Below are positions 1 to 64,000 of a stretch of DNA of 64,000 bases, in pieces; positions within the stretch are counted from its first letter, which is position 1, and every line of letters starts with the position of its first letter. Under the pieces are notes generated by a model. That model worked only from the letters and a program-made list of their open reading frames with translations. It made no database searches and was not told the origin of the DNA. The stretch is taken from the NCBI GenBank assembly GCA_019638775.1, contig JAHBTD010000002.1, forward strand, positions 682,001-746,000, in the 5' to 3' direction. The stretch is from Fimbriimonadaceae bacterium. Its GTDB lineage: Bacteria; Armatimonadota; Fimbriimonadia; Fimbriimonadales; Fimbriimonadaceae. The position numbers and the translations under genes are program-made.

Positions 1-441
1 GTAGATCCCGACATCTCGGACGGGCTTCTGCTTGGGCTCATGCCCGCGATGGTGTTCTACTACTCCTCACTTGCTGAAAGTGATCGAATGCGTGGGCTCG
101 GTCCAGCCCGTTCACACGACATTGCCTGCGTCATCGGCCCTGCACTAACCACACCTGAGGAATTGGAGGACTGTATGCAAGAGACTCCCCACGGCCAGCA
201 TTACGAGCTTGAATTTGCACTCAAGGTGAACAAGGAGGATGTCGCGGCATTCACCACGGATAAGGACACTTGGACACCCGCCGATCTCATTGCCTACGCA
301 AGCCGGACTCGGCCTGTGCTGCAAGGAGATATCCTCTTAATCGCGTTAGGCACAGCCGAACTGAAGCAGGGACTGGCCTCGGAAGACGAAGTGATTCTTG
401 TTTCTGACCGCCTCGGAGCCCTCGGGTGTGTGATTGAATGA
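1..441 (+). CDS. FAH-family enzyme, C-terminal fragment (5' end outside window)
   Basis: The reading frame is open from base 1, so the start lies upstream and only about 146 C-terminal residues are visible. The end of the protein (QGDILLIALGTAELKQG ... LASEDEVILVSDRLGALGCVI) follows the pattern of the fumarylacetoacetate hydrolase fold, where a GD(I/V)LLTGT strand is followed by an acidic L..GDEV turn and a final beta strand. Members cleave or decarboxylate acylpyruvates and related 2-oxo acids at a divalent metal site. That site lies mostly upstream of the visible part, so activity cannot be judged. The family call rests on the C-terminal pattern only. Confidence 0.5.
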   Translation, partial: VDPDISDGLLLGLMPAMVFYYSSLAESDRMRGLGPARSHDIACVIGPALTTPEELEDCMQETPHGQHYELEFALKVNKEDVAAFTTDKDTWTPADLIAYASRTRPVLQGDILLIALGTAELKQGLASEDEVILVSDRLGALGCVIE

Positions 442-608
442 ATTCAAACGATTCATTTGAAATCACGATGAACTGAAATTGAACTTTGCCTGCGAATGAT
501 GAGCCTGCCATGTGACGCTTAAGATAGCCATCATAGCTTCTTTAAACTCATCACTCCCAGCATTCGCTCGTCATCACTCCTCCTTCTTCATTCACAATAG
601 TGATTCCC

Positions 609-1835
609 ATGTCCACTCTCCAAAAATTCACTCTTGAAAACGGCGTTCGCGTTCTTGTCGAGCCCTTCTCCCATGTCCAGTCTGCCGCCATTGGTTTGTG
701 GTGTAGAACCGGCAGCCGTCATGAGCGAGAAAACGAAGCAGGAATTACTCACCTGATCGAACATATGCTCTTCAAGGGAACCAATACGCGCAACTCGAAA
801 GAGATCGCTGAGTCCATCGAGGGCCGCGGAGGTGTGCTCAACGCCTTTACCGATAAGGAGATGACCTGTTACTACACACGCGTTCTTAGCGACGATATCG
901 AGAACGCGGTGGATGTGCTTTCGGACATGATGCTGAACTCAAAACTTGATCCTGACGAGCTTGCTAAGGAGATAGGCGTCGTGCAGGAAGAGATACGGCG
1001 GTCAGAGGATGAGCCCGGTGACCAGGTGCATGAACTGCATTTAGGGGGAAGATGGGGCGAGCATCCCCTTGGAAAGCCCATCATCGGTACTCACGAATCT
1101 GTTGGTGGATTCAAATCCGATGATCTGCGAGCGTATATCGATCGACGATACCGGGGCGAGAACATCATCCTCAGCATTGCTGGCAATGTGAACCCCGAAA
1201 CCTTCAAGTCCCTTGCCGGGGAGAAGCTCAGCGGTGTCGCTTCGGGAGTTGAGGACGAAATCATGCCGCGTCCAAGCGGATCGGCAAACATGAACTACAT
1301 CGAAAAGGATGTCGAGCAGGTTCATTTTTGCATTGGAACAGACGCCACTTCGGTTTACGATCCTCAGCTTTACACCATGGCTGTACTCGACGGAATACTG
1401 GGCGGTGGCATGAGCAGTCGACTTTTCCAAGAGATTCGTGAAAAACGAGGTCTTGCCTACTCCATCGGAAGCTACACACTGAACTACACCGCCGGAGGCG
1501 CATACACCGTTTATGGGGGAACAAGCAAGGAAACTTGGCCCCAAGTTCAGGAACTTATACATGCCGAATTCGAGAGCGTCAAGACGAATGGGTTCGACGC
1601 TGACGAGGTTGAAAGGTGCAAGCGGCACATCAAAGGCAATATTATTCTCGCCTTAGAAGGCATGTCCTCTCGAATGATGCGCAACAGCCGAAATGAGTTG
1701 CTTCATCAACGCGACATTCCGCTGGAAGAGACTATGGCAAAGATCGATTCCGTCACAAATGATGACCTTGTAGAGATTGCCAGAAAGATTTTGAGCGTCG
1801 AAAAGATAAGCACGACTGCTATCGGTCCTGCATAA
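609..1835 (+). CDS. M16-family zinc metallopeptidase (processing-peptidase type)
   Basis: Single-chain M16B peptidase of about 408 residues, the usual size of one bacterial subunit. The inverted zinc motif HLIEH lies near residues 48-52, and the third ligand Glu about 75 residues later sits in VVQEEIRRSED. The second half carries the family's R/Y region (LFQEIREKRGLAYSIGSY). No signal peptide is visible, so it is probably cytosolic. A frame start exists at 600, but ATG 609 (MSTLQKF) gives the typical beginning; no clear ribosome site helps. The stop is one base before the next gene, so the two are probably cotranscribed. Exact substrate unknown. Confidence 0.92.
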   Translation: MSTLQKFTLENGVRVLVEPFSHVQSAAIGLWCRTGSRHERENEAGITHLIEHMLFKGTNTRNSKEIAESIEGRGGVLNAFTDKEMTCYYTRVLSDDIENAVDVLSDMMLNSKLDPDELAKEIGVVQEEIRRSEDEPGDQVHELHLGGRWGEHPLGKPIIGTHESVGGFKSDDLRAYIDRRYRGENIILSIAGNVNPETFKSLAGEKLSGVASGVEDEIMPRPSGSANMNYIEKDVEQVHFCIGTDATSVYDPQLYTMAVLDGILGGGMSSRLFQEIREKRGLAYSIGSYTLNYTAGGAYTVYGGTSKETWPQVQELIHAEFESVKTNGFDADEVERCKRHIKGNIILALEGMSSRMMRNSRNELLHQRDIPLEETMAKIDSVTNDDLVEIARKILSVEKISTTAIGPA

Positions 1836-1836
1836 G

Positions 1837-3456
1837 ATGGCTACCGACAAGGCAATCCATATCGATGCTTATGAATGCGCAAGAAAGCTCCTTGAGCTGA
1901 CTTCCAGCGCTCAAAGCGAAGACGCTTTGCTTGCGGAGATTGCTCACATACTCGTCCGAGAATGTGGGGTTGAAGACGTGCATATCTTCATCTCCGACAA
2001 GGGCGCTTTGGTGCTGAGAGCCAGCACTTCCGCCCCAGAGTTCAACTACCGTACGCGGCTCGGGCCAGATGTTGGGCTCGTTGGCCAAGCTGCAACGACT
2101 CGAGAACCAATCTTCATTCCGGCAGACGCGGCAAGCCATCCCAAGAATGTCAGGGTCCCTGGTTTCGATAACCTTCCCTTTGAGGCGTGCGGGGTTGTGC
2201 CGATGCTTTCCGGCCCCGATCTTCGCGGGATCTGCGTACTCAGCACAGGGAGCGAATGGAACCTTACATCAGCCAATCAAAGGGAGGTTTGCAAAGCTGT
2301 CGAAGCCGCTACCCTTGCCCACAAGACCTTCCGTCACCTTTACCATTTGCGAACTGCCAGGAGCCGTATCGGCGCAGTCACCGAAGTGACGAAGACCATC
2401 GCCGACAGCCCCTATATCGAAGAGATTCTTCAATTGCTCGTGAGCATGACGGCAAAGCAGTTCAATTACCGAGTTTGCACTGTCCGGCTGTTGGATGAAG
2501 ATCGTGGCGAGTTGGTACTTCGGGCAACGCAGTCGCAGGCCAAGGCCTATCAGAGCAAACGAGCCATCCGCCTCGGCGAATCCATCGCCGGCAAGGCAAT
2601 CGAGAAGAACCACCCAATCATCGTGCTTGACGTTCAGAACGACCCCGACTATATTGGGCACGATCTTGCGGTCGAGCAAGGTCTGGTGTCGATGATCTGT
2701 CTTCCCTTGGTCATTCACGACAATGCCGTGGGCGTTATCAGTTGCTATACGTCGGAAATGCGAAACTTTCTTCCCGACGAGATTGCCGCTCTGGAAACCA
2801 TTGCCAAACATGCAGCCATGAGCATCGAAAACGCGAAGCTGCAAGTGCGCTCCACGCTGATGCAGGAGATGCATCACCGGGTCAAGAACAACCTCCAGCA
2901 GGTCGCCTCCCTTCTCCGACTTCAGATGCGGCACGGACAGTATAAGTCGCTTGAAGAGGCGCTCAGCGATAGCCTGACCCGAATCTTAGCGATCTCAGCA
3001 GTGCACGATCTTCTGAGTCGAGAGGACCTCGATCACGTGGGGATGTACACACTTGCAAACACGCTCATGCAGCACCAGCGTGAGTCCTTCTCCATTCCGG
3101 AAAAGCGTATTACCTTCTTGGTTCGGGGAGATGAAGTTCACCTGAATACCATACAGGCAACTCAGGTCGCCCTGATCCTAAACGAGCTTATTCAAAACGC
3201 CGTCGAGCACGGATTCAAGGATGCTGATGAAGGGGAAATCCATGTCACGGTGGAGCAGCGTGACGAGGAGATGTGCCTTTGGGTCTCAAACAGCGGCGTC
3301 CCTATCCCCGAAGACTTTGATATGAACAAAGCCAAGAATTTGGGCTTGCAAATCGTCGAGAGCCTCGTGCGTGGTCTGGGTGGCAAATGGCGATTGGCGA
3401 ACGTCCTTGGCTGGACGGTCGCCGAAGTCAAATTCCAGGTTCGCGGTGGAGAGTAG
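1837..3456 (+). CDS. Soluble GAF-GAF sensor histidine kinase, HisKA_2 type
   Basis: A 539-residue protein without membrane segments. Two GAF domains occupy roughly residues 20-165 and 190-330; the second contains the typical LGESIAGKAIE and MICLPL segments. The kinase core begins with EMHHRVKNNLQQVASLLRLQ (phospho-acceptor His at 346/347), the signature of HisKA_2/HWE-like kinases. The ATPase N box is LNELIQNAVEHGF and a G box is NLGLQIVESLV. It starts one base after the M16 peptidase stop. No response regulator is adjacent, so its partner is probably encoded elsewhere. The 3' end abuts the convergent PilZ gene with no spacer. Confidence 0.9.
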   Translation: MATDKAIHIDAYECARKLLELTSSAQSEDALLAEIAHILVRECGVEDVHIFISDKGALVLRASTSAPEFNYRTRLGPDVGLVGQAATTREPIFIPADAASHPKNVRVPGFDNLPFEACGVVPMLSGPDLRGICVLSTGSEWNLTSANQREVCKAVEAATLAHKTFRHLYHLRTARSRIGAVTEVTKTIADSPYIEEILQLLVSMTAKQFNYRVCTVRLLDEDRGELVLRATQSQAKAYQSKRAIRLGESIAGKAIEKNHPIIVLDVQNDPDYIGHDLAVEQGLVSMICLPLVIHDNAVGVISCYTSEMRNFLPDEIAALETIAKHAAMSIENAKLQVRSTLMQEMHHRVKNNLQQVASLLRLQMRHGQYKSLEEALSDSLTRILAISAVHDLLSREDLDHVGMYTLANTLMQHQRESFSIPEKRITFLVRGDEVHLNTIQATQVALILNELIQNAVEHGFKDADEGEIHVTVEQRDEEMCLWVSNSGVPIPEDFDMNKAKNLGLQIVESLVRGLGGKWRLANVLGWTVAEVKFQVRGGE

Positions 3457-4050
3457 CTATGCCGCCTTGCTCAAGTATTGGGCAAGATTATATCGACCGC
3501 TGCCGACAAAGTCGACAAACTCAAGTCCATAGCCTTTTGCCGGGTCACGATGTGCGACGATTGCAAGGACGTGGCATGCACCGAACTGTCCAAGATCGAA
3601 GTGACAACGCAGCAATTGACCGGCATCATAAGTCGCGTCCGTTTTGAGCAAAGCTCCACCAACGCTGATGTTGACGGTAAAGCCTTTGGCTTCGATGAAC
3701 TCAACGCCTTCAGTGTTGTCGACGGCTGCGCGAAGGTCAAACTGTAGCTCGCGCTCGAATCGGGGGTATCGTCGCTGATCGCTCACATGCCAATCTGCCG
3801 ACTCAAACTCCAAATACCACTTCGTCCCATATCGTCGGACGTAGGAAAGTTGACCATCGAAACGCAGCATATTCTCCGACTGCGTAATGACCAACAGATG
3901 GCATCCCGGCTGCAACTCGGCAAGCCGGTCGTCGGGGCACGTCACCGCAAACGGCGTTTTTGACTGAACCTGTGCGATTGCAACTTGGGGTTCGCCACCT
4001 TCGTACCATACGAGCGACACGCGCTCCAAATCACCTTTAGGACTGCTCAT
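3457..4050 (-). CDS. PilZ-domain protein (probable c-di-GMP receptor)
   Basis: 197 residues. An N-terminal YcgR-like beta domain (about 1-90) precedes a PilZ domain (about 92-190). The domain opens with the basic box RRYPRF (RxxxR type) and continues with TVNISVGGALL, matching the D/NxSxxG c-di-GMP-binding motif. Both binding elements are intact, so ligand binding is expected. Family members relay c-di-GMP to motility, secretion or polysaccharide machinery. HD-GYP proteins near 49-51 kb could supply the signal turnover; that link is inference. Its stop codon directly abuts the stop of the kinase gene on the other strand. Confidence 0.88.
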   Translation of the reverse strand: MSSPKGDLERVSLVWYEGGEPQVAIAQVQSKTPFAVTCPDDRLAELQPGCHLLVITQSENMLRFDGQLSYVRRYGTKWYLEFESADWHVSDQRRYPRFERELQFDLRAAVDNTEGVEFIEAKGFTVNISVGGALLKTDATYDAGQLLRCHFDLGQFGACHVLAIVAHRDPAKGYGLEFVDFVGSGRYNLAQYLSKAA

Positions 4051-4116
4051 GCGAAGATTCCTCTTTGGAATCTTCGGGAAATTGCAGCAAGATTCTTAGG
4101 CCGCGCAAACAAGCAT

Positions 4117-4602
4117 TTAGCCGAGCTTCATCGAACGCAGCCGTTGCTCTTCGCGTGTTTGCTCCTTCTTGGCGATGGATTGGCGCTTGTCGTACTGCTT
4201 CTTACCCCGTGCGAGGGCGATCTCAATCTTCACGCGCCCATTCTTGAAGTAGATTTTGGAGGGGATGAGCGATAGGCCCTTTTCGTTAGTTTTTCGCTCA
4301 AGAGTGTCGATCTCTTTGCGATGAGCGAGCAGCTTACGGTCGCGACGGCGTTCTGGCTGAAAATGAGAAGAGTGCTCATAGGGCTCAATATCGAGGTTCA
4401 TCAGCCACAATTCGCCCGATTTGATCCGGCAATAGGCATCCGTCATATTGACTTTGCCTTTCCAAACGCTTTTCACTTCGGAGCCTGCGAGTGCAATTCC
4501 CGCCTCCAGAGTCTCCAAGAACTCGTAATCGTATCGGGCTTTGCGATTTTCGAGAACTCGCGGCCCACTTTCCGATGTTTTGTTCTTAGAGGACTTCCCC
4601 AT
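4117..4602 (-). CDS. smpB: SsrA-binding protein SmpB
   Basis: Partner of tmRNA in rescuing stalled ribosomes. The frame extends upstream to 4665, but the ATG at 4602 (MGKSSKNKT) gives a 161-residue protein of standard length and is chosen. Family landmarks are clear: NRKARYDYEFLETLEAGI, LAGSEVKSV, the YCRI..GELWL strand, and the basic C-terminal tail ALARGKKQYDKR followed by a lysine/arginine-rich helix that enters the mRNA channel. Only 67 bases separate it from the divergent FKBP gene, which therefore share one intergenic promoter region. Confidence 0.97.
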   Translation of the reverse strand: MGKSSKNKTSESGPRVLENRKARYDYEFLETLEAGIALAGSEVKSVWKGKVNMTDAYCRIKSGELWLMNLDIEPYEHSSHFQPERRRDRKLLAHRKEIDTLERKTNEKGLSLIPSKIYFKNGRVKIEIALARGKKQYDKRQSIAKKEQTREEQRLRSMKLG

Positions 4603-4669
4603 GGGGTCAGGAGTGTACCAAACGACCTGACTTGGAAAGGGGACTTCACTCGGAGGTACATTCAAAGAT

Positions 4670-5446
4670 ATGTCTCGAACGATTTACGTCGGGCTGACCG
4701 TTGCCCTTTCCCTATTCTTCGTCGGCTGTAAAGACGAAAAGGCAAACGGTCCCCTTGTGTTGGAAGAGGGTGAACTCAAAATTACCGACATCAAAGTCGG
4801 CGAAGGCGACCCCATCGAGAATGGGGACGGCATCCTTGTCATGTATACGGGCAAACTCAAGGATGGCAAGCAGTTTGATAGCAACGAAGACAAAGACGAC
4901 AAGGGTGGGTTCATCAAGCTTCCACTCGGCTTCTTTGTTGGCTCAAAGGAGTTGATCGAAGGGTGGGATAAGGGCGTCCTTGGCATGAAAAAGGGCGGCG
5001 TGCGTGAGCTTGTCATTCCTCCGAACCTTGGCTACGGATTGGCGGGTTTCCCCCCCGACGTCAAACCGAATGCGACCCTCTATTTCACTGTTACAGTCGT
5101 CGACGTTGTCAAGCCTGGCAAATCAAAAGAGATGTCGATAGAAGATATCAAGGTCGGGACAGGTCGGGAAGTGAAGGAAGGCGATAAGGTCGAAATTAGC
5201 TACTTGAGTCGCTTGGCAAACGGATTTGAGTATGAAAACTCAAACGACTACGACGACGAAATGATCTTCACCATTGGCGAAGATCGAATCAGCACATCGA
5301 TCAGCGTTGGCATGGTCGGGATGAAGGTGGGCGGAACACGTAAGATGCGCATGCCGTATGGACTGTGGTCGGGTATGAATCAGAAGGTGTATCTTGCACC
5401 ACCGCAAGTTCTTTACTATGAGGTCACCCTCAAGAAAATCTTCTAA
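4670..5446 (+). CDS. Lipoprotein with two FKBP-type peptidyl-prolyl isomerase domains
   Basis: 258 residues with a lipoprotein signal ending in the lipobox FVGC (Cys at about residue 20), so it should be anchored to a membrane and face the periplasm. The first FKBP domain (about 38-145) is complete, with VMYTGKLKDGKQFDS, a VGSKELIEGWDKG helix and RELVIPPNLGYG. The second (about 152-258) is shorter and divergent (EISYLSRLANGFEYENS ... GTRKMRMPYGLW) and lacks several canonical active-site residues, so it may be structural or substrate-binding. Probable role is folding of exported proteins. Confidence 0.92.
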   Translation: MSRTIYVGLTVALSLFFVGCKDEKANGPLVLEEGELKITDIKVGEGDPIENGDGILVMYTGKLKDGKQFDSNEDKDDKGGFIKLPLGFFVGSKELIEGWDKGVLGMKKGGVRELVIPPNLGYGLAGFPPDVKPNATLYFTVTVVDVVKPGKSKEMSIEDIKVGTGREVKEGDKVEISYLSRLANGFEYENSNDYDDEMIFTIGEDRISTSISVGMVGMKVGGTRKMRMPYGLWSGMNQKVYLAPPQVLYYEVTLKKIF

Positions 5447-5482
5447 AACTGTTTGCGGCCACCCGATACGTCTAAGCTCAAT

Positions 5483-6211
5483 ATGAAATCAAGAAACATC
5501 TTGCTCAGTCTTGCCGTCGTCGGCGCTTTAGCCGCTACAAGTTCGGGACAGATCGCTAAATCCGGTTCCGGCTACCTGTTTCGGCTAAAGTACAAGCCAG
5601 GGCAAACGATCGGCTACAACATGACAACTGAAGCCAGATACGGCGGTCCTGCTGGCGAGTCAGTGAAAGTCGTATTCGGGATGCAGGTTGCCGCCAAAAC
5701 CGCGAACAAAGGGCAGTATGGTGTTGTGTTCACCATCTTCCCGGCAACAGTCGTCCAGGATGGCAAGAAACAAACAACGGGGGAAAAGGCAGTCGTCAAC
5801 GCGACGGTCGACAGCGTTAACCGAATCGTCAAGAGCGATGCGCCGGAAGGGGCAGCGCCCGACATTATGGATTTAACCTTTCCCGACAAACCTATCAAAC
5901 CAGGCTTTACGTGGGAAACAGCAAGCGTCGGAAATATGATGAAGCTGGGAACGCTCACGGCAAAGACCAAATACACCTTTGTTGGAATCAAAACAGTCAA
6001 TGGCGTTTCAGTCGCGGAGATCGCGACCACTCTTACGGGCACCCAGCAATCAGCAGTGCTAAGCGGTCAAGGAACCCTGCTGCTGCGCACAGCGGATGGC
6101 ACCTACGAAAGCAACTACATGCGCATCACAGCGCGTCCGCCTGGAGCCCCGGTTGGTTCAAAATCGTCGATTGAGACGGTCATGCACCTGTCCCGAAAAA
6201 AGGGATCATAA
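5483..6211 (+). CDS. Secreted protein of unknown function
   Basis: About 242 residues. ATG 5483 starts a classical signal peptide (MKSRNILLSLAVVGALAATSS, probable cleavage before GQIA). The frame is open from a TTG at 5453, but that would place ten polar residues before the signal. The mature part is beta-rich and begins with YLFRLKYKPGQTIGYNM, similar in style to secreted DUF6263-like proteins. No catalytic motif is visible. It lies between the FKBP lipoprotein and the ArgC-like gene on the same strand with short spacers, suggesting one transcript. Confidence 0.75.
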   Translation: MKSRNILLSLAVVGALAATSSGQIAKSGSGYLFRLKYKPGQTIGYNMTTEARYGGPAGESVKVVFGMQVAAKTANKGQYGVVFTIFPATVVQDGKKQTTGEKAVVNATVDSVNRIVKSDAPEGAAPDIMDLTFPDKPIKPGFTWETASVGNMMKLGTLTAKTKYTFVGIKTVNGVSVAEIATTLTGTQQSAVLSGQGTLLLRTADGTYESNYMRITARPPGAPVGSKSSIETVMHLSRKKGS

Positions 6212-6214
6212 GCT

Positions 6215-6931
6215 ATGGGCGAGCTGACGGTCTATTGCAATGCAGATTCACCTATCGGCGAGATTCTCAAGAATCACCCCGGAGTCGGCAATATCGAACT
6301 CGCTCGTGAAGCTCTTCTCGAATTCTCAAAGGATGGATGGCATCGGAGAGTATGGAGTGGAAAGCCAAGCGTCGATTTGAATGGCCTCGTCGAGTTGATT
6401 GATAATAACCCTCTGGTTTGTGCTGATGAAGCCTCGGTGCCGTCGTCGTGCGCAACGCTAGCGCTCATCGCGCTCGGCCCTCTTATCCGTGCTGGGATTC
6501 TGGTTGAGCCCCCGGCATTGCAATTCTCTGAAACGGGTGATGAATCTGAAGTCAATGCTTTTCTATCTAACTTTGGCTGGACAGAGGAGTCGACGATTCA
6601 GTTCGAGGCCATCGAGCTTGGTAACGTGTGTGCGCTCAATGCTATCGCCAACATCCAAAACGTCGAGAACTGGCAACTCATCGACGACTTGTACGAAGAG
6701 GCGTACGGGCGAAGCTTCTATATCAGTCGGTCCGAAGATGAGGACTGGGACGCAAAGCTCGTCGAAGGAACGCCAAACGCACTCTATCGCCTTCGAATCA
6801 CTCCTGGAGAGCCGACAAGCTTACTGACGATTCAAGTCATGGCTGACCGAAACGGAAAATGCGGCGCTGCACAGATTGTGCATGCGATGAACGTGATGGC
6901 AGGCTTTGAAGAGACACTGGGTATCTCCTAA
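6215..6931 (+). CDS. Reduced ArgC-like protein (N-acetyl-gamma-glutamyl-phosphate reductase relative)
   Basis: 238 residues against about 345 for ArgC. The C-terminal end (CGAAQIVHAMNVMAGFEETL, residues 216-235) matches the ArgC signature GA.GQAVQNMN.M.G..E..G. An LYEEAYG segment (159-165) and a segment ending TLALIALGPLIRAGI (81-95) also match. The N-terminus TVYCNADSPIGEILKNHPGV looks like a decayed Rossmann start without the GATGYxG glycines, and about 100 residues are missing after it. At the catalytic position the usual PGC reads SSC, with Cys shifted by one. An enzyme with normal activity is unlikely. The gene starts three bases after the preceding stop. Confidence 0.6.
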   Translation: MGELTVYCNADSPIGEILKNHPGVGNIELAREALLEFSKDGWHRRVWSGKPSVDLNGLVELIDNNPLVCADEASVPSSCATLALIALGPLIRAGILVEPPALQFSETGDESEVNAFLSNFGWTEESTIQFEAIELGNVCALNAIANIQNVENWQLIDDLYEEAYGRSFYISRSEDEDWDAKLVEGTPNALYRLRITPGEPTSLLTIQVMADRNGKCGAAQIVHAMNVMAGFEETLGIS

Positions 6932-6947
6932 CACATCATCTGCACTG

Positions 6948-7265
6948 TCAAACGTCTTCAATGTCTTCCGATCGCAGAATCCCATCCTTTGGCGCATCGG
7001 GAGTGGCCTCACCCTCCGGCCCAGCAATCTTCTCCCACTTCCCTTTCTCCAGCTTTCTGAACGTGCTAAATCCCTTCTTTGCCGCCTTGTCCGGGTCGGT
7101 CTTGGATGCGGTTACGATAGAGGCCTTGCTGATCACCTTACGAACGTCTAGTCCGCAAAACGGACAGTACTCGATGGGTTCCTCGTCTATCGCTTGGATG
7201 ACCTCAATCCGCCCATCGCACATCAGGCATTCTCGGTCAACGGGTTCGTACTCGTAGATGGGCAT
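6948..7265 (-). CDS. FmdB-type zinc-ribbon protein
   Basis: 105 residues. The first 45 residues form the FmdB/CxxC_CxxC_SSSS ribbon: MPIYEYEPVDRECLMC ... EPIEYCPFCGLDVRKV, with two pairs of cysteines that should bind one zinc. The rest is low-complexity and charged, with no recognisable domain. FmdB-like proteins are widespread small putative regulators of uncertain role. It is transcribed against the flanking genes, so it is a single-gene unit. Confidence 0.85.
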   Translation of the reverse strand: MPIYEYEPVDRECLMCDGRIEVIQAIDEEPIEYCPFCGLDVRKVISKASIVTASKTDPDKAAKKGFSTFRKLEKGKWEKIAGPEGEATPDAPKDGILRSEDIEDV

Positions 7266-7340
7266 CGCATTTCTTGATAGATCCGATTTCCAATCTCGGA
7301 TAGCACTATCACTAACAAGGACGTCCCGCCATAATCAGAT

Positions 7341-8012
7341 GTGTCCAAAACCTCTGACCTTGTCACACTTGATGCAAGGATTACCGCCTGTAGAGCTTGC
7401 CCGAGGCTTGTGGACTGGCGTGAGAAAGTCGCCCGCGAGAAACGGGCATCGTTTCAAAACTGGAAATATTGGGGCAAGCCAGTACCGAACTTTGGCGACC
7501 CAGCAGCCGACCTCCTTATCGTCGGCCTTGCTCCAGCTGCCCACGGCGCAAACCGGACTGGACGCATGTTTACTGGAGACCGCAGTGGAGATTGGCTCTA
7601 CCGTGCTTTGCACAAGGCCGGGCTGGCAAGTCAGGCCGAAGCCGACAGCATTAACGATGGGCTCGAACTTAAGGGAGTCCTAATAACTGCGGCCGTTCAC
7701 TGCGCCCCACCGGACAACAAACCGACGCCCGATGAATTCCAGGCTTGCGCACCCTTCCTGCGTGAATCGCTGGATATGAAACAGTGGCGGGGGATTCTCT
7801 GCTTGGGCTCGATCGCTTGGCAGGCAGTGCATAAGCACTTTGAAACCAAGCCACTTCCCCGATTCTCGCATGGAGCAGTTTTTCAGGCTGATGGTGGGCC
7901 AAAGATCGTTGGAAGCTACCACCCAAGCCAGCAGAATACGTTCACCGGAAGGCTAACGGAAGAGATGCTGGATGCAGCAATTGCAGCTTGGAAGGCATCG
8001 TGCAAGAGTTGA
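7341..8012 (+). CDS. Family 5 uracil-DNA glycosylase (UdgB type, Fe-S)
   Basis: 223 residues starting at GTG 7341. It removes uracil and some other deaminated bases from DNA. Motif 1 reads VGLAPAAHGANRTGRMFTGD, with the GLAPA-HGxNRTGRMFTGD form typical of family 5 where the family 4 Glu is replaced. Motif 2 is GSYHPSQQNTFTGRLT. Four cysteines (CRACP near the N-terminus, then HCAPP and QACAP) are placed as the 4Fe-4S ligands. Fold and length fit the family; no neighbour hints at a special repair pathway. Confidence 0.93.
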   Translation: MSKTSDLVTLDARITACRACPRLVDWREKVAREKRASFQNWKYWGKPVPNFGDPAADLLIVGLAPAAHGANRTGRMFTGDRSGDWLYRALHKAGLASQAEADSINDGLELKGVLITAAVHCAPPDNKPTPDEFQACAPFLRESLDMKQWRGILCLGSIAWQAVHKHFETKPLPRFSHGAVFQADGGPKIVGSYHPSQQNTFTGRLTEEMLDAAIAAWKASCKS

Positions 8013-8056
8013 CGCTTGGCTTCCCGTCCGCAAAATCAAAGTCCACAAACAGATAA

Positions 8057-8077
8057 AGCTTGGCATCAAGCCAAGCT
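8057..8077. terminator. Hairpin between convergent genes, possible bidirectional terminator
   Basis: Perfect 8-base arms (AGCTTGGC / GCCAAGCT) with a 5-base loop lie between the glycosylase (+) and the lipoprotein gene (-). On the minus strand the stem is followed by TTTATCTGTTT, a better U-rich tail than on the plus strand. Confidence 0.6.
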
Positions 8078-8102
8078 CTAATTCGATTCCAGTCGAGAAG
8101 TC

Positions 8103-8564
8103 TCAGACTCTTTCCAGATACGGCTTTGCGCCCATAAGCTGAGCCTCACCCTCTGGCGGCAAGATTAAATCAATCCTCTTGCCATCGGCGCTTAAGGTGC
8201 CGACCATGTCCGGGCCGGAAGAACCCTTGACGGTCAGTTTGTTGCCTTCAAGTGTCCAGGTACCTGTCTCGGCCGTGTTCATGAAGGAGATGGCCTTGCC
8301 GCCTTCTTGGAACTCCAGCGCCGGTGTCGAAGGAGGCATATTGGCGTCCATCTGCTTCTTGACCTTTGCATCGGTAACTGCGGAGGTATCCATCTTCAGG
8401 ATCCACTTTCCGACGACTCCCTTCGGTTCTTCAACCTTCGCTTGCTCGCCAGCTTTTCCAGAATCCTTCGACTCCGTCGTGGTACCTTCACTGCCCTTAG
8501 TTGCACAACCGACGCTAATGATCGCCGCAATGAGGGCAACCAAGATTGCAAAATTCCTAACCAT
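8103..8564 (-). CDS. Small lipoprotein of unknown function
   Basis: 153 residues with a signal peptide and lipobox ISVGC (Cys near residue 20), then a Ser/Thr/Lys-rich linker. The mature domain (about 48-150) has the pattern GKWILKMD ... LEFQEGGKAISF ... GTWTLEGNKLTVKG ... GTLSADGKRIDL, which resembles small lipocalin-like beta-barrel domains that occur in many secreted proteins. No catalytic residues are visible. It is a single-gene unit facing the MsrB genes from the same strand. Confidence 0.75.
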   Translation of the reverse strand: MVRNFAILVALIAAIISVGCATKGSEGTTTESKDSGKAGEQAKVEEPKGVVGKWILKMDTSAVTDAKVKKQMDANMPPSTPALEFQEGGKAISFMNTAETGTWTLEGNKLTVKGSSGPDMVGTLSADGKRIDLILPPEGEAQLMGAKPYLERV

Positions 8565-8649
8565 CCCGCGATTGTGACGAAAAGGGATTTATGAGGTCGC
8601 CGCCAAATACCTAGGCAGTCCTTTGGACGAACCTATTGCCGAGAATCGA

Positions 8650-9072
8650 TCATGGATTCGGGTCCGGCTTCTTGAACTTCAGGCTCACGGAGTTGATGCA
8701 GTAGCGCTGCCCTGTTGGCTTGGGTCCGTCTTCAAACAGATGTCCAAGATGACCGCCGCACTTTTTGCAAACGACTTCAATCCGGTACATCCCGTGACTG
8801 GTGTCCTCAACATAGTCGATCTTGGCCCGGTCAATCGTATCAAAGAAGCTGGGCCACCCACAGCCCGAGTCAAACTTTGTATCCGACGAGAAGAGGTCTT
8901 CGCCACATCCGGCACAGACGTACATCCCCTCTTCCTTAGAATTTGTGTATTCGCCAATAAAGGGGCGTTCGGTGCCCTTCTCGCGTAGAACCCGATATTG
9001 CTCGAGTGTGAGCTCGGCTCTCCACTCTTCATCGGTCTTTTGCACTTCACGAACGTTGGTGATCTCTTTCAT
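8650..9072 (-). CDS. msrB: Peptide-methionine (R)-S-oxide reductase, cytosolic
   Basis: Reduces methionine-R-sulfoxide in proteins. ATG 9072 ([10 protein letters not shown]) gives a 140-residue protein, the standard MsrB length; an open frame continues to 9159 into the upstream gene but is not needed. Zinc ligands CAGC (53-56) and CKKC (102-105) are present, as are SGCGWPSFF and the catalytic Cys125 in RYCINSVSL. There is no signal peptide. It lies 61 bases after a second, exported MsrB gene, and the two share most of their sequence pattern, suggesting a local duplication. Confidence 0.95.
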
Positions 9073-9133
9073 ATCTGGATTTCTCGTAGGGTTTTTGTCA
9101 GCCGCCGACACATGCTGAGCAGAGGAGATTAGT

Positions 9134-9682
9134 CTACTTTCCCTTCTTTTCGGGCTCAAAGTGGATGCTTACCGAATTGATGCAGTAGCGCAAACCGGTT
9201 GGTTTGGGACCATCTTCAAAGACGTGGCCCTGATGCCCGCCACAGCGCGAGCAAACCACCTCAATCCTCCTCATCCCATACGATGAGTCTGGCTTCTCTT
9301 CGATCGCCTTCTTATCAATGGGTTGATAGAATGCCGGCCAGCCGCACCCTGAATTGAACTTATGCTTGGAGCTAAAGAGCGGTAAATCGCAACCGTTGCA
9401 GACGTACGTGCCAGCCTCGAAAAACTCATCATACTTACCTGCAAAAGCGCGCTCAGTTCCCTGCTCGCGAAGGACGTGGTACTCCTCAGGTGTGAGAATC
9501 TTCTTCCATTCGTCGTTCGTGAGTACCACTTTGCCGTCCTTGTTTGGCTTCGGACGCGCCTTCCGCTCGGTCTCCTTCTGGTTCTGCGAGCCGCTTTTCT
9601 CTTGGGGGTTCATGGCTCCATAAGCCACAAGTAGTCCTCCAATCGCTAAAATAGGAATGCAAAAAAGGAAAATCTTCTTCAT
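9134..9682 (-). CDS. msrB: Peptide-methionine (R)-S-oxide reductase, exported or membrane-anchored
   Basis: 182 residues: an N-terminal hydrophobic segment ([22 protein letters not shown]), a charged linker of about 25 residues, then a full MsrB domain with zinc pairs CNGC and [14 protein letters not shown] and catalytic RYCINSVSI. It should repair oxidised proteins outside the cytoplasm; reducing power would have to cross the membrane, and no partner (such as a DsbD-like protein) is adjacent. AGGAG about 8 bases before the ATG supports the start. It is immediately upstream of the cytosolic copy on the same strand. Confidence 0.93.
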
Positions 9683-9803
9683 GGGTGTGCTCCTGTATAG
9701 GTAAGGAAGAAGGCTTCCCTATTGTTCCCGACTCGGGACATGCTGACCATGTGCCAACAACAAGACACGGTATTTCCAATCCAAAATCCAAAATCTAAAA
9801 CCT

Positions 9804-9820
9804 TCCAACCACTTGCCAAC
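9804..9820. repeat. Dispersed repeat core (copy 1)
   Basis: The minus strand here carries GTTGGCAAGTGGTTGGA, identical over 17 bases to 21925-21941. It sits in the short spacer between the exported MsrB and the next minus-strand gene, in a run of similar CCAA-rich words. Confidence 0.6.
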
Positions 9821-9835
9821 TACCTTCCAAACCCA

Positions 9836-10471
9836 CTAAGCAAGCGGATTCCATGGCTGCGGAGCGAGTGACCCGTACAACGGCAACTTGAGATTATGCG
9901 AGTACATTTGGGCTATCGTCACAAAGTTTGCCGCCCGCTCCGCGTTAGCGCCGTAGTTCTGCCCAACCACAACATGCTCCAATACCATTGGGTGCCGGTA
10001 CGGGTCGTGACTCCACAAACGGATCACAAAGACTGTCCCAGGGGGAGCCATGGGGCCTTGCGGTGTCGCTACGGGTGGAGACGGATTTCCGAATTGAGGA
10101 GCTAGACCTTGATAAGCCATTAGCTCAAGCGCCTTGAATTCGTCGATGGACCCCTTGCGCCAACGCACCCAGCCTCCCGAACCGTATCTCTCGTGATATT
10201 GACGCGTGCGAAGGTCGAACTTTATGATGCGAAACAGTGCAAACGCCCAGGCCCCTGCCAAAGCAAAAAGGAACCCAAACATCACACTCCAAAAGGGGCT
10301 GATGATGTAGGTGGGGATACCGAGAATCGCGCCAGCTAATCCGCCAGCGAAGAGTACAGAACCGCCTATCAGCGAGGCCTGGGCGGCATGCACCTCAAGC
10401 GACCGCTGCTTGAAAATAAGCATCGTCCTCTCACGGTTGAAAGACCCGTAAAGCGGGTTCTCCATCATCAT
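9836..10471 (-). CDS. Membrane protein of unknown function with two transmembrane segments
   Basis: 211 residues. A soluble N-terminus of about 30 residues is followed by two adjacent hydrophobic helices (SLIGGSVLFAGGLAGAILG and a second around WSVMFGFLFALAGAWAFAL). A cytoplasmic or periplasmic domain ends in a proline-rich stretch (PSPPVATPQGPMAPPG) and a conserved-looking tail. No family recognised. Three ATG codons in a row mark the start (MMMENPLYG). The next gene on this strand downstream is the exported MsrB, 150 bases away. Confidence 0.7.
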   Translation of the reverse strand: MMMENPLYGSFNRERTMLIFKQRSLEVHAAQASLIGGSVLFAGGLAGAILGIPTYIISPFWSVMFGFLFALAGAWAFALFRIIKFDLRTRQYHERYGSGGWVRWRKGSIDEFKALELMAYQGLAPQFGNPSPPVATPQGPMAPPGTVFVIRLWSHDPYRHPMVLEHVVVGQNYGANAERAANFVTIAQMYSHNLKLPLYGSLAPQPWNPLA

Positions 10472-10581
10472 CGCTGTTCAAAGAATGGACGGAAAATGCA
10501 GATAGATTTGATGACAGATTAGTATCGGAAAAGAGAAATCTTTGACCGGCGGCATACGTCAGGTCTGCGCCCAACTCCTTA

Positions 10582-11691
10582 TCACAGCAACCGGATGTTT
10601 TGCAGAGCTACTTCGTTGTTTGGATCGACGGCTAAGAGCCGCTCATAGTTGCGAATGGCGATATCCCTCCTACCAAGCTGGTGAGCAACCAAAGCCAAGT
10701 TCGTGTACAGTCCCTCGCTCAATACACGTGGTTCCACGAGCGCAAACTTCTCGTACGTATCGGTCTCTTTCATTCGCTCAATCTCAAGCAAGTCCTGCAA
10801 GGCCATCGTTAAGTTCTTTCTCCGAATCTCCATTTGCGCCACTAGAAAGAGAACCGTTGGAGACTTGGGGAACCATGCCCGAGCGCAACGGATGAGCGAG
10901 CTCAACCTAGGTGATTTGAGTTCATTTTCCTCAACCAGCGGGAAATACGCACTGATAACGCTAGCGACCTTTCGGTCCGGTACTTCATCGTAGTCCTGCA
11001 TAGCAAGGACGCGATCAATCATCTTATCGAACTCAGCTTGGTATTCAGGGTTTCCAAGCTGCCGCATCGTCAGCGCAAGTTCGACTTCGTAATAAAACTG
11101 CTCTGGCCTCTCTGATAGCTCCTGTTGAAGCAGCGGTAGGTTTCGTCGAGCCTTCGCGTCGGTGTATTCCGGGGCGTAACCATCGTGATAGATGGGCACC
11201 TTTGTCGTTCCGACTTGCATTCCAGGATAGAGATCGACCAACTGGTCGTCTGTAAAGTGCTCGTGGATGATCCCAATTAGACGCATTTCCGGATGCGTAC
11301 GCCACATCCGAATCAGCCATTGTTCGCCCCACCGTCCATCCTTCATCAAATCATGGCGTGTCAAGCAATAGGCGGAGGCATAATCGACCGCAACCATCTG
11401 CTCCATCGCCTCACCTACGCCATCCGGAAACCACTCGTCTGCGTCGATCCACAGGGTCCACTCCGTTTCGACAAGATCGAAAGAGAAGTTTCGGGCAACG
11501 TCGAAGCGCCCGGGCCACTCCATCGTAAACGTGCGCGCGCCGCATTCTTTGGCAATGTCTAGGGTCCGATCGGTGGAGCCAGTATCGACGACAATGATGT
11601 CGGCAGCCCACTCTCGCATCGAGTCCAGACAACGTCGTAAACAGCGGGCCTCGTTCTTCACGATCATCGCTGCGGTGATGCCTGGTCGCAT
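10582..11691 (-). CDS. GT2 glycosyltransferase with C-terminal TPR-like region
   Basis: 369 residues from ATG 11691 (MRPGITAAMIVKNEA); the frame is open to 11793, but the GT-A strand begins right at this ATG. The catalytic part (about 1-230) shows the family 2 pattern: MIVKNEARCL, VVDTGSTDRT and the metal-binding DxD in LWIDADEW. The last third consists of helical repeats ending in a TPR-like ALVAHQLGRRDIAIRNYERLL. This architecture matches the SPBc2-type/TPR glycosyltransferases common in environmental bacteria. The acceptor is unknown. It is divergent from the GIN-domain lipoprotein gene. Confidence 0.9.
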   Translation of the reverse strand: MRPGITAAMIVKNEARCLRRCLDSMREWAADIIVVDTGSTDRTLDIAKECGARTFTMEWPGRFDVARNFSFDLVETEWTLWIDADEWFPDGVGEAMEQMVAVDYASAYCLTRHDLMKDGRWGEQWLIRMWRTHPEMRLIGIIHEHFTDDQLVDLYPGMQVGTTKVPIYHDGYAPEYTDAKARRNLPLLQQELSERPEQFYYEVELALTMRQLGNPEYQAEFDKMIDRVLAMQDYDEVPDRKVASVISAYFPLVEENELKSPRLSSLIRCARAWFPKSPTVLFLVAQMEIRRKNLTMALQDLLEIERMKETDTYEKFALVEPRVLSEGLYTNLALVAHQLGRRDIAIRNYERLLAVDPNNEVALQNIRLL

Positions 11692-11787
11692 AAGGCCCAG
11701 CGTACCCGTAGGACCCCAGCGGCACAAAGCCCCAGTCCATTTGGCATATCCAAAGACCTTCTCTAAACTGTCGAAAGAGGTGTCCCT

Positions 11788-12465
11788 ATGCAATTTTCAA
11801 AGCTACTTCTTGCTGTCGCATTCGGTGGTTCGGTAATCGCCCTCAACGGATGTATGGTCGAAAGGATGGTTGGCGGGCCACAGGTGAAGGGTTCCGGCAA
11901 TGTCAAATCCGAAACACGCAAAGTGGATGCGTTTACCAAAGTCCAATCGGCTGGCCCATTCAACGTTGAGTTGAAGATCGGTTCGCCTCAGTCTGTTTCG
12001 GTGAGTGCAGACGACAACATCCTTGAAATAGTCAGGACAGAGGTTAAAGATGGGACACTCATTATTGATTCCTCGCGCAACTTTAGTTCGACTGGCGATA
12101 TCAAGGTGACCATCGTTGTCCCATCACTCGAAGATTTTTCTGCTTCCGGATCGGGTGATTCGACTTTGACCGGCCTTGAAGGAAAGACTCTCGGGCTTAC
12201 CGTTACAGGTTCTGGCTCCGTGCGTGCCTCAGGTAAATGCGACTTCCTAGTTGCTGAGGTGACCGGGAGCGGCAGTATCCAAGCTGGCGACCTTACGGCT
12301 GATGAAGCCAGCGCCAGAGTGACAGGCTCTGGAGAAATCCATACTCGACCGATAACAAGCTTAAAGGCGTCCATTACGGGCAGCGGCGACATCGTATACG
12401 CCAGCCAGGAGAAGTTATCGGTAACCAAAAACGTCACGGGATCGGGCGACGTCCGAGCCAAGTAG
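11788..12465 (+). CDS. Lipoprotein with DUF2807 (GIN) head domain
   Basis: 225 residues with lipobox LNGC (Cys near residue 22), so a surface or periplasmic lipoprotein. The mature part is a right-handed beta-helix-like DUF2807 domain, with repeated SGSG/TGSG turns (SASGSGDSTL, VTGSGSVRASG, VTGSGSIQAG, VTGSGEIHT, ITGSGDIVYA, VTGSGDV). The family is described as a putative adhesin head; no enzymatic function is known. It is probably monocistronic. Confidence 0.88.
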   Translation: MQFSKLLLAVAFGGSVIALNGCMVERMVGGPQVKGSGNVKSETRKVDAFTKVQSAGPFNVELKIGSPQSVSVSADDNILEIVRTEVKDGTLIIDSSRNFSSTGDIKVTIVVPSLEDFSASGSGDSTLTGLEGKTLGLTVTGSGSVRASGKCDFLVAEVTGSGSIQAGDLTADEASARVTGSGEIHTRPITSLKASITGSGDIVYASQEKLSVTKNVTGSGDVRAK

Positions 12466-12542
12466 AGATTGTAAAAAAGAAGCAAAATCCTTGCGTCTCC
12501 TTTGTATCCGTATTTTTTCGGGCTACAATGGAGACGCTAAGG

Positions 12543-14252
12543 ATGAAGCGCTTTCTCCTCGCCGTGTTGCCATGGATGGTGATTGCGGTAGCTTCCGCGC
12601 AAGAAATGCCGCGCCCAGCGCAAGTGTTTTTTACGCACTACGGGAAGCTTGCCGCCCCAGCCTATCAGATCGGAACCGAATGTTTCGTACCGATTGATGC
12701 TGTCGAAGTGTGGGGCTGGAAGGTCAAGGTAGATGACCGTCAGGCCGAGATCACAACCGCCGACAAAAAGATCAACGTTCCCTATCGCACGCAATCTGGC
12801 AAAAAGGTCATCCCCCTTAGCGCGATCGTCAACAAGCTTGGCGGAGAAGCGGGATGGATGGAAGGAACGGGCCAGTTCTACGTTGTCAGCCCGATCAAAA
12901 GCATAAAGTTTGTGGATGGCAAGCTCGATATTGAATCGACAATGAAGATTCAACCCAAGGTGATGTACCTTGAGGGCCCAGACAGACTTGTCATTGACTT
13001 GATTGGTGCAAAGCTTCAAGACAAGACTGAGATCAAAATCTCCGACGATTCACGAGTAGGTCAGTTCAAGCCCGACACGGTTCGATTCGTGATCGAGACT
13101 TCGGATAAGCCGATCAATCCAAATTTAGACATTGACCCGGGAAAGAGTTACGCCATCGATTTGAGCGCCTCGAAGAGGAATCCCGGCTCAGGTGGTGATA
13201 ACCTTAATACACCGATCACGATCATCCCAGTCACACAAGATCCACCACCCACAACTGGACAAAACAACCCTCCGACTACCGGACAAGCGCCGCCGACGAT
13301 ACTGGATCCTACGAAAACAGCGCCCGCCAATCCAGGGCAACCCAGTGTCGTCGCCGGTCCCGTTCGGTTACTTTCGGAAAAACCGACTCTGGTACAGCTC
13401 GCGATCACGCTTAGCGCTACTCTTCCGAAGCCGGCGATGTTCAAACGCGTAGACCCCGACACGCTTGAGATCTATCTTCCTGGCACGAGGCACTCTGCCG
13501 AAGATGCTCCCACTTTTGAATCACAACTTCTGGCTGGTGTTGAGATTGAGCAGAACGAGGGTGTCGCGGTGCTGCGGCTCAAGTTAGCCAAGCCGATGGG
13601 CATCGAATTGATCAACACTGGAACCGAGATACAGATTGGACTTACCCGACCGGCCGTTGGCGACGGCAGTCTCGCAGGCAAGGTCATCGTCGTTGACCCT
13701 GGGCACGGTGGACACGATTCGGGAGCACGGAGCCCAGCCAAGGAGATTAACGAGGAAGACGTCAATCTCAGAGTCGGTAAAGAACTGGCAAAACAGCTCA
13801 CCGCCCAAGGTGCGACAGTCATTCTCACCCGTAAAACCGATGTATTCATCGAACTTAAGGAGCGATCCGAAATTGCCAATCGCAATGGTGCCGATCTCTT
13901 TATTAGCGTCCACACAAACTCGAACAAAAAGGCGAACTCAACTTCAGGCTCCATCGTTTTCTATCACATGAGTTCACCGCTTGGAACGCTACTCGCCGAC
14001 TGCATCAATGGTGAGATGGCAAAAGCAAAGACGGGCATTCCGACGATTGGCACTTGGAGTGACAGTCGGATCTACAACAGTGGATTTGCGGTGTTGCGCT
14101 ATTCGAAGATGCCATCCGTCCTGCTTGAACTCGGATTTATCAACCACGCAAAAGACCGCGCTAAACTTAAGACAGACGAATATCCAATCCTCGTCTCTCA
14201 GGCAATCGTAAAAGGAATCAAGGTGTATTTTGGCGATGAGAAGGAAGACTAA
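12543..14252 (+). CDS. Exported N-acetylmuramoyl-L-alanine amidase with copper-amine-oxidase-like and AMIN-like domains
   Basis: About 569 residues. ATG 12543 starts a signal peptide (MKRFLLAVLPWMVIAVASAQ); ATG 12528 is in frame but adds only METLR. Order: copper-amine-oxidase N-like domain (about 25-115), AMIN-like domain (about 120-215), Pro/Thr-rich linker (about 220-270), a second beta domain (about 275-370), and Amidase_3 (about 375-569). Zinc and catalytic features are VVDPGHGGHDSG, the Glu in NEEDVNL, SVHTNS and LLELGFI. It cleaves the amide between MurNAc and the stem peptide, probably during cell separation. The GerMN gene overlaps its 3' end. Confidence 0.93.
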   Translation: MKRFLLAVLPWMVIAVASAQEMPRPAQVFFTHYGKLAAPAYQIGTECFVPIDAVEVWGWKVKVDDRQAEITTADKKINVPYRTQSGKKVIPLSAIVNKLGGEAGWMEGTGQFYVVSPIKSIKFVDGKLDIESTMKIQPKVMYLEGPDRLVIDLIGAKLQDKTEIKISDDSRVGQFKPDTVRFVIETSDKPINPNLDIDPGKSYAIDLSASKRNPGSGGDNLNTPITIIPVTQDPPPTTGQNNPPTTGQAPPTILDPTKTAPANPGQPSVVAGPVRLLSEKPTLVQLAITLSATLPKPAMFKRVDPDTLEIYLPGTRHSAEDAPTFESQLLAGVEIEQNEGVAVLRLKLAKPMGIELINTGTEIQIGLTRPAVGDGSLAGKVIVVDPGHGGHDSGARSPAKEINEEDVNLRVGKELAKQLTAQGATVILTRKTDVFIELKERSEIANRNGADLFISVHTNSNKKANSTSGSIVFYHMSSPLGTLLADCINGEMAKAKTGIPTIGTWSDSRIYNSGFAVLRYSKMPSVLLELGFINHAKDRAKLKTDEYPILVSQAIVKGIKVYFGDEKED

Positions 14253-14886
14253 GAACCGCGCAAAACCGATTGCACTTTACGCTTTGGTTCTTACTGCATC
14301 TCTGGCGGCAGGGCTTGGCGCTTATGTCAAATTCACCCCCGCTGACAGGGTCGCTGATATTAGGGAGCCTTTCGCCGATCAGGCCTTTCCCGACCGGCAG
14401 ACCGGCAACGGCAGGTCGGTATCCAGCCAAAAAGATAACCCATTCACCCAATCTCGCGTGTCCATGGCCATCGCAAGATTTGATGGAGATAAGCTCACTT
14501 TCGAGGAATCACAGATTGATGTCCCCAATGGACAGAATTCAGCGATATTCGCGGTCAACGAGTTTATCAAGCGAAGCGATGTTGCCGACGGTCCGGTTCG
14601 AATTGAGGAGATCAAGCTAGACGGGAAAATAGCTCTTCTTTACTTTAACAAGGCTTTCGGTGAGCAGTCTTTGGGGTCGCAAGACGAAGCCACTCTTCTA
14701 AACGGCATCCGTGCGGTGATGGGTCAGTTCGGTTCCATCGATGAGGTGGAGTTCTTCTCCGACGGGCACCAAGTAGACGCATTGGGACACATCGAACTTA
14801 TTGGTCCGCAAAAGGTGATTCGCCCGGGGCTTTGGAAGAACCCGACCAGCCCTGACGGAACGACGCCCATAGAACCCCAAGGCTGA
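14236..14886 (+). CDS. GerMN-domain membrane-anchored protein
   Basis: 216 residues from ATG 14236, overlapping the amidase stop by 17 bases. An N-terminal hydrophobic anchor (about residues 12-30) follows a basic start (MRRKTKNRAKP). The GerMN domain spans about 70-190, with the features FAVNEFIKRSDV, IEEIKLDGKIALLYFNKAF and LLNGIRAVMGQFGSIDEVEFFSDG. GerMN domains occur beside Amidase_3 enzymes in many bacteria and are thought to bind the wall or regulate the hydrolase. Translational coupling to the amidase supports a shared role. Its last 89 bases overlap the convergent M50-like gene. Confidence 0.85.
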   Translation: MRRKTKNRAKPIALYALVLTASLAAGLGAYVKFTPADRVADIREPFADQAFPDRQTGNGRSVSSQKDNPFTQSRVSMAIARFDGDKLTFEESQIDVPNGQNSAIFAVNEFIKRSDVADGPVRIEEIKLDGKIALLYFNKAFGEQSLGSQDEATLLNGIRAVMGQFGSIDEVEFFSDGHQVDALGHIELIGPQKVIRPGLWKNPTSPDGTTPIEPQG

Positions 14887-15508
14887 TCACCGACCAAAGT
14901 ATCGCCCACGCCATAGCGGGAATCCTAGTCGATTTCTCAAGTATCGCCGCATCGTTTTCGATGCCCGGATAGGCGTTAATTCTTAGCAACACCCAAAGCG
15001 ACTGCAGGGCAGAAAGACATTGCTGGATGCCGATGAATTGCGCCGTGACGATCAAGGCCATATCTTTCGCTTTCGCGGCAACGATAATCGCCGTCAAAAC
15101 CCAGAACGCGCCCGAACCCACACCCATCCAATCGCCCCGGACCCACAGCGCCATCGAGATGGCCAAAAGCACCCCGAGGAATTGAAGCATGACCCTCGCC
15201 CCTTTTTCTGTGCGGCTAACGGCAACCATCAGCCCACCAAAGATGGTAGCGCCAACATAGCCCGCCGAGCCGATCACGACTGCCCAACCACCACCAAGGA
15301 GCGTCTCACCGTTTCCAGCCGCATAAACATGGATATCTTCGACCCTCCCACCGGTAGCAATTGCCGCAAAGGCGTGGCAAAACTCGTGGATGTGGGTGTT
15401 CAAATATTGAACGGGCAAAAGGAGCCAGTTGGCATAGGGCAATACAAGCCCCGCCGCGCTAAGCAGGCTCGCGATCAGGAGGGCTCTCTGGGCTTTGTTC
15501 TGGGGCAT
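14798..15508 (-). CDS. M50B-like membrane metalloprotease
   Basis: 236 residues from ATG 15508 (MPQNKAQRAL); the frame extends to 15559. A zinc motif HEFCH (residues 41-45) sits at the start of the second hydrophobic region, followed by AFAAIATGGRVEDI. This is the arrangement of the M50B family (small integral membrane peptidases of unknown substrate). Six or so hydrophobic segments follow. The gene overlaps the upstream PAP2 gene by 50 bases, implying coupling, and its 3' end overlaps the opposite-strand GerMN gene by 89 bases. Confidence 0.78.
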   Translation of the reverse strand: MPQNKAQRALLIASLLSAAGLVLPYANWLLLPVQYLNTHIHEFCHAFAAIATGGRVEDIHVYAAGNGETLLGGGWAVVIGSAGYVGATIFGGLMVAVSRTEKGARVMLQFLGVLLAISMALWVRGDWMGVGSGAFWVLTAIIVAAKAKDMALIVTAQFIGIQQCLSALQSLWVLLRINAYPGIENDAAILEKSTRIPAMAWAILWSVISLGVLWASFRQGWSGSSKAPGESPFADQ

Positions 15509-16061
15509 CGGCGTTGTCTTCCGTAACACTCTTACGGCGCAAACGACCGTAGGCTTCACTCATCTTGACGAGCATGAGACCACAAAAAGCCCCGCAAACC
15601 CAGCCAAGCAGGACTTGAGACGGATAATGTACGCCAATGTAGATGCGGCTCAGACCGGTCAGAATCGCCAGCAATATCCAAGGACTCCAACGCCAACCAA
15701 GCAGGTATGTGAACACGAAACCGACCGCCATCATGTTCCCTGCGTGGCTAGAGGCCGTCCCGAAGCTCGTGAGCTTGTTCACTCGAATGTTCACGTCGGC
15801 AAGCTCCACACACGGTCTGAGCGCCTGGAAACCGTACTTGAGACCCTCAGTGAGGGCATTAGCCAGCAGCACTCCCAAAAGGGCGAGGAGAGCGGCCTTG
15901 CGGGTCGTCTTGTTGACGATGAGCATCGTGATGATGACGGCAAGCAGGAAAATGCGCACTCCGAGCATCTTGTTCCCTTCGCTAAGGAAGTGGAAGAAGG
16001 GGTTGAAGGAGTCTGGCCAGCCGTTGATCCAACGGAATATTGTGATGTCTAGCCCGCGCAC
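15459..16061 (-). CDS. PAP2-family membrane phosphatase (variant active site)
   Basis: 200 residues with about five hydrophobic segments. Motif 1 is KYGFQALRP (KxxxxxxRP), motif 2 is ASSHAGN in place of PSGH, and motif 3 is SRIYIGVHYPSQV (SRxxxxxH). The residue usually Asp three after the His is Gln, as in some LpxE-like members. The catalytic His pair and Arg are present, so lipid phosphate or undecaprenyl pyrophosphate dephosphorylation is plausible. The C-terminal 30 residues are acidic and proline-rich. It overlaps the M50-like gene downstream. Confidence 0.85.
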   Translation of the reverse strand: MRGLDITIFRWINGWPDSFNPFFHFLSEGNKMLGVRIFLLAVIITMLIVNKTTRKAALLALLGVLLANALTEGLKYGFQALRPCVELADVNIRVNKLTSFGTASSHAGNMMAVGFVFTYLLGWRWSPWILLAILTGLSRIYIGVHYPSQVLLGWVCGAFCGLMLVKMSEAYGRLRRKSVTEDNADAPEQSPESPPDREPA

Positions 16062-16159
16062 GAATGATTATGGCTTGCGGGAGGGCAACACATCGTCGAT
16101 GCCAGTGTGGATCGACGAACGAACTAAAGACTGGAATCAGCAGCACCAGCACATCTGTA

Positions 16160-17134
16160 TTAGTACCGATTCCCTAAATCCACATACCGCACGGGTTCCC
16201 CAGAAAGAATCTGCCGCAGAACCCGCAGGAGATCAGCCGTGCGCAATCGCTCCGTATCATCGCCCGTCCCGGCGCGATGCGGGCTCATCGTGACGTTGTC
16301 CAGTTCATGAAAGGGATACATTGAAGGAAAGTTCGGGCCGTCATTATCCCCCTTTGGGTACTGATACCAAACGTCGAGCCCCGCACCAGCAACTTCCCCA
16401 TCTCGGCAAGCATCATACAAGGCCTCTTCGTGGATCACTGCTCCCCGGCCTACGTTGACGATCAACCTCGGCTTTTTCAACAGACCAATCTCACGCGTCC
16501 CGATCAGCCCTTCTGTTTCGGGTGTGCCCGGCGCAGTTACGATCAGCGCATGGGATTGCGAAAGGGCATCGTGCAATCGGTCAACCCCTAACACCTCAGG
16601 CTCAGCCGCATCGAAAGTTCGCCGAACACCGATAACATCCATCCCAAGCGCCTTGCAAGCCACCCCGACCCGTCGCCCGACCTCCCCGTAACCGAGAACG
16701 GTTGCCGTCTTCCCTGCCAGCAATACTCCAGTTACGGAGTCCTGTCGCCCTCTCCAGTAGCCCTTGCGCAAAGCTGCGTCGGCCTGTGGGACGCCACGAG
16801 CAGCCCCGAGTAGCAATGCCATCGCCATTTCCGCCGTCGCCGAAGCGTTGAAGTGCAGGTTCACAACTTTGATCTCGGGGCGTTCGCTCAATGCTGTCGC
16901 AAGCGCCGCCGGGATGCCCGCAAATGGGACGACAACGGTGTGGAGATTCGGAAGGCTCTTCTCGCCCTCTTGCAGCCTCCCCGCAACCAAGATAGTTGTT
17001 TCGTCTGGTGCTTCCCCACCGTGTGAGACAGTGGCGTATGAACATAGCTCCACTGCCATTTGCACGAATGGATCGGTCGGCAAGGCACCCTGAAACTCGG
17101 GGTTAAAGCCGTCGGAGAGATGAATGTGCGCCAC
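16160..17134 (-). CDS. D-2-hydroxyacid dehydrogenase (NAD-dependent)
   Basis: 324 residues from a GTG start. The dinucleotide fold has VLGYGEVGRRVG (GxGxxG) at about residues 150-160. The catalytic Arg lies in VNVGRGAVI and the His in MSPHRAG. The segment that usually supplies the catalytic Glu (LDVFxxEP) reads LDVWYQYPKG, so the canonical triad is incomplete, as in a subset of phosphoglycerate-dehydrogenase-like proteins with LDVWYxYP. Substrate cannot be assigned. It is a single-gene unit. Confidence 0.85.
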   Translation of the reverse strand: MAHIHLSDGFNPEFQGALPTDPFVQMAVELCSYATVSHGGEAPDETTILVAGRLQEGEKSLPNLHTVVVPFAGIPAALATALSERPEIKVVNLHFNASATAEMAMALLLGAARGVPQADAALRKGYWRGRQDSVTGVLLAGKTATVLGYGEVGRRVGVACKALGMDVIGVRRTFDAAEPEVLGVDRLHDALSQSHALIVTAPGTPETEGLIGTREIGLLKKPRLIVNVGRGAVIHEEALYDACRDGEVAGAGLDVWYQYPKGDNDGPNFPSMYPFHELDNVTMSPHRAGTGDDTERLRTADLLRVLRQILSGEPVRYVDLGNRY

Positions 17135-17201
17135 AGAGAGTGTTTACCCGGATGGCGCCTGCCAAGTCAGAGTAGCCGCTGGTGCAGCACAATTAGACTG
17201 A

Positions 17202-17531
17202 ATGTCGTCGTTAGCGCGGTTTTTGGCTCGGTGGGTTTGGTACGGAATGCTGAAGTTCCTACGCTGGTCGCCGATTCGCAAACGCCGCGTGGGTTGGGCT
17301 AATCGTTTGCGAAACCGTGGCGATGCCAAAGCAATCGAGGCATACAAGCGACAGGAAAGGTTCGCCCGCAGGCACGGCCTCAAGCTTGTCACCTTTCTCA
17401 TGAACTTGCTCATCTACAGTCTGCTCATTACGGCAGCGTATTGGATGACGCTCAACATCTACGTTCGAGGCGGATTTCAGGTACCCGAACCAAGCGGAAG
17501 TGGCGTAAACGCACTCCAATCTCCAAGATAG
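17202..17531 (+). CDS. Small single-pass membrane protein of unknown function
   Basis: 109 residues; a strongly basic N-terminal half (RRSPIRKRRVGWANRL-like composition) and one hydrophobic helix at about 72-90 (LVTFLMNLLIYSLLITAAYW). ATG 17202 is used; ATG 17247 is an alternative. The last 55 bases overlap the 3' end of murB on the opposite strand. The coding call rests on the clean membrane-protein composition and length only. Confidence 0.5.
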   Translation: MSSLARFLARWVWYGMLKFLRWSPIRKRRVGWANRLRNRGDAKAIEAYKRQERFARRHGLKLVTFLMNLLIYSLLITAAYWMTLNIYVRGGFQVPEPSGSGVNALQSPR

Positions 17532-18457
17532 AGAACTTCCTCTTCCAAAGTCACCCCGTAACTGTCCTCAACCCGGGACTTGGCATGAAAAGCAAGGCTG
17601 CGGATATCGGTCGATGTAGCTCCCCGAACATTCAGCATAAAGTTGGCGTGGCGCGCACTCAGCATCGCTCCGCCTACCCGCTGACCCTTCAAGCCCACCT
17701 TCTCCATTAAGTACCCAGCCGGCACAACCCCTGCTTTCCTCAATCCTTCCGGCAGGTTGTCGAGTGATGCGGCAAGCTTGGGATCATTGACATTCTTAAA
17801 AAAGCTCCCTGCACTAGCGGATGGCGGCTGCTTACCGATGCGCTGGCGTTGATAATCGCGAGCCTCGTCATAGCTCGCCTTGCGATCGCCTTCGGGAAGC
17901 TTCATCTTCACTCGGACAAGGGCAATGGCAGGAGGGTTCGGCTGACGCAGGATTGAGTCGCGGTAAGAGAACTGCATGAATCCGGGTTCAACCCACTGTC
18001 GTTTCCCCTCAAAAACAACTTCGATATCAGTTAAGAACTCCGAGACGTTGCTGCGATAAGCGCCCGCATTGCTCACCAAAGCTCCCCCGAGAGTGCCGGG
18101 AATCCCGACAGCAAACTCCAATCCTTTCAGTCCAGCCTGTACGGTTTTCAGAAACAACTCTTGAAAGCTGCACCCGGCATCAGCGAGGACCTCTCCATCT
18201 TCCCTCACTGCGATCTTGCGTGCCCCATTGATGACCACCCAACCCGGGACCCCTGCATCGGAGGGCAAGATGTTGCTCCCCGAACCCAGGTAGGTCGCCT
18301 TGATACCTCGCTGCTGCACAGATTCTGCGACTGAGGACAGTTCGTCGGCGGTTCGTGCAATGGCCAGATACTCAGCGTTGCCGCCAGCTTTCAAGGTCGT
18401 AAAGGGTCGGAGGCAACCACCCTTTGTAAACGCGATGTCGTACGGAAGCTCGATCAA
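17477..18457 (-). CDS. murB: UDP-N-acetylenolpyruvoylglucosamine reductase MurB
   Basis: 326 residues. It reduces UDP-GlcNAc-enolpyruvate to UDP-MurNAc with FAD and NADPH. Family features: FTTLKAGGNAEYLAI, YLGSGSNIL, AVGIPGTLGGALVSNAGAY, FSYRDSIL, the catalytic Ser in SASAGSFFKN, GVPAG-like segment, ARHANFMLN, and the C-terminal Glu in EEEVLYLG. The start overlaps the tsaB stop by 4 bases (ATGA), placing it last in a four-gene operon beginning at 21856. Cell-wall precursor synthesis in the cytoplasm. Confidence 0.96.
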   Translation of the reverse strand: MIELPYDIAFTKGGCLRPFTTLKAGGNAEYLAIARTADELSSVAESVQQRGIKATYLGSGSNILPSDAGVPGWVVINGARKIAVREDGEVLADAGCSFQELFLKTVQAGLKGLEFAVGIPGTLGGALVSNAGAYRSNVSEFLTDIEVVFEGKRQWVEPGFMQFSYRDSILRQPNPPAIALVRVKMKLPEGDRKASYDEARDYQRQRIGKQPPSASAGSFFKNVNDPKLAASLDNLPEGLRKAGVVPAGYLMEKVGLKGQRVGGAMLSARHANFMLNVRGATSTDIRSLAFHAKSRVEDSYGVTLEEEVLYLGDWSAFTPLPLGSGT

Positions 18458-19047
18458 TGCGTTCCCCCAGACTGCCCCTCGGCGACCAAGGAGCCGTACG
18501 CCCGCTTGGGAGCGCTAATGCTCGGCTCGGCGATATAGAGAGCAACAAGCTGCTCTGGTGCAACCCACTCAACGCTCTTAAGAACCTCACCCGCATGGGC
18601 AGCATCTGGATGCCAAGGCTCCAGCACCCCAACTCCGTAGCCAACAAAACTCCCTTTCGGTAATCCTTGTTGCAGGGCACCTGCTTTCCCGGGCTCTCGC
18701 ACGAAGAACTTGCCTGCGACATTTGGAATCACGACGGTTTGAGAGGCGGAGACAAGGTCAAAGCTCGAGACACCGCCCACCTTCTTGCCAAAGGCATAGC
18801 CAAACGTCTTTGCCATGGTCACGCCAACTTTGACGCCTGTAAAACTTCCCGGTCCTATATCGGCGATGAAGGCATCGGCGGTCTTTGCACTCAATCCAAA
18901 CTCTCGCTCAACCTCCTCCAAAAGTCGCAGGATGGCAGCGCTGGCTTGACGCTTTGCCTCCGCACCGACGGCTGCTAAGACTTGGCCACCTTTGTCAAGG
19001 TAGGCCACGCTCACGTAGGGACTCGAAGTGCTGATGGAAAGGATCAC
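18454..19047 (-). CDS. tsaB: tRNA t6A biosynthesis protein TsaB
   Basis: 197 residues. It shows the ASKHA-type start ILSISTSSPYVSVAYLD and the diagnostic ADIGPGSFTGVKVGVTMAK. TsaB scaffolds TsaD and TsaE in adding threonylcarbamoyl to A37 of ANN-decoding tRNAs. Four-base overlaps link it both to the upstream secreted-protein gene and to murB downstream. The C-terminal domain is short, as usual. Confidence 0.93.
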   Translation of the reverse strand: MILSISTSSPYVSVAYLDKGGQVLAAVGAEAKRQASAAILRLLEEVEREFGLSAKTADAFIADIGPGSFTGVKVGVTMAKTFGYAFGKKVGGVSSFDLVSASQTVVIPNVAGKFFVREPGKAGALQQGLPKGSFVGYGVGVLEPWHPDAAHAGEVLKSVEWVAPEQLVALYIAEPSISAPKRAYGSLVAEGQSGGTH

Positions 19048-20123
19048 GAGCCAACGATAAGGAACAGCCGGTCAATCAGTATCTGCAGCTGCTCCCGGGC
19101 CTCCTTTTCGAGGGTTTCGTTGTGATATGCCACTAACCAATAGTACGAATCGACTGAGCCTGCCGCATCAAGTGAAACGAGCGGCCCCTTATCGTTTTTG
19201 CCAAACCGCCAAATGTAGCTGTACATCGCGCCCGACTTGTTCTTCGAAGGATTCGTCTCCGTTCTCCTATCCACAACTGTAAAGCGGTTCAATGTGTCTA
19301 GGCTCTGGCTAAACAAGGCCCGTGCTGGAGACTCCGCGTTCAATGTAGACGCCAGGTGAACGGTAACCTTGCCCGGTACTTTGGGGTGCGTCAACTCGAC
19401 GACATCTCCAATCTCGTTAGGCTTGCCATCCCAGCCATCCGGAGCCGCCAAGATCAAGGGCTTGCCACTGGCTTTGGCAGCGATCTGCACGAGTGGTGGA
19501 GGCTGGCTGGCGGTATCGAGAACGTAAGTGTTCGGAACACCGCCAATGCGGACTGTGTGAGGCCCCAAGAATGGCGTTTCGCCAGGAAGGAGTTTCGTGG
19601 GATCGTCGGGCCTGAGAATCTGCCCGTCAAACGTGCGCAGAGACTGAAGGGCTTGTCGCCAATGGTAGAGAACGTCGTCAAAGGAATCTTCTGGAGCCGT
19701 GATTCTAAAGAGCAGTTTATTAAAGGTGAAGCTGTAAACCAGCCCAACCAAAACCGTTTCTGACTTCTTCTTCGACTGCGTAAGCAACAATGGAGCTCCA
19801 AGAATCTCCTCTTCCCACTGCCTGACCAATTCAGACTCAGTCTGCTTGACAGCATGACTCTGCGAGATCTGGAAGATCTCCTTGTCGGCGCGGAAGTATA
19901 GGCCGAAGACTTCAATTCGCGCCGGTCCAGACTTGGTAGGAACCTCAAGTTCTGACCAAGCGTTCGTCTTGGTCTTCTTCTCGGTGACCTTCCACTCCTT
20001 CGGGTAGCTGAAGGTAAGGCCGATCGCCGCGCTCCGAAAAGGCGTCGTCGTTTCTTCCTGCTTTGGCGGGGTTTCTTGCCCCTGTGCATTGAATAAGAGA
20101 ACCGCAAGCAAAAGAGCTTTCAT
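19044..20123 (-). CDS. Secreted protein of unknown function
   Basis: 359 residues with a short signal peptide (MKALLLAVLLFNAQGQ). Two similar halves can be seen: one begins IGLTFSYPKEWKV and the other KPLILAAPDGWDGK. Each resembles the PsbP-like/DUF1795-type secreted domains that start with a YP..W segment and end with a predicted helix after LIDRLF or ALQSLRTF. No catalytic motif. The gene overlaps the kinase upstream and tsaB downstream by 4 bases each, so it is translated as part of that operon. Confidence 0.75.
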   Translation of the reverse strand: MKALLLAVLLFNAQGQETPPKQEETTTPFRSAAIGLTFSYPKEWKVTEKKTKTNAWSELEVPTKSGPARIEVFGLYFRADKEIFQISQSHAVKQTESELVRQWEEEILGAPLLLTQSKKKSETVLVGLVYSFTFNKLLFRITAPEDSFDDVLYHWRQALQSLRTFDGQILRPDDPTKLLPGETPFLGPHTVRIGGVPNTYVLDTASQPPPLVQIAAKASGKPLILAAPDGWDGKPNEIGDVVELTHPKVPGKVTVHLASTLNAESPARALFSQSLDTLNRFTVVDRRTETNPSKNKSGAMYSYIWRFGKNDKGPLVSLDAAGSVDSYYWLVAYHNETLEKEAREQLQILIDRLFLIVGS

Positions 20124-21856
20124 TTTTCCTCTCCGTTCTGACGCTCACCGACGGGCAGGAGCATCATGAAATTGGCCCCTTCACCCTCTTGGCCTGTCTC
20201 TACTACGGTACCACCGTGAGCCTCAAGGATGCCTTTGACGATAGATAAACCAAGACCCATGCCCCGAACGCGTGAGCTGAAGAACGGCTCGAAGATCTTG
20301 GCTTTCTTGTCATCGGTCACTCCAGGACCAGTGTCGCGAACTTCAATTTTGATAAATGGCTTCAGTGGACTAAGGTTCGCGTCGATGACATCGCGCTTGG
20401 TGGCTGCGTTTGCCGAGATGCGCAGACTCCCTTCGTCCATAAAGCTAATGGAGTTCTCGATGAGTTCAGATAGAGCCCTCCGAATGCGCTTGGAATCCGT
20501 CTCAATCTCGGGCAGAGTCTCATCAATATCCAGCACAAGCTCAATCCGACTTCGTCGAGGAAAAACTTCAGTTGCTGTTTCGCGCACAAGTTGAGGGATG
20601 TCTGTAGAGACCTTGGCAATCTTTGTAGCTGTGAGAAAGTCTCGGAAGTCCTGCAGGATCTCATCGACGCGGGTCACGTTAGTCGATAAACTTGCCTGCA
20701 AGTCTTGGAGAGATTTTCGTGCCAAGACCTCTTCCCCTAGCAAGTGTTTGAGCTCGTTCACGTCGCCTTTAAGAGCAAAAACTCGGTTCCCGATCATGTG
20801 CGAACTTTTCGCGCTCATCTCGCCCCACGCGATCATCCTTTCGGAATGAAGGGTTTTTTCAAGCGTCCGAATGTTCTCAATCCCTATGGCGATCTGGTCG
20901 GCGACAGCCTGGATCACCTGTTGCTCGCCTTCAGTGAAACGGTTGTCTAGATACTCGTTGTCCGATTTTCTTCGGATAACACGGACCGCCCCAATACAGT
21001 GTGATCTGATGGAGATGGGAACGGCGATGAAGCTCGCGACCTGCTCACTCGGAAATTCAAGGTTTGCCCCCCGCCAACGAGGGTCCTTTTGGGGTTGGTC
21101 GAGCCGCAATGGCTCACCATGTTCGCATACCCAACCCGTACAGCCCTCTCCGCGTTTGTAGGTGAGACTGCCGATTTTATCTTTAAGCTGATCCAAGCTC
21201 GCGCGCAGCACAAATTTATCGGTCTCTGCATCGTAAAGAAAGATCGAAAAGGCCTGAAACCTAAGCACGTTTTGCGCAACTTCGATCACCTGAGAAAGCA
21301 GTTCCTTCTCGTTTTGAGCCTGATCCATCGCACTTCCAACCGCGATGAGCGCCTCTTCGCGCATGAGATGCTCTTCTCTTTCAAAGACAAGAGAGATGAG
21401 ATCAGCGATGATTTGGCAGGCGATGAGGTGGTCTTCGGAGTATGCGTCGAGATTGTCCGACTCAGCATTGAGCACACCACGAACGCGACCGATCGTGTCG
21501 AGGATCGGTACCGCGATCTCACTTTTGGTCGTACTGAACATGTCCTGATAGATCGGCTCTTCGCTGACATCGCCAGTGACAAAAGACTCCGCAGTTGCAG
21601 CAACATGAGCGACGATGCCCGCGCTCTCCTTGACGTCAATGTGGAAAAACTTGCCGAGCCTTTGCGCCGTCCAATCGGCTCCAGCCCCATAACGCATCTC
21701 TAGTACGCCAAGCTCGTCGTTCATGCAGGCGATCAGCACGTTCCTGCTTCCCGTCATCTCAAGCGCCTTTTGAGTGAGCTGCTCAAGCGCCTTACCGGAA
21801 TCGGCCTGGCGTGAGACCAGTTGAGTTAAGGCGGCAAGCTCATCAGCTCGGGGCAT
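20120..21856 (-). CDS. GAF-GAF histidine kinase with atypical H box
   Basis: 578 residues from ATG 21856 (MPRADELAALTQ); the longer frame to 22057 runs through a repeat and is not used. Two GAF domains cover about 15-160 and 180-330. The dimerisation region has the candidate phospho-acceptor His353 in AKSSHMIGNRVFALKG, without the usual HE/HD pair after His. The ATPase domain is complete: LSELIENSISF (N), DTGPGVTDD (G1), IFEPFFSS (F), MGLGLSIVKGILEAHGG (G2). No transmembrane segment or receiver domain. First gene of the operon ending in murB. Confidence 0.88.
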   Translation of the reverse strand: MPRADELAALTQLVSRQADSGKALEQLTQKALEMTGSRNVLIACMNDELGVLEMRYGAGADWTAQRLGKFFHIDVKESAGIVAHVAATAESFVTGDVSEEPIYQDMFSTTKSEIAVPILDTIGRVRGVLNAESDNLDAYSEDHLIACQIIADLISLVFEREEHLMREEALIAVGSAMDQAQNEKELLSQVIEVAQNVLRFQAFSIFLYDAETDKFVLRASLDQLKDKIGSLTYKRGEGCTGWVCEHGEPLRLDQPQKDPRWRGANLEFPSEQVASFIAVPISIRSHCIGAVRVIRRKSDNEYLDNRFTEGEQQVIQAVADQIAIGIENIRTLEKTLHSERMIAWGEMSAKSSHMIGNRVFALKGDVNELKHLLGEEVLARKSLQDLQASLSTNVTRVDEILQDFRDFLTATKIAKVSTDIPQLVRETATEVFPRRSRIELVLDIDETLPEIETDSKRIRRALSELIENSISFMDEGSLRISANAATKRDVIDANLSPLKPFIKIEVRDTGPGVTDDKKAKIFEPFFSSRVRGMGLGLSIVKGILEAHGGTVVETGQEGEGANFMMLLPVGERQNGEEK

Positions 21857-21907
21857 ATCGTGATTATGATTGGAGATGGAGGTTGTGCAGGGCCTTACGG
21901 GGAAATG

Positions 21908-22045
21908 GGGGATGTCGGCAGGTTGTTGGCAAGTGGTTGGATAGTAGTTGGCAGGTAGCTGTGGTGATTCATTCGAGTACTTGCGGGCTTCCCACAACTT
22001 GCAGTCCACCTGCTCACCACTTGCCAACAACCTGCCGACGTCCCC
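21908..22045. repeat. Long inverted repeat (29-base arms, one mismatch) with dispersed-repeat core
   Basis: The arms are 21908-21936 and 22017-22045. The left arm reads GGGGATGTCGGCAGG then TTGTTGGCAAGTGG, and the right arm is its reverse complement except for one base. The 80-base interior holds no gene. Part of the left arm with adjoining bases (21925-21941) recurs exactly at 9804-9820. It lies between the divergent kinase and DUF2961 genes. Confidence 0.85.
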
Positions 22046-22056
22046 ATAATTCAGCA

Positions 22057-23139
22057 ATGCTCGGTCACACCACCCTCAACGGACTTCCCCGCCTCCGCGA
22101 CTTTCGCAGCAACCGCGCCTCCAGCTTCGACCCCGCCGGAAACAACAGCGACTGGTGGACCTTTCAGCCCGGAGAGGAGAAGACCATCATGGCCTCCGAC
22201 ATCCCCGGATGCATCAAGCACATATGGATGACCGTGGGCGGAGGCGGGCCGCACTTTCTGCGGCACATCGTGATCCGCATGTATTGGGACGGGGAGGAAA
22301 CCCCCAGCGTAGAGTGTCCGCTGGGCGACTTCTTTGGGTCTGGGTTCGGCGTTCACAAGAACTTTATCAGCCTCCCCATCCAGATGAGCCCGCAGGACGG
22401 TCGCGGCATGAACTGTTGGTGGGCCATGCCGTTCAATACTGCGAAGATCACAATTCAAAACGAGGCCCCCGAGCAGTGCAACCTCTATTTCTATGTCGAT
22501 TACGAGGAGTACGATCAGCCCCAGGCCGAGGACGTTGCGCGGTTTCACTGCCAGTGGCGGCGCGTCCACAAGACCGAAGGCTGGCTGAAGGAGAAGCTGA
22601 ACAACGAGAACATCTGGGATGTGTGGAGCCGAAAGCCGAACATCACCGGCGACGACAATTACGTGATCCTGGACGCCGAAGGGAGCGGCATCTATGTCGG
22701 CTGCGTCCTGAGCATCGACGTGTTCAAACGGCAAGGCAACGACTGGTACGGCGAAGGCGACGACATGATCTTCGTCGACGGCGAGCCTTGGCCTCCCCGA
22801 TTGCACGGCACCGGCACTGAAGACTATTTCAACATGGCGTTCTGCCCCCAGACCGAATACTGCGCGCCCTACCACGGTCTGACCCTCTATAGCGGCAACA
22901 GCAACTGGCCGTGGAAAGGCCGCAACGGCATGTACCGCTTCCACATCGAAGACCCGATCCGGTTCTACAAGTCGATCCGGGTGACCATCGAGTCGGGCCA
23001 TGCGAACAAGCTGTACAACGACTACAGCTCGGCGGCGTTCTGGTATCAGCTTGAACCGCACAAGCCGTTCCCGGCTCTGCTATCTGCACAGGAGAGAGAG
23101 GCAAGGCCGATCGAGCCGGAGTTTGACGGGGGAGAGTAG
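22057..23139 (+). CDS. DUF2961 / GH172-type putative glycoside hydrolase
   Basis: About 360 residues from ATG 22057 (MLGHTTLNGLPRL), just after the inverted repeat. The DUF2961 pattern is clear: an early ASSFDPAGNNSDW segment, a jelly-roll with GCIKHIWMT and MYWDGEETPSVECPLGDFFG, the acidic LHGTGTEDYFN and the closing YSSAAFWYQ. DUF2961 proteins have been reclassified as GH172, acting on fructofuranosides or D-arabinofuranosides. Glu in GTEDYF is a candidate catalytic residue. No signal peptide is seen. The gene is visibly richer in G+C than its neighbours. Confidence 0.88.
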   Translation: MLGHTTLNGLPRLRDFRSNRASSFDPAGNNSDWWTFQPGEEKTIMASDIPGCIKHIWMTVGGGGPHFLRHIVIRMYWDGEETPSVECPLGDFFGSGFGVHKNFISLPIQMSPQDGRGMNCWWAMPFNTAKITIQNEAPEQCNLYFYVDYEEYDQPQAEDVARFHCQWRRVHKTEGWLKEKLNNENIWDVWSRKPNITGDDNYVILDAEGSGIYVGCVLSIDVFKRQGNDWYGEGDDMIFVDGEPWPPRLHGTGTEDYFNMAFCPQTEYCAPYHGLTLYSGNSNWPWKGRNGMYRFHIEDPIRFYKSIRVTIESGHANKLYNDYSSAAFWYQLEPHKPFPALLSAQEREARPIEPEFDGGE

Positions 23140-23214
23140 CTCTTTACCGTTTGCTCAGACCACTCATTCGCTGTGCTATGCAACAAACGGCGCTTGCCGA
23201 TACGTCGTTGTTTT

Positions 23215-23829
23215 GTGGCCCAACGCAGCCGAGTTCGGGGAGTTACCCTGGTCGAAGTTCTGATCGTGATCGCGATCCTTGCTGTGATTGCGGCGATTAT
23301 CATCCCGGTCACGATCAGCGCGAAGGAGCGCGGCAAGGTTTCGGCATGCATCACCAACCTGTCGCAGATCGGAACGGCAACACAGCTCTACACCGCCGAC
23401 TACGACAGCCTGCTCCCCACCTATATGCCCGGGCTCGATCCAAAACCCGGCGACCCCTATTTTCTGCCGTGGGTGACGACACGCTGGATCGCCCAGCTCA
23501 AGCCCCACGGCTTCAAGGATGCAATGGCCTTCTGCCCGTCCGACCCTTACAAGGGCCAGCCGCTCGTCGCGCCGGACACCGTTTACGATGGACGGATTGT
23601 CCGGAGCAGCTATACAGGCTGGCTGGGTTCAGCGAGCTATCCCTCAGCCCCCTTGGATGCGGTCCGCGACCCTGCCGGAGCCACCCACATCAGCGACCAA
23701 ACGCGCGAACTGTTCAATTCGGGCAAAGGCAAGAATGAGAAGTACACGGTTCACGGAGAAGGCTGCAGCCAGCTCTTCCTGGATTGGCATGTGAAGCACT
23801 CGCACTGCCCTCTCATTCCGAAGATGTAG
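23215..23829 (+). CDS. Type II pseudopilin-like protein (H-x9-DG style)
   Basis: About 204 residues from GTG 23215; an in-frame GTG at 23173 would lengthen the leader. The class III prepilin signal is RSRVRG followed by VTLVEVLIVIAILAVIAAII, with Glu at +5. The mature part has ACITNLSQIGTATQLYTADY, the typical first helix of DUF1559-like pseudopilins, and ends with a DWHVKHSH segment. Cleavage by a prepilin peptidase and assembly in a pseudopilus or surface structure is expected. It follows the GH172-like gene in the same orientation. Confidence 0.82.
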   Translation: MAQRSRVRGVTLVEVLIVIAILAVIAAIIIPVTISAKERGKVSACITNLSQIGTATQLYTADYDSLLPTYMPGLDPKPGDPYFLPWVTTRWIAQLKPHGFKDAMAFCPSDPYKGQPLVAPDTVYDGRIVRSSYTGWLGSASYPSAPLDAVRDPAGATHISDQTRELFNSGKGKNEKYTVHGEGCSQLFLDWHVKHSHCPLIPKM

Positions 23830-23877
23830 GACCTCCATCCGCCAATAAGCAATCTCATAGAAAGGAAACAGGAATCA

Positions 23878-25161
23878 TTACTCCTCTGCCGCTAAGGTGA
23901 AGTAAACAGTCGTTCCCTTGCCGAGCTCGCTTTCTGCCCAGATTCTGCCGTTGTGTCGCGAGACGATCTTTGCCGCGATTGCCAGTCCAATTCCAGTGCC
24001 TTTAAACTCCTCCTCAGAGTGGGCTCTGACGAAGGGCTCAAAAATGCTCTCTGAAAGAGTCACGTCGAAACCCGTTCCATTGTCTTCGACGAAGTAGACA
24101 CTCTCGCCCTTGATTGTTCTCATACCAAACGCGATGGTTGGCGATTCCACCACCGCAGAAAACTTGAACGCGTTGCTAATCAAGTTATCAATGAGAATAC
24201 GAAGCATCCGAATGTCGCCAACGACGGTCAAGCCTTGTTCAACCGTAGCCTCCGCTTCATCTGGCGAATGACGGATTGAGACCTCGGCAACGGCTTCAGC
24301 TGCAATCAAACTTAGGTCTACTTTGCTTATGTCCATCACATCCCGGCCTGTTCGGGCGAGACGCAATAGCGCGTCTACGAGGTCAGACATCCTTGCGGCA
24401 GCCAGAATGATCCGACGAAAAAGAAACTCATCTTCCTCAGTGAGTTTCTCTTTCAAGTCTTGAAGCAGGATTTCGGAGTAGCCCGATATCGCTCGCAAAG
24501 GAGCACGAAGGTCGTGCGAAACAGAATAAGAGAAGCTCTCAAGCTCCTTGTTTGCAGACTGTAGCTCCTTGGCAAGCGCCTTTGCGTTATCCTCACTCAT
24601 TCGCAGAGCATCGTTCGCTTCAGCCAGCTGTTGATTGGTCGACTGAATCTCCTGCGCACGATGGTACAGCTCAATGTCCATCTCTTGACGAACTCGCGCG
24701 GAGTCACCAAACTCCTGTGTAAGAGCATCGGCACGATCAAGCAAACGCACGTACTCGGTAACGTCCTCAACGCGGTGAATAATGTACTCGACCTCACCAA
24801 GTTCGTTGAGAACGGGAGAGTTAACCGGACTCCAATGCCGCTCCTCAAACCCACCACCCTCAGATTCTGGCCTGCGAATATCGTACTTTTGGATGGCCAT
24901 CGTATTTGGCCGACGCTCTCTCAGAACGGACTCAAGGGAGAGGCGTAGGTTATGAACGCCGGTTGCGGCTGGATCGTCGGGGTTGTCTGGAAAGACATCA
25001 AACAGATGTCGTCCGATAATTGACTCTCTATCTGTAAGAGTCGCCTGTAAGTAGGCGGCGGTTACACCAACGATAACAAACTCTCTTGATAACACCAAAT
25101 AGAGCCCGGGAGAAAGCTCAAACAGCTTTCTAAAATCGGTTTCCCCGCGAACTTCATCCAT
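23878..25161 (-). CDS. PAS-domain sensor histidine kinase, soluble
   Basis: 427 residues. A PAS fold covers about 8-138, followed by a long coiled coil (about 140-210, [16 protein letters not shown]). The HisKA domain contains [20 protein letters not shown] with His216. The ATPase domain has [29 protein letters not shown] and [13 protein letters not shown]. It resembles Cph1/bacteriophytochrome-type kinases in the H-box form ([11 protein letters not shown]), but has no bilin-binding domain. No response regulator nearby. Confidence 0.9.
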
Positions 25162-25446
25162 TTTTCAGCCTCCCCGCTGGAATCTAGAACTCAAGTATGC
25201 GACAAATTTGCCTCCTGGTCAATAGCATCGCATGGAATATAGAGTTTGATTGCACGTTCGAAACTTGACATTTCACTGCGCGTGTACGTGTTCATTGGCT
25301 GCGACAAAAATGTTAAAGCAATCGTCAACTTTTTGTGTCGTTTCGGGCACTTGAGACCGTACTCTGATAACCCTATACAAGCTGCAGCTTGCAAAACAGC
25401 AAGAATAGTCAGCCAAGAGATCGCCCCGACTACGGCTCGTCGATAG
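25162..25446. other. Intergenic stretch, nothing recognised
   Basis: About 285 bases between two minus-strand genes. It is AT-richer than the flanks. A small 67-codon frame has no recognisable product and no good start. It must hold the kinase promoter, which could not be identified confidently. Confidence 0.5.
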
Positions 25447-26121
25447 CTACTTTCCGTTCAGATGCTGGCCGAGGAATTTGACCGTGCGATTCCATGCATC
25501 TGCAGAGGCAGCCGCATCGTACACCTCAGGCCGATCATCGTTGAAGAACGCGTGCTGAGTGCCCGGATACGTGACAAATTCGTGAGGTTTTCCCAGCTCA
25601 TTAAGCTTTGCCGATAGGTTGGATACGACTTCGGGAGAAGAATAAGCATCGTTCTCGGCAAAGATGCCAAGCATCGGACAGTTCAGGTTCTCAAGTTGGG
25701 GATGAACGTTGGGATGAATCCCATAAAAGTCAACACAAGCTCCTATCTTTGAATTCACCGTAGCAGCATAGAGCGAGAGCTGACCGCCCATGCAAAAGCC
25801 TACGACTCCAGCCTTGTTCGAGGTCACAGCTTCGTGGCTTAAGAGGAAGTTTACAGCGCCTTTCAACACCTTCTCGGCATCTGCGATGTTCAAGGCCATC
25901 ATCAGTGACCCAGCCTCGTCGGGCTCAGTTGTGGCTTTTCCGTGATAGAAGTCTGGGGCCAAAGCAACAAATCCAGCCTGCGCAAATCGATCGGTCACGC
26001 TTTTGATGTGCCCGACGATTCCCCACCACTCTTGAATGACGATCAAAGCCGGGCCAGTGCCGGACTCGGGGATTGCCAGATAACCGCCATAAGAATTACC
26101 GTTCCCATCAAACGTAATCAT
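25447..26121 (-). CDS. Dienelactone hydrolase family protein
   Basis: 224 residues from ATG 26121 (MITFDGNGNSYGGYL); the longer frame to 26325 has no family similarity. Alpha/beta hydrolase with the Cys-Asp-His triad Cys110 (GFCMGG), Asp158 (AENDAY) and His190 (GTQHAFFND). WWGIVGHIKSVTDRFAQAGF and LAPDFYHGKAT are typical DLH segments. The reference reaction opens dienelactone to maleylacetate, but most family members have unknown substrates, and no aromatic-degradation genes are nearby. Confidence 0.92.
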   Translation of the reverse strand: MITFDGNGNSYGGYLAIPESGTGPALIVIQEWWGIVGHIKSVTDRFAQAGFVALAPDFYHGKATTEPDEAGSLMMALNIADAEKVLKGAVNFLLSHEAVTSNKAGVVGFCMGGQLSLYAATVNSKIGACVDFYGIHPNVHPQLENLNCPMLGIFAENDAYSSPEVVSNLSAKLNELGKPHEFVTYPGTQHAFFNDDRPEVYDAAASADAWNRTVKFLGQHLNGK

Positions 26122-26245
26122 GCCCGCATTGTTACCCGATAATCCTACTGGGTTGACACAATTCAACCCGCCAGCGCCGTTAAGGACGACGGCTCGGGAC
26201 ACCCGATGATTACATCTCCGTGTTTCGCGGTGCAAGGAAGTGAAA

Positions 26246-26866
26246 ATGAAACAGAAACTGAGAATTCTTGGTGCGGGCATTGGCCTGCTTGTCTTTGGTG
26301 CAAATACCGAGGCTGCGTGGTACACAAACGAAGCCGATTTCCTTTCCGCTATCCACGGATCGTACTACCTGGAAGATTTCGCCGGCTGGGATTTCTCTGC
26401 ACCACTCGATGGTTCAGAAACAGAATGGTCAGCTCCTGGCTCGAACGGATATAGATGGAATGGGTTTGCGGCCGATGGATTGTTCTCTATTCCGGGTGCG
26501 CTTTCAACTAACTTCGCGAACGACACTTTAACGCTATCTTTTACGGGAGCGCCAGTAAGGGCGTTTGGACTGAACATCGCCAATTCCGACTTTGAAGCGA
26601 ACTATATCGCCGGCGATGCAACCGTTACACTGAGCAACGGAGCCGTGAAAACACTGAGCTTGGCTGGCAATCAGGGATTTCTCGGTTGGGCGGGCAATGA
26701 AACCCTCACATTCGCAGCCCTGAGCACAACAAATTCCAATGTGGATGATAATTGGGTATCCGCCGATCACATCTACACTGGAACATCCGCGCCTGTTCCG
26801 GAACCTGCATCGATTGCCATCCTCGGGTTGGCAGTGCTCTCCTTGCTTCGGCGACGAAGAAGCTAA
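26246..26866 (+). CDS. PEP-CTERM exported protein, paralogue 1 of 3
   Basis: 206 residues. AAGGAAG a few bases upstream supports ATG 26246. Signal peptide MKQKLRILGAGIGLLVFGAN, then the mature start AWYTNEADFLSAI. The body shares with the two following genes the blocks YLEDFAGW, GANGY-like SNGYRW, FTGAPVRAFGLNI, AGDATVTLSNG and GFLGWAGNE. The end is the PEP-CTERM signal VPEPASIAILGLAVLSLLRR, an exosortase substrate tag made of a PEP motif, a hydrophobic helix and arginines. Function of the beta-rich domain unknown. Confidence 0.92.
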   Translation: MKQKLRILGAGIGLLVFGANTEAAWYTNEADFLSAIHGSYYLEDFAGWDFSAPLDGSETEWSAPGSNGYRWNGFAADGLFSIPGALSTNFANDTLTLSFTGAPVRAFGLNIANSDFEANYIAGDATVTLSNGAVKTLSLAGNQGFLGWAGNETLTFAALSTTNSNVDDNWVSADHIYTGTSAPVPEPASIAILGLAVLSLLRRRRS

Positions 26867-26889
26867 AGCCTGCAAGCACACGGCTTTTC

Positions 26890-26929
26890 AAGAACCCCTC
26901 TACTTAATCGTTGGGGGGTTCTTGTTTTA
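26890..26929 (+). terminator. Rho-independent terminator after PEP-CTERM 1
   Basis: Arms AAGAACCCC (26890-26898) and GGGGTTCTT (26915-26923) are perfectly complementary and followed by GTTTTA. Confidence 0.8.
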
Positions 26930-27096
26930 TGTCAAGACCATTCAGAGCGCTCTCTGCAGAAATCTTGAATAACTTGTACATATCGGATTTGTTTTGTAGA
27001 TTCTCCCCGGTAAAATCACCAATTATTGCCACTTCTCGATTGACTCAGGGTGAGGTTGGCACGATTTGCAGTATATTAAATTCTCTACAGAAAGTT

Positions 27097-27115
27097 TGTC
27101 CATGGTTATTGGACA
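27097..27115 (+). promoter_or_regulatory. Leader hairpin/operator candidate before PEP-CTERM 2
   Basis: TGTCCA and TGGACA form 6-base inverted arms around a 7-base loop, ending 17 bases before the start codon. A comparable GTCC...GGAC element precedes PEP-CTERM 3. Confidence 0.4.
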
Positions 27116-27132
27116 GGTGGGTGGAACACGTT

Positions 27133-27753
27133 ATGAACAAGAAAATGAGATTTTTAGCGGCTGGCGCCGTTTTGATGGTTGCAAGCGCCAGTGCACATGC
27201 AACTTGGTACACGAACGAAGCGAACTTCCTCGCAGCAATTGATCCGAACTTCTACCTTGAAGATTTCAATACGTTCACCTCGTTCGGTACGCCGCTCGAC
27301 GGAACGACGAGCACTTGGTCGGCTCCAGGCGCAAACGGTTACGGCTGGGATGCTTTCGCAGCAGGTAACCTTTGGTCGAACGTTGGCGCACTGTCAACGA
27401 ACCTCGCCGAAGATCCGATCGTGATCACGTTCACGGGCGCCCCCGTTACAGCATTCGGTCTTAAGATCGGCAACACCGATATCACCGGTGCTTTCATCGC
27501 TGGCGATTCGACCGTTACGCTCAGCAATGCTGCAACCAACACGCTCACACAGGGCGCAACCGAAGGATTCCTCGGCTGGGTTGGCAACGACGTTCTGACA
27601 TCAGCAACACTCACAACCGTCAGCCCGGCTAACGACTGGGTCCAAGCTGACCACGTTTACACGGGCGCAGCCGCTGTTCCCGAGCCCGCAACCATGGCAG
27701 TCCTCGGAGTTGGCGCACTCGCACTTCTTCGCCGACGAAACAAGAAGGCGTAA
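27133..27753 (+). CDS. PEP-CTERM exported protein, paralogue 2 of 3
   Basis: 206 residues from ATG 27133 (MNKKMRFLAAGAVLMVA); the frame is open upstream to 26911 but crosses the terminator of the previous gene. Signal peptide ends near AHA, mature start TWYTNEANFLAAI. It repeats the blocks YLEDFNTF, GANGYGWDAFA, FTGAPVTAFGLKI, AGDSTVTLSNA, GFLGWVGND and QADHVYTG, and ends VPEPATMAVLGVGALALLRR. Of the three copies it has the most Asn/Thr-rich body. The expected export is Sec followed by exosortase processing; no exosortase is in the window. Confidence 0.92.
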   Translation: MNKKMRFLAAGAVLMVASASAHATWYTNEANFLAAIDPNFYLEDFNTFTSFGTPLDGTTSTWSAPGANGYGWDAFAAGNLWSNVGALSTNLAEDPIVITFTGAPVTAFGLKIGNTDITGAFIAGDSTVTLSNAATNTLTQGATEGFLGWVGNDVLTSATLTTVSPANDWVQADHVYTGAAAVPEPATMAVLGVGALALLRRRNKKA

Positions 27754-27776
27754 AGACCTTCATCCGACACTAACGG

Positions 27777-27811
27777 AAAGCGAGTTCACCTTAAGGTGAA
27801 CTCGCTTTTTT
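27777..27811 (+). terminator. Strong Rho-independent terminator after PEP-CTERM 2
   Basis: A perfect 16-base inverted repeat (AAAGCGAGTTCACCTT and its complement, effective TTAA loop) runs directly into six Ts. Confidence 0.92.
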
Positions 27812-27868
27812 GTGCCTCTCCCTCCCTGCCCGCAAAAACACCAGTTCAGACCAACTTTTCCTGAAGCC

Positions 27869-27897
27869 TTGACTAACTACAGCTGTAATGATACATA
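27869..27897 (+). promoter_or_regulatory. Sigma-70-type promoter of PEP-CTERM 3
   Basis: TTGACT (27869-27874), a 17-base spacer and TACATA (27892-27897). A perfect palindrome TACAGCTGTA (27878-27887) lies in the spacer and could be a regulator site. Confidence 0.55.
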
Positions 27898-27910
27898 CTC
27901 ACTACTATTG

Positions 27911-27932
27911 TAGTCCGCGTGATGTCGGACTA
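27911..27932 (+). promoter_or_regulatory. Leader hairpin/operator candidate before PEP-CTERM 3
   Basis: TAGTCCG and CGGACTA form perfect 7-base arms around an 8-base loop, just upstream of the AAAGGTGAG ribosome site. Position and core (GTCC...GGAC) match the element before PEP-CTERM 2. Confidence 0.45.
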
Positions 27933-27943
27933 AAGGTGAGTAG

Positions 27944-28543
27944 ATGCTGAAACGAATGAGATTTACAATAGCTTGCAGCGGGCTCCTTGCGCTGTCTATG
28001 AGCGCACACGCAACTTGGTACACCAACGAGGCTGACTTCCTTGCCGCTGTCGGGCCAAATCTCTATCTGGAGGACTTTAATGGCTGGACCAACGCTTCTC
28101 CCTTGAATGGCGCTCCATCCTGGGCATCGCCTGGTGCAAACGGATTCGGTTGGACGGCATCTGCTGATCAAGGACTGTACTCTCTGCCTGGTGCAATATC
28201 GACGAGCTCTCCGTTCAAAATCATCAATTTCAACTTCACTGGCTTGCCAGTCACCGCTTTTGGGTTGGTTCTCGGAAACAGTGATCAAAACGGAAACGAT
28301 TTCGCGGGAGACTCAACGTTGCGTCTGAGCAATGGCGAGTCGAAGGCCCTAACGCAGGGCGCGACGCGATCGTTCGTAGGCTGGGTCGGGGCAAGTTCCT
28401 TTGCGAGCGCTGAGATCTTCTCAAGCCATTGGGTTGTCGGCGATCACATCTATACTTCTGGGCCCGTACCTGAGCCTGCGACATTGGCCGTTCTGACGAT
28501 CGGCGCAATCGCGCTGCGCCGTCGCAATACGAAGAAAGCTTAA
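27944..28543 (+). CDS. PEP-CTERM exported protein, paralogue 3 of 3
   Basis: 199 residues. AAAGGTGAG upstream supports ATG 27944. Signal peptide ends at SAHA, mature start TWYTNEADFLAAV. Shared blocks: YLEDFNGW, GANGFGW, FTGLPVTAFGLVLGNS, AGDSTLRLSNG, SFVGWVGA, GDHIYTSG. The end VPEPATLAVLTIGAIALRRR is the PEP-CTERM signal. It is the most divergent of the three in the middle. Each copy has its own upstream region and terminator, so they seem to be separate transcripts rather than an operon. Confidence 0.92.
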   Translation: MLKRMRFTIACSGLLALSMSAHATWYTNEADFLAAVGPNLYLEDFNGWTNASPLNGAPSWASPGANGFGWTASADQGLYSLPGAISTSSPFKIINFNFTGLPVTAFGLVLGNSDQNGNDFAGDSTLRLSNGESKALTQGATRSFVGWVGASSFASAEIFSSHWVVGDHIYTSGPVPEPATLAVLTIGAIALRRRNTKKA

Positions 28544-28566
28544 AGGCCAATCCCACAAACCACCAA

Positions 28567-28595
28567 GGGCTCATCGTGAAGGTGAGCCCGTTCTA
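28567..28595. terminator. Weak hairpin between PEP-CTERM 3 and convergent rluD
   Basis: GGGCTCA (28567-28573) and TGAGCCC (28583-28589), then GTTCTATT. The 7-base stem and interrupted T run make it weaker than the other two; it may serve both converging genes. Confidence 0.5.
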
Positions 28596-28610
28596 TTGAC
28601 CGTACGGCAG

Positions 28611-29522
28611 TCAGAGCTTGTCAAGGACTTCGCGACTGGTCGACAAGCATCCCAGAAAATCATCGGGCGGGTCAACATAAACTTCCAGCCGTGACTTGCT
28701 AACCGGGTGTGTTAGAGCGAGATACGCCGCATGAAGCTGAAGAGGGACACTGTTCAGGTGCTTCTGACCGTAAAGCGTGTCTCCAAGAACCGGATGATGG
28801 GCAAAAGTGAGATGAACGCGTATCTGGTGAGTGCGTCCAGTTTCCAGCCTCGCCGCAACGAGCCAACCGGCATCAAGCCGTGCAACACGAAGGATGTGAG
28901 TTTTGGCAGGCTTGCCCTTTGGATCAACCGCCATCTTAAGACGATTTTTCTGATCGCGAGCAATTGGGGCATCAATCAAGAATCGCTCAGCCGCGACGTT
29001 CCCGTCGACCACAGCAACATACCGTCGTTCGGCCGTCTTGCTTTCAAACTGCTTTGCAAGCGCGTTGTGGATGCGGTCATTCTTCGCGACGACCATCAAA
29101 CCAGTCGTGTCCTTGTCTAATCGGTGGACGATCCCCGGTCGAAATTCTCCACCTGCCGTACTGAGCTTCTGCCCACAAGAAAGAAGAGCATTGACTAAAC
29201 TTGGCTCTTTCAAGGAAGCTGCCGGATGCGCTGCCAGTCCACGTGGCTTGTTCACCACAAGCAGATGCTCGTCTTCGTAGCAAACCTCAATGGGGATGTC
29301 CGCTGGAGTAAGGTCGGGGGCCGAAGTTTCAGGAAGTTCCTCAATTTCTACAACCATGCCCGGCTTAAGCTTGAGGCTGGGTTTACTCTGCAACTCTCCA
29401 TCCACTCGCACATACCCAGCATCAATCGCACCGGCAATCTTTGTGCGGCTGTGCGTGCTGAACTGCTTCTTTAGAAACATGTCCAGCCTCTCTCCCTCAT
29501 CAACTACAAAACTTTTCGACAT
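28611..29522 (-). CDS. rluD: RluA/RluD-family 23S rRNA pseudouridine synthase
   Basis: 303 residues from ATG 29522 (MSKSFVVDEGERLD); the frame extends to 29579. An S4 RNA-binding domain (about 10-60, GERLDMFLKK..STHSRTKIAGAI) precedes the catalytic domain. The catalytic Asp136 is in HRLDKDTTGLMVVAK, and RYVAVV, ARLETGRTHQIRVH and LGDTLYG are family motifs. Product is a large-subunit rRNA pseudouridine synthase; RluD rather than RluC cannot be fixed from sequence alone. Confidence 0.92.
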   Translation of the reverse strand: MSKSFVVDEGERLDMFLKKQFSTHSRTKIAGAIDAGYVRVDGELQSKPSLKLKPGMVVEIEELPETSAPDLTPADIPIEVCYEDEHLLVVNKPRGLAAHPAASLKEPSLVNALLSCGQKLSTAGGEFRPGIVHRLDKDTTGLMVVAKNDRIHNALAKQFESKTAERRYVAVVDGNVAAERFLIDAPIARDQKNRLKMAVDPKGKPAKTHILRVARLDAGWLVAARLETGRTHQIRVHLTFAHHPVLGDTLYGQKHLNSVPLQLHAAYLALTHPVSKSRLEVYVDPPDDFLGCLSTSREVLDKL

Positions 29523-29600
29523 CTTAGACCTTCGCAACGCAATGTGCGAAGCCCTTTCATTGTGGCGCACTTGATCCATTTAGATCGGAAATTGTAATTT

Positions 29601-29661
29601 ATGCAACTATATGGTTGCATTATTCTTCGGCAATTGCTATAATGCAACTCGGAGGTTGCAT
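29601..29661 (+). promoter_or_regulatory. Promoter with twin operator palindromes (probable ArsR autoregulation)
   Basis: Two copies of ATGCAAC-N6-GTTGCAT lie at 29601-29620 and 29642-29661. TTGCAT (29615-29620), 17 bases and TATAAT (29638-29643) form a near-ideal sigma-70 promoter. The first palindrome covers the -35 box; the second begins in the -10 box, includes the GGAGG ribosome site and ends at the start codon. Centres are 41 bases apart, close to four helical turns, so bound dimers would sit on the same face. Confidence 0.85.
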
Positions 29662-30120
29662 ATGAACAACACTTTGCAGGATACGATTGAACGAGAGATG
29701 ATTTTGAACGCGCCGATTGGCCGGGTCTATCACGCACTTGCCGACGCCAAAGGCATTTGCTCTTGGTTTATGACAGCAATTGAAGGAAAGTACGAAGCTG
29801 GGGAGGACGTCGTCTTCATGTTCCAAGGCTCAACGGCAGTGTTTCGCGTTTCGGCTCACATAGTGGCAATGGACCCACAGCATTACTGCGCCTATCGTTG
29901 GGTGCCGGGGTCGGACACTATAGAAGGAGACCTTTCCAAAGTTGCAACGACGCTGGTTGAGTTCTTCTTGACAGAGACAGAAGGTGGAACGAAGCTCCGA
30001 ATGGTAGAGAGCGGATTTACCTCTCTATCTCCAGATTACTATGAGCAGGCATTCAAGGATAACAACGGCGGCTGGGACGAGGAGCTTCCGAAGCTCAAAG
30101 CCTTCGTCGAGCAGGCGTAA
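29662..30120 (+). CDS. SRPBCC/AHSA1-family protein
   Basis: 152 residues from ATG 29662, preceded by GGAGG. AHSA1/START-like fold: EREMILNAPIGRVYHALAD at the start, then SWFMTAIEGKYEAGEDV, TTLVEFFLTETEGGTKLRMVESGF and a C-terminal helix ending GGWDEELPKLKAFV. Members bind hydrophobic ligands; the role of this subgroup is unknown, but they are very often paired with ArsR regulators. The stop codon shares one base with the ArsR start (TAATG), so the two are translated together. Confidence 0.9.
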   Translation: MNNTLQDTIEREMILNAPIGRVYHALADAKGICSWFMTAIEGKYEAGEDVVFMFQGSTAVFRVSAHIVAMDPQHYCAYRWVPGSDTIEGDLSKVATTLVEFFLTETEGGTKLRMVESGFTSLSPDYYEQAFKDNNGGWDEELPKLKAFVEQA

Positions 30121-30431
30121 TGGCCGTTGCCGAAGTCTTTCGGGCTTTGGGCGATCCTGTGCGGTTAGAGATTGTAAGACGGCTATCGCAAGACACGCCG
30201 TATACAATCTCTAATCTCACGGAGGACCTTGGAGTGACCCGTCAAGGGGCGCGCAAGCATCTGCAGGTCTTGGAGAACTCGAGGCTGATTATTCTGCGTC
30301 CGGAGGGACGGCAAGTGCGCGTCTCGCTTGATGCAGAGACTCTGAAGAAAGCGAAGTCTTTCATTGCCGAGCTTGAAGCAAAATGGGATGCGCGGCTGGA
30401 AGCGCTACGACAATTTGTCGAAGAGGATTAG
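30120..30431 (+). CDS. ArsR-family HTH transcriptional regulator
   Basis: 103 residues. Winged helix with FRALGDPVRLEIVRRLS, the recognition region ISNLTEDLGVTRQGARKHLQVLENSRLI and the wing LRPEGRQVRVSL. No CxC metal site of the ArsR/SmtB type, so the signal is probably not a simple metal. It is coupled to the AHSA1 gene by TAATG. The twin palindromes upstream of the operon are the likely binding sites, giving autorepression; this is inference from site placement. Confidence 0.92.
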   Translation: MAVAEVFRALGDPVRLEIVRRLSQDTPYTISNLTEDLGVTRQGARKHLQVLENSRLIILRPEGRQVRVSLDAETLKKAKSFIAELEAKWDARLEALRQFVEED

Positions 30432-30479
30432 CCGTCTGCTTTGCATTCCACGAGAGCCAGGATAATGCTTAGATTGCAT

Positions 30480-30938
30480 CTAACGAGATGTATCAGGCTC
30501 TGCAAGCGGATCATAGAAGTCCTTTGGGAGCATCGCCATCCAGCGCTCGGGTTTGGGCAACGCCTCAAATCCGAGCGTTGCATAAACGCCATGGGCATCC
30601 TTCGTCGCAAGCAGCCATCGGCACTCACGCAGATCGGGGTCATCAAGCGCAAACTGCGTCATCGCCCGCGCTATTCCCTTCCCTTGATGCTCAGGGCTAA
30701 CGATCACATCGCACAAGTATGCAAACCGAATGCGATCCGAGACCACACGCTCAAAGCCCACCAACTGACCATCATGGTAAGCCGCAACCACCATCGCGCT
30801 GTACTTCGCCCCCTTCTCTATCCGCTCACGAGAGATACCGGGACACCAGTAGCTGTTCGTCAACATCTCATGAACGATGGCGAAGTCAACGCGCGATAGC
30901 TCATCGTCGATTTCATATTCTCCGTGTTGGCGGATCAT
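30480..30938 (-). CDS. GNAT-family N-acetyltransferase
   Basis: 152 residues. Acetyl-CoA-binding motif VIVSPEHQGKGIARAM (Q/RxxGxG/A as QGKGIA) at about residues 88-103, preceded by the beta strand AYLCDV and followed by LRECRWLLATKDAHGVYATLGF. This subgroup starts with a region (SRVDFAIVHEMLTNSYW) common in uncharacterised members. Substrate unknown. Its 5' region faces the groES promoter. Confidence 0.9.
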   Translation of the reverse strand: MIRQHGEYEIDDELSRVDFAIVHEMLTNSYWCPGISRERIEKGAKYSAMVVAAYHDGQLVGFERVVSDRIRFAYLCDVIVSPEHQGKGIARAMTQFALDDPDLRECRWLLATKDAHGVYATLGFEALPKPERWMAMLPKDFYDPLAEPDTSR

Positions 30939-31013
30939 GCAAAGATTCTATCGCTTCCAAAACCCTGCACAAAGATGCTGGCCCATTAGACTCAAATCAC
31001 CATCTATTCTTCT

Positions 31014-31046
31014 TTGAAATTAGCACTCTCAGCGGTATACTGCTAA
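31014..31046 (+). promoter_or_regulatory. groES promoter with CIRCE operator (HrcA)
   Basis: TTGAAA (31014-31019), 16 bases and TATACT (31036-31041) form the promoter. CIRCE spans 31020-31046: TTAGCACTC, 9 bases, TACTGCTAA, against the consensus right arm GAGTGCTAA (7 of 9 match). It covers the spacer and -10 box, so HrcA repression of groESL under non-stress conditions is expected. Confidence 0.85.
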
Positions 31047-31124
31047 TCATTCAGAAGCGTCATCGGAGTACCAAGCGCGCTAGAGCGACACACTCCGAAG
31101 AAGACAGCAATTTAAGGAGAAACT

Positions 31125-31463
31125 ATGAAACTGCAACCACTGAACGATCGTGTGATTGTGGGAGCTGCCGCAAAGGAAGAGAAGACCGCAAGCGGCATCT
31201 ACCTCCCGGACAGCGCCCAAGAGAAGCCCCGACAGGGCAGCGTGCTCGCCGTCGGCCCCGGCAAAATCCTCGACAGCGGCAAGCGTGAGCCGGTCGATGT
31301 GAAAGTCGGCGATACCGTGCTCTATGGCAAGTACAGCGGCACCGAAGTGACGGTTGAGGGCGATGACTTCATCATCCTCCGCGCCGACGAAATCCTTGCC
31401 GTCATCGAAGGGGCAAAGGCAGCTAAGGCTGAGAAGAAGGAGAAGGTTGGGGCGAAGAAGTAG
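31125..31463 (+). CDS. groES: Co-chaperonin GroES
   Basis: 112 residues with AAGGAG before the ATG. Features: [10 protein letters not shown], the mobile loop [44 protein letters not shown] and [14 protein letters not shown]. The last 15 residues are an extra Lys/Ala tail ([16 protein letters not shown]) beyond the usual end of about 95-97 residues. It caps GroEL. The groEL gene follows after a 178-base spacer filled with repeats. Confidence 0.97.
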
Positions 31464-31469
31464 TTTGGG

Positions 31470-31596
31470 GGCGTAAGGGTCGTAAAGGGTAAGGATTGTA
31501 AGGGGAAAAGAACCTCAGTCGATCTATTAATCACTCCTTACCACCCTTACTCCTTACCACCCTTACTCCTTACCACCCTTACTCCTTACTATCCTT
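31470..31596. repeat. Tandem and inverted repeats in the groES-groEL spacer
   Basis: A 16-base unit ACTCCTTACCACCCTT is repeated three times exactly and once imperfectly at 31533-31596. The stretch 31470-31505 (GTAAGGGT..GTAAAGGGTAAGG type words) is broadly complementary to it, so the transcript could form a long imperfect stem between the two chaperonin genes. Confidence 0.8.
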
Positions 31597-31632
31597 ACAA
31601 GCTTTTTCACGAACTCCCTCCCCACCAGATAG

Positions 31633-33255
<1,623 letters not shown>

Positions 33256-33270
33256 GGGCTAAGAGATGAT

Positions 33271-33312
33271 ACCCCTCCCTTGTTAACGGCGAAGCCTTAA
33301 TGAGGGAGGGGT
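33271..33312. repeat. Palindromic element after groEL, possible terminator
   Basis: Perfect 10-base arms ACCCCTCCCT (33271-33280) and AGGGAGGGGT (33303-33312) with a 22-base loop; a G-rich half-copy follows (TAGGGGAGGGAG). There is no T run, so it is a REP-like element more than a classical terminator. The ATG used for the next gene lies inside it. Confidence 0.65.
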
Positions 33313-34616
33313 TAGGGGAGGGAGATATATCGCAAAAAACCCTAACCGAACAGGCAATTCAACTCGCATCACAGACAAGTCTTAGCCTCTTGTCCAGCAA
33401 GAGTCGAGAATTCCAGTTGCATGTCAGCAATACACTCGGGCGTTTAGTAACACAAGGCTACTCAATGTCACGAGACACTGTGACGTCTCAGCGTCTATAT
33501 TCAGCCATCTATTCTTGGATCAGCGAATTCGCCGAAAAGGCTTGGCAAATGTATGTAAGTCGGATTGAGCAGGCTGGGCTGAACCATGACACGACGTCCG
33601 TTGAAGTAGCCTATCAGCATTTTAAGGCGCAACAATCAACCTGGACACCAATCTTAGTCGCTTCTTGTGCGGAGGCCATAAAGATCGACTCCAGCACCGC
33701 AGAGGAAACAGCACGAAACTTTGTAAGCAGAGCCCTTGGCGACAGTGTTTCGGCGCAACATCAGAGTTATCTTAATCTGAGAGACAACGCAATTCTCGCA
33801 ACCGAAAGAGCAAGATCGGACCAGCCAAGACTTAACAAGAACAACTTAGCTCTTATTTTCGGACGTGACGATGTAGCTACCAACTGTATACGTCGGGTTG
33901 TAAAGTCACTTAGCGTTAACCTTATCGACTTTCAATTCGCTAAAATAAAAGGAGAAAGCGCTGATGATTTCAATCATGAAATCATCGACCGCCTTTTTGA
34001 GAGTTGTGATGGCGCGATTGTAATCCTGAGCCCGGATGAAAGAGCTATCCTCCGCCCACAACTACACCGACACGCAAGCGACGCTAAGGAGAAATATCAG
34101 GCCAGACCAAACGTCATTTTTGAACATGGAATAGCACTGGGTAAATTTGGAAGGCGTGTAATTGTGGTCCAATTTGGGGATGTAGAGTTACACTCTGATG
34201 TTGCTGGGCTGCACCCATTTCGGTGGAGCGATGCTAAGTCAATGAGGAATCAACTGTCTGATCGTTTATCTGCAATGGGCTATTCTGTTAAGGCAACTGG
34301 ACGGTGTCCAAGAATAAAATATGTTCCCATTGGTGACCGTAAGGGATATAAGGATGATCCTAATAGCGTTGATTATGACAATTTAGATTGGTTTCAAATG
34401 TCTAGCGATGCGTTGAATGGAAATCCTCAAATTCAAGGATTTATGAAGGAAGGATGGCGGATTACGTCATGTAGACCAAGCGACCTCACAAAAGTAGAGC
34501 TTGAAGGATTCAGACCCGTTGTAATACGTCGTCCTAACGGGACACTGGTCAAGCTACACGCAGGCAATCGAGAAGATGACAAGGGAAGCATCTGGATAAT
34601 GAGAAGAGAGGCATAA
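33300..34616 (+). CDS. TIR-like (PF10137-type) nucleotide-binding protein, possible defence effector
   Basis: 438 residues if started at ATG 33300; the first nine residues come from the palindrome, so the true start may be further in (next ATG at 33465). Residues about 15-175 are helical and unrecognised. About 183-325 matches the TIR-like domain of Pycsar/CBASS-type effectors: ALIFGRDD, IIDRLFESCDGAIVILSPDE, RPNVIFEHGIALGKFGRR and SDVAGLHPFRW. These proteins are thought to cleave NAD+. Residues 330-438 form another unrecognised region. The gene is AT-richer than groEL and its codons differ, suggesting acquisition. No cyclase is adjacent. Confidence 0.75.
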   Translation: MREGLGEGDISQKTLTEQAIQLASQTSLSLLSSKSREFQLHVSNTLGRLVTQGYSMSRDTVTSQRLYSAIYSWISEFAEKAWQMYVSRIEQAGLNHDTTSVEVAYQHFKAQQSTWTPILVASCAEAIKIDSSTAEETARNFVSRALGDSVSAQHQSYLNLRDNAILATERARSDQPRLNKNNLALIFGRDDVATNCIRRVVKSLSVNLIDFQFAKIKGESADDFNHEIIDRLFESCDGAIVILSPDERAILRPQLHRHASDAKEKYQARPNVIFEHGIALGKFGRRVIVVQFGDVELHSDVAGLHPFRWSDAKSMRNQLSDRLSAMGYSVKATGRCPRIKYVPIGDRKGYKDDPNSVDYDNLDWFQMSSDALNGNPQIQGFMKEGWRITSCRPSDLTKVELEGFRPVVIRRPNGTLVKLHAGNREDDKGSIWIMRREA

Positions 34617-34697
34617 GGTACTTTCCAAGATTTTGATGCTTCGGGGCTCAACCTCCTCAGACTGGGGTCATCTCGACTCATAGGCCCTAAGCTAAAA

Positions 34698-35390
34698 TCA
34701 CCGATCCATCTTCCAGATCGCTTCCAGCACAGCCGCCCTGACAGACAGGTACGGATCATTTTCCAGGGAAAGGATCAGCGCACGGTTGGAGCGGTTTTGA
34801 GCAAGCGCACTGACGGCAAAACTCCTCACATTCGGGTTTTCGTGGGAAAGCAGGGGCGAGATATGCTCCCGTGCTGCTTTTGGACGTCGGCCGGCGTAAC
34901 CAAGGAACTCCAGCATGTAGAGGGCGCTGAGAGTCTCCTGTACGTCAGCCTCCGGCGCGAGGTAGGGTAACGCAATGCGGAAGTCGCCATGTTCATGCTC
35001 AAAGGACAACGCCTCCAGCACTTCCGCCCGGACGAAAGGATGCTCCGATTCGCTAAGGAGCCGACAGAGGAAACGGTGCGATGGTGCAGAATCCAGTATG
35101 CCCAGGCCCACCAGAATGTTGGAGAGCAAGCCTTCCTGCGGAAAGTCCTCGCGTGCCATCCCAGGGGATAGCAAGTTTAAGTATTGATTCGCCGCAGCCT
35201 CAAGCCGACCTCTCGCACGGTGGCACTTAGTGATACCCAGGTGAAGTGCAGCCTGTCCCTGACCGAAGGTGCCTTGGGCGGAGACGAACTCGGAAAGAAG
35301 CGCCCCACAGTCTGTCCGCCTGTGCGGATGTCGCTGCCTGACCTCGTCAAGGTATTGGTTGATCGCCTGATTGGGTTGGTCTTTGCACAT
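34698..35390 (-). CDS. HEAT-repeat protein
   Basis: 230 residues. An N-terminal helical region is followed from about residue 85 by HEAT-like repeats: SNILVGLGILDSAPSHRFLCRLL, PFVRAEVLEALSFE, NVRSFAVSALAQNRS and LSVRAAVLEAIWKMD, with the D/N-x-VR-x2-A signature. Such proteins are scaffolds, and no enzyme domain is attached. It lies between the TIR-like gene (opposite strand) and a small membrane protein gene on the same strand 35 bases upstream. Confidence 0.8.
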   Translation of the reverse strand: MCKDQPNQAINQYLDEVRQRHPHRRTDCGALLSEFVSAQGTFGQGQAALHLGITKCHRARGRLEAAANQYLNLLSPGMAREDFPQEGLLSNILVGLGILDSAPSHRFLCRLLSESEHPFVRAEVLEALSFEHEHGDFRIALPYLAPEADVQETLSALYMLEFLGYAGRRPKAAREHISPLLSHENPNVRSFAVSALAQNRSNRALILSLENDPYLSVRAAVLEAIWKMDR

Positions 35391-35430
35391 TGGACGCTCA
35401 AGAGAAACAAGTTATGCATGCATGAGCAGA

Positions 35431-35826
35431 CTATCTTCTTTTGACAAGTCCAGCCCTGGCGTAAAAGATCACAAACACGACTTGCACAGAAAGGCAGAAA
35501 ACAATGGCCGCAAAGATCGCATTGTCTGCTGCCCAACCCCAACGGATACTCCCCCAAAATGCCGTGCTCCAAACAACCGAAGACACCATTGTGCTCACCA
35601 AAAACGCCCACACAAAACCGAACTTTACTCTCGAAAATAGAAAATACAAAGTCCACCAAAGAATAATGGTAAAGCACAACGTGCCATTTAGAAATGGTCG
35701 CAGCGGTATGCCGCTGCCCTCATCAAATGCACCAGAGTGTCCAGCTTTTGAATGCAGCAAAACAAGGAACAATGTCGCCCCAAGTACAACGATCAGAATT
35801 GGAGTGACTAAATGAGGCAAGTACAT
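35431..35826 (-). CDS. Small integral membrane protein of unknown function
   Basis: 131 residues from ATG 35826 (MYLPHLVTP); an in-frame GTG at 35871 is an alternative, but a TATAAT a few bases upstream of that GTG would leave no leader. Four hydrophobic segments are visible (ILIVVLGATLFLVLLH, TLCFTIILWWTLYFLF, GFVWAFLVSTMVSSVVW and IFAAIVFCLSVQVVFVIFY). No family recognised. It may be cotranscribed with the HEAT-repeat gene. Confidence 0.65.
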   Translation of the reverse strand: MYLPHLVTPILIVVLGATLFLVLLHSKAGHSGAFDEGSGIPLRPFLNGTLCFTIILWWTLYFLFSRVKFGFVWAFLVSTMVSSVVWSTAFWGSIRWGWAADNAIFAAIVFCLSVQVVFVIFYARAGLVKRR

Positions 35827-35978
35827 TGGTCGAGATGCATTTTCGGATAGTGATCGGCGAATTGTCCTCACAGAGATATTATAGGGGCGGTTTGTAGCTT
35901 TAGAAGCACTCTCAGCTGCGGCAATTGCGCGGATATAGAGTCAATCGTCTACGTCAAAAGAGAAGCCGATCCGACTCT

Positions 35979-36341
35979 CTACATCCGTTCTAACTCAACC
36001 CGCGTTCTCTCGTTGACCACATTCCCCGTGTTCAGAGTTGACGCCGGTTCAAACAGCATCACTTCACACACTTCCTCTGCAAAGGGGCAATGCTCCACTT
36101 CCCGAGGAATGACCATAAACTCCCCTTCTTCCAGCCACACATCGCCATCGCGCAGCTTCATGCAAAACCGTCCCTTGACCACCAGAAACATCTCGTCCTC
36201 ATTGTCGTGATGGTGCCAAACAAAGTCTCCTTGGAACTTCACGAGCTTGACAAGCTGCGCGTTCAGTTCGCCAACAATGCGCGGATTCCACTGGTCCGAA
36301 ATCGAATCAAACTTCTCTTGCAGGTTCACTTTCTGGATCAT
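35979..36341 (-). CDS. Small cupin-domain protein
   Basis: 120 residues from ATG 36341 (MIQKVNLQEKF). Single cupin barrel: motif 1 is WHHHDNEDEMFLVVKGRFCM (metal ligands His, His and Glu) and motif 2 is GEFMVIPREVEHCPFA with the fourth ligand His. All four ligands are present, so a bound metal is expected. Reaction unknown. The start overlaps the 3' end of the PAP2 gene by 35 bases, so expression is coupled. Confidence 0.88.
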   Translation of the reverse strand: MIQKVNLQEKFDSISDQWNPRIVGELNAQLVKLVKFQGDFVWHHHDNEDEMFLVVKGRFCMKLRDGDVWLEEGEFMVIPREVEHCPFAEEVCEVMLFEPASTLNTGNVVNERTRVELERM

Positions 36342-36954
36342 TACCTTCCCTCCCATCCAACCACAGATAAACCACAGATGCCGTCAACATCCCGATGCAC
36401 GCCCCACCCATAACGTCGGTCGGCCAGTGCACACCCCGATAGATTCGGCTCAGCCCCACCAGACACGCCCAAGCCATGACGCCCCATCCCCATTTCTGCC
36501 GCTCGGTCCCGTACCACCTCAGAAACAGATAGAAGGCAATGGCAAATGCAGACGCGGTGTGTCCGCTCGGGAAAGCGTTGTGGTGGAAACCCTCTTGCGG
36601 CAAGCTATCCCACAACCTGCTGGGCCGGTCGCGATCAAAAACCTTCTTTAGGATCGCTGAATTCAGAATGCCAGAGGCGGCGTAGCACAGGATCAAGGGC
36701 CAGACCCAAGCTCTCCACTCTGTAAGCCGGAATCCTTTGAAGCCTCGCAACGCCCAGGCAAGCCCACTTCCACCCTCGTTTGCAGCCAGTGTACGCACTC
36801 TGAAGACGTACCAGCCCAGCAGGAGCGCAACCATCTGCACCCAGCCAAGGCCACTGGTCGAGATCACCCAAAAGATGGGATCGAGCCAGCTTTGGTGCCA
36901 TCCGTGGTGGATGGCGCGAAAGATCTGCTGGTCCAACTCCCAAAGCCGCTGCAC
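36307..36954 (-). CDS. PAP2-family membrane phosphatase (canonical active site)
   Basis: 215 residues with about six hydrophobic segments. All three motifs are complete: KKVFDRDRP, FPSGHTAS and SRIYRGVHWPTDV. Likely substrates are undecaprenyl pyrophosphate or phosphatidic acid-type lipids. It differs from the PAP2 at 15.5-16.1 kb, which has SSHAGN and a Gln in place of the last Asp. It is followed by an overlapping cupin gene. Confidence 0.93.
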   Translation of the reverse strand: MQRLWELDQQIFRAIHHGWHQSWLDPIFWVISTSGLGWVQMVALLLGWYVFRVRTLAANEGGSGLAWALRGFKGFRLTEWRAWVWPLILCYAASGILNSAILKKVFDRDRPSRLWDSLPQEGFHHNAFPSGHTASAFAIAFYLFLRWYGTERQKWGWGVMAWACLVGLSRIYRGVHWPTDVMGGACIGMLTASVVYLWLDGREGNDPESEPAREV

Positions 36955-37001
36955 AGTGTCAGTCTACTTGAGCGGGTTGCGGTATCTCACAGACCCTAAC
37001 T

Positions 37002-38093
37002 TCACTCATTCTTCGCCGTCAAGGTAATCACGATCGTCGCATGAGAGGCTCCATCTTTCAGATCACCTTCCGTCTTCCTAAGCTGATCGAGTCTCTGCTG
37101 TACCGCTTCAAGGTCACGGCTCGCTTGAGAGTCTCGCTGCCGGGCTCCGGCGCGCCTTGCCAACTCTCTTTCTTCCTCTTCAAGCTCCTTCACCTTAGCT
37201 TGAGTCTCGGCATACTTGGCTTGCATATCCGACGAACGGACCTCTCGTGCCGTCACCGTGCCGATCTGCTTAAGACCTTCAAGAGCCTTTTCAAATGCGG
37301 CTTCTTGCACTCGGATGGTGATAAGGGTCGCCGACTTCTTGGAACCATCGGTGGAGATGCTGCTGATTAGTTTGCCGCCCAGCGACTTAGCCAGCTTCTC
37401 GATCTTCTCTTCGGAGGACTGAATATTCTCTACGCTAAGCCCAATCTCACCCCTTTTGATCGCCATCTGTTGCTTGGCGTCAGCCGGGCTTTCTGGATTC
37501 ATTGAATTGGTGCCGAGCGTACTGTTCACGCTAGGATCAAACGGTCGAAGCCGCGGCTCACTCGCTCCTGGCAAGCTTCTGGTCGGGCTCGAATCTTCAA
37601 ATGCTGCCTCAGGCCGTTCTGTCGAAGGCGTTTCCGCTCGCCGATCCAACGTGTCGTTTGAGCTGAAGCTTGCGCTCTCCTTGGCGGAGCTGCCACCATC
37701 GGCATTCGCAGGTGCACTTCTCGCTTTAAACGCCTCCTCAGTCGCAGCCATATCGGCAGAGGAGTTTGCAGCTTCCCCAGCCAAGCCTCTCATTAGGGGG
37801 AACATCACAAACATCACAGCGACGGCACAAGCCCCTGACCACACGAGGCGACCATTCCGGGTCGAAGGGCTCCACCAAGGTGTCTTGGCTGTCGTGACCA
37901 ATCGTCTCACCTGGTCCTTGCCTTCGATGGTCAAAGTGGGAGCAACGGTTCTGATCTCCGACGAGAGCAGCTTCATCTGCTCGCACTCCTCTCGCAACTC
38001 AGGGCTAGCGGCTATGCCAGCCTCTACTTCGCGAGCGCGCTCCGGCGAGAGTTCGCCGTCCAAATATGCCTTTAAATCCTCGCGAATGCTCAT
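37002..38093 (-). CDS. Membrane anti-sigma-type protein with DUF4349 domain
   Basis: 363 residues. The N-terminal helical part (DLKAYLDGELSPERAREVEA, about 5-45) looks like an anti-sigma domain but lacks the HxxxCxxC zinc ligands. One transmembrane segment lies near 88-108 (WSGACAVAVMFVMFPLMRGLAG). A Ser/Pro-rich linker follows, and the DUF4349 domain (about 210-360) with a coiled coil (QAKVKELEEEERELARR). The start overlaps the sigma gene stop by 4 bases, so it is the probable membrane partner that holds the sigma factor inactive. Confidence 0.85.
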   Translation of the reverse strand: MSIREDLKAYLDGELSPERAREVEAGIAASPELREECEQMKLLSSEIRTVAPTLTIEGKDQVRRLVTTAKTPWWSPSTRNGRLVWSGACAVAVMFVMFPLMRGLAGEAANSSADMAATEEAFKARSAPANADGGSSAKESASFSSNDTLDRRAETPSTERPEAAFEDSSPTRSLPGASEPRLRPFDPSVNSTLGTNSMNPESPADAKQQMAIKRGEIGLSVENIQSSEEKIEKLAKSLGGKLISSISTDGSKKSATLITIRVQEAAFEKALEGLKQIGTVTAREVRSSDMQAKYAETQAKVKELEEEERELARRAGARQRDSQASRDLEAVQQRLDQLRKTEGDLKDGASHATIVITLTAKNE

Positions 38094-38608
38094 GCCATAA
38101 CCTCTTCTGCGCCAAACAGCGCTGTGCGTAAATTCAAAAATGCGTGGTGAAGGCGCGACTTCACCGTTCCTATGGGAACACCGATCACCTGAGCAATCTC
38201 CTCATACTTCAAGCCTTCGATTTCGTGCAGAAGCACGACCTCCCGATGTTCGGGACTCAGCCTCTTCAATGCCGTCCGAAGAACCTCACGATTGATGACG
38301 GAGGCCTCTGGGCTCTCTATGCCGTGCAGTTCCATGATCCAATCCACCGATTCACAGCGTTGCTTGCGCAGAGCGCTCCGGCAGTGGTTGTGAGCGATGC
38401 CAAATAGCCAGGTTTTTAGGCTCGAATCACCACGAAACCGCTTGATAGAGCCTTGCGCCGTAAGGAAGGTTTCCTGTGAAGCATCTTGCGCGAGTTCTCT
38501 TCCGACCGACCTCGCACAAAACGCGAACACGGCATCGTAGTACATGTCTACGATCCTTCCCATCGCCTCGCGGTCTCCGCGCTGAGCTAACTGGACATCT
38601 GCATCCAT
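38090..38608 (-). CDS. ECF-type RNA polymerase sigma factor
   Basis: 172 residues. Region 2 is YYDAVFAFCARSVGRELAQDASQETFLTA and KTWLFGIAHNHCRSALRK. Region 4 is LKRLSPEHREVVLLHEIEGLKYEEIAQVIGVPIGTVKSRLHHA. There is no long linker or extra domain. It is followed by its putative anti-sigma with a 4-base overlap. An AACAATTGTT palindrome lies about 40 bases upstream of the gene; a link to regulation is unproven. Confidence 0.93.
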   Translation of the reverse strand: MDADVQLAQRGDREAMGRIVDMYYDAVFAFCARSVGRELAQDASQETFLTAQGSIKRFRGDSSLKTWLFGIAHNHCRSALRKQRCESVDWIMELHGIESPEASVINREVLRTALKRLSPEHREVVLLHEIEGLKYEEIAQVIGVPIGTVKSRLHHAFLNLRTALFGAEEVMA

Positions 38609-38759
38609 TACCGGACTTCTTGAAAACTGAGTGTGGGTAGCGCTAACAATTGTTCACACGATTGCAAAAAATCATAGGGACCGTACTTTAGACGTCGGAG
38701 ATACCTAAGGATCGTCGGCAGAGTGGACGCCCTGGTATATGTGCATGTAAACTGACTCT

Positions 38760-39698
38760 ATGGTCGTCGTCCCCTCAATACGAAAGGTCCGGAATGCGTT
38801 TACTTTGATTGAGCTGCTCGTGGTGATTGCGATCATCGCGATCCTGGCAGCCCTACTTTTTCCTGTTTTTGCCCGCGCAAAGCTTGCCGCAAAAAAGACC
38901 GTCGGCATCGCCCACCTGAAGCAGATGGCAACTGCTGTGCATATTTATGCGCCGGATTATGACGACATCATCCCGACAACATATGCTCCCTGGACCGTTT
39001 CGCGTGGATACTCACACAACCTTTTGATCCCCGTCCCGACGACCTGGCCAACAGCTCCCACCCCCGACCAGATGAACGCTTTTCAAACCTTCTGGGGGAA
39101 CAACATTCAACCGTACATGAAGAACATAGACATGTACTACGATCCGGGTACATCGGAGATCCGGTCAAGCAGCATCAGCGCCGGTATGCCCCCCGACACC
39201 GTCAAGAACAAGATCAGCTATACCTTCAACGGCCTTTTGAGCGGCTATCCACTCAGCTCTGTCGCCGAGCAGACCCGGACGCCTGTGTTCTGGATGGGGC
39301 GTGGACGTGCCGCATTTGTCGGATATGGCTATGTCAATCCGTACCTTGAGTGCCGCGACTATTTCTCGCCCTGCGTCTACGTGCCTTCGTCGGGTCCCTG
39401 CACCTTCAGCGGCAATCCAAACGGCGTGATCAGCTTCCTTTCAAACAACACCCGTGGGCTTGGATACGACGTTTACAGTGGGGGAATCAACTACTCTTAT
39501 GCCGACTCTTCAACCAAGTGGCGCAAGCTTGGCATCGGCACGACCGGCAACACCGACCCGAAGATTGATCCATTCCTCGAATACGGCGGCGGTCCACACC
39601 CATCTGGAACGTGGTACGACCAGAACAAATGCCACCTTTATATGTTCAGGCCGGACTTTGACTTTGGCAACGAACCAGCAACTCCGAATGTCTTCTGA
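38760..39698 (+). CDS. Type II pseudopilin-like protein
   Basis: 312 residues from ATG 38760. The prepilin signal is [20 protein letters not shown] followed by [16 protein letters not shown], a form typical of Armatimonadota and Planctomycetota, with Glu at +5. The first helix continues [18 protein letters not shown]. The large C-terminal domain is Tyr/Ser/Gly-rich with several Cys. Cleavage by prepilin peptidase is expected; role in a pseudopilus or surface structure is unknown. The transcript terminator is nested in the last codons. Confidence 0.9.
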
Positions 39699-39708
39699 TT
39701 CGGAGTTG
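39679..39708 (+). terminator. Terminator overlapping the pseudopilin stop codon
   Basis: Arms CAACTCCGAA (39679-39688) and TTCGGAGTTG (39699-39708) are perfect over 10 bases. The TGA stop (39696-39698) lies in the 10-base loop, so the left arm encodes the final residues. The tail TCGTTATTC is weak. Confidence 0.65.
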
Positions 39709-39711
39709 TCG

Positions 39712-41586
39712 TTATTCGCCTGCCGCATATCGTGAGGTATCTATCACGTCATACTTCCCTATTCGACCGATGGACACCGACGACGGGTACTGCGCCGACC
39801 GGTGGATTTGAATTTGGGCTTTGATGTAATCGTTTGCCTTCGCGCGGTAGATGTCCAAAAACTGATTCGGGTTACGATCCGCTAACGGGAACCAGTTGCT
39901 TTGAACCTGGATCATCAGCCGATGCCCTCTCTGGAATCCGTATAAGAGGTCTGGCATGGTGTAACGCACGCGCTCCACACTGTTGGCCTTGAGCGGCTTT
40001 GGATGCGTTGGGTCGTCGCGGAATTTTGAGCGCATGATCTCGGCGCGTACAAGTCGTTGCGATCCCCCAGGCGCTTCGTCAATCACTTTCACCACGAAGT
40101 CTGCGTCCGTTCCAGTGGTCTGCACATAGAGGTCGACGTTCACGGGTCCCGCCAGAACCCAATCTTCCAACAGAGTCTCGGTTCGGTAGGTGAGAACATC
40201 GGCGCGCTTCTCGGCGAAAACTTGATCGTCGATCATGTACTCTCGCGTGCGTGATGCTGTCTTTTCGGCAATATAGGGCGTTGGGTTAGCCGGGTCGTTT
40301 GTGTATTCGTCGAAGGCAGGCCCTACCTCACTGGGTTTGGAAGTTGAGATACGGCGGTTACCGTGGAAGAAGAAAGTTGTTGCCTTCGCGTCTTTTGGAG
40401 GCCAAACGTCAAACTTTGCCCATTGATTGCGTCCGCCGACGAACATGATCGCTTCAGGATTCCGATAGCTCCCATCGCCTCGCAAATGACTGTCAAAAAA
40501 CGGAAACTCTACCTCTTCCATATACCAATCGGAAGTGCGAATACCGAAGTTCACGCCACCGAATGATGAACCGTTCGAGCGATGCCACCCGCCATGAAAC
40601 CAGGGACCCATCACGATTGTGTTCGTTGCATTTGGGTTCTTTTGCTCAATTCCACGGTAGAGGTAAAGGGCTCCCCACAAGTCTTCAGCGTCGTACCAGC
40701 CTCCAGTCGTCATTACGGCGCATTTCACACCAGTTACATGGTCCGGCAATGCCCGAGCCTTCCAATAGTCATCGTAGTTGGGGTGCACAAACAGCTCGTT
40801 CCAAAATGCAACTTCGTTCTTGAAATACAAGTCATTGGCGTTGCTTAGCGGGCCGAGATCGAGAAAGAACTGATACGCGTCGCCTTTCTTGTCGTGCGCT
40901 GGTCCGCGTTTTGGGGTGGCTGTTGGTTCGGGGCGAGGTTGCCCAAAGTTGCCGAGAAAGTTGAATGCGTCCATCATGAAGAACGCGCCGTTGTGATGAA
41001 AGTCGTCGCCGATCCACCAGTTAGAAACGGGAGCCTGCGGCGAAACTGCTTTCAGCGCGGGGTGGCTGTTCACCACTGATGCGCCCGCATAGAACCCCGG
41101 ATAAGAAATCCCCCAGATTCCCACCCTACCGTTGTTGCCTTGTACATTCTTGATGAGATACTCAATCGTGTCGTAGGTGTCGGTGCTCTCGTCGATCTTG
41201 GCATTTGGGTTCAGCTTCGAAATCATCGGGCGAACATTGACGAAATCACCCTCCGACATGTACTTCCCACGCACATCTTGGAATGCAAAAATGTAGTTGT
41301 TGGACACGAATTTCTGCGATCCACCAAAGCCAGACTTGAAGTTGTCGGGTCCGTAAGGTCCGGCGCTGTAAGGCGTCCGCGTCAACATAATCGGGTGCTT
41401 CCCCGAGTCGTCCTTGGGAACGTAGACGGCGGTATAGAGCTTAACGCCATCCCGCATCGGGATCATGTACTCAGCCTTCAGATACGCATCCTTGATAGGA
41501 GTGGGGCGCTGTTGACCCGCTTGAGCCAGTGTGAGACCACAGAATGAGAAAGTAACTGTGAGAATGAGGAAGCGACACAACCGCAT
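39712..41586 (-). CDS. Secreted S15/CocE-type acyl hydrolase
   Basis: 624 residues with a signal peptide (MRLCRFLILTVTFSFCGLTLA). The alpha/beta-hydrolase core has IPMRDGVKLYTAVYVP, the nucleophile Ser in WGISYPGF, Asp in the GGWYDAEDLW region and His in GPWFHGGWH. The C-terminal half is the jelly-roll of X-Pro dipeptidyl-peptidase C-type. The arrangement matches alpha-amino-acid ester hydrolases and glutaryl-7-ACA acylases of the CocE/NonD family. Natural substrate unknown, probably small acyl amino acids or esters in the periplasm. Confidence 0.9.
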   Translation of the reverse strand: MRLCRFLILTVTFSFCGLTLAQAGQQRPTPIKDAYLKAEYMIPMRDGVKLYTAVYVPKDDSGKHPIMLTRTPYSAGPYGPDNFKSGFGGSQKFVSNNYIFAFQDVRGKYMSEGDFVNVRPMISKLNPNAKIDESTDTYDTIEYLIKNVQGNNGRVGIWGISYPGFYAGASVVNSHPALKAVSPQAPVSNWWIGDDFHHNGAFFMMDAFNFLGNFGQPRPEPTATPKRGPAHDKKGDAYQFFLDLGPLSNANDLYFKNEVAFWNELFVHPNYDDYWKARALPDHVTGVKCAVMTTGGWYDAEDLWGALYLYRGIEQKNPNATNTIVMGPWFHGGWHRSNGSSFGGVNFGIRTSDWYMEEVEFPFFDSHLRGDGSYRNPEAIMFVGGRNQWAKFDVWPPKDAKATTFFFHGNRRISTSKPSEVGPAFDEYTNDPANPTPYIAEKTASRTREYMIDDQVFAEKRADVLTYRTETLLEDWVLAGPVNVDLYVQTTGTDADFVVKVIDEAPGGSQRLVRAEIMRSKFRDDPTHPKPLKANSVERVRYTMPDLLYGFQRGHRLMIQVQSNWFPLADRNPNQFLDIYRAKANDYIKAQIQIHRSAQYPSSVSIGRIGKYDVIDTSRYAAGE

Positions 41587-41701
41587 GTTATGCAGTTCGT
41601 CGTGGCGGCCATAGATTCCTTCCCAAGGCCAGCGGCTAGCCTGTAACTCATTTAAAGTGCATGGGCAATCTACTGTGGCACCGGTTAGGTACCGTAATTC
41701 T

Positions 41702-42097
41702 ATGATCCGAACATTTGGTTTTCTTGGCGCTCTCTTTGCTGGGCTTGGAGTTCTTGCGGGCGCCTTTGGAACCCACGCCCTACGCGAATCTAAAACCGCT
41801 CGGGAGATGGAGATATGGTCGACTGCCTCGACCTACCAAATCTTCCATGGCATCGCTCTCTTAGTCCTTGCAGCGCTTGCCAGCAAGCTGGCCTTTGAGA
41901 AAAGGGCAAGGGTTAGCGGGTGGTTGTTCGTTACGGGAGTTGTGGTCTTTAGCGGGTCGCTCTACGCAATTGTCCTGACTGGGCAGACCAAGCTCGGGAT
42001 GGTCGCGCCTGTCGGTGGACTGAGTTTGATGGTTGGTTGGGCTGTCTTTGCGTGGTGTTGTTTAGGAAGCCAGCCCGCAACAAAACACAATGATTGA
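41702..42097 (+). CDS. DUF423 membrane protein
   Basis: 131 residues from ATG 41702 (MIRTFGFLGALFAGLGVL). Four hydrophobic segments. The family pattern is GAFGTHALRE, YQIFHGIALLVLA and GSLYAIVLTG, with APVGGLSLMVGW at the end. DUF423 proteins (YgdD type) are widespread; function unknown. It is 48 bases upstream of rpiB on the same strand. Confidence 0.9.
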   Translation: MIRTFGFLGALFAGLGVLAGAFGTHALRESKTAREMEIWSTASTYQIFHGIALLVLAALASKLAFEKRARVSGWLFVTGVVVFSGSLYAIVLTGQTKLGMVAPVGGLSLMVGWAVFAWCCLGSQPATKHND

Positions 42098-42145
42098 TGC
42101 CTCAGCCCGAACACCGAAAGAAGCCATAATCAATCCCAACTTGCC

Positions 42146-42583
42146 ATGAAGATCGCAATCGCCTCCGACCACGCCGGATACCGCTACAAAGAAGCCATCG
42201 AAGACCGCCTTATCAAGCTCGGGCATGACGTTGAAGACTTCGGAACCCATTCCCCCGACTCTTGCAACTATCCCGAATTCGTCATCCCGGCGGCAAAGGC
42301 CGTTGCTTCAGGAGAGTACGAACGTGGAATCGTCCTTGGCGGTTCTGGAAACGGCGAAGCCATGGCAGCAAATCGAATTCACGGTATCCGTTGCGCAGTG
42401 GTGTGGAATGAGGAATCGGTGAAACTCGCCCGGCAGCACAACAACGCTAACATGATCTCCATCGGCGAGCGAATGATGAACCTTCAGATGGCGCTCGACC
42501 TGGTAGACGTGTTCATGTTTGAGTCTTACGAAGGCGGGCGACACGATATACGGATTTGGCAAATCGATGAAATGAGCAAGTAG
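42146..42583 (+). CDS. rpiB: Ribose-5-phosphate isomerase B (Glu-type active site)
   Basis: 145 residues. It interconverts ribose 5-phosphate and ribulose 5-phosphate. Motifs: IASDHAGYRYKE, GGSGNGEAMAANRIHGIRCA and ARQHNNANMISIG. The loop GSGNGE carries Glu where E. coli-type enzymes (CGTGIG) use Cys as the catalytic base, so it belongs to the mycobacterial-type branch. Its stop codon is two bases from the stop of the convergent smc gene, leaving no room for a separate terminator. Confidence 0.95.
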   Translation: MKIAIASDHAGYRYKEAIEDRLIKLGHDVEDFGTHSPDSCNYPEFVIPAAKAVASGEYERGIVLGGSGNGEAMAANRIHGIRCAVVWNEESVKLARQHNNANMISIGERMMNLQMALDLVDVFMFESYEGGRHDIRIWQIDEMSK

Positions 42584-42585
42584 CG

Positions 42586-45500
42586 CTAAGCCTGAACGAC
42601 CGCATAGCCGCCATTCGTCGCAGTCTGCCTGGGCTCTTCTGGCAATAGTCCGACATTCGTCGGCACCAAAGTAGAAACACCCGGCTCCTGCATCGTTACG
42701 CCAAGCCAGACCGGTGCAGCCGCAATCGTCGTCGGGTTGTGGGTGATCACGATAAACTGTGTCGTCTCTTTGAACTCGCGTAAGAGGTCGATAAACCGCT
42801 CGACGTTGCGCCCATCAAGCGGAGCATCCACCTCGTCAAGCACAACGAGCGGTGAAGGCTTTACACGTAGTAGCGCAAAAAGGAAGGCCGCGGCACACAG
42901 CGACCTCTCGCCTCCACTCAAAAGCACTAGCCTCTGCTTATTCTTGCCCGGAAGCTGTACATCGATCTCAATGCCGCTTTCAAGCAGATTCTCTTTGTCG
43001 GTGAGTTCAAGGTTGCCCTGACCTCCGGGAAACACCTTGGCAAAGATCGCAGAAAAGGCTTCTTGGACCGCAGTAAAGGTGTTAAAGAAGCGATCTCGTG
43101 TGAGTTCGTCGAGCTCTTTAATACTGGCCTCAACTTGCTTGATGCCCTCGACGATGTCCTCCATCTGCGTCGCGAGTTCGTCGTAACGCTCCGTCAGCCG
43201 CTCAAAAGCTTCGATTGCGCCAAGGTTGACATCCCCCATCGACTTGAGTTCACGCCTTAGCTTGCTCACTAGCGCGGCAGCGTCCGAAGGGACCTCTATG
43301 GAGTCGGCCTGAGCTAACGCATCCTCTTCAGTTAGGCCGTACTCCTCCATCAAACGCTGCTGGCTGGACGCGCGTTTGGCATCGGCTCTGGCTCGATTGA
43401 GTTCGGCTTGGTGTGCAGTGTCGCCGCAGGCTTGGGCGTTGCGTCGGGCTTCCTTTGCCTGCTCTGTGCTTTGGAAGCTGCCATCGAGAAGCTCACGCTT
43501 CTTCTCTTGAGCAACCTGAAGCTTAGCGGTGACATCCGCCTGAACTTCAGTCGCACGTGCCTTGTCTTTCTTGTGGCGTTCGATGTCGTCGCGAGCGCGC
43601 TGTCTCTCTGGCTCAAGGTTGGACGCTCGTTTGTGTCGGTGCTCTTCTGCCTCTTTTGCGTTCGAGAATCGCTTTTGAGCGGCAACATATCGGGCCTGTG
43701 CCTGCTCTAGTCTCTGCATCGCCTCATTCAGTCGATTCTCAGCCTGTTCTGCGTCGGCAGATCGAGCCGCCAGTTGCTTAATCAGATGATCGCGGTCAGC
43801 CTCAACTCCAGGCAGATCAATCTCAGGAAGCTCTACAGACGCAGCCGCCAAAAGTTGAGCCAACTCGGCCTCAAGTTTGCTCTTCGCACGACCCGTGTCG
43901 TTGAATTCGTGCTGCAGGCTCTGAAGCCAGTTCTGAGCCTCCTCCAGCTCGGGTGCTTTTTCGCGAGTTTGTCCACGTAATTCAGCGATCTTAGCCTCAT
44001 CGGTGAGGATCTCTTTTGTCCGCTTGGCAGATGCTTTTTCGAATTGCGATATCTCTCGCTCAATACTTTCCAGCGCACGCCCGAGCTCTGCGAGATCGGC
44101 TTTACGCTGCACCATTCCATAACCCGACTTCGCCGCCTGTCCTCCTGAAACGGCACCCGAGCTGTGTACAACCTCTCCATCGAGTGTCACCAACCTATTC
44201 CAACCCGAGGTTTTTGCAAGCCGCAACGCAACGTCAATGTCCTCAACAATCACAACTCGGCCCATAAGGCTATCGATGACAGGCCGATAGATCGAAGCGC
44301 ATGAAATCAATTCCGAAGCCCGCCCAACGACACCCCGCTCATTCAAAACGCTCCGCAAACCTGGCGACGGCTCAAATGGACGCATCAGAGGGATGGGTTG
44401 GAAGGTCGCCCGACCCAAACGACCAGCCTTAAGATATTCGATGGCCCGCTTAGCGTCTTGTTCGTCTCGGACGATGAGATCGTTCGAGGACGCACCGAGC
44501 GCTGTCTCAATCGCAAGTGCGTACTCCTTATCAACTTCCACACACTCCCCGACCGGGATGTACTCGCCATCGAGCTTATTGTTCTCGGCGGCCATCATTA
44601 CCGCTCGCGCGCCTTGATGAAGCCCTTCATGCGCTTCAATTGTGGATTCGATGCCGCGCCGACGCCCTTCTAACGCCGCCTTCTCGGCGAGATGTTTGCG
44701 AACGGATTGAGCCTGCTTTTCTTCCTCAGTCCGAAGCTCTTGCATCCTTGCAGCGGCCTGTTGGATGGCAGCTTCGATCTTGGAGATCGCCATCTTGGCG
44801 CTGTCGTAATTGTCCTGAGCTTCCTTGAGGGCTTTCGCAAGGTCCGGCACAGTGGACTCGATGCCCTGGATCTCGCGTTTGATCTCCTTTTCACGCTGCT
44901 TGCGGTGCTCAGTTTCGGCTTTCTGCTTGAGCCGAAGTGTGTGGGCTTCGCGTGCTTGCTGAAGCTCCGATTCCAACTTTTTCAGTTGCGCAGAAAGAGC
45001 TTTTGCATCCTCACCCGCCCCGGCAAACTCGGCGCGCAGCCGCTCTAGGTTCTCTCGCTCAAGCTCTTCTTCGGCCTTGAGCGATTCTAATTCCTGTTCA
45101 AGCTCTTTGAGGCGTTGCTGCCCCGCCGTGCCTTCATGATCCAAATTCTTTTCAAGCTCATCAAGCGAGGTAAGTCTCTGCTCGGAGAGCCGCATCGCGG
45201 CATCCGCGCGCTCAAGCGCGGTGATGCTGGATTGCTGCTGAGCGCGGAGGGAATCCATATCGGATTCCAACGCGCTGATACGCTCGCCAGTACGCCGAAC
45301 CTGCGCTTCCAACTCCTCTGCGCGAGCGGACTCTTTGCTTACGAGAAGCTGTGACTCTTCGATGTGCTTTTCTTGAAGCTCAACTTCTTTGACAGCATTT
45401 GCAATCTCGACAATGAGAAGCCCGCTTTCGACCTCGCGCAAACCGCCCAACACCGATTTATAGCGCACAGCGACTTCGGCTTCTTCCCGGAGGGGCTCCC

Positions 45501-46104
45501 TCTGCGACTCAATCTCAGTGATGATGTCCCCAACTCTGGAGAGATGATCTTGAGCCTGAGCCATCCTCTTGAGCGACTCTTGTTTCCGCGCGCGGTAACG
45601 CTGGACACCCGCAGCCTCGTCAACCCAAGCTCGACGCTCTTCCGGGGAAGCGGCGAGGGCCTGATCAATGTCCTTCTGACCAACAATCGCGTAACCCGCC
45701 CGACCCAGGCCAGAGTCGGCAAGAAGCTCTAGAACATCACGCAAGCGGCAGTTGCGACGATTGATCATGTAGTCGGATTCGCCTGACCGCGTGAGCCGAC
45801 GACTCACGGCAACTTCGGGAGTGTCAATAGGGAGCGAGCCGTCTTCGTTATCAAAGAGGAGCGTCACTTCGGCGTATCCCACTGGCTTGCGGCGTGAGCT
45901 CCCGCTAAAGATCACATCCTGGTTGGTTTGCGCACGCAATTGCCTGGCGTTGCCTTCCCCCAATGCCCAGAGGATGGCGTCGACCAGGTTGGATTTGCCG
46001 CAACCGTTTGGCCCAACAACAGCGATGAGATCGCCGTCAACGTCGAACTCGGTCTTGTCGGCGAACGTTTTGAAGCCAAATATCTTGACGCGCTTGAGCC
46101 GCAT
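42586..46104 (-). CDS. smc: Chromosome segregation ATPase SMC
   Basis: 1172 residues, the full length of bacterial SMC. N-terminal Walker A is VVGPNGCGKSNLVDAILWAL. Long coiled coils surround a hinge at about 510-660 (GEYIPVGECVEV ... VVHSSGAVSGG). The C-terminal part has the signature LLSGGERSLCAAAF and Walker B PLVVLDEVDAPLDGRN. It forms the condensin ring with ScpA and ScpB, neither of which is adjacent. It is transcribed alone after a 273-base gap. Confidence 0.97.
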   Translation of the reverse strand: MRLKRVKIFGFKTFADKTEFDVDGDLIAVVGPNGCGKSNLVDAILWALGEGNARQLRAQTNQDVIFSGSSRRKPVGYAEVTLLFDNEDGSLPIDTPEVAVSRRLTRSGESDYMINRRNCRLRDVLELLADSGLGRAGYAIVGQKDIDQALAASPEERRAWVDEAAGVQRYRARKQESLKRMAQAQDHLSRVGDIITEIESQREPLREEAEVAVRYKSVLGGLREVESGLLIVEIANAVKEVELQEKHIEESQLLVSKESARAEELEAQVRRTGERISALESDMDSLRAQQQSSITALERADAAMRLSEQRLTSLDELEKNLDHEGTAGQQRLKELEQELESLKAEEELERENLERLRAEFAGAGEDAKALSAQLKKLESELQQAREAHTLRLKQKAETEHRKQREKEIKREIQGIESTVPDLAKALKEAQDNYDSAKMAISKIEAAIQQAAARMQELRTEEEKQAQSVRKHLAEKAALEGRRRGIESTIEAHEGLHQGARAVMMAAENNKLDGEYIPVGECVEVDKEYALAIETALGASSNDLIVRDEQDAKRAIEYLKAGRLGRATFQPIPLMRPFEPSPGLRSVLNERGVVGRASELISCASIYRPVIDSLMGRVVIVEDIDVALRLAKTSGWNRLVTLDGEVVHSSGAVSGGQAAKSGYGMVQRKADLAELGRALESIEREISQFEKASAKRTKEILTDEAKIAELRGQTREKAPELEEAQNWLQSLQHEFNDTGRAKSKLEAELAQLLAAASVELPEIDLPGVEADRDHLIKQLAARSADAEQAENRLNEAMQRLEQAQARYVAAQKRFSNAKEAEEHRHKRASNLEPERQRARDDIERHKKDKARATEVQADVTAKLQVAQEKKRELLDGSFQSTEQAKEARRNAQACGDTAHQAELNRARADAKRASSQQRLMEEYGLTEEDALAQADSIEVPSDAAALVSKLRRELKSMGDVNLGAIEAFERLTERYDELATQMEDIVEGIKQVEASIKELDELTRDRFFNTFTAVQEAFSAIFAKVFPGGQGNLELTDKENLLESGIEIDVQLPGKNKQRLVLLSGGERSLCAAAFLFALLRVKPSPLVVLDEVDAPLDGRNVERFIDLLREFKETTQFIVITHNPTTIAAAPVWLGVTMQEPGVSTLVPTNVGLLPEEPRQTATNGGYAVVQA

Positions 46105-46377
46105 AACCTTGTGAAATCTCTCTTGAATGTACCGGGACCGCGCCGTTGTTAGCTTGAAACAGCTTCAAACCCAGTATTTCAAATCCTGTGCCCTTAAAGA
46201 CGAATCCCCAAGTTCGAAGGAAGGGGGATGTTTTCCACAATGCAGTGTAGTTACCTTCCCCCTTGACGGGGGAAGGCCAGGATGGGGGTGGCAAGTGCAC
46301 GTTCCTCTCTTCACAATGGCTGGATCCCCCGACTAGGTCAACGAATTGTAAAGACGTGACCACTTGCCGACGCTTTC
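46105..46377. other. Intergenic stretch with a REP-like hairpin, before smc
   Basis: 273 bases between the recombinase and smc. A palindrome with 9-base arms CCTTCCCCC (46254-46262) and GGGGGAAGG (46268-46276) is followed by GGATGGGGGTGG, the same style as the element after groEL. ACCACTTGCCGAC near 46356 resembles the dispersed repeat at 9.8 and 21.9 kb. There is no T run, so it is not a classical terminator. The smc promoter must lie here but is not obvious. Confidence 0.6.
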
Positions 46378-47286
46378 CTACGCCCTCGGATGCGCATTCT
46401 CAAACTTCCGTCGAACCTCATCCATGTCTAAGTGTGTATAAACCTGAGTTGTCGCGACCGATTCATGCCCGAGAAGCTCTTGCACAGCACGCAAGTCTGC
46501 CCCTCCTTTGAGCAGATGAACTGCATAGGAGTGCCGCAACGTATGGGGCGAAACCTTCTCTGAGATCCCTGCCAGCTTGCAATACTCGGCAAGCTTGAGC
46601 CCAACCGTTGTCCGCCTTAGCTTCAAACCTCGATGCGACACAAACACTTCACCGATAGGCTTCTTCAGAAGTTTTGGACGTGCCTCCGCCACATACTTCT
46701 TCAGCCAGTAAACCGTATCTCCAGGCAAAGGCACCAACCGTGTCTTGCCACGTTTTCCATGCACTCGCAGCAATCCGCTATCGAAATCAAGCTGAGACAT
46801 GTTTAGGTCTACCGCTTCAGAGATGCGTAGGCCCGCGCCGTAGATAAGTTCCAAGATTGCACGATCACGCAGCCCATCAGAAGTCTCGATATCAGGAGCG
46901 TTCAACAAAGCTTCAACGCGTTCGTAAGGCAACGCTTTTGGCAAAGCCCGGGCCTTCTTAAAGCCTCCTGTACTTGGCAAATCCATCGGCGGGCCAAACC
47001 CCTGCTTCTTCAAGAACTTCAAGAACGACCGAAGTGAACTCATCCGCCGCTGCGCTGTCGTTGGAGCGATGGGCGGACCGAGTGTGGATTGGTAACGCTG
47101 GACGGTAGGAAAATCGAGCTTTTGCCAGTCCTCCAACCCCAACTTGCCCAAGTACTCGGACAGCGTGAAAAGATCGCGGCGATAAGCCTCGACCGTGTGT
47201 ACGCTTGCGCCACGGTTGCTCCTCAGCGAATCTAAGAACCATTCGATGGCGTCGTGGAGGGGACTGTCTTGCGTTTCCAAATCCAA
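46378..47286 (-). CDS. Tyrosine recombinase, XerC/XerD type
   Basis: 302 residues, the standard Xer length. An N-terminal SAM-like core-binding domain (about 10-95) with VHTVEAYRRDL. The catalytic residues are all present: Arg154 (GAGLRISEAVDL), His248 and Arg251 (SPHTLRHSYA), His274 (LLGHES) and Tyr283 (TQVYTHL). Probably resolves chromosome dimers at dif; XerC or XerD cannot be told apart here. The start overlaps the mannosyltransferase gene by 55 bases. No att site or other phage genes accompany it. Confidence 0.92.
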   Translation of the reverse strand: MDLETQDSPLHDAIEWFLDSLRSNRGASVHTVEAYRRDLFTLSEYLGKLGLEDWQKLDFPTVQRYQSTLGPPIAPTTAQRRMSSLRSFLKFLKKQGFGPPMDLPSTGGFKKARALPKALPYERVEALLNAPDIETSDGLRDRAILELIYGAGLRISEAVDLNMSQLDFDSGLLRVHGKRGKTRLVPLPGDTVYWLKKYVAEARPKLLKKPIGEVFVSHRGLKLRRTTVGLKLAEYCKLAGISEKVSPHTLRHSYAVHLLKGGADLRAVQELLGHESVATTQVYTHLDMDEVRRKFENAHPRA

Positions 47287-49064
47287 ATGTAAGGACGGAT
47301 GTATTCGAGGTCGTGGATGGCGTACGGCTTCAAATTGACTAATTCGTCCTGGGTGCGCCCTAAGGTGATTGCGGGCTCGTAGGTCTCGAAAAGTTGTTTG
47401 GTGAAAGCCTTGAACTGGTCAACTTTGGCCTGGACTTCCGGCTTTAGCCCGCTTACCTTCTCCAGCCGCTTCAAGTCGTCAGCCTCAAAGCTGCTAAACA
47501 CGACGTAATCGGGCTTGGTTTCCGTGATCAGGCGGGTGTCCCAATCGATCCTCTCCTCCCGGTTTTCGGGCCAGTAGCGGACCACGCGCGGACTCGCTGT
47601 GGCCGCCATCGCATTAGCGTAGACTTCAGGGCCAAAGCGCATCATCGCCGAGTCTGGAAAGAGTGTTGGCGTGTAATACCAAGGATCGCTCACTAGTCCT
47701 ACTGTGACATCGTTCGGAGATTTCTGGGCCTCCTCCCTCAAATACACAGCGGCTTGGTCGCGTGGGTCCGTGCCCAGCATCCACGCAGTCATTCGCGAAG
47801 CTGAGATGGCGCTTCCCCCTAGTGCAAGGATGCCAAGTGCGACGGAGAAATGTCCGAGCTTCGTCTGTTGGCTCCGTGCCGCGCTCACCAGGTAGCCAAA
47901 CCCCAACGCCAACGGGATCATCAGCGGGAAGGTGTAGCGTAGGAAAAGAACCTCAGCCCGCCCGATGAGGAAGTAATACAGGATTGCGAACGCGAGCACC
48001 GCGATCAGCCACTTCGCCTTCTGCCGAACGGCTAGGAAGCAGCCAGCGATTCCGAGGATCATAACAATCCCGCCAAAGCCCGTGCCCAGGTTTACAAAGT
48101 GCCACAAGAATCCACTAGGTAGGCCCTCGAAGATGAGGCCGTGCCCGGTGGAGGTGTGGAGCATCTCGAACTTAAAATCTTGAACGAACTTGCCCGTGTT
48201 CAGCAATGCACCGGGCGTTGCGACGAAGAAAGCGACCAGGCTGGCAGCGACTCCAATGCCGATCATCTTCCAGCGGTCGGAGCGCTTAAGGGCGATGTGC
48301 ACCGCGATCAGGACCAGCACGGCGAGAATGCCGGTGTACTTGGTGCCCGCGCTGAGTCCGGCAAAGACTCCTGCCCAGACAGTGGCTTTGAGGATTGCCT
48401 TGTCCGAAAGAGCCTCCCCGCCCTTCAAGGAGAGGTGGCTGGGGGTGAGGGTGGTTTCTGCATCTTTGTCTGGAGGGTCACTGTCCTCAGTGACGTCATC
48501 ATGCGCATGTTCCGGCAGCAGCTTCAGCGCAAAGTAGATTGAGCACACCAACAGAAAGGTCGCAAACACGTCTACCGTCTGGAATCTCGCATGAACTACG
48601 TATCCCGGCGCAACTGCAAGGGCCCCAGCCGCAAAACAAGCCCCCCAAAGCGACATAAACCGCAATCCGATCAACAGCAGGAGCAAGACGGAAAACGCAC
48701 CAGCGACAGCGTTGATGATCCTTCCGGCGAGGATGCATGATCCGTTGTATCGGAAACGGGATTCGCGATCGCCCTCTTTCGGTCCGCCGCCGTAGCCTGC
48801 CACTACATCGCTGGCAATTCGTTCGACAGTAAGGTAGAGCGTCCCGTAATTGTAGAAACCTGGGTCGAACTTCCCTTTGGCAGGCTCGATCTGTCGTGAC
48901 GCGCTCAAGATGACATCCTCGTCTGGATGGAGCGAATAGTGTTGTCCTTCTTTTGGCAAACCCCAGCCAATGCCCAGCAGACGGATCAGCAGCGAAACGA
49001 AGAAGAAGCCGAACGCGAGGAGAGTTACAAGCCGTTCAGGCGAGTGCTTGGGCGCTGTCGACAC
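47232..49064 (-). CDS. GT39/PMT-type membrane glycosyltransferase
   Basis: 610 residues with about ten hydrophobic segments. The first periplasmic loop has the acidic HPDEDVILSASRQ, the DE pair typical of PMT/ArnT-like GT-C enzymes, followed by FYNYGTLYLTVE. A C-terminal soluble domain (about 430-610) follows the last helix. Polyprenyl-phosphate sugars are the usual donors. Acceptor unknown (lipid or protein). It overlaps genes on both sides, sitting in a minus-strand operon that starts at 51161. Confidence 0.85.
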   Translation of the reverse strand: MSTAPKHSPERLVTLLAFGFFFVSLLIRLLGIGWGLPKEGQHYSLHPDEDVILSASRQIEPAKGKFDPGFYNYGTLYLTVERIASDVVAGYGGGPKEGDRESRFRYNGSCILAGRIINAVAGAFSVLLLLLIGLRFMSLWGACFAAGALAVAPGYVVHARFQTVDVFATFLLVCSIYFALKLLPEHAHDDVTEDSDPPDKDAETTLTPSHLSLKGGEALSDKAILKATVWAGVFAGLSAGTKYTGILAVLVLIAVHIALKRSDRWKMIGIGVAASLVAFFVATPGALLNTGKFVQDFKFEMLHTSTGHGLIFEGLPSGFLWHFVNLGTGFGGIVMILGIAGCFLAVRQKAKWLIAVLAFAILYYFLIGRAEVLFLRYTFPLMIPLALGFGYLVSAARSQQTKLGHFSVALGILALGGSAISASRMTAWMLGTDPRDQAAVYLREEAQKSPNDVTVGLVSDPWYYTPTLFPDSAMMRFGPEVYANAMAATASPRVVRYWPENREERIDWDTRLITETKPDYVVFSSFEADDLKRLEKVSGLKPEVQAKVDQFKAFTKQLFETYEPAITLGRTQDELVNLKPYAIHDLEYIRPYIWIWKRKTVPSTTPSNGS

Positions 49065-49704
49065 GGTTCGATCTTAGCACAGCAAGGAACTCCTCCACGA
49101 GGTCTGGGTCGTAGTCGGCCCCGCGCCCGTCACGCAAAACCTCGCGGGCAAGAATGTCGCCCTGCCATTTCTCAAGCCAAACGTAATCCGAAACGACTTT
49201 GAGAACCCGGGACTCAATCGGCAGGTCCTTGCCCGAAATCTTCTGGCCAAGATGAGCCGGTGCATACGTTGTGTGATGTTGCCGGACGAGGTCGGCAATT
49301 GTCCTGAGAGGAGGAAGCAGTTCAAGCATCGCGCCGCTCACATCCCCATGCTTAAAGTAGGTTTCTCGTTCCTTATCGCTCCAATCTTTGAACTCCCGCG
49401 TATTCACAAGCTTGTACGGGATGGCACACAAACCAATATCGCGCAGTCGGCAAGCAAGTTCGAGCCGCTCAAGTTGGAATTCGGTAAGTCCAACCCGCGC
49501 GGCCAAGAAATGACTTAACATCACAATCCGGTCTGTCAGCCCCTTGTGAGATGGGAATCGCAACTCAATTGCTGTCCCAAAAGCCTTTGCGGACTCCTGG
49601 AATCGCTCCTGAAGCCTCCGAGGCAGAACCACCTTCGCGTAATAGACCATCGCCAAGCAGCAGATGACCGGTAGAGCAATGGCGACGGCAAGAACCCAGT
49701 TCAA
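49036..49704 (-). CDS. Degenerate HD-GYP-like membrane protein
   Basis: 222 residues: one N-terminal transmembrane segment (MNWVLAVAIALPVICCLAMVYY) then an HD-GYP-like domain. At the HDxGK site the sequence is LRDIGLCAI, so the catalytic His is lost. The HHERxDGxGYP segment is reduced to RQHHTTYAPAHLG and GYP is missing. It is therefore probably a regulatory, non-catalytic partner. Its start overlaps the stop of the intact HD-GYP gene by 4 bases, and its end overlaps the glycosyltransferase by 29. Confidence 0.75.
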   Translation of the reverse strand: MNWVLAVAIALPVICCLAMVYYAKVVLPRRLQERFQESAKAFGTAIELRFPSHKGLTDRIVMLSHFLAARVGLTEFQLERLELACRLRDIGLCAIPYKLVNTREFKDWSDKERETYFKHGDVSGAMLELLPPLRTIADLVRQHHTTYAPAHLGQKISGKDLPIESRVLKVVSDYVWLEKWQGDILAREVLRDGRGADYDPDLVEEFLAVLRSNRVDSAQALA

Positions 49705-51161
49705 TGCGCATCCTCCTCAATCACTTCACGAAAGGCCTGAACGACGTCTGGGTCGAACTGTGTTCCTGAACAACGAACGAGCTCCGATAGAGCTTGATCC
49801 ACCGACATCGGATCGCGATAGGGCCGCTTATCGTTGCCGCTATTTCCTCCAGTCATCGCATCGTAGGCGTCCACAACGGCGATGATTTTGCTTTCAATCG
49901 GAATCTCGACATCGACGAGACCGTCGGGATATCCATCCCCATCGAGCCTTTCATGATGGTGGCGTATCCACGGCACGATCGGCTTGAGAGACACGACGGG
50001 AGAAAGAATCTCCGCCCCAAATGCCGAATGCTGCCGCACATGATCCATCTCAAAGACGTCAAGTTTAGAAGGCTTGTCCAGAATTTCTTCATCCACTGCG
50101 ATTTTGCCAATATCGTGCAAAACTGCCGCCTCGCGAACCAGCCGTGCATTCTTCCGGTTCAATCCCAACCGCAAGGCGACCTCTTCGGCAATGAGCGAAA
50201 CACGCTCAATATGACGGTGGCTGTAAGGGTGGGCTCGTTGTAGCATCAACGTGAGAGCCGTGATGGTGCCGTAGTAGTGGTCGTCAATCTCTTGGGACTT
50301 CCCGGCGACCATTCTCGATGCAAGGACCGGTAGCAGAATCAGCGCCGACCAACCTGGCATCTCCATCTCAACAAGTACACCGGCTGAGAAAGCAAACGTC
50401 AGGATCAGAGTCCACTGCCACGCGCCAGTCCAACTCAAACCATGCGGTACGAGACCGAGCCGTTTCGCGATGCGTCGAGAACTGAGAGCCACCATCCAAG
50501 CTGCATTGATTACGAGGTAGACACCTGAGTAAACCAGCGTTTGCGAGAGCCCGCCTAATTGAAGGAAGAGACCCATCGCGAATGCCGAAACGACATTAAA
50601 ACCAACTAACGCAACTAACGCCCAAGCGGATTCCGAATCGACATGCTCCCTACCGCCGATGTAACGCGAACGAACAGGAGTCAGCACAAAAGCAAGCAGA
50701 TCGGTCATTAGAGCCCAGACCGGCCCCGCGACCACCGCAATCGCCGCCACAAACGGTAAACGCCACGAAACTGGAGTGAACGGTTCTGTGGCCACATAGC
50801 CAAATCGGGAAGCAAGTAGCGCGAGCACGGATAGACCAAAGCAAAGGCCCATGTCTGGAGATTCAGGTGTTGGTAGAGTCGTCGAAGCCCATGCGCCAAT
50901 CGCAAGTACCAAGAGCACACTGACAATAAGCCCCCGGCTCGGTCTTGCGCCGCCCGAACTAAGTCGTAAAGGCAGATACACCGATGCGCGGGTTGTTTCC
51001 GAGGTTGTATGCCGTGTGCCGCGGCCCGTTTTTCCCACCAGTCCTCCGAATTCGCCCCAAGGAATGGACTCCCAAAATGGGGCATTTGCTTCAACGCCCG
51101 CGTATTTGACTGGTGGTTGTATCGATTTGTGCCGGATTTGCACAAAAAGTTGATCCGGCAT
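49701..51161 (-). CDS. Membrane HD-GYP domain protein (probable c-di-GMP phosphodiesterase)
   Basis: 486 residues. A soluble lead of about 70 residues precedes seven or so hydrophobic segments (about 78-295). The C-terminal HD-GYP domain (about 305-480) is intact: RAHPYSHRHIERV, VLHDIGKIAV, QHSAFGAEIL, HHERLDGDGYPDGL and VVDAYDAMT. These carry the bimetal site and the GYP loop, so degradation of c-di-GMP is likely, under control of the membrane part. The overlapping next gene is a catalytically dead relative. Signal unknown. Confidence 0.9.
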   Translation of the reverse strand: MPDQLFVQIRHKSIQPPVKYAGVEANAPFWESIPWGEFGGLVGKTGRGTRHTTSETTRASVYLPLRLSSGGARPSRGLIVSVLLVLAIGAWASTTLPTPESPDMGLCFGLSVLALLASRFGYVATEPFTPVSWRLPFVAAIAVVAGPVWALMTDLLAFVLTPVRSRYIGGREHVDSESAWALVALVGFNVVSAFAMGLFLQLGGLSQTLVYSGVYLVINAAWMVALSSRRIAKRLGLVPHGLSWTGAWQWTLILTFAFSAGVLVEMEMPGWSALILLPVLASRMVAGKSQEIDDHYYGTITALTLMLQRAHPYSHRHIERVSLIAEEVALRLGLNRKNARLVREAAVLHDIGKIAVDEEILDKPSKLDVFEMDHVRQHSAFGAEILSPVVSLKPIVPWIRHHHERLDGDGYPDGLVDVEIPIESKIIAVVDAYDAMTGGNSGNDKRPYRDPMSVDQALSELVRCSGTQFDPDVVQAFREVIEEDAH

Positions 51162-51196
51162 TTCTAACTTTGCGGGTGGAAGGCGAGCGCAATCAG

Positions 51197-52375
51197 CTAT
51201 CCACGAAGATCGTTGACCAGATAGGCCCGCGAAAGCTCCATGCGAATCAGCTGTCCGTTTCGACTAAGGACAATAGGAACTTTGCTCCCTTCTTCGCCCT
51301 CCATCAGCTTCCAAAGCTTGCGTTGATCCATCCCCTCAACGTCATGTCCGTCAATAGAGAGCAAAAAGTCTCCGCGTCGGATGCCAGCCTTTTCAGCAGG
51401 GCCACCGTTAGAAACGCGGTAAACGAACATTCTGCGGCCAGATGCTTCCGGTGCTGCGCTTATTCCCAATTCAGCTTTGGGCAGATTGCCTGTCTTACCG
51501 GTCCAATTGTCAAACCAGACTCGGCGGCGCTCATAGTCAATGATAATGTTGAAATTGCTCAAAAATCCGTAGCCGATCGTACCGTCACCTTCCGCCGAAC
51601 TGGATGCTGCGTCGATGATGCTCCACGTACAATCAGGAACGGGAATCCCATAGATGCTCATATCCTTAAATCGAGCGTACCAACTCGCTACTTCGCCCGA
51701 GGCGACAAAAGCCGATTTCAGAAACTTTGCATCCTGTCCCGTTTTCCAAAGCCCGATTCTCTCAAGAACATCCTTGTGAGTCGTCGCAAAAAACGCATTG
51801 CCAGTATCAAGCGCGAGAGTCATCTTTCCGCCATTTGCGGCAGCAACCGACATCTCCAGCGAGTTATGGCCCGTCGGCAACAGTTTGGCTAAGAATGTCT
51901 TCTTGTTGTCTGGAACAAGCTTGGTGATGTCATAGCTCTTCGGATAGAACCTGAACATCTTCTTTTCAAAGTTGATTTCAGTGATGTTGTGTGCGATGAC
52001 CTCAAAGCCCATAATGCCGTCGCAATGTGTGTTGTAAGAGAAGGAATAATTCGCAGCAGGCTGCTGTACTGCCTCCATTTCTGTGCTGTCGATATCCTTT
52101 TGCCCGAGCTTGAGGCTCTTGATCTTGACGGTTTTTGCCTGGAACACGCCTACAAAGTCGCGCAGATTCATGACACCGGTTGCTGGCCCAATGTTGATGT
52201 TCTCATCGAGAACGACTGCCCCCGAAAATCCCGTGTCAAACATCAAGGAAGCCTTCCGGCCGTTGATCGTGGCATCAACGATGATTGCGTCTTCACCAAC
52301 TGAAAACGGAACGTCGACGATTCCCGCGGGAGCCTGTGTTGTGAGGAGCAATGCTGCGCAAGTAAGAAGTGCCAT
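51197..52375 (-). CDS. Exported bilobed aspartyl protease with PDZ domain
   Basis: 392 residues with a signal peptide (MALLTCAALLLTTQAPA). Two aspartyl-protease lobes occur in one chain: LMFDTGFSGAVVLDE (first DTG, about residue 46) and LALDTGNAFFAT (second DTG, about 188). Each is followed by a Gly/Ile-rich flap region (DGIMGFEV; GTIGYGFLSNFNI). A C-terminal PDZ domain (about 305-385) has GPAEKAGIRRGDFLLSIDG. The architecture matches the retropepsin-like/PDZ proteins of bacteria, usually with a single DTG; two active Asp in one chain is pepsin-like. Substrate unknown. Confidence 0.85.
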   Translation of the reverse strand: MALLTCAALLLTTQAPAGIVDVPFSVGEDAIIVDATINGRKASLMFDTGFSGAVVLDENINIGPATGVMNLRDFVGVFQAKTVKIKSLKLGQKDIDSTEMEAVQQPAANYSFSYNTHCDGIMGFEVIAHNITEINFEKKMFRFYPKSYDITKLVPDNKKTFLAKLLPTGHNSLEMSVAAANGGKMTLALDTGNAFFATTHKDVLERIGLWKTGQDAKFLKSAFVASGEVASWYARFKDMSIYGIPVPDCTWSIIDAASSSAEGDGTIGYGFLSNFNIIIDYERRRVWFDNWTGKTGNLPKAELGISAAPEASGRRMFVYRVSNGGPAEKAGIRRGDFLLSIDGHDVEGMDQRKLWKLMEGEEGSKVPIVLSRNGQLIRMELSRAYLVNDLRG

Positions 52376-52407
52376 ACGAATTTATTCCAGATGAATCTGA
52401 TATTAAA

Positions 52408-52440
52408 GTACGACGCACAAAGAGACTTTGTGCGTCGTAC
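52408..52440 (-). terminator. Strong hairpin after the TPR membrane protein gene
   Basis: Perfect 15-base arms (GTACGACGCACAAAG, 52408-52422, and its complement, 52426-52440) with a 3-base loop. On the minus strand it is followed by TTTAATAT. Confidence 0.85.
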
Positions 52441-52455
52441 GATTCTGAAAACAGT

Positions 52456-53436
52456 CTACGATCTGCCTTTCCAAATATAGATCGGAATGATCAGACCAGG
52501 TAGGCCGCAACAACAGCAAAGAATGAACGGCAGAAGCCAAAGCCAGTTGCCACGCCTGTCCGCCAACTCCATGATCATCCAGATCAGCGAAATCAGTTGA
52601 ATCAGTCGAGAAACAAGGCTGAGCACGGTGATGACCGGGCTAACCCCTTCCATGCTGAAGAACCCCATATTCCTGTTTTGGAAGGCTTCAGGATTCTGGA
52701 AGGCCTCCATAACTAAGGAATAGGTTGCCGCCGAGATGACAATGAAAAGGATGATGTTTAACGCCGAAAGGATGTATCCAAATCCATCCCAACCTTTACC
52801 CATGTTTTCGATAAAAGCCATGCTGTGGACGTTTCGCGTTCCGTATCCAGGCCGTTCATAACCACCGGGTGGGATATATTGCTGCCCTGGAGGCGGGGTG
52901 CCTGGACCGTGAAGGCCGGGTTGCCCTTGGGGAGGCGCACCAGCCGGAGGCCCGCTAGGCTGCCCGGTCGGAGGCGCTGCTCCTGGGTTGGGTTGGGAGA
53001 GCGGGTCGCCCGGCTGCGACAAAGAAGGCGCATCCGCCGCAACCTTGCCGGTTGGCGTGATCACGTCCGGGTTCATCTCGCGAGTGATTCTCGCAACGAG
53101 GTCCTTTGCACCCGAATGGCTTGGATCAAGCCTGACGGCTTCCCTGGCTATCGACTCCGCCTCTGCCTTATGACCGAGTCCGTACTGATGTACAGCTAAG
53201 TTGAAATATGCCTTTGGGTTACTTGGCCCACAAGAAATGGCACCTCGAAACGCCTCGGTCGCTTCGTCGTCTCGTTTGAGCTGAGCAAGTGCAATTCCTT
53301 TCAGGACATATGCCTCGCTGTCGTGGTCGTTCAGTTCAAGCGCCTGATTGATCAGTTCGAGAGCCTTTTCGGGCTGCCCACTCTGAACGCTTTGTATCGC
53401 TTCTTCGCGAAATTGTTTCCCGTGATCCTCGGACAC
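52456..53436 (-). CDS. TPR protein with proline-rich linker and membrane domain
   Basis: 326 residues from a GTG start. Three TPR units (about 6-108: PEKALELINQALELNDHDSE, DDEATEAFRGAISCGPSNPK, HKAEAESIAREAVRLDPSHS). A Pro/Gly/Gln-rich linker (about 140-200) follows, then three or four hydrophobic segments (about 222-320). The end CCCCGLPGLIIPIYIWKG is cysteine-rich. The layout suggests a membrane-bound scaffold with a cytoplasmic TPR head. No function can be named. Confidence 0.8.
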   Translation of the reverse strand: MSEDHGKQFREEAIQSVQSGQPEKALELINQALELNDHDSEAYVLKGIALAQLKRDDEATEAFRGAISCGPSNPKAYFNLAVHQYGLGHKAEAESIAREAVRLDPSHSGAKDLVARITREMNPDVITPTGKVAADAPSLSQPGDPLSQPNPGAAPPTGQPSGPPAGAPPQGQPGLHGPGTPPPGQQYIPPGGYERPGYGTRNVHSMAFIENMGKGWDGFGYILSALNIILFIVISAATYSLVMEAFQNPEAFQNRNMGFFSMEGVSPVITVLSLVSRLIQLISLIWMIMELADRRGNWLWLLPFILCCCCGLPGLIIPIYIWKGRS

Positions 53437-53690
53437 TATCCTAACCTCCCTGAATCATCATTCCCCGGACACCTTATAAGTCGTCCAGTCTACCGCTACT
53501 CATACGGAAGACGACTGATGAAGGTGGCACGATGAAAGAAATTCGCCTGGAACCATTGAATATCCTTTTTACGTCGTGAGAAGTTAGCCCTGAAAGATGA
53601 GAAGCCGTCAAAGTCGGGATAGTTTTCTGTATACTGGTAACCCGACTCAACCGGGCTCTTGCCCGAGGGCAACAGGATGGTGACAAGCGC

Positions 53691-54962
53691 ATGAAGTTCA
53701 ACGCAATTTGGAAACCGACGCTCGGTGTAATGGCATTGTCCATCGCCGCTTTTGGCGTCATCGGATGTAATGGGAAGACAGCAGACAACGGAGGCTCAAC
53801 CACACCAGATGGTGGAACAGCCTCTGCCGCAAAGCGCCCAGCTCCCACTGGTGCAGGCAATACGGACAGTGGCAGCGGCCCGATCAAAGTCGGCCTTGTC
53901 GCTAGCTTGAACGGTGAGCTCAAACCATGGGGGGCGGACAGTCAAGCGGGAGCGCTGCTTGCTCTTGAAGAGTTTAACGCGGCAGGTGGAGTAGACGGCC
54001 GCATGGTCGATCTCATGATTGAGGACTCGAACTCCAAGCCTGAGCAAGGCAAAACAGCTGCCGAGAAGTTAATGTCAAACGGCGCCCTTGCGGTGATCGG
54101 TGAAGTTTCGAGCGGAATCACCGCGCAGATGGCACAAGCAACCTTTGAGAAGGGAGTTCCGCTTGTAGCCGTTGGCGCAACCCGAACCGACGTGACCGAT
54201 ATCGGCGCAAACGTCTTCCGAGTTTGTTATATCGACGACTTCCAGGGTCCGGTTATGGCCAAGTTCGCCTATGAGGCCCTCGGCAAGCGAAGAGTCGGCA
54301 TCATGACCGACATCAAGCAACCGTATTCGACCTATCTCAGCAAGAGCTTCGCTGCCTATTTCAAGAAGCTCGGTGGAGAGGTTGTCGCAGAAGAGAACTA
54401 CGAGTCACAGCAGACGCAATTTAGCAGCCAATTGAAAGCGCTTAAGGACAAGAATCCTGACTGTCTGTTCCTGAGTGGCTACTTCACAGAAGTCGGCCCA
54501 ATCATTCGTCAGGCGAGCGAGCAAGGCATTGACGTGCCGTATGTCGGTGGCGACGGTTGGGACAGCCGAGAGATTATCACCAACGCTGGCGCTGCGATCA
54601 AGAATGGCTACTTCTGCAACCACTACAACAACGACGAAGATCGCGAAGAAGTGAAGGCTTTCCTTGCTGCATGGAAGAAGAAGTACAATTCAACTCCAGC
54701 AACAACAATGGGAGCCCTCGGATACGACGCCACAATGCTTGTCCTTCAGTCACTGAAGACGGCAGCAGCAACCGGCACACTCGATTCGAAGTCACTGATG
54801 GCAGCCATCGATAACACCGAGAACTTCCCTGGCGTTTCTGGTTCAATCACTCTCAAGGGTAAGAACGGCAACCCCGAGAAGCGCGCTCTTGTTGTTGGCC
54901 TTGATCCGGTCAGTGAGAAGCAAGTCTTCAAGAAAGCCTACGATTACTTCGAGCCCAAGTAA
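53691..54962 (+). CDS. livJ: Branched-chain amino acid ABC transporter substrate-binding lipoprotein
   Basis: 423 residues with lipobox GVIGC (Cys near residue 26). Periplasmic-binding fold of the Leu/Ile/Val family: IKVGLVASLNGELKPWGADS, LALEEFNAAGGVDGRMVDLM, AVIGEVSSGITAQMA and VAVGATRTDVTDIGANVFRV. It delivers branched-chain amino acids or similar ligands to LivHMG. First gene of the liv operon. A TATACT at 53630-53635 could be the -10 box but has no convincing -35. Confidence 0.92.
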   Translation: MKFNAIWKPTLGVMALSIAAFGVIGCNGKTADNGGSTTPDGGTASAAKRPAPTGAGNTDSGSGPIKVGLVASLNGELKPWGADSQAGALLALEEFNAAGGVDGRMVDLMIEDSNSKPEQGKTAAEKLMSNGALAVIGEVSSGITAQMAQATFEKGVPLVAVGATRTDVTDIGANVFRVCYIDDFQGPVMAKFAYEALGKRRVGIMTDIKQPYSTYLSKSFAAYFKKLGGEVVAEENYESQQTQFSSQLKALKDKNPDCLFLSGYFTEVGPIIRQASEQGIDVPYVGGDGWDSREIITNAGAAIKNGYFCNHYNNDEDREEVKAFLAAWKKKYNSTPATTMGALGYDATMLVLQSLKTAAATGTLDSKSLMAAIDNTENFPGVSGSITLKGKNGNPEKRALVVGLDPVSEKQVFKKAYDYFEPK

Positions 54963-54967
54963 TATCT

Positions 54968-56146
54968 ATGTACGATCTGACCAATACCGTGGCAGGGCTG
55001 AATTTTTCAGCTCTGCCACAGACTTTGACAAATGGGATTCTGAACGGTGCGATCTATGCCCTGATCGCTCTCGGCTACACGATGGTCTATGGCGTTTTGC
55101 GCCTCATCAACTTTGCCCACGGTGAAGTTTTTATGCTGGGAGCCTATGTGGCACTGCTCACTTCCTATGCGCTGGGATATGGCCCTGCGGCCTCTGGCGA
55201 CCCCACCAATCCTCTGCTCTCGCTTGCGATCATGCTTTTGCTTTCGATGACGATCTGCGCGATCATCGGCGTCTTGATCGAACGCTTCGCTTACAGACCG
55301 CTGCGAAGCCAACCACGAATCGCCTCCTTGATTACCGCAATCGGCGTATCGCTCCTGCTGCAGTACGGTGGGGCGCTCTTTCTGCCGGTCTCTCCACCCC
55401 CGAGCATTAAAGAAACGGTCAATCCCCCCGAATTCCGAAAACCCGTTACCATCGTCCTAACGCAACCCGACGAAAAAATTACCCAAACAATCGCGGACCT
55501 CAAGCCAGCTTACGAAGAAGCCAAGCAGAAGTGGGAGGCCCAGAAGAAGATTGAGAAAGACGAGTTCGAACTGACTCCAGAAGGCGAAGCGATCCGCTCT
55601 GAGTTCCAAGAGAAAGAACGCGCTTATTCCGGCGCAGTCAGAGAGGCCGACACAAGTTCAAACAAGATTATTGTTCCAACTGGAAAGCTAATCATGCTCT
55701 CCACGTCCATGTTTCTCATGGTCATCCTCTGGTACTTGGTAACGAGAACCCGTGCCGGTCGAGCCATGCGCGCCGTGTCGCACGATTTTGATTCTGCAGC
55801 CCTAATGGGCGTCGATGTCAATAAGATCGTCACGCTTACTTTTGTGATCGGTTCATCGCTCGCCGGCGCTGGCGCAATGATGCTGGCAAGTTTCCAGGGC
55901 ACGCCCCTAACCACTTTCTTTGGCCTACAACCCGGCGTAAAAGCATTTGTCGCCGCCGTTCTCGGTGGTATCGGCAATATCCCCGGAGCGGTCCTCGGCG
56001 GGCTTCTCATGGGAGTTGCCGAAGATATGGTGATTTGGGCTGGCTATAGCGAATATAAAGACGCCGTAGCGTTGGTCATTTTGATCATCGTCCTGCTCTT
56101 CCGACCCGGTGGAATTCTCGGATCCTCGAAGGTGGAGAAAGTCTAA
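54968..56146 (+). CDS. livH: Branched-chain amino acid ABC transporter permease LivH, with extra periplasmic loop
   Basis: 392 residues against about 300 usual. Standard parts: NGAIYALIALGYTMVYGVLR, INFAHGEVFMLGAY, RTRAGRAMRAV and VLGGIGNIPGAVLGGLLMG. The surplus is between about residues 142 and 238, a charged, probably helical stretch (DLKPAYEEAKQKWEAQKKIE) placed where the family has a short loop after transmembrane segment 4. Only five bases separate it from livJ; its stop overlaps the livM start. Confidence 0.92.
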   Translation: MYDLTNTVAGLNFSALPQTLTNGILNGAIYALIALGYTMVYGVLRLINFAHGEVFMLGAYVALLTSYALGYGPAASGDPTNPLLSLAIMLLLSMTICAIIGVLIERFAYRPLRSQPRIASLITAIGVSLLLQYGGALFLPVSPPPSIKETVNPPEFRKPVTIVLTQPDEKITQTIADLKPAYEEAKQKWEAQKKIEKDEFELTPEGEAIRSEFQEKERAYSGAVREADTSSNKIIVPTGKLIMLSTSMFLMVILWYLVTRTRAGRAMRAVSHDFDSAALMGVDVNKIVTLTFVIGSSLAGAGAMMLASFQGTPLTTFFGLQPGVKAFVAAVLGGIGNIPGAVLGGLLMGVAEDMVIWAGYSEYKDAVALVILIIVLLFRPGGILGSSKVEKV

Positions 56147-57369
56147 TGTTCTTTCTCAAACGATTCGGATCCATTGCGATTGGGCTCCTTGTGTGTTTGG
56201 CGATTGATGCCATCGCTGGGGGTATGGACGACTTCTCAAGGCGTCTAATCATCCTTGCCGGGCTCTACGTCACCCTTAGTGTCAGCCTGAACCTTATCAA
56301 CGGCATCACCGGCCAGTTTTCGATGGGCCATGCAGCCTTCTATCAAGTTGGCGCTTACGCCTCTGGTTACTTTGCTGTGACCTTCTACGGGAAGATTCCT
56401 TGGCTTACCGGCCCGATGTGGATCATCGCGATGATGGGTGTCAGCGCGATTGCGGCTGCAATAGCTGGCTTAATCGTAGGACTTCCCTCGCTGCGGTTAA
56501 AGGGCGACTACCTGGGAATCGTCACCCTCGGATTTGGCGAGATCATTCGTATCATCGTCCAAAACCAAGAAGTGATCGGTGGAAGTTATGGGATGAACGT
56601 CCAGCCAAAATTCCCTGTGCTGTTTGGTGGAACAGGCACATCGGGAGTTTGGATGGTGTGGGTTCTCGCCTTCATATGTATCGCCGTTTGCCGCAACCTG
56701 CTCAAGACCGTCCATGGACTTCCCTTCTTGGCAGTTCGTGAAGACGAAGTGGCGAGCTCAGCGATGGGTGTGAACGTCACCAAAATGAAGGTGATTGCCT
56801 TCCTTATCGGTTCATCGTTTGCGGGGGCAGCGGGGGCGCTTCTTGCCCACTATGAAGGCTTCCTCACGCCGACGATGTTCACGATGGATGTTTCGTTTAT
56901 CATTCTCACCATGGTCGTTCTTGGTGGAACGGGTTCAATCACGGGATCGGCGCTTGCCGCGGCTGTTCTCTTCTATCTGCCTGAGAAACTTCGCGACCTC
57001 CCCCCAGTCCCGGTTGCCTACATCGCCGGAGGAATCGTAAGCGTACTGCTAATGGTTTCCGTCATGAAACGGATTTCAATCACCTATCATGGTCCGAAAG
57101 GAAAAGGGGCTCTCCTCTACTTCGGAACGTTCTTTGGGGCGGCAGCACTTTCGTTCGTTCTTGGCCTTATCCTGAGCGCCGTACCGTCAATTGCACAGAT
57201 GGAAGCGATCGAGGCCAACCGCCTGCGAATGGTGATCTTCGCCGGAACACTGATTATTCTGATGCTGTTGCGTCCACAGGGAGTTCTCGGACACCATGAA
57301 TTCAGCTGGACGTGGGTTAGGCGGGTCTTGGGAATCAAGAACCGCCCATCTAAGGCGGTGTCGGCATGA
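56146..57369 (+). CDS. livM: Branched-chain amino acid ABC transporter permease LivM
   Basis: 407 residues. Features: SVSLNLINGITGQFSMGHAA, GLPSLRLKGDYLGIVTLGFG, AVREDEVASSAMGVNV and MVVLGGTGSITGSALAA. Roughly ten hydrophobic segments; a C-terminal extension of two extra helices follows residue 300. Starts on the last base of livH (TAATG) and overlaps livG by 4 bases, so translation is coupled through the operon. Confidence 0.94.
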   Translation: MFFLKRFGSIAIGLLVCLAIDAIAGGMDDFSRRLIILAGLYVTLSVSLNLINGITGQFSMGHAAFYQVGAYASGYFAVTFYGKIPWLTGPMWIIAMMGVSAIAAAIAGLIVGLPSLRLKGDYLGIVTLGFGEIIRIIVQNQEVIGGSYGMNVQPKFPVLFGGTGTSGVWMVWVLAFICIAVCRNLLKTVHGLPFLAVREDEVASSAMGVNVTKMKVIAFLIGSSFAGAAGALLAHYEGFLTPTMFTMDVSFIILTMVVLGGTGSITGSALAAAVLFYLPEKLRDLPPVPVAYIAGGIVSVLLMVSVMKRISITYHGPKGKGALLYFGTFFGAAALSFVLGLILSAVPSIAQMEAIEANRLRMVIFAGTLIILMLLRPQGVLGHHEFSWTWVRRVLGIKNRPSKAVSA

Positions 57370-58130
57370 GCGTACTTGAACTAAAAGCCGCGACAATTCG
57401 GTTCGGCGGACTCGTTGCCGTCAACGAAGTGAGCTTCAAGATCGAGCAGGGAGACATGTTTGGGCTGATCGGGCCGAACGGGGCAGGAAAAACAACCTGC
57501 TTCAATCTCATCACTGGTGTCTACACACCCACTTCTGGCGATGTGATCTTCAACGGCAAGCGGATCAATGGAACGCCGCCGAACAAGATTGCGGTACTTG
57601 GCATCTCCCGCACATTCCAGAATATCCGGCTCTTTAAGTCGCTCTCAGTGTTGGAGAATGTACTCGTCGGGGCTTTCCTACGGCACAAGTCCTCGCTTGG
57701 AAGCGCCCTTGCCTATCTTCCAGGAGCCATCAACGAGTCAGCACAGCTTCGTAAGAACGCAATGGAACTGCTAGAGGTACTGGACCTTGCCGACGTTGCC
57801 TCTGCACGGAGCGCAGACCTGTCCTACGGCAAGCAGAGACGTCTTGAAATCGCGAGAGCTATGGCAACGAATCCACAACTGTTGCTGCTCGATGAACCTG
57901 CTGCCGGTATGAACCCTCAAGAAAAGGACGAGCTAAGGCAAACCGTTCTCAAGCTCCGCAATGACTTCAAGAAGACCATTCTCGTCATTGAGCACGACAT
58001 GCGATTCGTGATGAACCTTTGCGAGAAGATCGTGGTGCTTGACCACGGCGAAGAGATTGCTTATGGCCCGCCCGCCGATATCCGCAACAATCCCAAAGTG
58101 ATTGAAGCTTATCTCGGCGAAGCCGTTTAA
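57366..58130 (+). CDS. livG: Branched-chain amino acid ABC transporter ATPase LivG
   Basis: 254 residues. Walker A GPNGAGKTTCFNLITG, the family loop ISRTFQNIRLF, signature DLSYGKQRRLEIARAM (LSYGxQR form), Walker B LLLLDEPAAGMNP and switch IEHDMRFVM. LivG normally pairs with LivF, but no livF follows: a strong terminator lies 17 bases after the stop. LivG may act as a homodimer, or livF lies elsewhere. Confidence 0.95.
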   Translation: MSVLELKAATIRFGGLVAVNEVSFKIEQGDMFGLIGPNGAGKTTCFNLITGVYTPTSGDVIFNGKRINGTPPNKIAVLGISRTFQNIRLFKSLSVLENVLVGAFLRHKSSLGSALAYLPGAINESAQLRKNAMELLEVLDLADVASARSADLSYGKQRRLEIARAMATNPQLLLLDEPAAGMNPQEKDELRQTVLKLRNDFKKTILVIEHDMRFVMNLCEKIVVLDHGEEIAYGPPADIRNNPKVIEAYLGEAV

Positions 58131-58146
58131 CTTTCACACAGAAATT

Positions 58147-58180
58147 AGCCCCGACACTCTTTTGAATGTCGGGGCTTTTT
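58147..58180 (+). terminator. Rho-independent terminator of the liv operon
   Basis: Arms AGCCCCGACA (58147-58156) and TGTCGGGGCT (58167-58176), 10-base loop, then TTTT. Confidence 0.93.
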
Positions 58181-58207
58181 GCTGTGCCGGTCCGACCATG
58201 CAAGGCT

Positions 58208-58738
58208 CTAAGATTTCGCCAGCTTTACTGTCGCCGTTGCGATCGGCAGGTACTTGTCGCCTTGCCTCATTTCAAGTACGTAAGAGATTTCATCCCCCTT
58301 CCGCTCCCAAGACTGTCGCAGCTGCCCAATGACGGAGTTTGCACCCGTTTCGAGAGAGAGCTTGCTACCCTCAACTGCACCCGTTTCTTCGCGGGGAGCT
58401 GCACCATCCATGCCCCCGTTGGCAAAGGTGAACATGGCAAACTTCTGCTTCTTTCCGTCGAAAGCAAGCATGCCGATTCCTTTCACGACTCCTTGTGTTT
58501 TCAAATCGTTCTCGACGGTGACCTGAACATATGTTCCGTCAAGGACTTTTTCAAACTTAAAGATGACTGGACCGCTAAAGGAGGCCTCCCCGATCTCATA
58601 CTTCAGATCACCCTTCCAAGCACCCAGCAGAAATTCAAGCTCCTTCATCTTTGGATGTACAGGAGGTTGCTGCGGCTGTTGGCTGACGACCAATGGCGCA
58701 AGCAATGCAATAACGAGAATGATCAAATATGTTCGCAT
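58208..58738 (-). CDS. Secreted DUF1579 family protein
   Basis: 176 residues with a signal peptide (MRTYLIILVIALLAPLVVSQ) and a short Gln/Pro stretch. The body shows the DUF1579 pattern: MKELEFLLGAWKGDLKYE, a YVQVTVEND strand, GIGMLAFDGKKQKFAMFTF and the C-terminal LEMRQGDKYLPIATATVKL. The fold is lipocalin-like; function unknown. It converges on the liv operon and appears to be a single-gene unit. Confidence 0.85.
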   Translation of the reverse strand: MRTYLIILVIALLAPLVVSQQPQQPPVHPKMKELEFLLGAWKGDLKYEIGEASFSGPVIFKFEKVLDGTYVQVTVENDLKTQGVVKGIGMLAFDGKKQKFAMFTFANGGMDGAAPREETGAVEGSKLSLETGANSVIGQLRQSWERKGDEISYVLEMRQGDKYLPIATATVKLAKS

Positions 58739-58835
58739 GACGCCATTCTACGCCTAACAGTGCTTTTTGGGTGAAAAAAGGGAGATCACATGGACTCTTT
58801 GGAAGAAGAATCGCCCTCGGTGACGAGTGATCTGA

Positions 58836-59459
58836 TCAATCGGCATCAGATTTGTCGGCTTCTTCGAGTTGTACGTTTTGCGACGGATCAGCAGTCTGGT
58901 CAACGTTCAGCGGCGCTGAGCCGGTTAGTTTCCAGCGGAGGCCCAAAAGAGCTGGCATTTCGATGATCGGAGCACCGCTCGCTTCAGATAGAGTCGATGC
59001 TGCCCCGAGAGCTTGATAGAGTTCATCGTAGGAGCCAATTCGATACCGCAATACCCTATCATGTTCGAGCTTGACAAAGGCTGCAAACGCCTTGCTGTAA
59101 GCACGCGGAATGCTTCTAAAGACGACAACTACGGCAAATTCATGCCTGACCAAGGACCGGCTTGTGGACAATACGTAATCGATCTCTATGCGAGCAAAAT
59201 CTTCAAGCGAGCCCTGCTTGTGCAATCCGAATCTTCCGACTCCTATGCGAAGGTCATACCACTTGGCATCGGTATCGACTTTAAGATGCCAGTGCAGGTT
59301 GAGCACCGACCACGATATGACGCCGATTGCCGATGCTGGTACCAGCCACACGAGATCCCTTGATATGACAGCTAAACCCAAGAGGATCAACCCTGCACAC
59401 CCCAAACCCGCGGCAATGACTTTTCGCAGCCAAGGTGGTAACGGCGAGTACACGAGCAT
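58836..59459 (-). CDS. Membrane protein of unknown function
   Basis: 207 residues. Two hydrophobic segments at about 14-30 (AAGLGCAGLILLGLAVI) and 33-52 (LVWLVPASAIGVISWSVL) are followed by a soluble domain with the pattern DTDAKWYDLRIGVGRFG and VVVFRSI, similar in layout to PH-like or bacterial YcxB-type membrane-proximal domains; that resemblance is weak. The C-terminus is acidic (QLEEADKSDAD). Located just downstream (46 bases) of the E1 beta gene, on the same strand. Confidence 0.65.
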   Translation of the reverse strand: MLVYSPLPPWLRKVIAAGLGCAGLILLGLAVISRDLVWLVPASAIGVISWSVLNLHWHLKVDTDAKWYDLRIGVGRFGLHKQGSLEDFARIEIDYVLSTSRSLVRHEFAVVVVFRSIPRAYSKAFAAFVKLEHDRVLRYRIGSYDELYQALGAASTLSEASGAPIIEMPALLGLRWKLTGSAPLNVDQTADPSQNVQLEEADKSDAD

Positions 59460-59505
59460 GTCGTGAGTATGTACTACGCTCCCTTAGGACCGGTTGCAGG
59501 CAGAC

Positions 59506-60519
59506 TTAGTACTTCACAACTCGCAGACAGGCTTCAACAACCTGGTCTACCGAAGGAAGAACAAAGCTCTCAAGGGGCTGAACCCACGGTACCGGCGTAT
59601 CAAGACGTGTCACCCGTAATGGAGGAGCGTCCAGATACTCAAATCCGAGATCGGATATCCGGGCTACGATTTCGCCAGCAAAGCCACATGTTCTTGCCGC
59701 TTCGTTGACGACCACGATACGATTCGTTTTCGCCAGCGATTCCAAAATCGTATCCTCATCGAGCGGAACGAGAGTTCGGATGTCGATGACTTCGGCATGA
59801 ACGCCTGCTTCGGCAAGCTTATCGGCGGCTTGAAGGCAGTGATAAACGTTTTGGCCATAGCTGACCATGGTCACGTCCGAACCTTCACGTCGGATTGCAG
59901 CCTTGCCGAGCGGAACGGTGTAGTCCTCATCGGGCAGCTCTTCAGCAATCTGATTGAGTCGATACAGCTGCTTGATTTCATAGCTGATGACAGGGTTGCC
60001 ATCTCGCAGCGCCGACTTCATCATCCCCTTGGCGTCGTAAGGGGTAGAGGGGCAAATAATCTTAATTCCCGGTGAATGGGCAAACCACGCCTCATTCATC
60101 TGGCTGTGATAAAGGGCGCCTCCGCCGTAGCCGCCTGCTGGACCACGCAGAACAATAGGTAAGTTCACTTCGCCAGCTGTGCGGTAGTGATACGTCGCCA
60201 TCATGTTGACGATCTGATCGAATCCGCACGAGATGAAATCGATGAACTGCATCTCTGCCATCACGGTCTTGCCGTTCAGCGCCATTCCAACTGACGATCC
60301 CACAATCGCAGCTTCGCTGATCGGTGCGTCCATGACTCGCGAAGCGCCGAACTTGGATTGAAGACCGTCTGTAACACCAAAGGCGCCACCAAGCAAGCCG
60401 ATGTCCTCACCAATGCAGATCATGTCCGGGTTGGTGGACATCTCTTCAAGCAGAGCTTCGTTAATCGCGGTCAAATAATTCTTCTTGACTGCTGCTGCAT
60501 GCTCAGTAACTGGGCTCAT
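59506..60519 (-). CDS. 2-oxoacid dehydrogenase E1 beta subunit
   Basis: 337 residues. Transketolase-like pyrimidine domain with NPDMICIGEDIGLLGGAFGV, APISEAAIVGSSVGMALNG, FIDFISCGFDQIVN and the beta-subunit motif GPAGGYGGGALYHSQ; the transketolase C domain follows (IDIRTLVPLDEDTILESL). Forms an alpha2beta2 E1 with the next gene and binds thiamine diphosphate. It could serve pyruvate, branched-chain oxoacids or acetoin; specificity is not readable. E2 and E3 are not in the window. It overlaps the alpha gene by 4 bases. Confidence 0.93.
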   Translation of the reverse strand: MSPVTEHAAAVKKNYLTAINEALLEEMSTNPDMICIGEDIGLLGGAFGVTDGLQSKFGASRVMDAPISEAAIVGSSVGMALNGKTVMAEMQFIDFISCGFDQIVNMMATYHYRTAGEVNLPIVLRGPAGGYGGGALYHSQMNEAWFAHSPGIKIICPSTPYDAKGMMKSALRDGNPVISYEIKQLYRLNQIAEELPDEDYTVPLGKAAIRREGSDVTMVSYGQNVYHCLQAADKLAEAGVHAEVIDIRTLVPLDEDTILESLAKTNRIVVVNEAARTCGFAGEIVARISDLGFEYLDAPPLRVTRLDTPVPWVQPLESFVLPSVDQVVEACLRVVKY

Positions 60520-61655
60520 GCTTCGTCTCCCTTAAAAACCCACATTCCACCTTCTTCAGCCGAAGGTAGCGGCGCTCCAACGGCGGACTCGACGCCCTGT
60601 TTGAGGTAAGCGACCACTTCTTCGGGGAAATCGTCATCGCGAACTTCAGCCGCGCTCTTCCCTTCTGCCATATGGTTATCGCTCTGCGCTTGGTTGATCA
60701 CGCCCTTCTCAAGGAGGAGCCTTTTTGCTACCGCGATCGGGTCGCGAGATCGACCGTCGTCAACTTCGTCCTTCGGTCGGTATTTTGCAGCGCGGTCATC
60801 ATCATGGTCTCCGTGTCCATACGCTCGGAAGGTCTTACACTCAATGATGCTTGGACCGTTCCCAGCGCGGGCGTACTCGACTGCCCACATGACTTTGTCG
60901 TAAACATCAAAAACGTTTTGACCATCGGCGACCAGACCCGGAATTCCGTACCCATCGGCGCGACGAGCGAAGTCCTCAAGCGGATACTCAAGGTTCGTCG
61001 GTGTACCATAAGCCCACTGGTTATTCTCGATGACGGTAATCATAGGGAGCTTGTGGACTGCGGCAAAATTAATGGCCTCGTGAAATACGCCTTGGGCTGT
61101 CGAGCCCTCGCCATTAAAGGTCAAGGCGACGGAATCTCCCCCGTTCAATCTGTCGGCATAAACCACACCTGCAGCGACCGGGATCGTGCCCGCGAGCATG
61201 GAGGTGCTGTGGATGATCTTTGCCCTCTTGCTGCCGATGTGCGACCAGTTGTCCCTTGCACGGCCCGGAGAGGTGACTTTGCCCCAAACCTGCCCGCAAA
61301 CCTCTTCGATAGACATACCGTACCGCTCTGGGTCACGCAGACGGCCTCCTGCCGCATCCTTGAGGAAGAACATGGGCATGTCGCGGTGGATCGGGCTGAT
61401 CCAGTCGGTGCCCTTCAGTCCGTAGATTGAGCCAACGATAATGGCTTCTTGGTTATGGGAGGAGTAAAGGGTGCCTTTCAAGCGTCCTCTTTTCTTCTCC
61501 TTGATGAGGCGGACATCGAAATACCTGGCCAAGTAAAGGTGCATCAGCATTTCAAGTTGCTGATCCTTGGTCAACAGTTCGCTTGCGTTGTCCACGTACC
61601 CGTCCCTGAGTCGTGTTTGCGGCGCCGTTACAGCGCTACTCGTTTTTGAAGCCAA
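60516..61655 (-). CDS. 2-oxoacid dehydrogenase E1 alpha subunit
   Basis: 379 residues from a TTG start at 61655 with GGAGA about ten bases upstream. The thiamine diphosphate motif reads FNGEGSTAQGVFHEAINFAA and ends VIENNQWAYG, with Glu in place of the second residue of the usual GDG. Other features: YSSHNQEAIIVGSIYGLK, HSTSMLAGTIPVAAGV, ECKTFRAYGHGDHDD. The N-terminus (MASKTSSAVTAPQ) is variable in the family. The neighbouring liv operon makes a branched-chain oxoacid role attractive but unproven. Confidence 0.93.
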   Translation of the reverse strand: MASKTSSAVTAPQTRLRDGYVDNASELLTKDQQLEMLMHLYLARYFDVRLIKEKKRGRLKGTLYSSHNQEAIIVGSIYGLKGTDWISPIHRDMPMFFLKDAAGGRLRDPERYGMSIEEVCGQVWGKVTSPGRARDNWSHIGSKRAKIIHSTSMLAGTIPVAAGVVYADRLNGGDSVALTFNGEGSTAQGVFHEAINFAAVHKLPMITVIENNQWAYGTPTNLEYPLEDFARRADGYGIPGLVADGQNVFDVYDKVMWAVEYARAGNGPSIIECKTFRAYGHGDHDDDRAAKYRPKDEVDDGRSRDPIAVAKRLLLEKGVINQAQSDNHMAEGKSAAEVRDDDFPEEVVAYLKQGVESAVGAPLPSAEEGGMWVFKGDEA

Positions 61656-61853
61656 TTTGCCGTGGTCTCCGTTCGATTAGGCGGACTCCGCCGCCAGAAA
61701 TCAGGGTTCAAGTCTACCTGACGCCCTAGTAAAATGGTCGGACCATTAGGTTCAAAGAGACAGGGTATAGGACTCTTGGTATCAAAAATTGCGGACAATT
61801 TACTGCCGGTTTATTTTTGATGCTTCCTTCTGTTCCGACACCCTTCAAATGCA
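61656..61853. other. Intergenic stretch, nothing recognised
   Basis: About 200 bases between the E1 alpha gene and the terminator of the thioredoxin fusion gene. It contains no ORF of note and no clear promoter. Confidence 0.5.
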
Positions 61854-61885
61854 ATCGGGCGGAAGGGAGTTCCCTTCCGCCCGAT
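61854..61885 (-). terminator. Hairpin terminator of the thioredoxin fusion gene
   Basis: Perfect 15-base arms ATCGGGCGGAAGGGA and complement around a 2-base centre. It lies 20 bases after the stop at 61906, read on the minus strand, followed by TTGCATTT. Confidence 0.85.
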
Positions 61886-61905
61886 AAATGGTCTCAATCA
61901 GGGTC

Positions 61906-62880
61906 TTACCGATACTGATTGATGAAGTTGTAGAAGCCCTGCGGGCCGCCGTAGCCGACAACCTTGCCAAGCACGTTGCCGTCCTTGTCGAGAATCATCT
62001 GCGTGGGCATAGCCGTGATGCCGTACTTTTGGGAGACGGCGGGCTGCTGGTCGACGTCGATCTTGAGGAAAACAAAGTTCTTGCTGTATTCCTGCTTGAA
62101 ATCTTCGGTTTGCAGCACTTCACGATCGAGCAGTTTGCACGGGCCGCACCACGACGCCATGAAGTCGCAGAAGATTTTGCGTCCGCTTCGGGCCGCATCC
62201 TTCATCGCTTCATCAAGGTCGTAATACCACTTAGCCGACATGCGCTGATCCATCGTAAGCTCTTGAGCGCCAGCGGGCGCCTTGAACGCATACATGGAGG
62301 CATCGCCTGCCTTCGCGCCGATCTCGAAGGACTTGGTGTCCATAAGAACGGGCTTCTCCATATCCTTGTACTTGAGCTCAGCTTGTCGGACTGTGTTGTC
62401 TTCCGAGTTGATGTACAGAGTCATGACCTTGCCGCCACCAAAAGTTGCCTCAACAGTGTTGAGAGTCATGCCTTTTCGGTTCTTGCTGCCAAGGCTCTTG
62501 GAGCTTACGGGCTTAAGCGCCTTTTCGTCGAAGAACGGTGCCCAAACATTGAAGGCATCGTCGCTCATCACTTCGCTCAACAGAGCAGGTGTTTGAGCAT
62601 CCTTGTAATAGGTGTTCGTCTTCTTGTCATATCGCGTGACGAACTTGCCATCAGCGACGATTGTCTCTGCCTGCGTTTCAATCCGGGCCAAGTTCGGCTT
62701 TGAAAAGTCGATTGAATATTGGTTGGCCGTGCCGCCAAGAACCTGGAGGGTATAGGTTGCCTTCAGGGTCTGTGCCTCGGTCATTGCCTTGTTATAGCCG
62801 CCCAGGAGCTGGCTGCCGCCTTGTGCAAGCGCCAACACGGCGATTGCCGCTACCCCAAGGGTCCATTTAAGCTTTCTCAT
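61906..62880 (-). CDS. Exported LolA-like / thioredoxin fusion protein
   Basis: 324 residues from ATG 62880 (MRKLKWTLGV); an open frame reaches 62946. Signal peptide of about 20 residues. The N-terminal half (about 25-200) follows the LolA/DUF2092 style, ATYTLQVLGG ... YSIDFSKPNLARIETQAETIVADGKFV ... YDKKTNTYYK, a lipid-binding half-barrel fold. A thioredoxin domain fills 215-324 with FCDFMASWCGPCKLLDREVL (Cys245, Cys248), VDQQPAVSQKYGITAMPTQMI. The cis-Pro motif is intact, so periplasmic disulfide exchange is likely. The fusion could couple redox work to carried lipoproteins; that is inference. Confidence 0.82.
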   Translation of the reverse strand: MRKLKWTLGVAAIAVLALAQGGSQLLGGYNKAMTEAQTLKATYTLQVLGGTANQYSIDFSKPNLARIETQAETIVADGKFVTRYDKKTNTYYKDAQTPALLSEVMSDDAFNVWAPFFDEKALKPVSSKSLGSKNRKGMTLNTVEATFGGGKVMTLYINSEDNTVRQAELKYKDMEKPVLMDTKSFEIGAKAGDASMYAFKAPAGAQELTMDQRMSAKWYYDLDEAMKDAARSGRKIFCDFMASWCGPCKLLDREVLQTEDFKQEYSKNFVFLKIDVDQQPAVSQKYGITAMPTQMILDKDGNVLGKVVGYGGPQGFYNFINQYR

Positions 62881-63011
62881 GATTTCTAGTTTCTCCCTCA
62901 GAACCTGTCTGCGTCTCGGGCAACGAATACTGTTGCTTGACCACAATAATACATCAGGCCTAAACTGAATGACGTATACAGGCCATAGATCATTTTCAGG
63001 TTTTTACTATT

Positions 63012-64000
63012 ATGGACTGGAAACGCTGGCTAATTCTCATTTTGTTGTTTCACTTCGGGCTTGCTCTTGTTTATTCGACAATCACACCTTATCGAACTGC
63101 AGGAATATTAAGATTTCAAGGTGGCGCTCCCGCTCAGGACATCGGAGCACCCGACGAGCGTCAGCACGCGAACTATGTCCAGCATCTGCTCGACGGCAAA
63201 GGCTTCCCCGTTTTCAAACCAGGCAGCCCCGATCTCTACGAAACGTATCAGAGCCACCAGCCTCCTCTTTACTATCTGCTGTCCGCTGGAATCGCCAAGG
63301 TAACGGGCCAAACCGACGTCGAGGAGAGATCAACGGGTTTGGTTTTGAGAGGGCTGAACGCGCTTCTTGGCGCACTGGCGATAGCGGGCATCTTCTTCAT
63401 CGGACTTTGGGGATTTCGCAACGAGTCTATCGGGCTGCTGGCCGCTGCATTTGCTGCGCTCCTCTCGATGAATGTCGCGTTGAGCGCCGCCATCACCAAT
63501 GATGTTCTCCTCATCGCCCTGTGCACATGGGCCTTGGCACTTGGGGCTAGAGCATCAAGAGATGGCTGGACCCTTAGCTCAGGCTTGCTTGTTGGTCTGC
63601 TGGCAGGGTTGGCTCTGCTCACCAAGACGTCAGCAATAGCGCTTCTTCCGGCTCTTGCATGTTTGTTCTTGATTAGGCGAGATACTGGCAAGCTCAAGCT
63701 TGAAATCAAACCCTTAGCAGCCGCAGTTGGATTGATGATTGTCCTTGCGGCACCCTGGTGGGTGAGAAACCAAAATCTCTATGGCGACCCTCTAGCGATG
63801 AAGGCGTTCGATCAAGCCTTCACCGGGACAGCCAAACCAACCGATCTCATCGTATCCCAACTCATCCAAACGGATCCACGATTTAACGCAGCCGCTAGCC
63901 AAATCGTCGAATCCAAGCCCGACATCACACCGAGACAGCTTAATGAGGAGGTCGTTCGCAAAGAGGGATTGCCTGCTAGCGCAGTTTACGATTATACGAT
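63012..64000 (+). CDS. GT39/PMT-type membrane protein, N-terminal fragment (3' end outside window)
   Basis: The frame is open from ATG 63012 to the window end, about 329 codons. Signal-anchor MDWKRWLILILLFHFGLALV, then the first periplasmic loop with APDERQHANYVQHLLDG and TYQSHQPPLYYLL. An Asp-Glu pair followed by an HQPPLYY block is the pattern of PMT-like and DUF2142-type GT-C proteins. Further hydrophobic segments follow. Sugar donor and acceptor unknown. It is a second GT-C protein beside the one at 47.2-49.1 kb. Confidence 0.82.
   Translation, partial: MDWKRWLILILLFHFGLALVYSTITPYRTAGILRFQGGAPAQDIGAPDERQHANYVQHLLDGKGFPVFKPGSPDLYETYQSHQPPLYYLLSAGIAKVTGQTDVEERSTGLVLRGLNALLGALAIAGIFFIGLWGFRNESIGLLAAAFAALLSMNVALSAAITNDVLLIALCTWALALGARASRDGWTLSSGLLVGLLAGLALLTKTSAIALLPALACLFLIRRDTGKLKLEIKPLAAAVGLMIVLAAPWWVRNQNLYGDPLAMKAFDQAFTGTAKPTDLIVSQLIQTDPRFNAAASQIVESKPDITPRQLNEEVVRKEGLPASAVYDYT

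Follow-up and report, generated by a model that had tools for sequence, protein, structure and literature searches.

Genes and promoter layout

The 64,000-nucleotide stretch of Fimbriimonadaceae DNA analysed here, referred to as the window, contains two adjacent forward-strand genes encoding an AHSA1-type SRPBCC protein of 152 aa (29662..30120; PF08327, 47.2 bits against a cut-off of 22.1) and an ArsR-family repressor of 103 aa (30120..30431). The ArsR gene is the second of the two and overlaps the AHSA1 stop codon by one base (TAATG), a coupling that had already been proposed in the original prediction. An RluA-type synthase gene upstream and an acetyltransferase gene downstream were each found on the opposite strand, and since these flanking genes point away or converge, the operon comprises AHSA1 and ArsR, two genes. 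Other features of the window included three consecutive related PEP-CTERM protein genes of 199-280 aa (26240-28543, forward strand), a local tandem expansion. Directly after groES-groEL was a gene for a 438-aa protein (33300-34616, forward strand) with a CAP12/Pycsar-type TIR domain (PF10137, 59.9 bits), possibly an anti-phage effector beside the chaperonin operon.

The ArsR protein scored over the curated cut-offs of HTH_20 (41.4 bits, cut-off 27), HTH_5 (30.6 bits, cut-off 22) and NF033788 (61.8 bits, cut-off 55), while it was under the cut-off of 100 for the SdpR autorepressor family NF033789 (32.1 bits) and far under cut-off with the CmtR and BigR models. Its predicted structure (pLDDT 93.5) had the winged-helix order of elements with the recognition helix at residues 41-53, and the best structural matches were 3F6O (Z 14.2) and 2OQG (Z 13.8). 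The codons of recognition-helix residues 40-47 (TRQGARKH) are at 30237..30260 on the forward strand, and three of these residues (41, 42 and 46) vary together with bases 3, 4 and 7 of the operator, as described below. The Cys/His ligands or redox cysteines of metal- and thiol-sensing regulators of the CmtR, SmtB and BigR type were not found in the window ArsR, which has no cysteine and one histidine. Metal sensing was rejected for this protein as it has neither a cysteine nor a metal-site signature, and cysteine was likewise absent from 70 of its 116 relatives with an RQ helix. ArsR genes beside SRPBCC genes carry the NCBI-style annotation 'metalloregulator ArsR/SmtB' at other loci (for example L384 and L385), a label that is probably misleading for this whole ArsR subclass.

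Upstream of the operon are two perfect ATGCAAC-N6-GTTGCAT palindromes of 20 bases each, with no strand assigned, a distal copy (ATGCAACTATATGGTTGCAT, 29601..29620) that is conserved in relatives and a proximal copy (ATGCAACTCGGAGGTTGCAT, 29642..29661) that abuts the start codon. They are 41 bp apart from centre to centre. The right arm of the distal copy, GTTGCAT, provides a -35 hexamer TTGCAT (29615..29620, forward strand), and 17 bp past it is a perfect TATAAT (29638-29643) that is preceded by TG to give an ideal extended -10 (TGC-TATAAT, 29635..29643, forward strand) and overlaps the start of the proximal operator by its last two bases. Within the proximal copy fall the tail of the -10, the position at which transcription is expected to start and a Shine-Dalgarno GGAGG (29651..29655, forward strand).

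An exact check of the sequence placed the palindromes, promoter hexamers and Shine-Dalgarno where they had been predicted, with small adjustments. The proximal palindrome had been said to reach over the -10 box, ribosome site and start codon, and the start codon is in fact uncovered as the palindrome ends at 29661 and the ATG begins at 29662. The embedded TTGCAT-N17-TATAAT promoter is correctly positioned, but its -35 matches TTGACA at only three of six bases and the promoter was absent from the list of a standard promoter scan of the window, an omission due to this weak hexamer. Promoter strength would therefore rest on the extended -10.

Occurrence of the site in the genome and in relatives

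The two copies were the only mismatch-free sites in the window, where the other two matches had three mismatches, a looseness at which shuffled sequences yielded about three matches. A genome-wide search, as the original prediction had suggested, gave both near-perfect sites at the AHSA1-ArsR promoter: in the 4.3-Mb genome no other site had 0 or 1 mismatch, six more had 2 mismatches and a backward control pattern had no matches in the same search. A genome-wide regulon of ATGCAAC-N6-GTTGCAT was rejected since there was no further site with 0 or 1 mismatch.

Conservation was assessed in a sample of 150 relatives and the genome itself, 42 of which had an ArsR homologue at E < 1e-12. In all 29 relatives fetched with the ArsR protein as the sole criterion, AHSA1 preceded ArsR and the operon had an upstream site scoring 11/14 or better. 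Absence of the palindromes from orthologous operons had been named as the outcome that would overturn the prediction, and this outcome did not occur. With the window included, 28 of the 30 reached at least 12/14, and 41 bp was the most frequent distance to a second site. In eight of these 28 no second site could be recognised at up to 60 bp, which makes twin sites a frequent but not an essential arrangement. Two tandem AHSA1 genes were found ahead of ArsR in L014, L023, L029, L035 and L039, and in these the operators lie upstream of the first AHSA1.

ArsR proteins from other phyla, collected by profile, were sorted into classes by their gene order and the type of recognition helix. The R-Q helix [TS]RQ[AG]xxKH was present in 115 of 115 AHSA1-first operons, a set that includes loci selected for twin sites and was sampled with a profile built from R-Q proteins, which favours that class. 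Ninety-two of the 115, twin-selected loci included, had a site of at least 12/14 compared with none for the backward control pattern. Other helices were found in 74 of 79 ArsR-first operons, and only five of these 74 reached 12/14; ArsR paralogues with such helices often had palindromes of equal geometry and different letters. After removal of the twin-selected loci, AHSA1-first R-Q operons with a site of at least 12/14 numbered 28/30 in Armatimonadota, 13/16 in Acidobacteriota, 13/22 in Actinomycetota, 2/4 in Pseudomonadota and 1/1 in Bacteroidota, which leaves about 40% of the protein-selected actinobacterial members with weaker sites only.

A blind DNA scan for two sites 3-33 bp apart was run on both strands of one genome per species (85,000 species, 257 Gb) and found 51 stretches, compared with about 0.004 expected from 26 fixed bases and 31 spacings under an assumed uniform composition. 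These belonged to at least nine phyla: Armatimonadota, Acidobacteriota, Pseudomonadota, Actinomycetota, Bacteroidota, Planctomycetota, Gemmatimonadota, Chloroflexota and Fibrobacterota. By tblastn with the window proteins as the only queries, 36 of the 51 places were flanked by AHSA1 and ArsR and six more by one of the two, and further SRPBCC genes were recognised at scan loci by their reading frames. Counting the protein-selected loci as well, the site recurs at the equivalent position in Acidobacteriota, Actinomycetota, Pseudomonadota, Bacteroidota, Planctomycetota, Gemmatimonadota and Chloroflexota. Some loci were set aside as not clearly AHSA1-ArsR systems. At L042 and L068, two loci of one genome, the twin sites are located within a short tandem repeat. 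The only gene adjoining L091 is of HTH type, the twin sites of L057 lie ahead of an SDR gene, and at L074 ArsR comes first, the other gene is glyoxalase-like and the sites are 26 bp apart. At L079 (Myceligenerans) an MFS transporter gene lies between the twin sites and AHSA1-ArsR, a placement that hints at ligand export.

Spacing and anatomy of the operator pairs

The 6-bp spacer between the arms was conserved in 67 non-redundant pairs, and the distance between sites varied. Spacing was 41 bp in 22 pairs, 40-42 bp in 35 and 45-48 bp in 16, and seven pairs at 33-34 bp were all actinobacterial save possibly one. A spacing of 26 bp was found in ArsR-first operons of Bacteroidota, and the overall range in relatives was 26-51 bp. 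In 35 of the 67 pairs an ATG came within four bases after the proximal copy. An ArsR-first R-Q subclass from Bacteroidota and Acidobacteriota (L160, L164-L168, L174, L259 and others) carries a distinct SRPBCC gene after ArsR, and its two TGCAAC-type sites are spaced at about 26 bp; among its members, replacement of K46 by L or Q accompanies a change of AAC to AAG, and replacement of A43 by T accompanies GCAG.

Among the 40-42 bp pairs, the distal right arm was TTGCAT in 26 of 35, and the five bases ahead of the proximal site included TA in 29 of 35, compared with 12 of 35 for the distal site. The operator pair thus contains the promoter, whose geometry accounts for the spacing at least as well as helical phase does. 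The operators of the window had been described as in phase, and their 41 bp, or 3.9 helical turns, is close to phase and not exactly in it; phase is no requirement given the range in relatives, and it was rejected as an essential feature because the spacings are too varied. An alternative in which ArsR acts as an activator, or in which a DNA loop or helical-phase cooperativity between dimers is essential, would draw on the 40-42 bp peak (35/67) and on some phase preference (Rayleigh R 0.36, p ~1e-4, with kinship ignored). We regard it as unlikely, as the 45-48 bp and 26 bp spacings are out of phase and a spacing of 41 bp also has the effect of leaving 17 bp between TTGCAT and a -10 whose AT belongs to the proximal site as well. 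The overlap of both sites with the promoter core likewise fits repression.

The position of the ribosome site allows another explanation, in which the proximal palindrome forms an RNA hairpin that controls translation as a thermometer or riboswitch and the distal copy is a terminator. The proximal copy could form a 7-bp stem with GGAGG in the loop and the distal copy was terminator-like in a mechanical scan; on the other hand, transcription is expected from about 29650 given the -10 at 29638-29643, so the proximal left arm should stay untranscribed, and the hairpin was rejected on this ground. Further, AGGAG or GGAGG was contained in the proximal copies of 18 of the 67 pairs and in none of the distal copies, which have the same letters; the proximal copy is away from the Shine-Dalgarno in many relatives; and the arm letters co-vary with protein residues. 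Control by RNA structure is thus given only the slightest chance.

Recognition helix and operator sequence

The window genome encodes at least six candidate ArsR paralogues. Other ArsR proteins of this genome, several of them beside AHSA1 genes, differed in helix and in palindrome while keeping to the 20-bp geometry: TRFAIMKH was paired with ATGTGACCATATGGTCACAT, DRCTVMKH with ATGTTGCTATTTAGTAACAT and SMPAVVKH with ACTGAACCAAATGGTTAAGT. For each ArsR, the operator was taken as the best 20-bp palindrome near the promoter with palindromicity as the sole criterion. Residue 41 was associated with base 3 (R-G in 116/138, L-T in 40/42, Q-A in 15/17), residue 42 with base 4 (Q-C in 99/110, P-T in 40/52, T-G in 16/18) and residue 46 with base 7 (K-C in 145/162, Q-G in 9/13). 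Arginine-guanine and glutamine-adenine are standard contacts.

In a mutual-information scan of all alignment columns against eight bases, using 101 representatives with less than 60% identity (column index + 3 corresponds to window numbering), the pairs 41-base 3 and 42-base 4 ranked first and second, and 46-base 7 and 46-base 8 were in the first six. When proteins differed at residue 41 alone, base 3 changed in 68% of pairs compared with a background of 16%; the corresponding values were 89% and 12% for residue 42 and base 4, and 78% and 38% for residue 46 and base 8. Independent paths on a tree built without the helix gave 67, 70 and 72% for residues 41, 42 and 46 over backgrounds of 15, 19 and 27%, with such paths on a best tree counting for less than a resolved tree would. 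Proteins of 100 residues give poorly resolved trees, and for this reason starred-branch tests on the tree of ArsR proteins yielded only two to five independent pairs with support for each trait.

A compact and largely modular code, shared by ArsR repressors of AHSA1/SRPBCC genes on one common type of 20-bp palindrome, is the likely explanation of these patterns, in which residue 41 goes with base 3 (R-G, L-T, Q-A), residue 42 with base 4 (Q-C, P-T, T-G, A/N-C) and residue 46 with bases 7-8 (K-CC, R-CA, Q-GT). Several insulated ArsR-AHSA1 switches could then be present in one genome, each with an operator readable from few residues. Residue 43 possibly goes with base 6 (A/G-A, T-G), in few cases. 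The window helix TRQGARKH (R41, Q42, K46) and half-site ATGCAAC (G3, C4, C7) agree with the code, and the specific, readable operator of the original prediction was borne out beyond what had been claimed, as the site letters are predictable from the recognition helix.

The rule was fixed in writing before 98 test loci (L285-L382) were fetched. It named the correct base in 35 of 44 cases for residue 41, 34 of 45 for residue 42 and 32 of 40 for residue 46, compared with shuffled means of 15.8, 16.3 and 27.2, and all three bases were correct in 24 of 40 loci and in 13 of 16 among perfect palindromes. Residue 46 taken alone was not significant in the perfect-palindrome subset (13/16 compared with 12.2 after shuffling) because K46 dominates. 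An annotated plasmid operon of SRPBCC followed by ArsR, with the helix TRQGVTKH, had the sites TGGCAACC and AAGCAACC 45 bp apart. A search of a mycobacterial family with the published operator of Rv2034 gave one genome with an adjacent ArsR-first AHSA1 operon (L383), whose helix SRPAVSQH is the kind that the rule requires for this operator. The TRAAVKKH class (L225, L385) was a counter-example that reads GATACC or similar, and several AT-rich Bacteroidota promoters gave chance palindromes during palindrome picking.

These patterns also bear on whether another regulator, of the Zur/Fur or PadR type, binds the palindromes while ArsR acts elsewhere. The half-site has been reported for Zur of Desulfovibrio, where the spacer is 3 bp, and for AphA, also at a shorter spacing, whereas here the 6-bp spacer was kept throughout the 67 non-redundant pairs, the sites adjoin the AHSA1-ArsR pair and little else, and the letters of the site differ according to which recognition helix the adjoining ArsR has. 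A foreign regulator is therefore considered very improbable.

Proposed mechanism and significance

We put at roughly 0.9 the probability that the palindromes are dimer operators of the operon's own ArsR, which would block the promoter in a negative feedback that is relieved by a ligand. Binding and autorepression by ArsR at the twin sites, as deduced from sequence comparison, are the best explanation of the presence and rarity of the palindromes, their conservation across phyla, their genetic setting and their co-variation with the helix, and the autorepression reading of the original prediction is supported, with the tight switch that it names as a putative feature. A dimer on the distal site would cover the -35 region and one on the proximal site the -10 end, the transcription start and the Shine-Dalgarno, so that RNA polymerase is proposed to be excluded. 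As ArsR is second and overlaps AHSA1, the repressor would be made with its partner and would shut off both genes. A ligand may free the repressor and raise AHSA1; it would probably be a small hydrophobic compound and not a metal. The N-terminal turns of the recognition helix would set the operator letters, with R41-G3, Q42-C4 and K46-C7 as the candidate contacts.

ArsR-SRPBCC pairs are common in bacteria and are mostly annotated, in a way that probably misleads, as 'metalloregulators' for which neither operator nor ligand is known. With a conserved operator that is linked to residues of the helix, a DNA target can be proposed and tested for each of these genes, and since reporters can be designed from sequence, the question of what ArsR-AHSA1 pairs sense becomes approachable. 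The family also represents a natural set of small orthogonal repressors, and the helix-operator code is the part that would be of interest to specialists.

Comparison with known systems

The half-site ATGCAA(C) is common to the window site and to those of two regulators that differ from it in spacing, protein family and genes. Desulfovibrio Zur has been predicted at ATGCAAC-N3-GTTGCAT (PMC545781) and AphA of V. cholerae, a PadR-family protein, binds ATGCAA-N4-TTGCAT (PMC6855506), so the half-site is not unique to ArsR-AHSA1 operons. A search of the open-licence literature turned up no account of ATGCAAC-N6-GTTGCAT as an operator class of ArsR-AHSA1 operons, and none of a code linking helix and operator in the ArsR family; an earlier description is possible.

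Autorepression in ArsR-SRPBCC operons is already known. Rv2034, an ArsR protein of Mycobacterium tuberculosis, represses itself at a footprinted 20-bp palindrome, CCGTAAGT-N4-ACTTACGG, in the operon Rv2034-Rv2035-Rv2036, where Rv2035 is an SRPBCC/polyketide_cyc2 protein and zinc and other tested metals gave no release (PMC3338718). The window operon is alike in that an ArsR repressor shares an operon with an SRPBCC gene and a 20-bp palindrome is at the promoter, a setting also found in its relatives, with binding to the window operator being predicted. It differs from Rv2034 in that the latter has the ArsR gene first, a single footprinted palindrome with other letters and another helix (SRPAVSQH in the related L383).

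NolR of Sinorhizobium (PDB 4omy, 4omz, 4on0) has the same ArsR-family fold, and its base contacts are mostly from helix 4. Base-specific contacts have been attributed to Gln56, at the start of this recognition helix (PMC8960804). A structural alignment of residues 1-87 of the window model with residues 17-102 of the NolR chain (Z 10.0) put residue 41 at or next to Gln56. NolR differs in its targets, which are nodulation genes, in its motif (A/T)TTAG-N9-A(T/A) and in having about 20% identity to the window ArsR.

The closest solved structures by sequence were 2OQG, 3F6O (Rhodococcus RHA1) and 7R22, for which no described operator or function was found. 2OQG has the same RQ helix as the window protein (VSRQAIAKHL). 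The code predicts targets for these unexplained structures, namely xxGCAACC for 2OQG, xxTTAACC for 3F6O and xxACAACC for 7R22.
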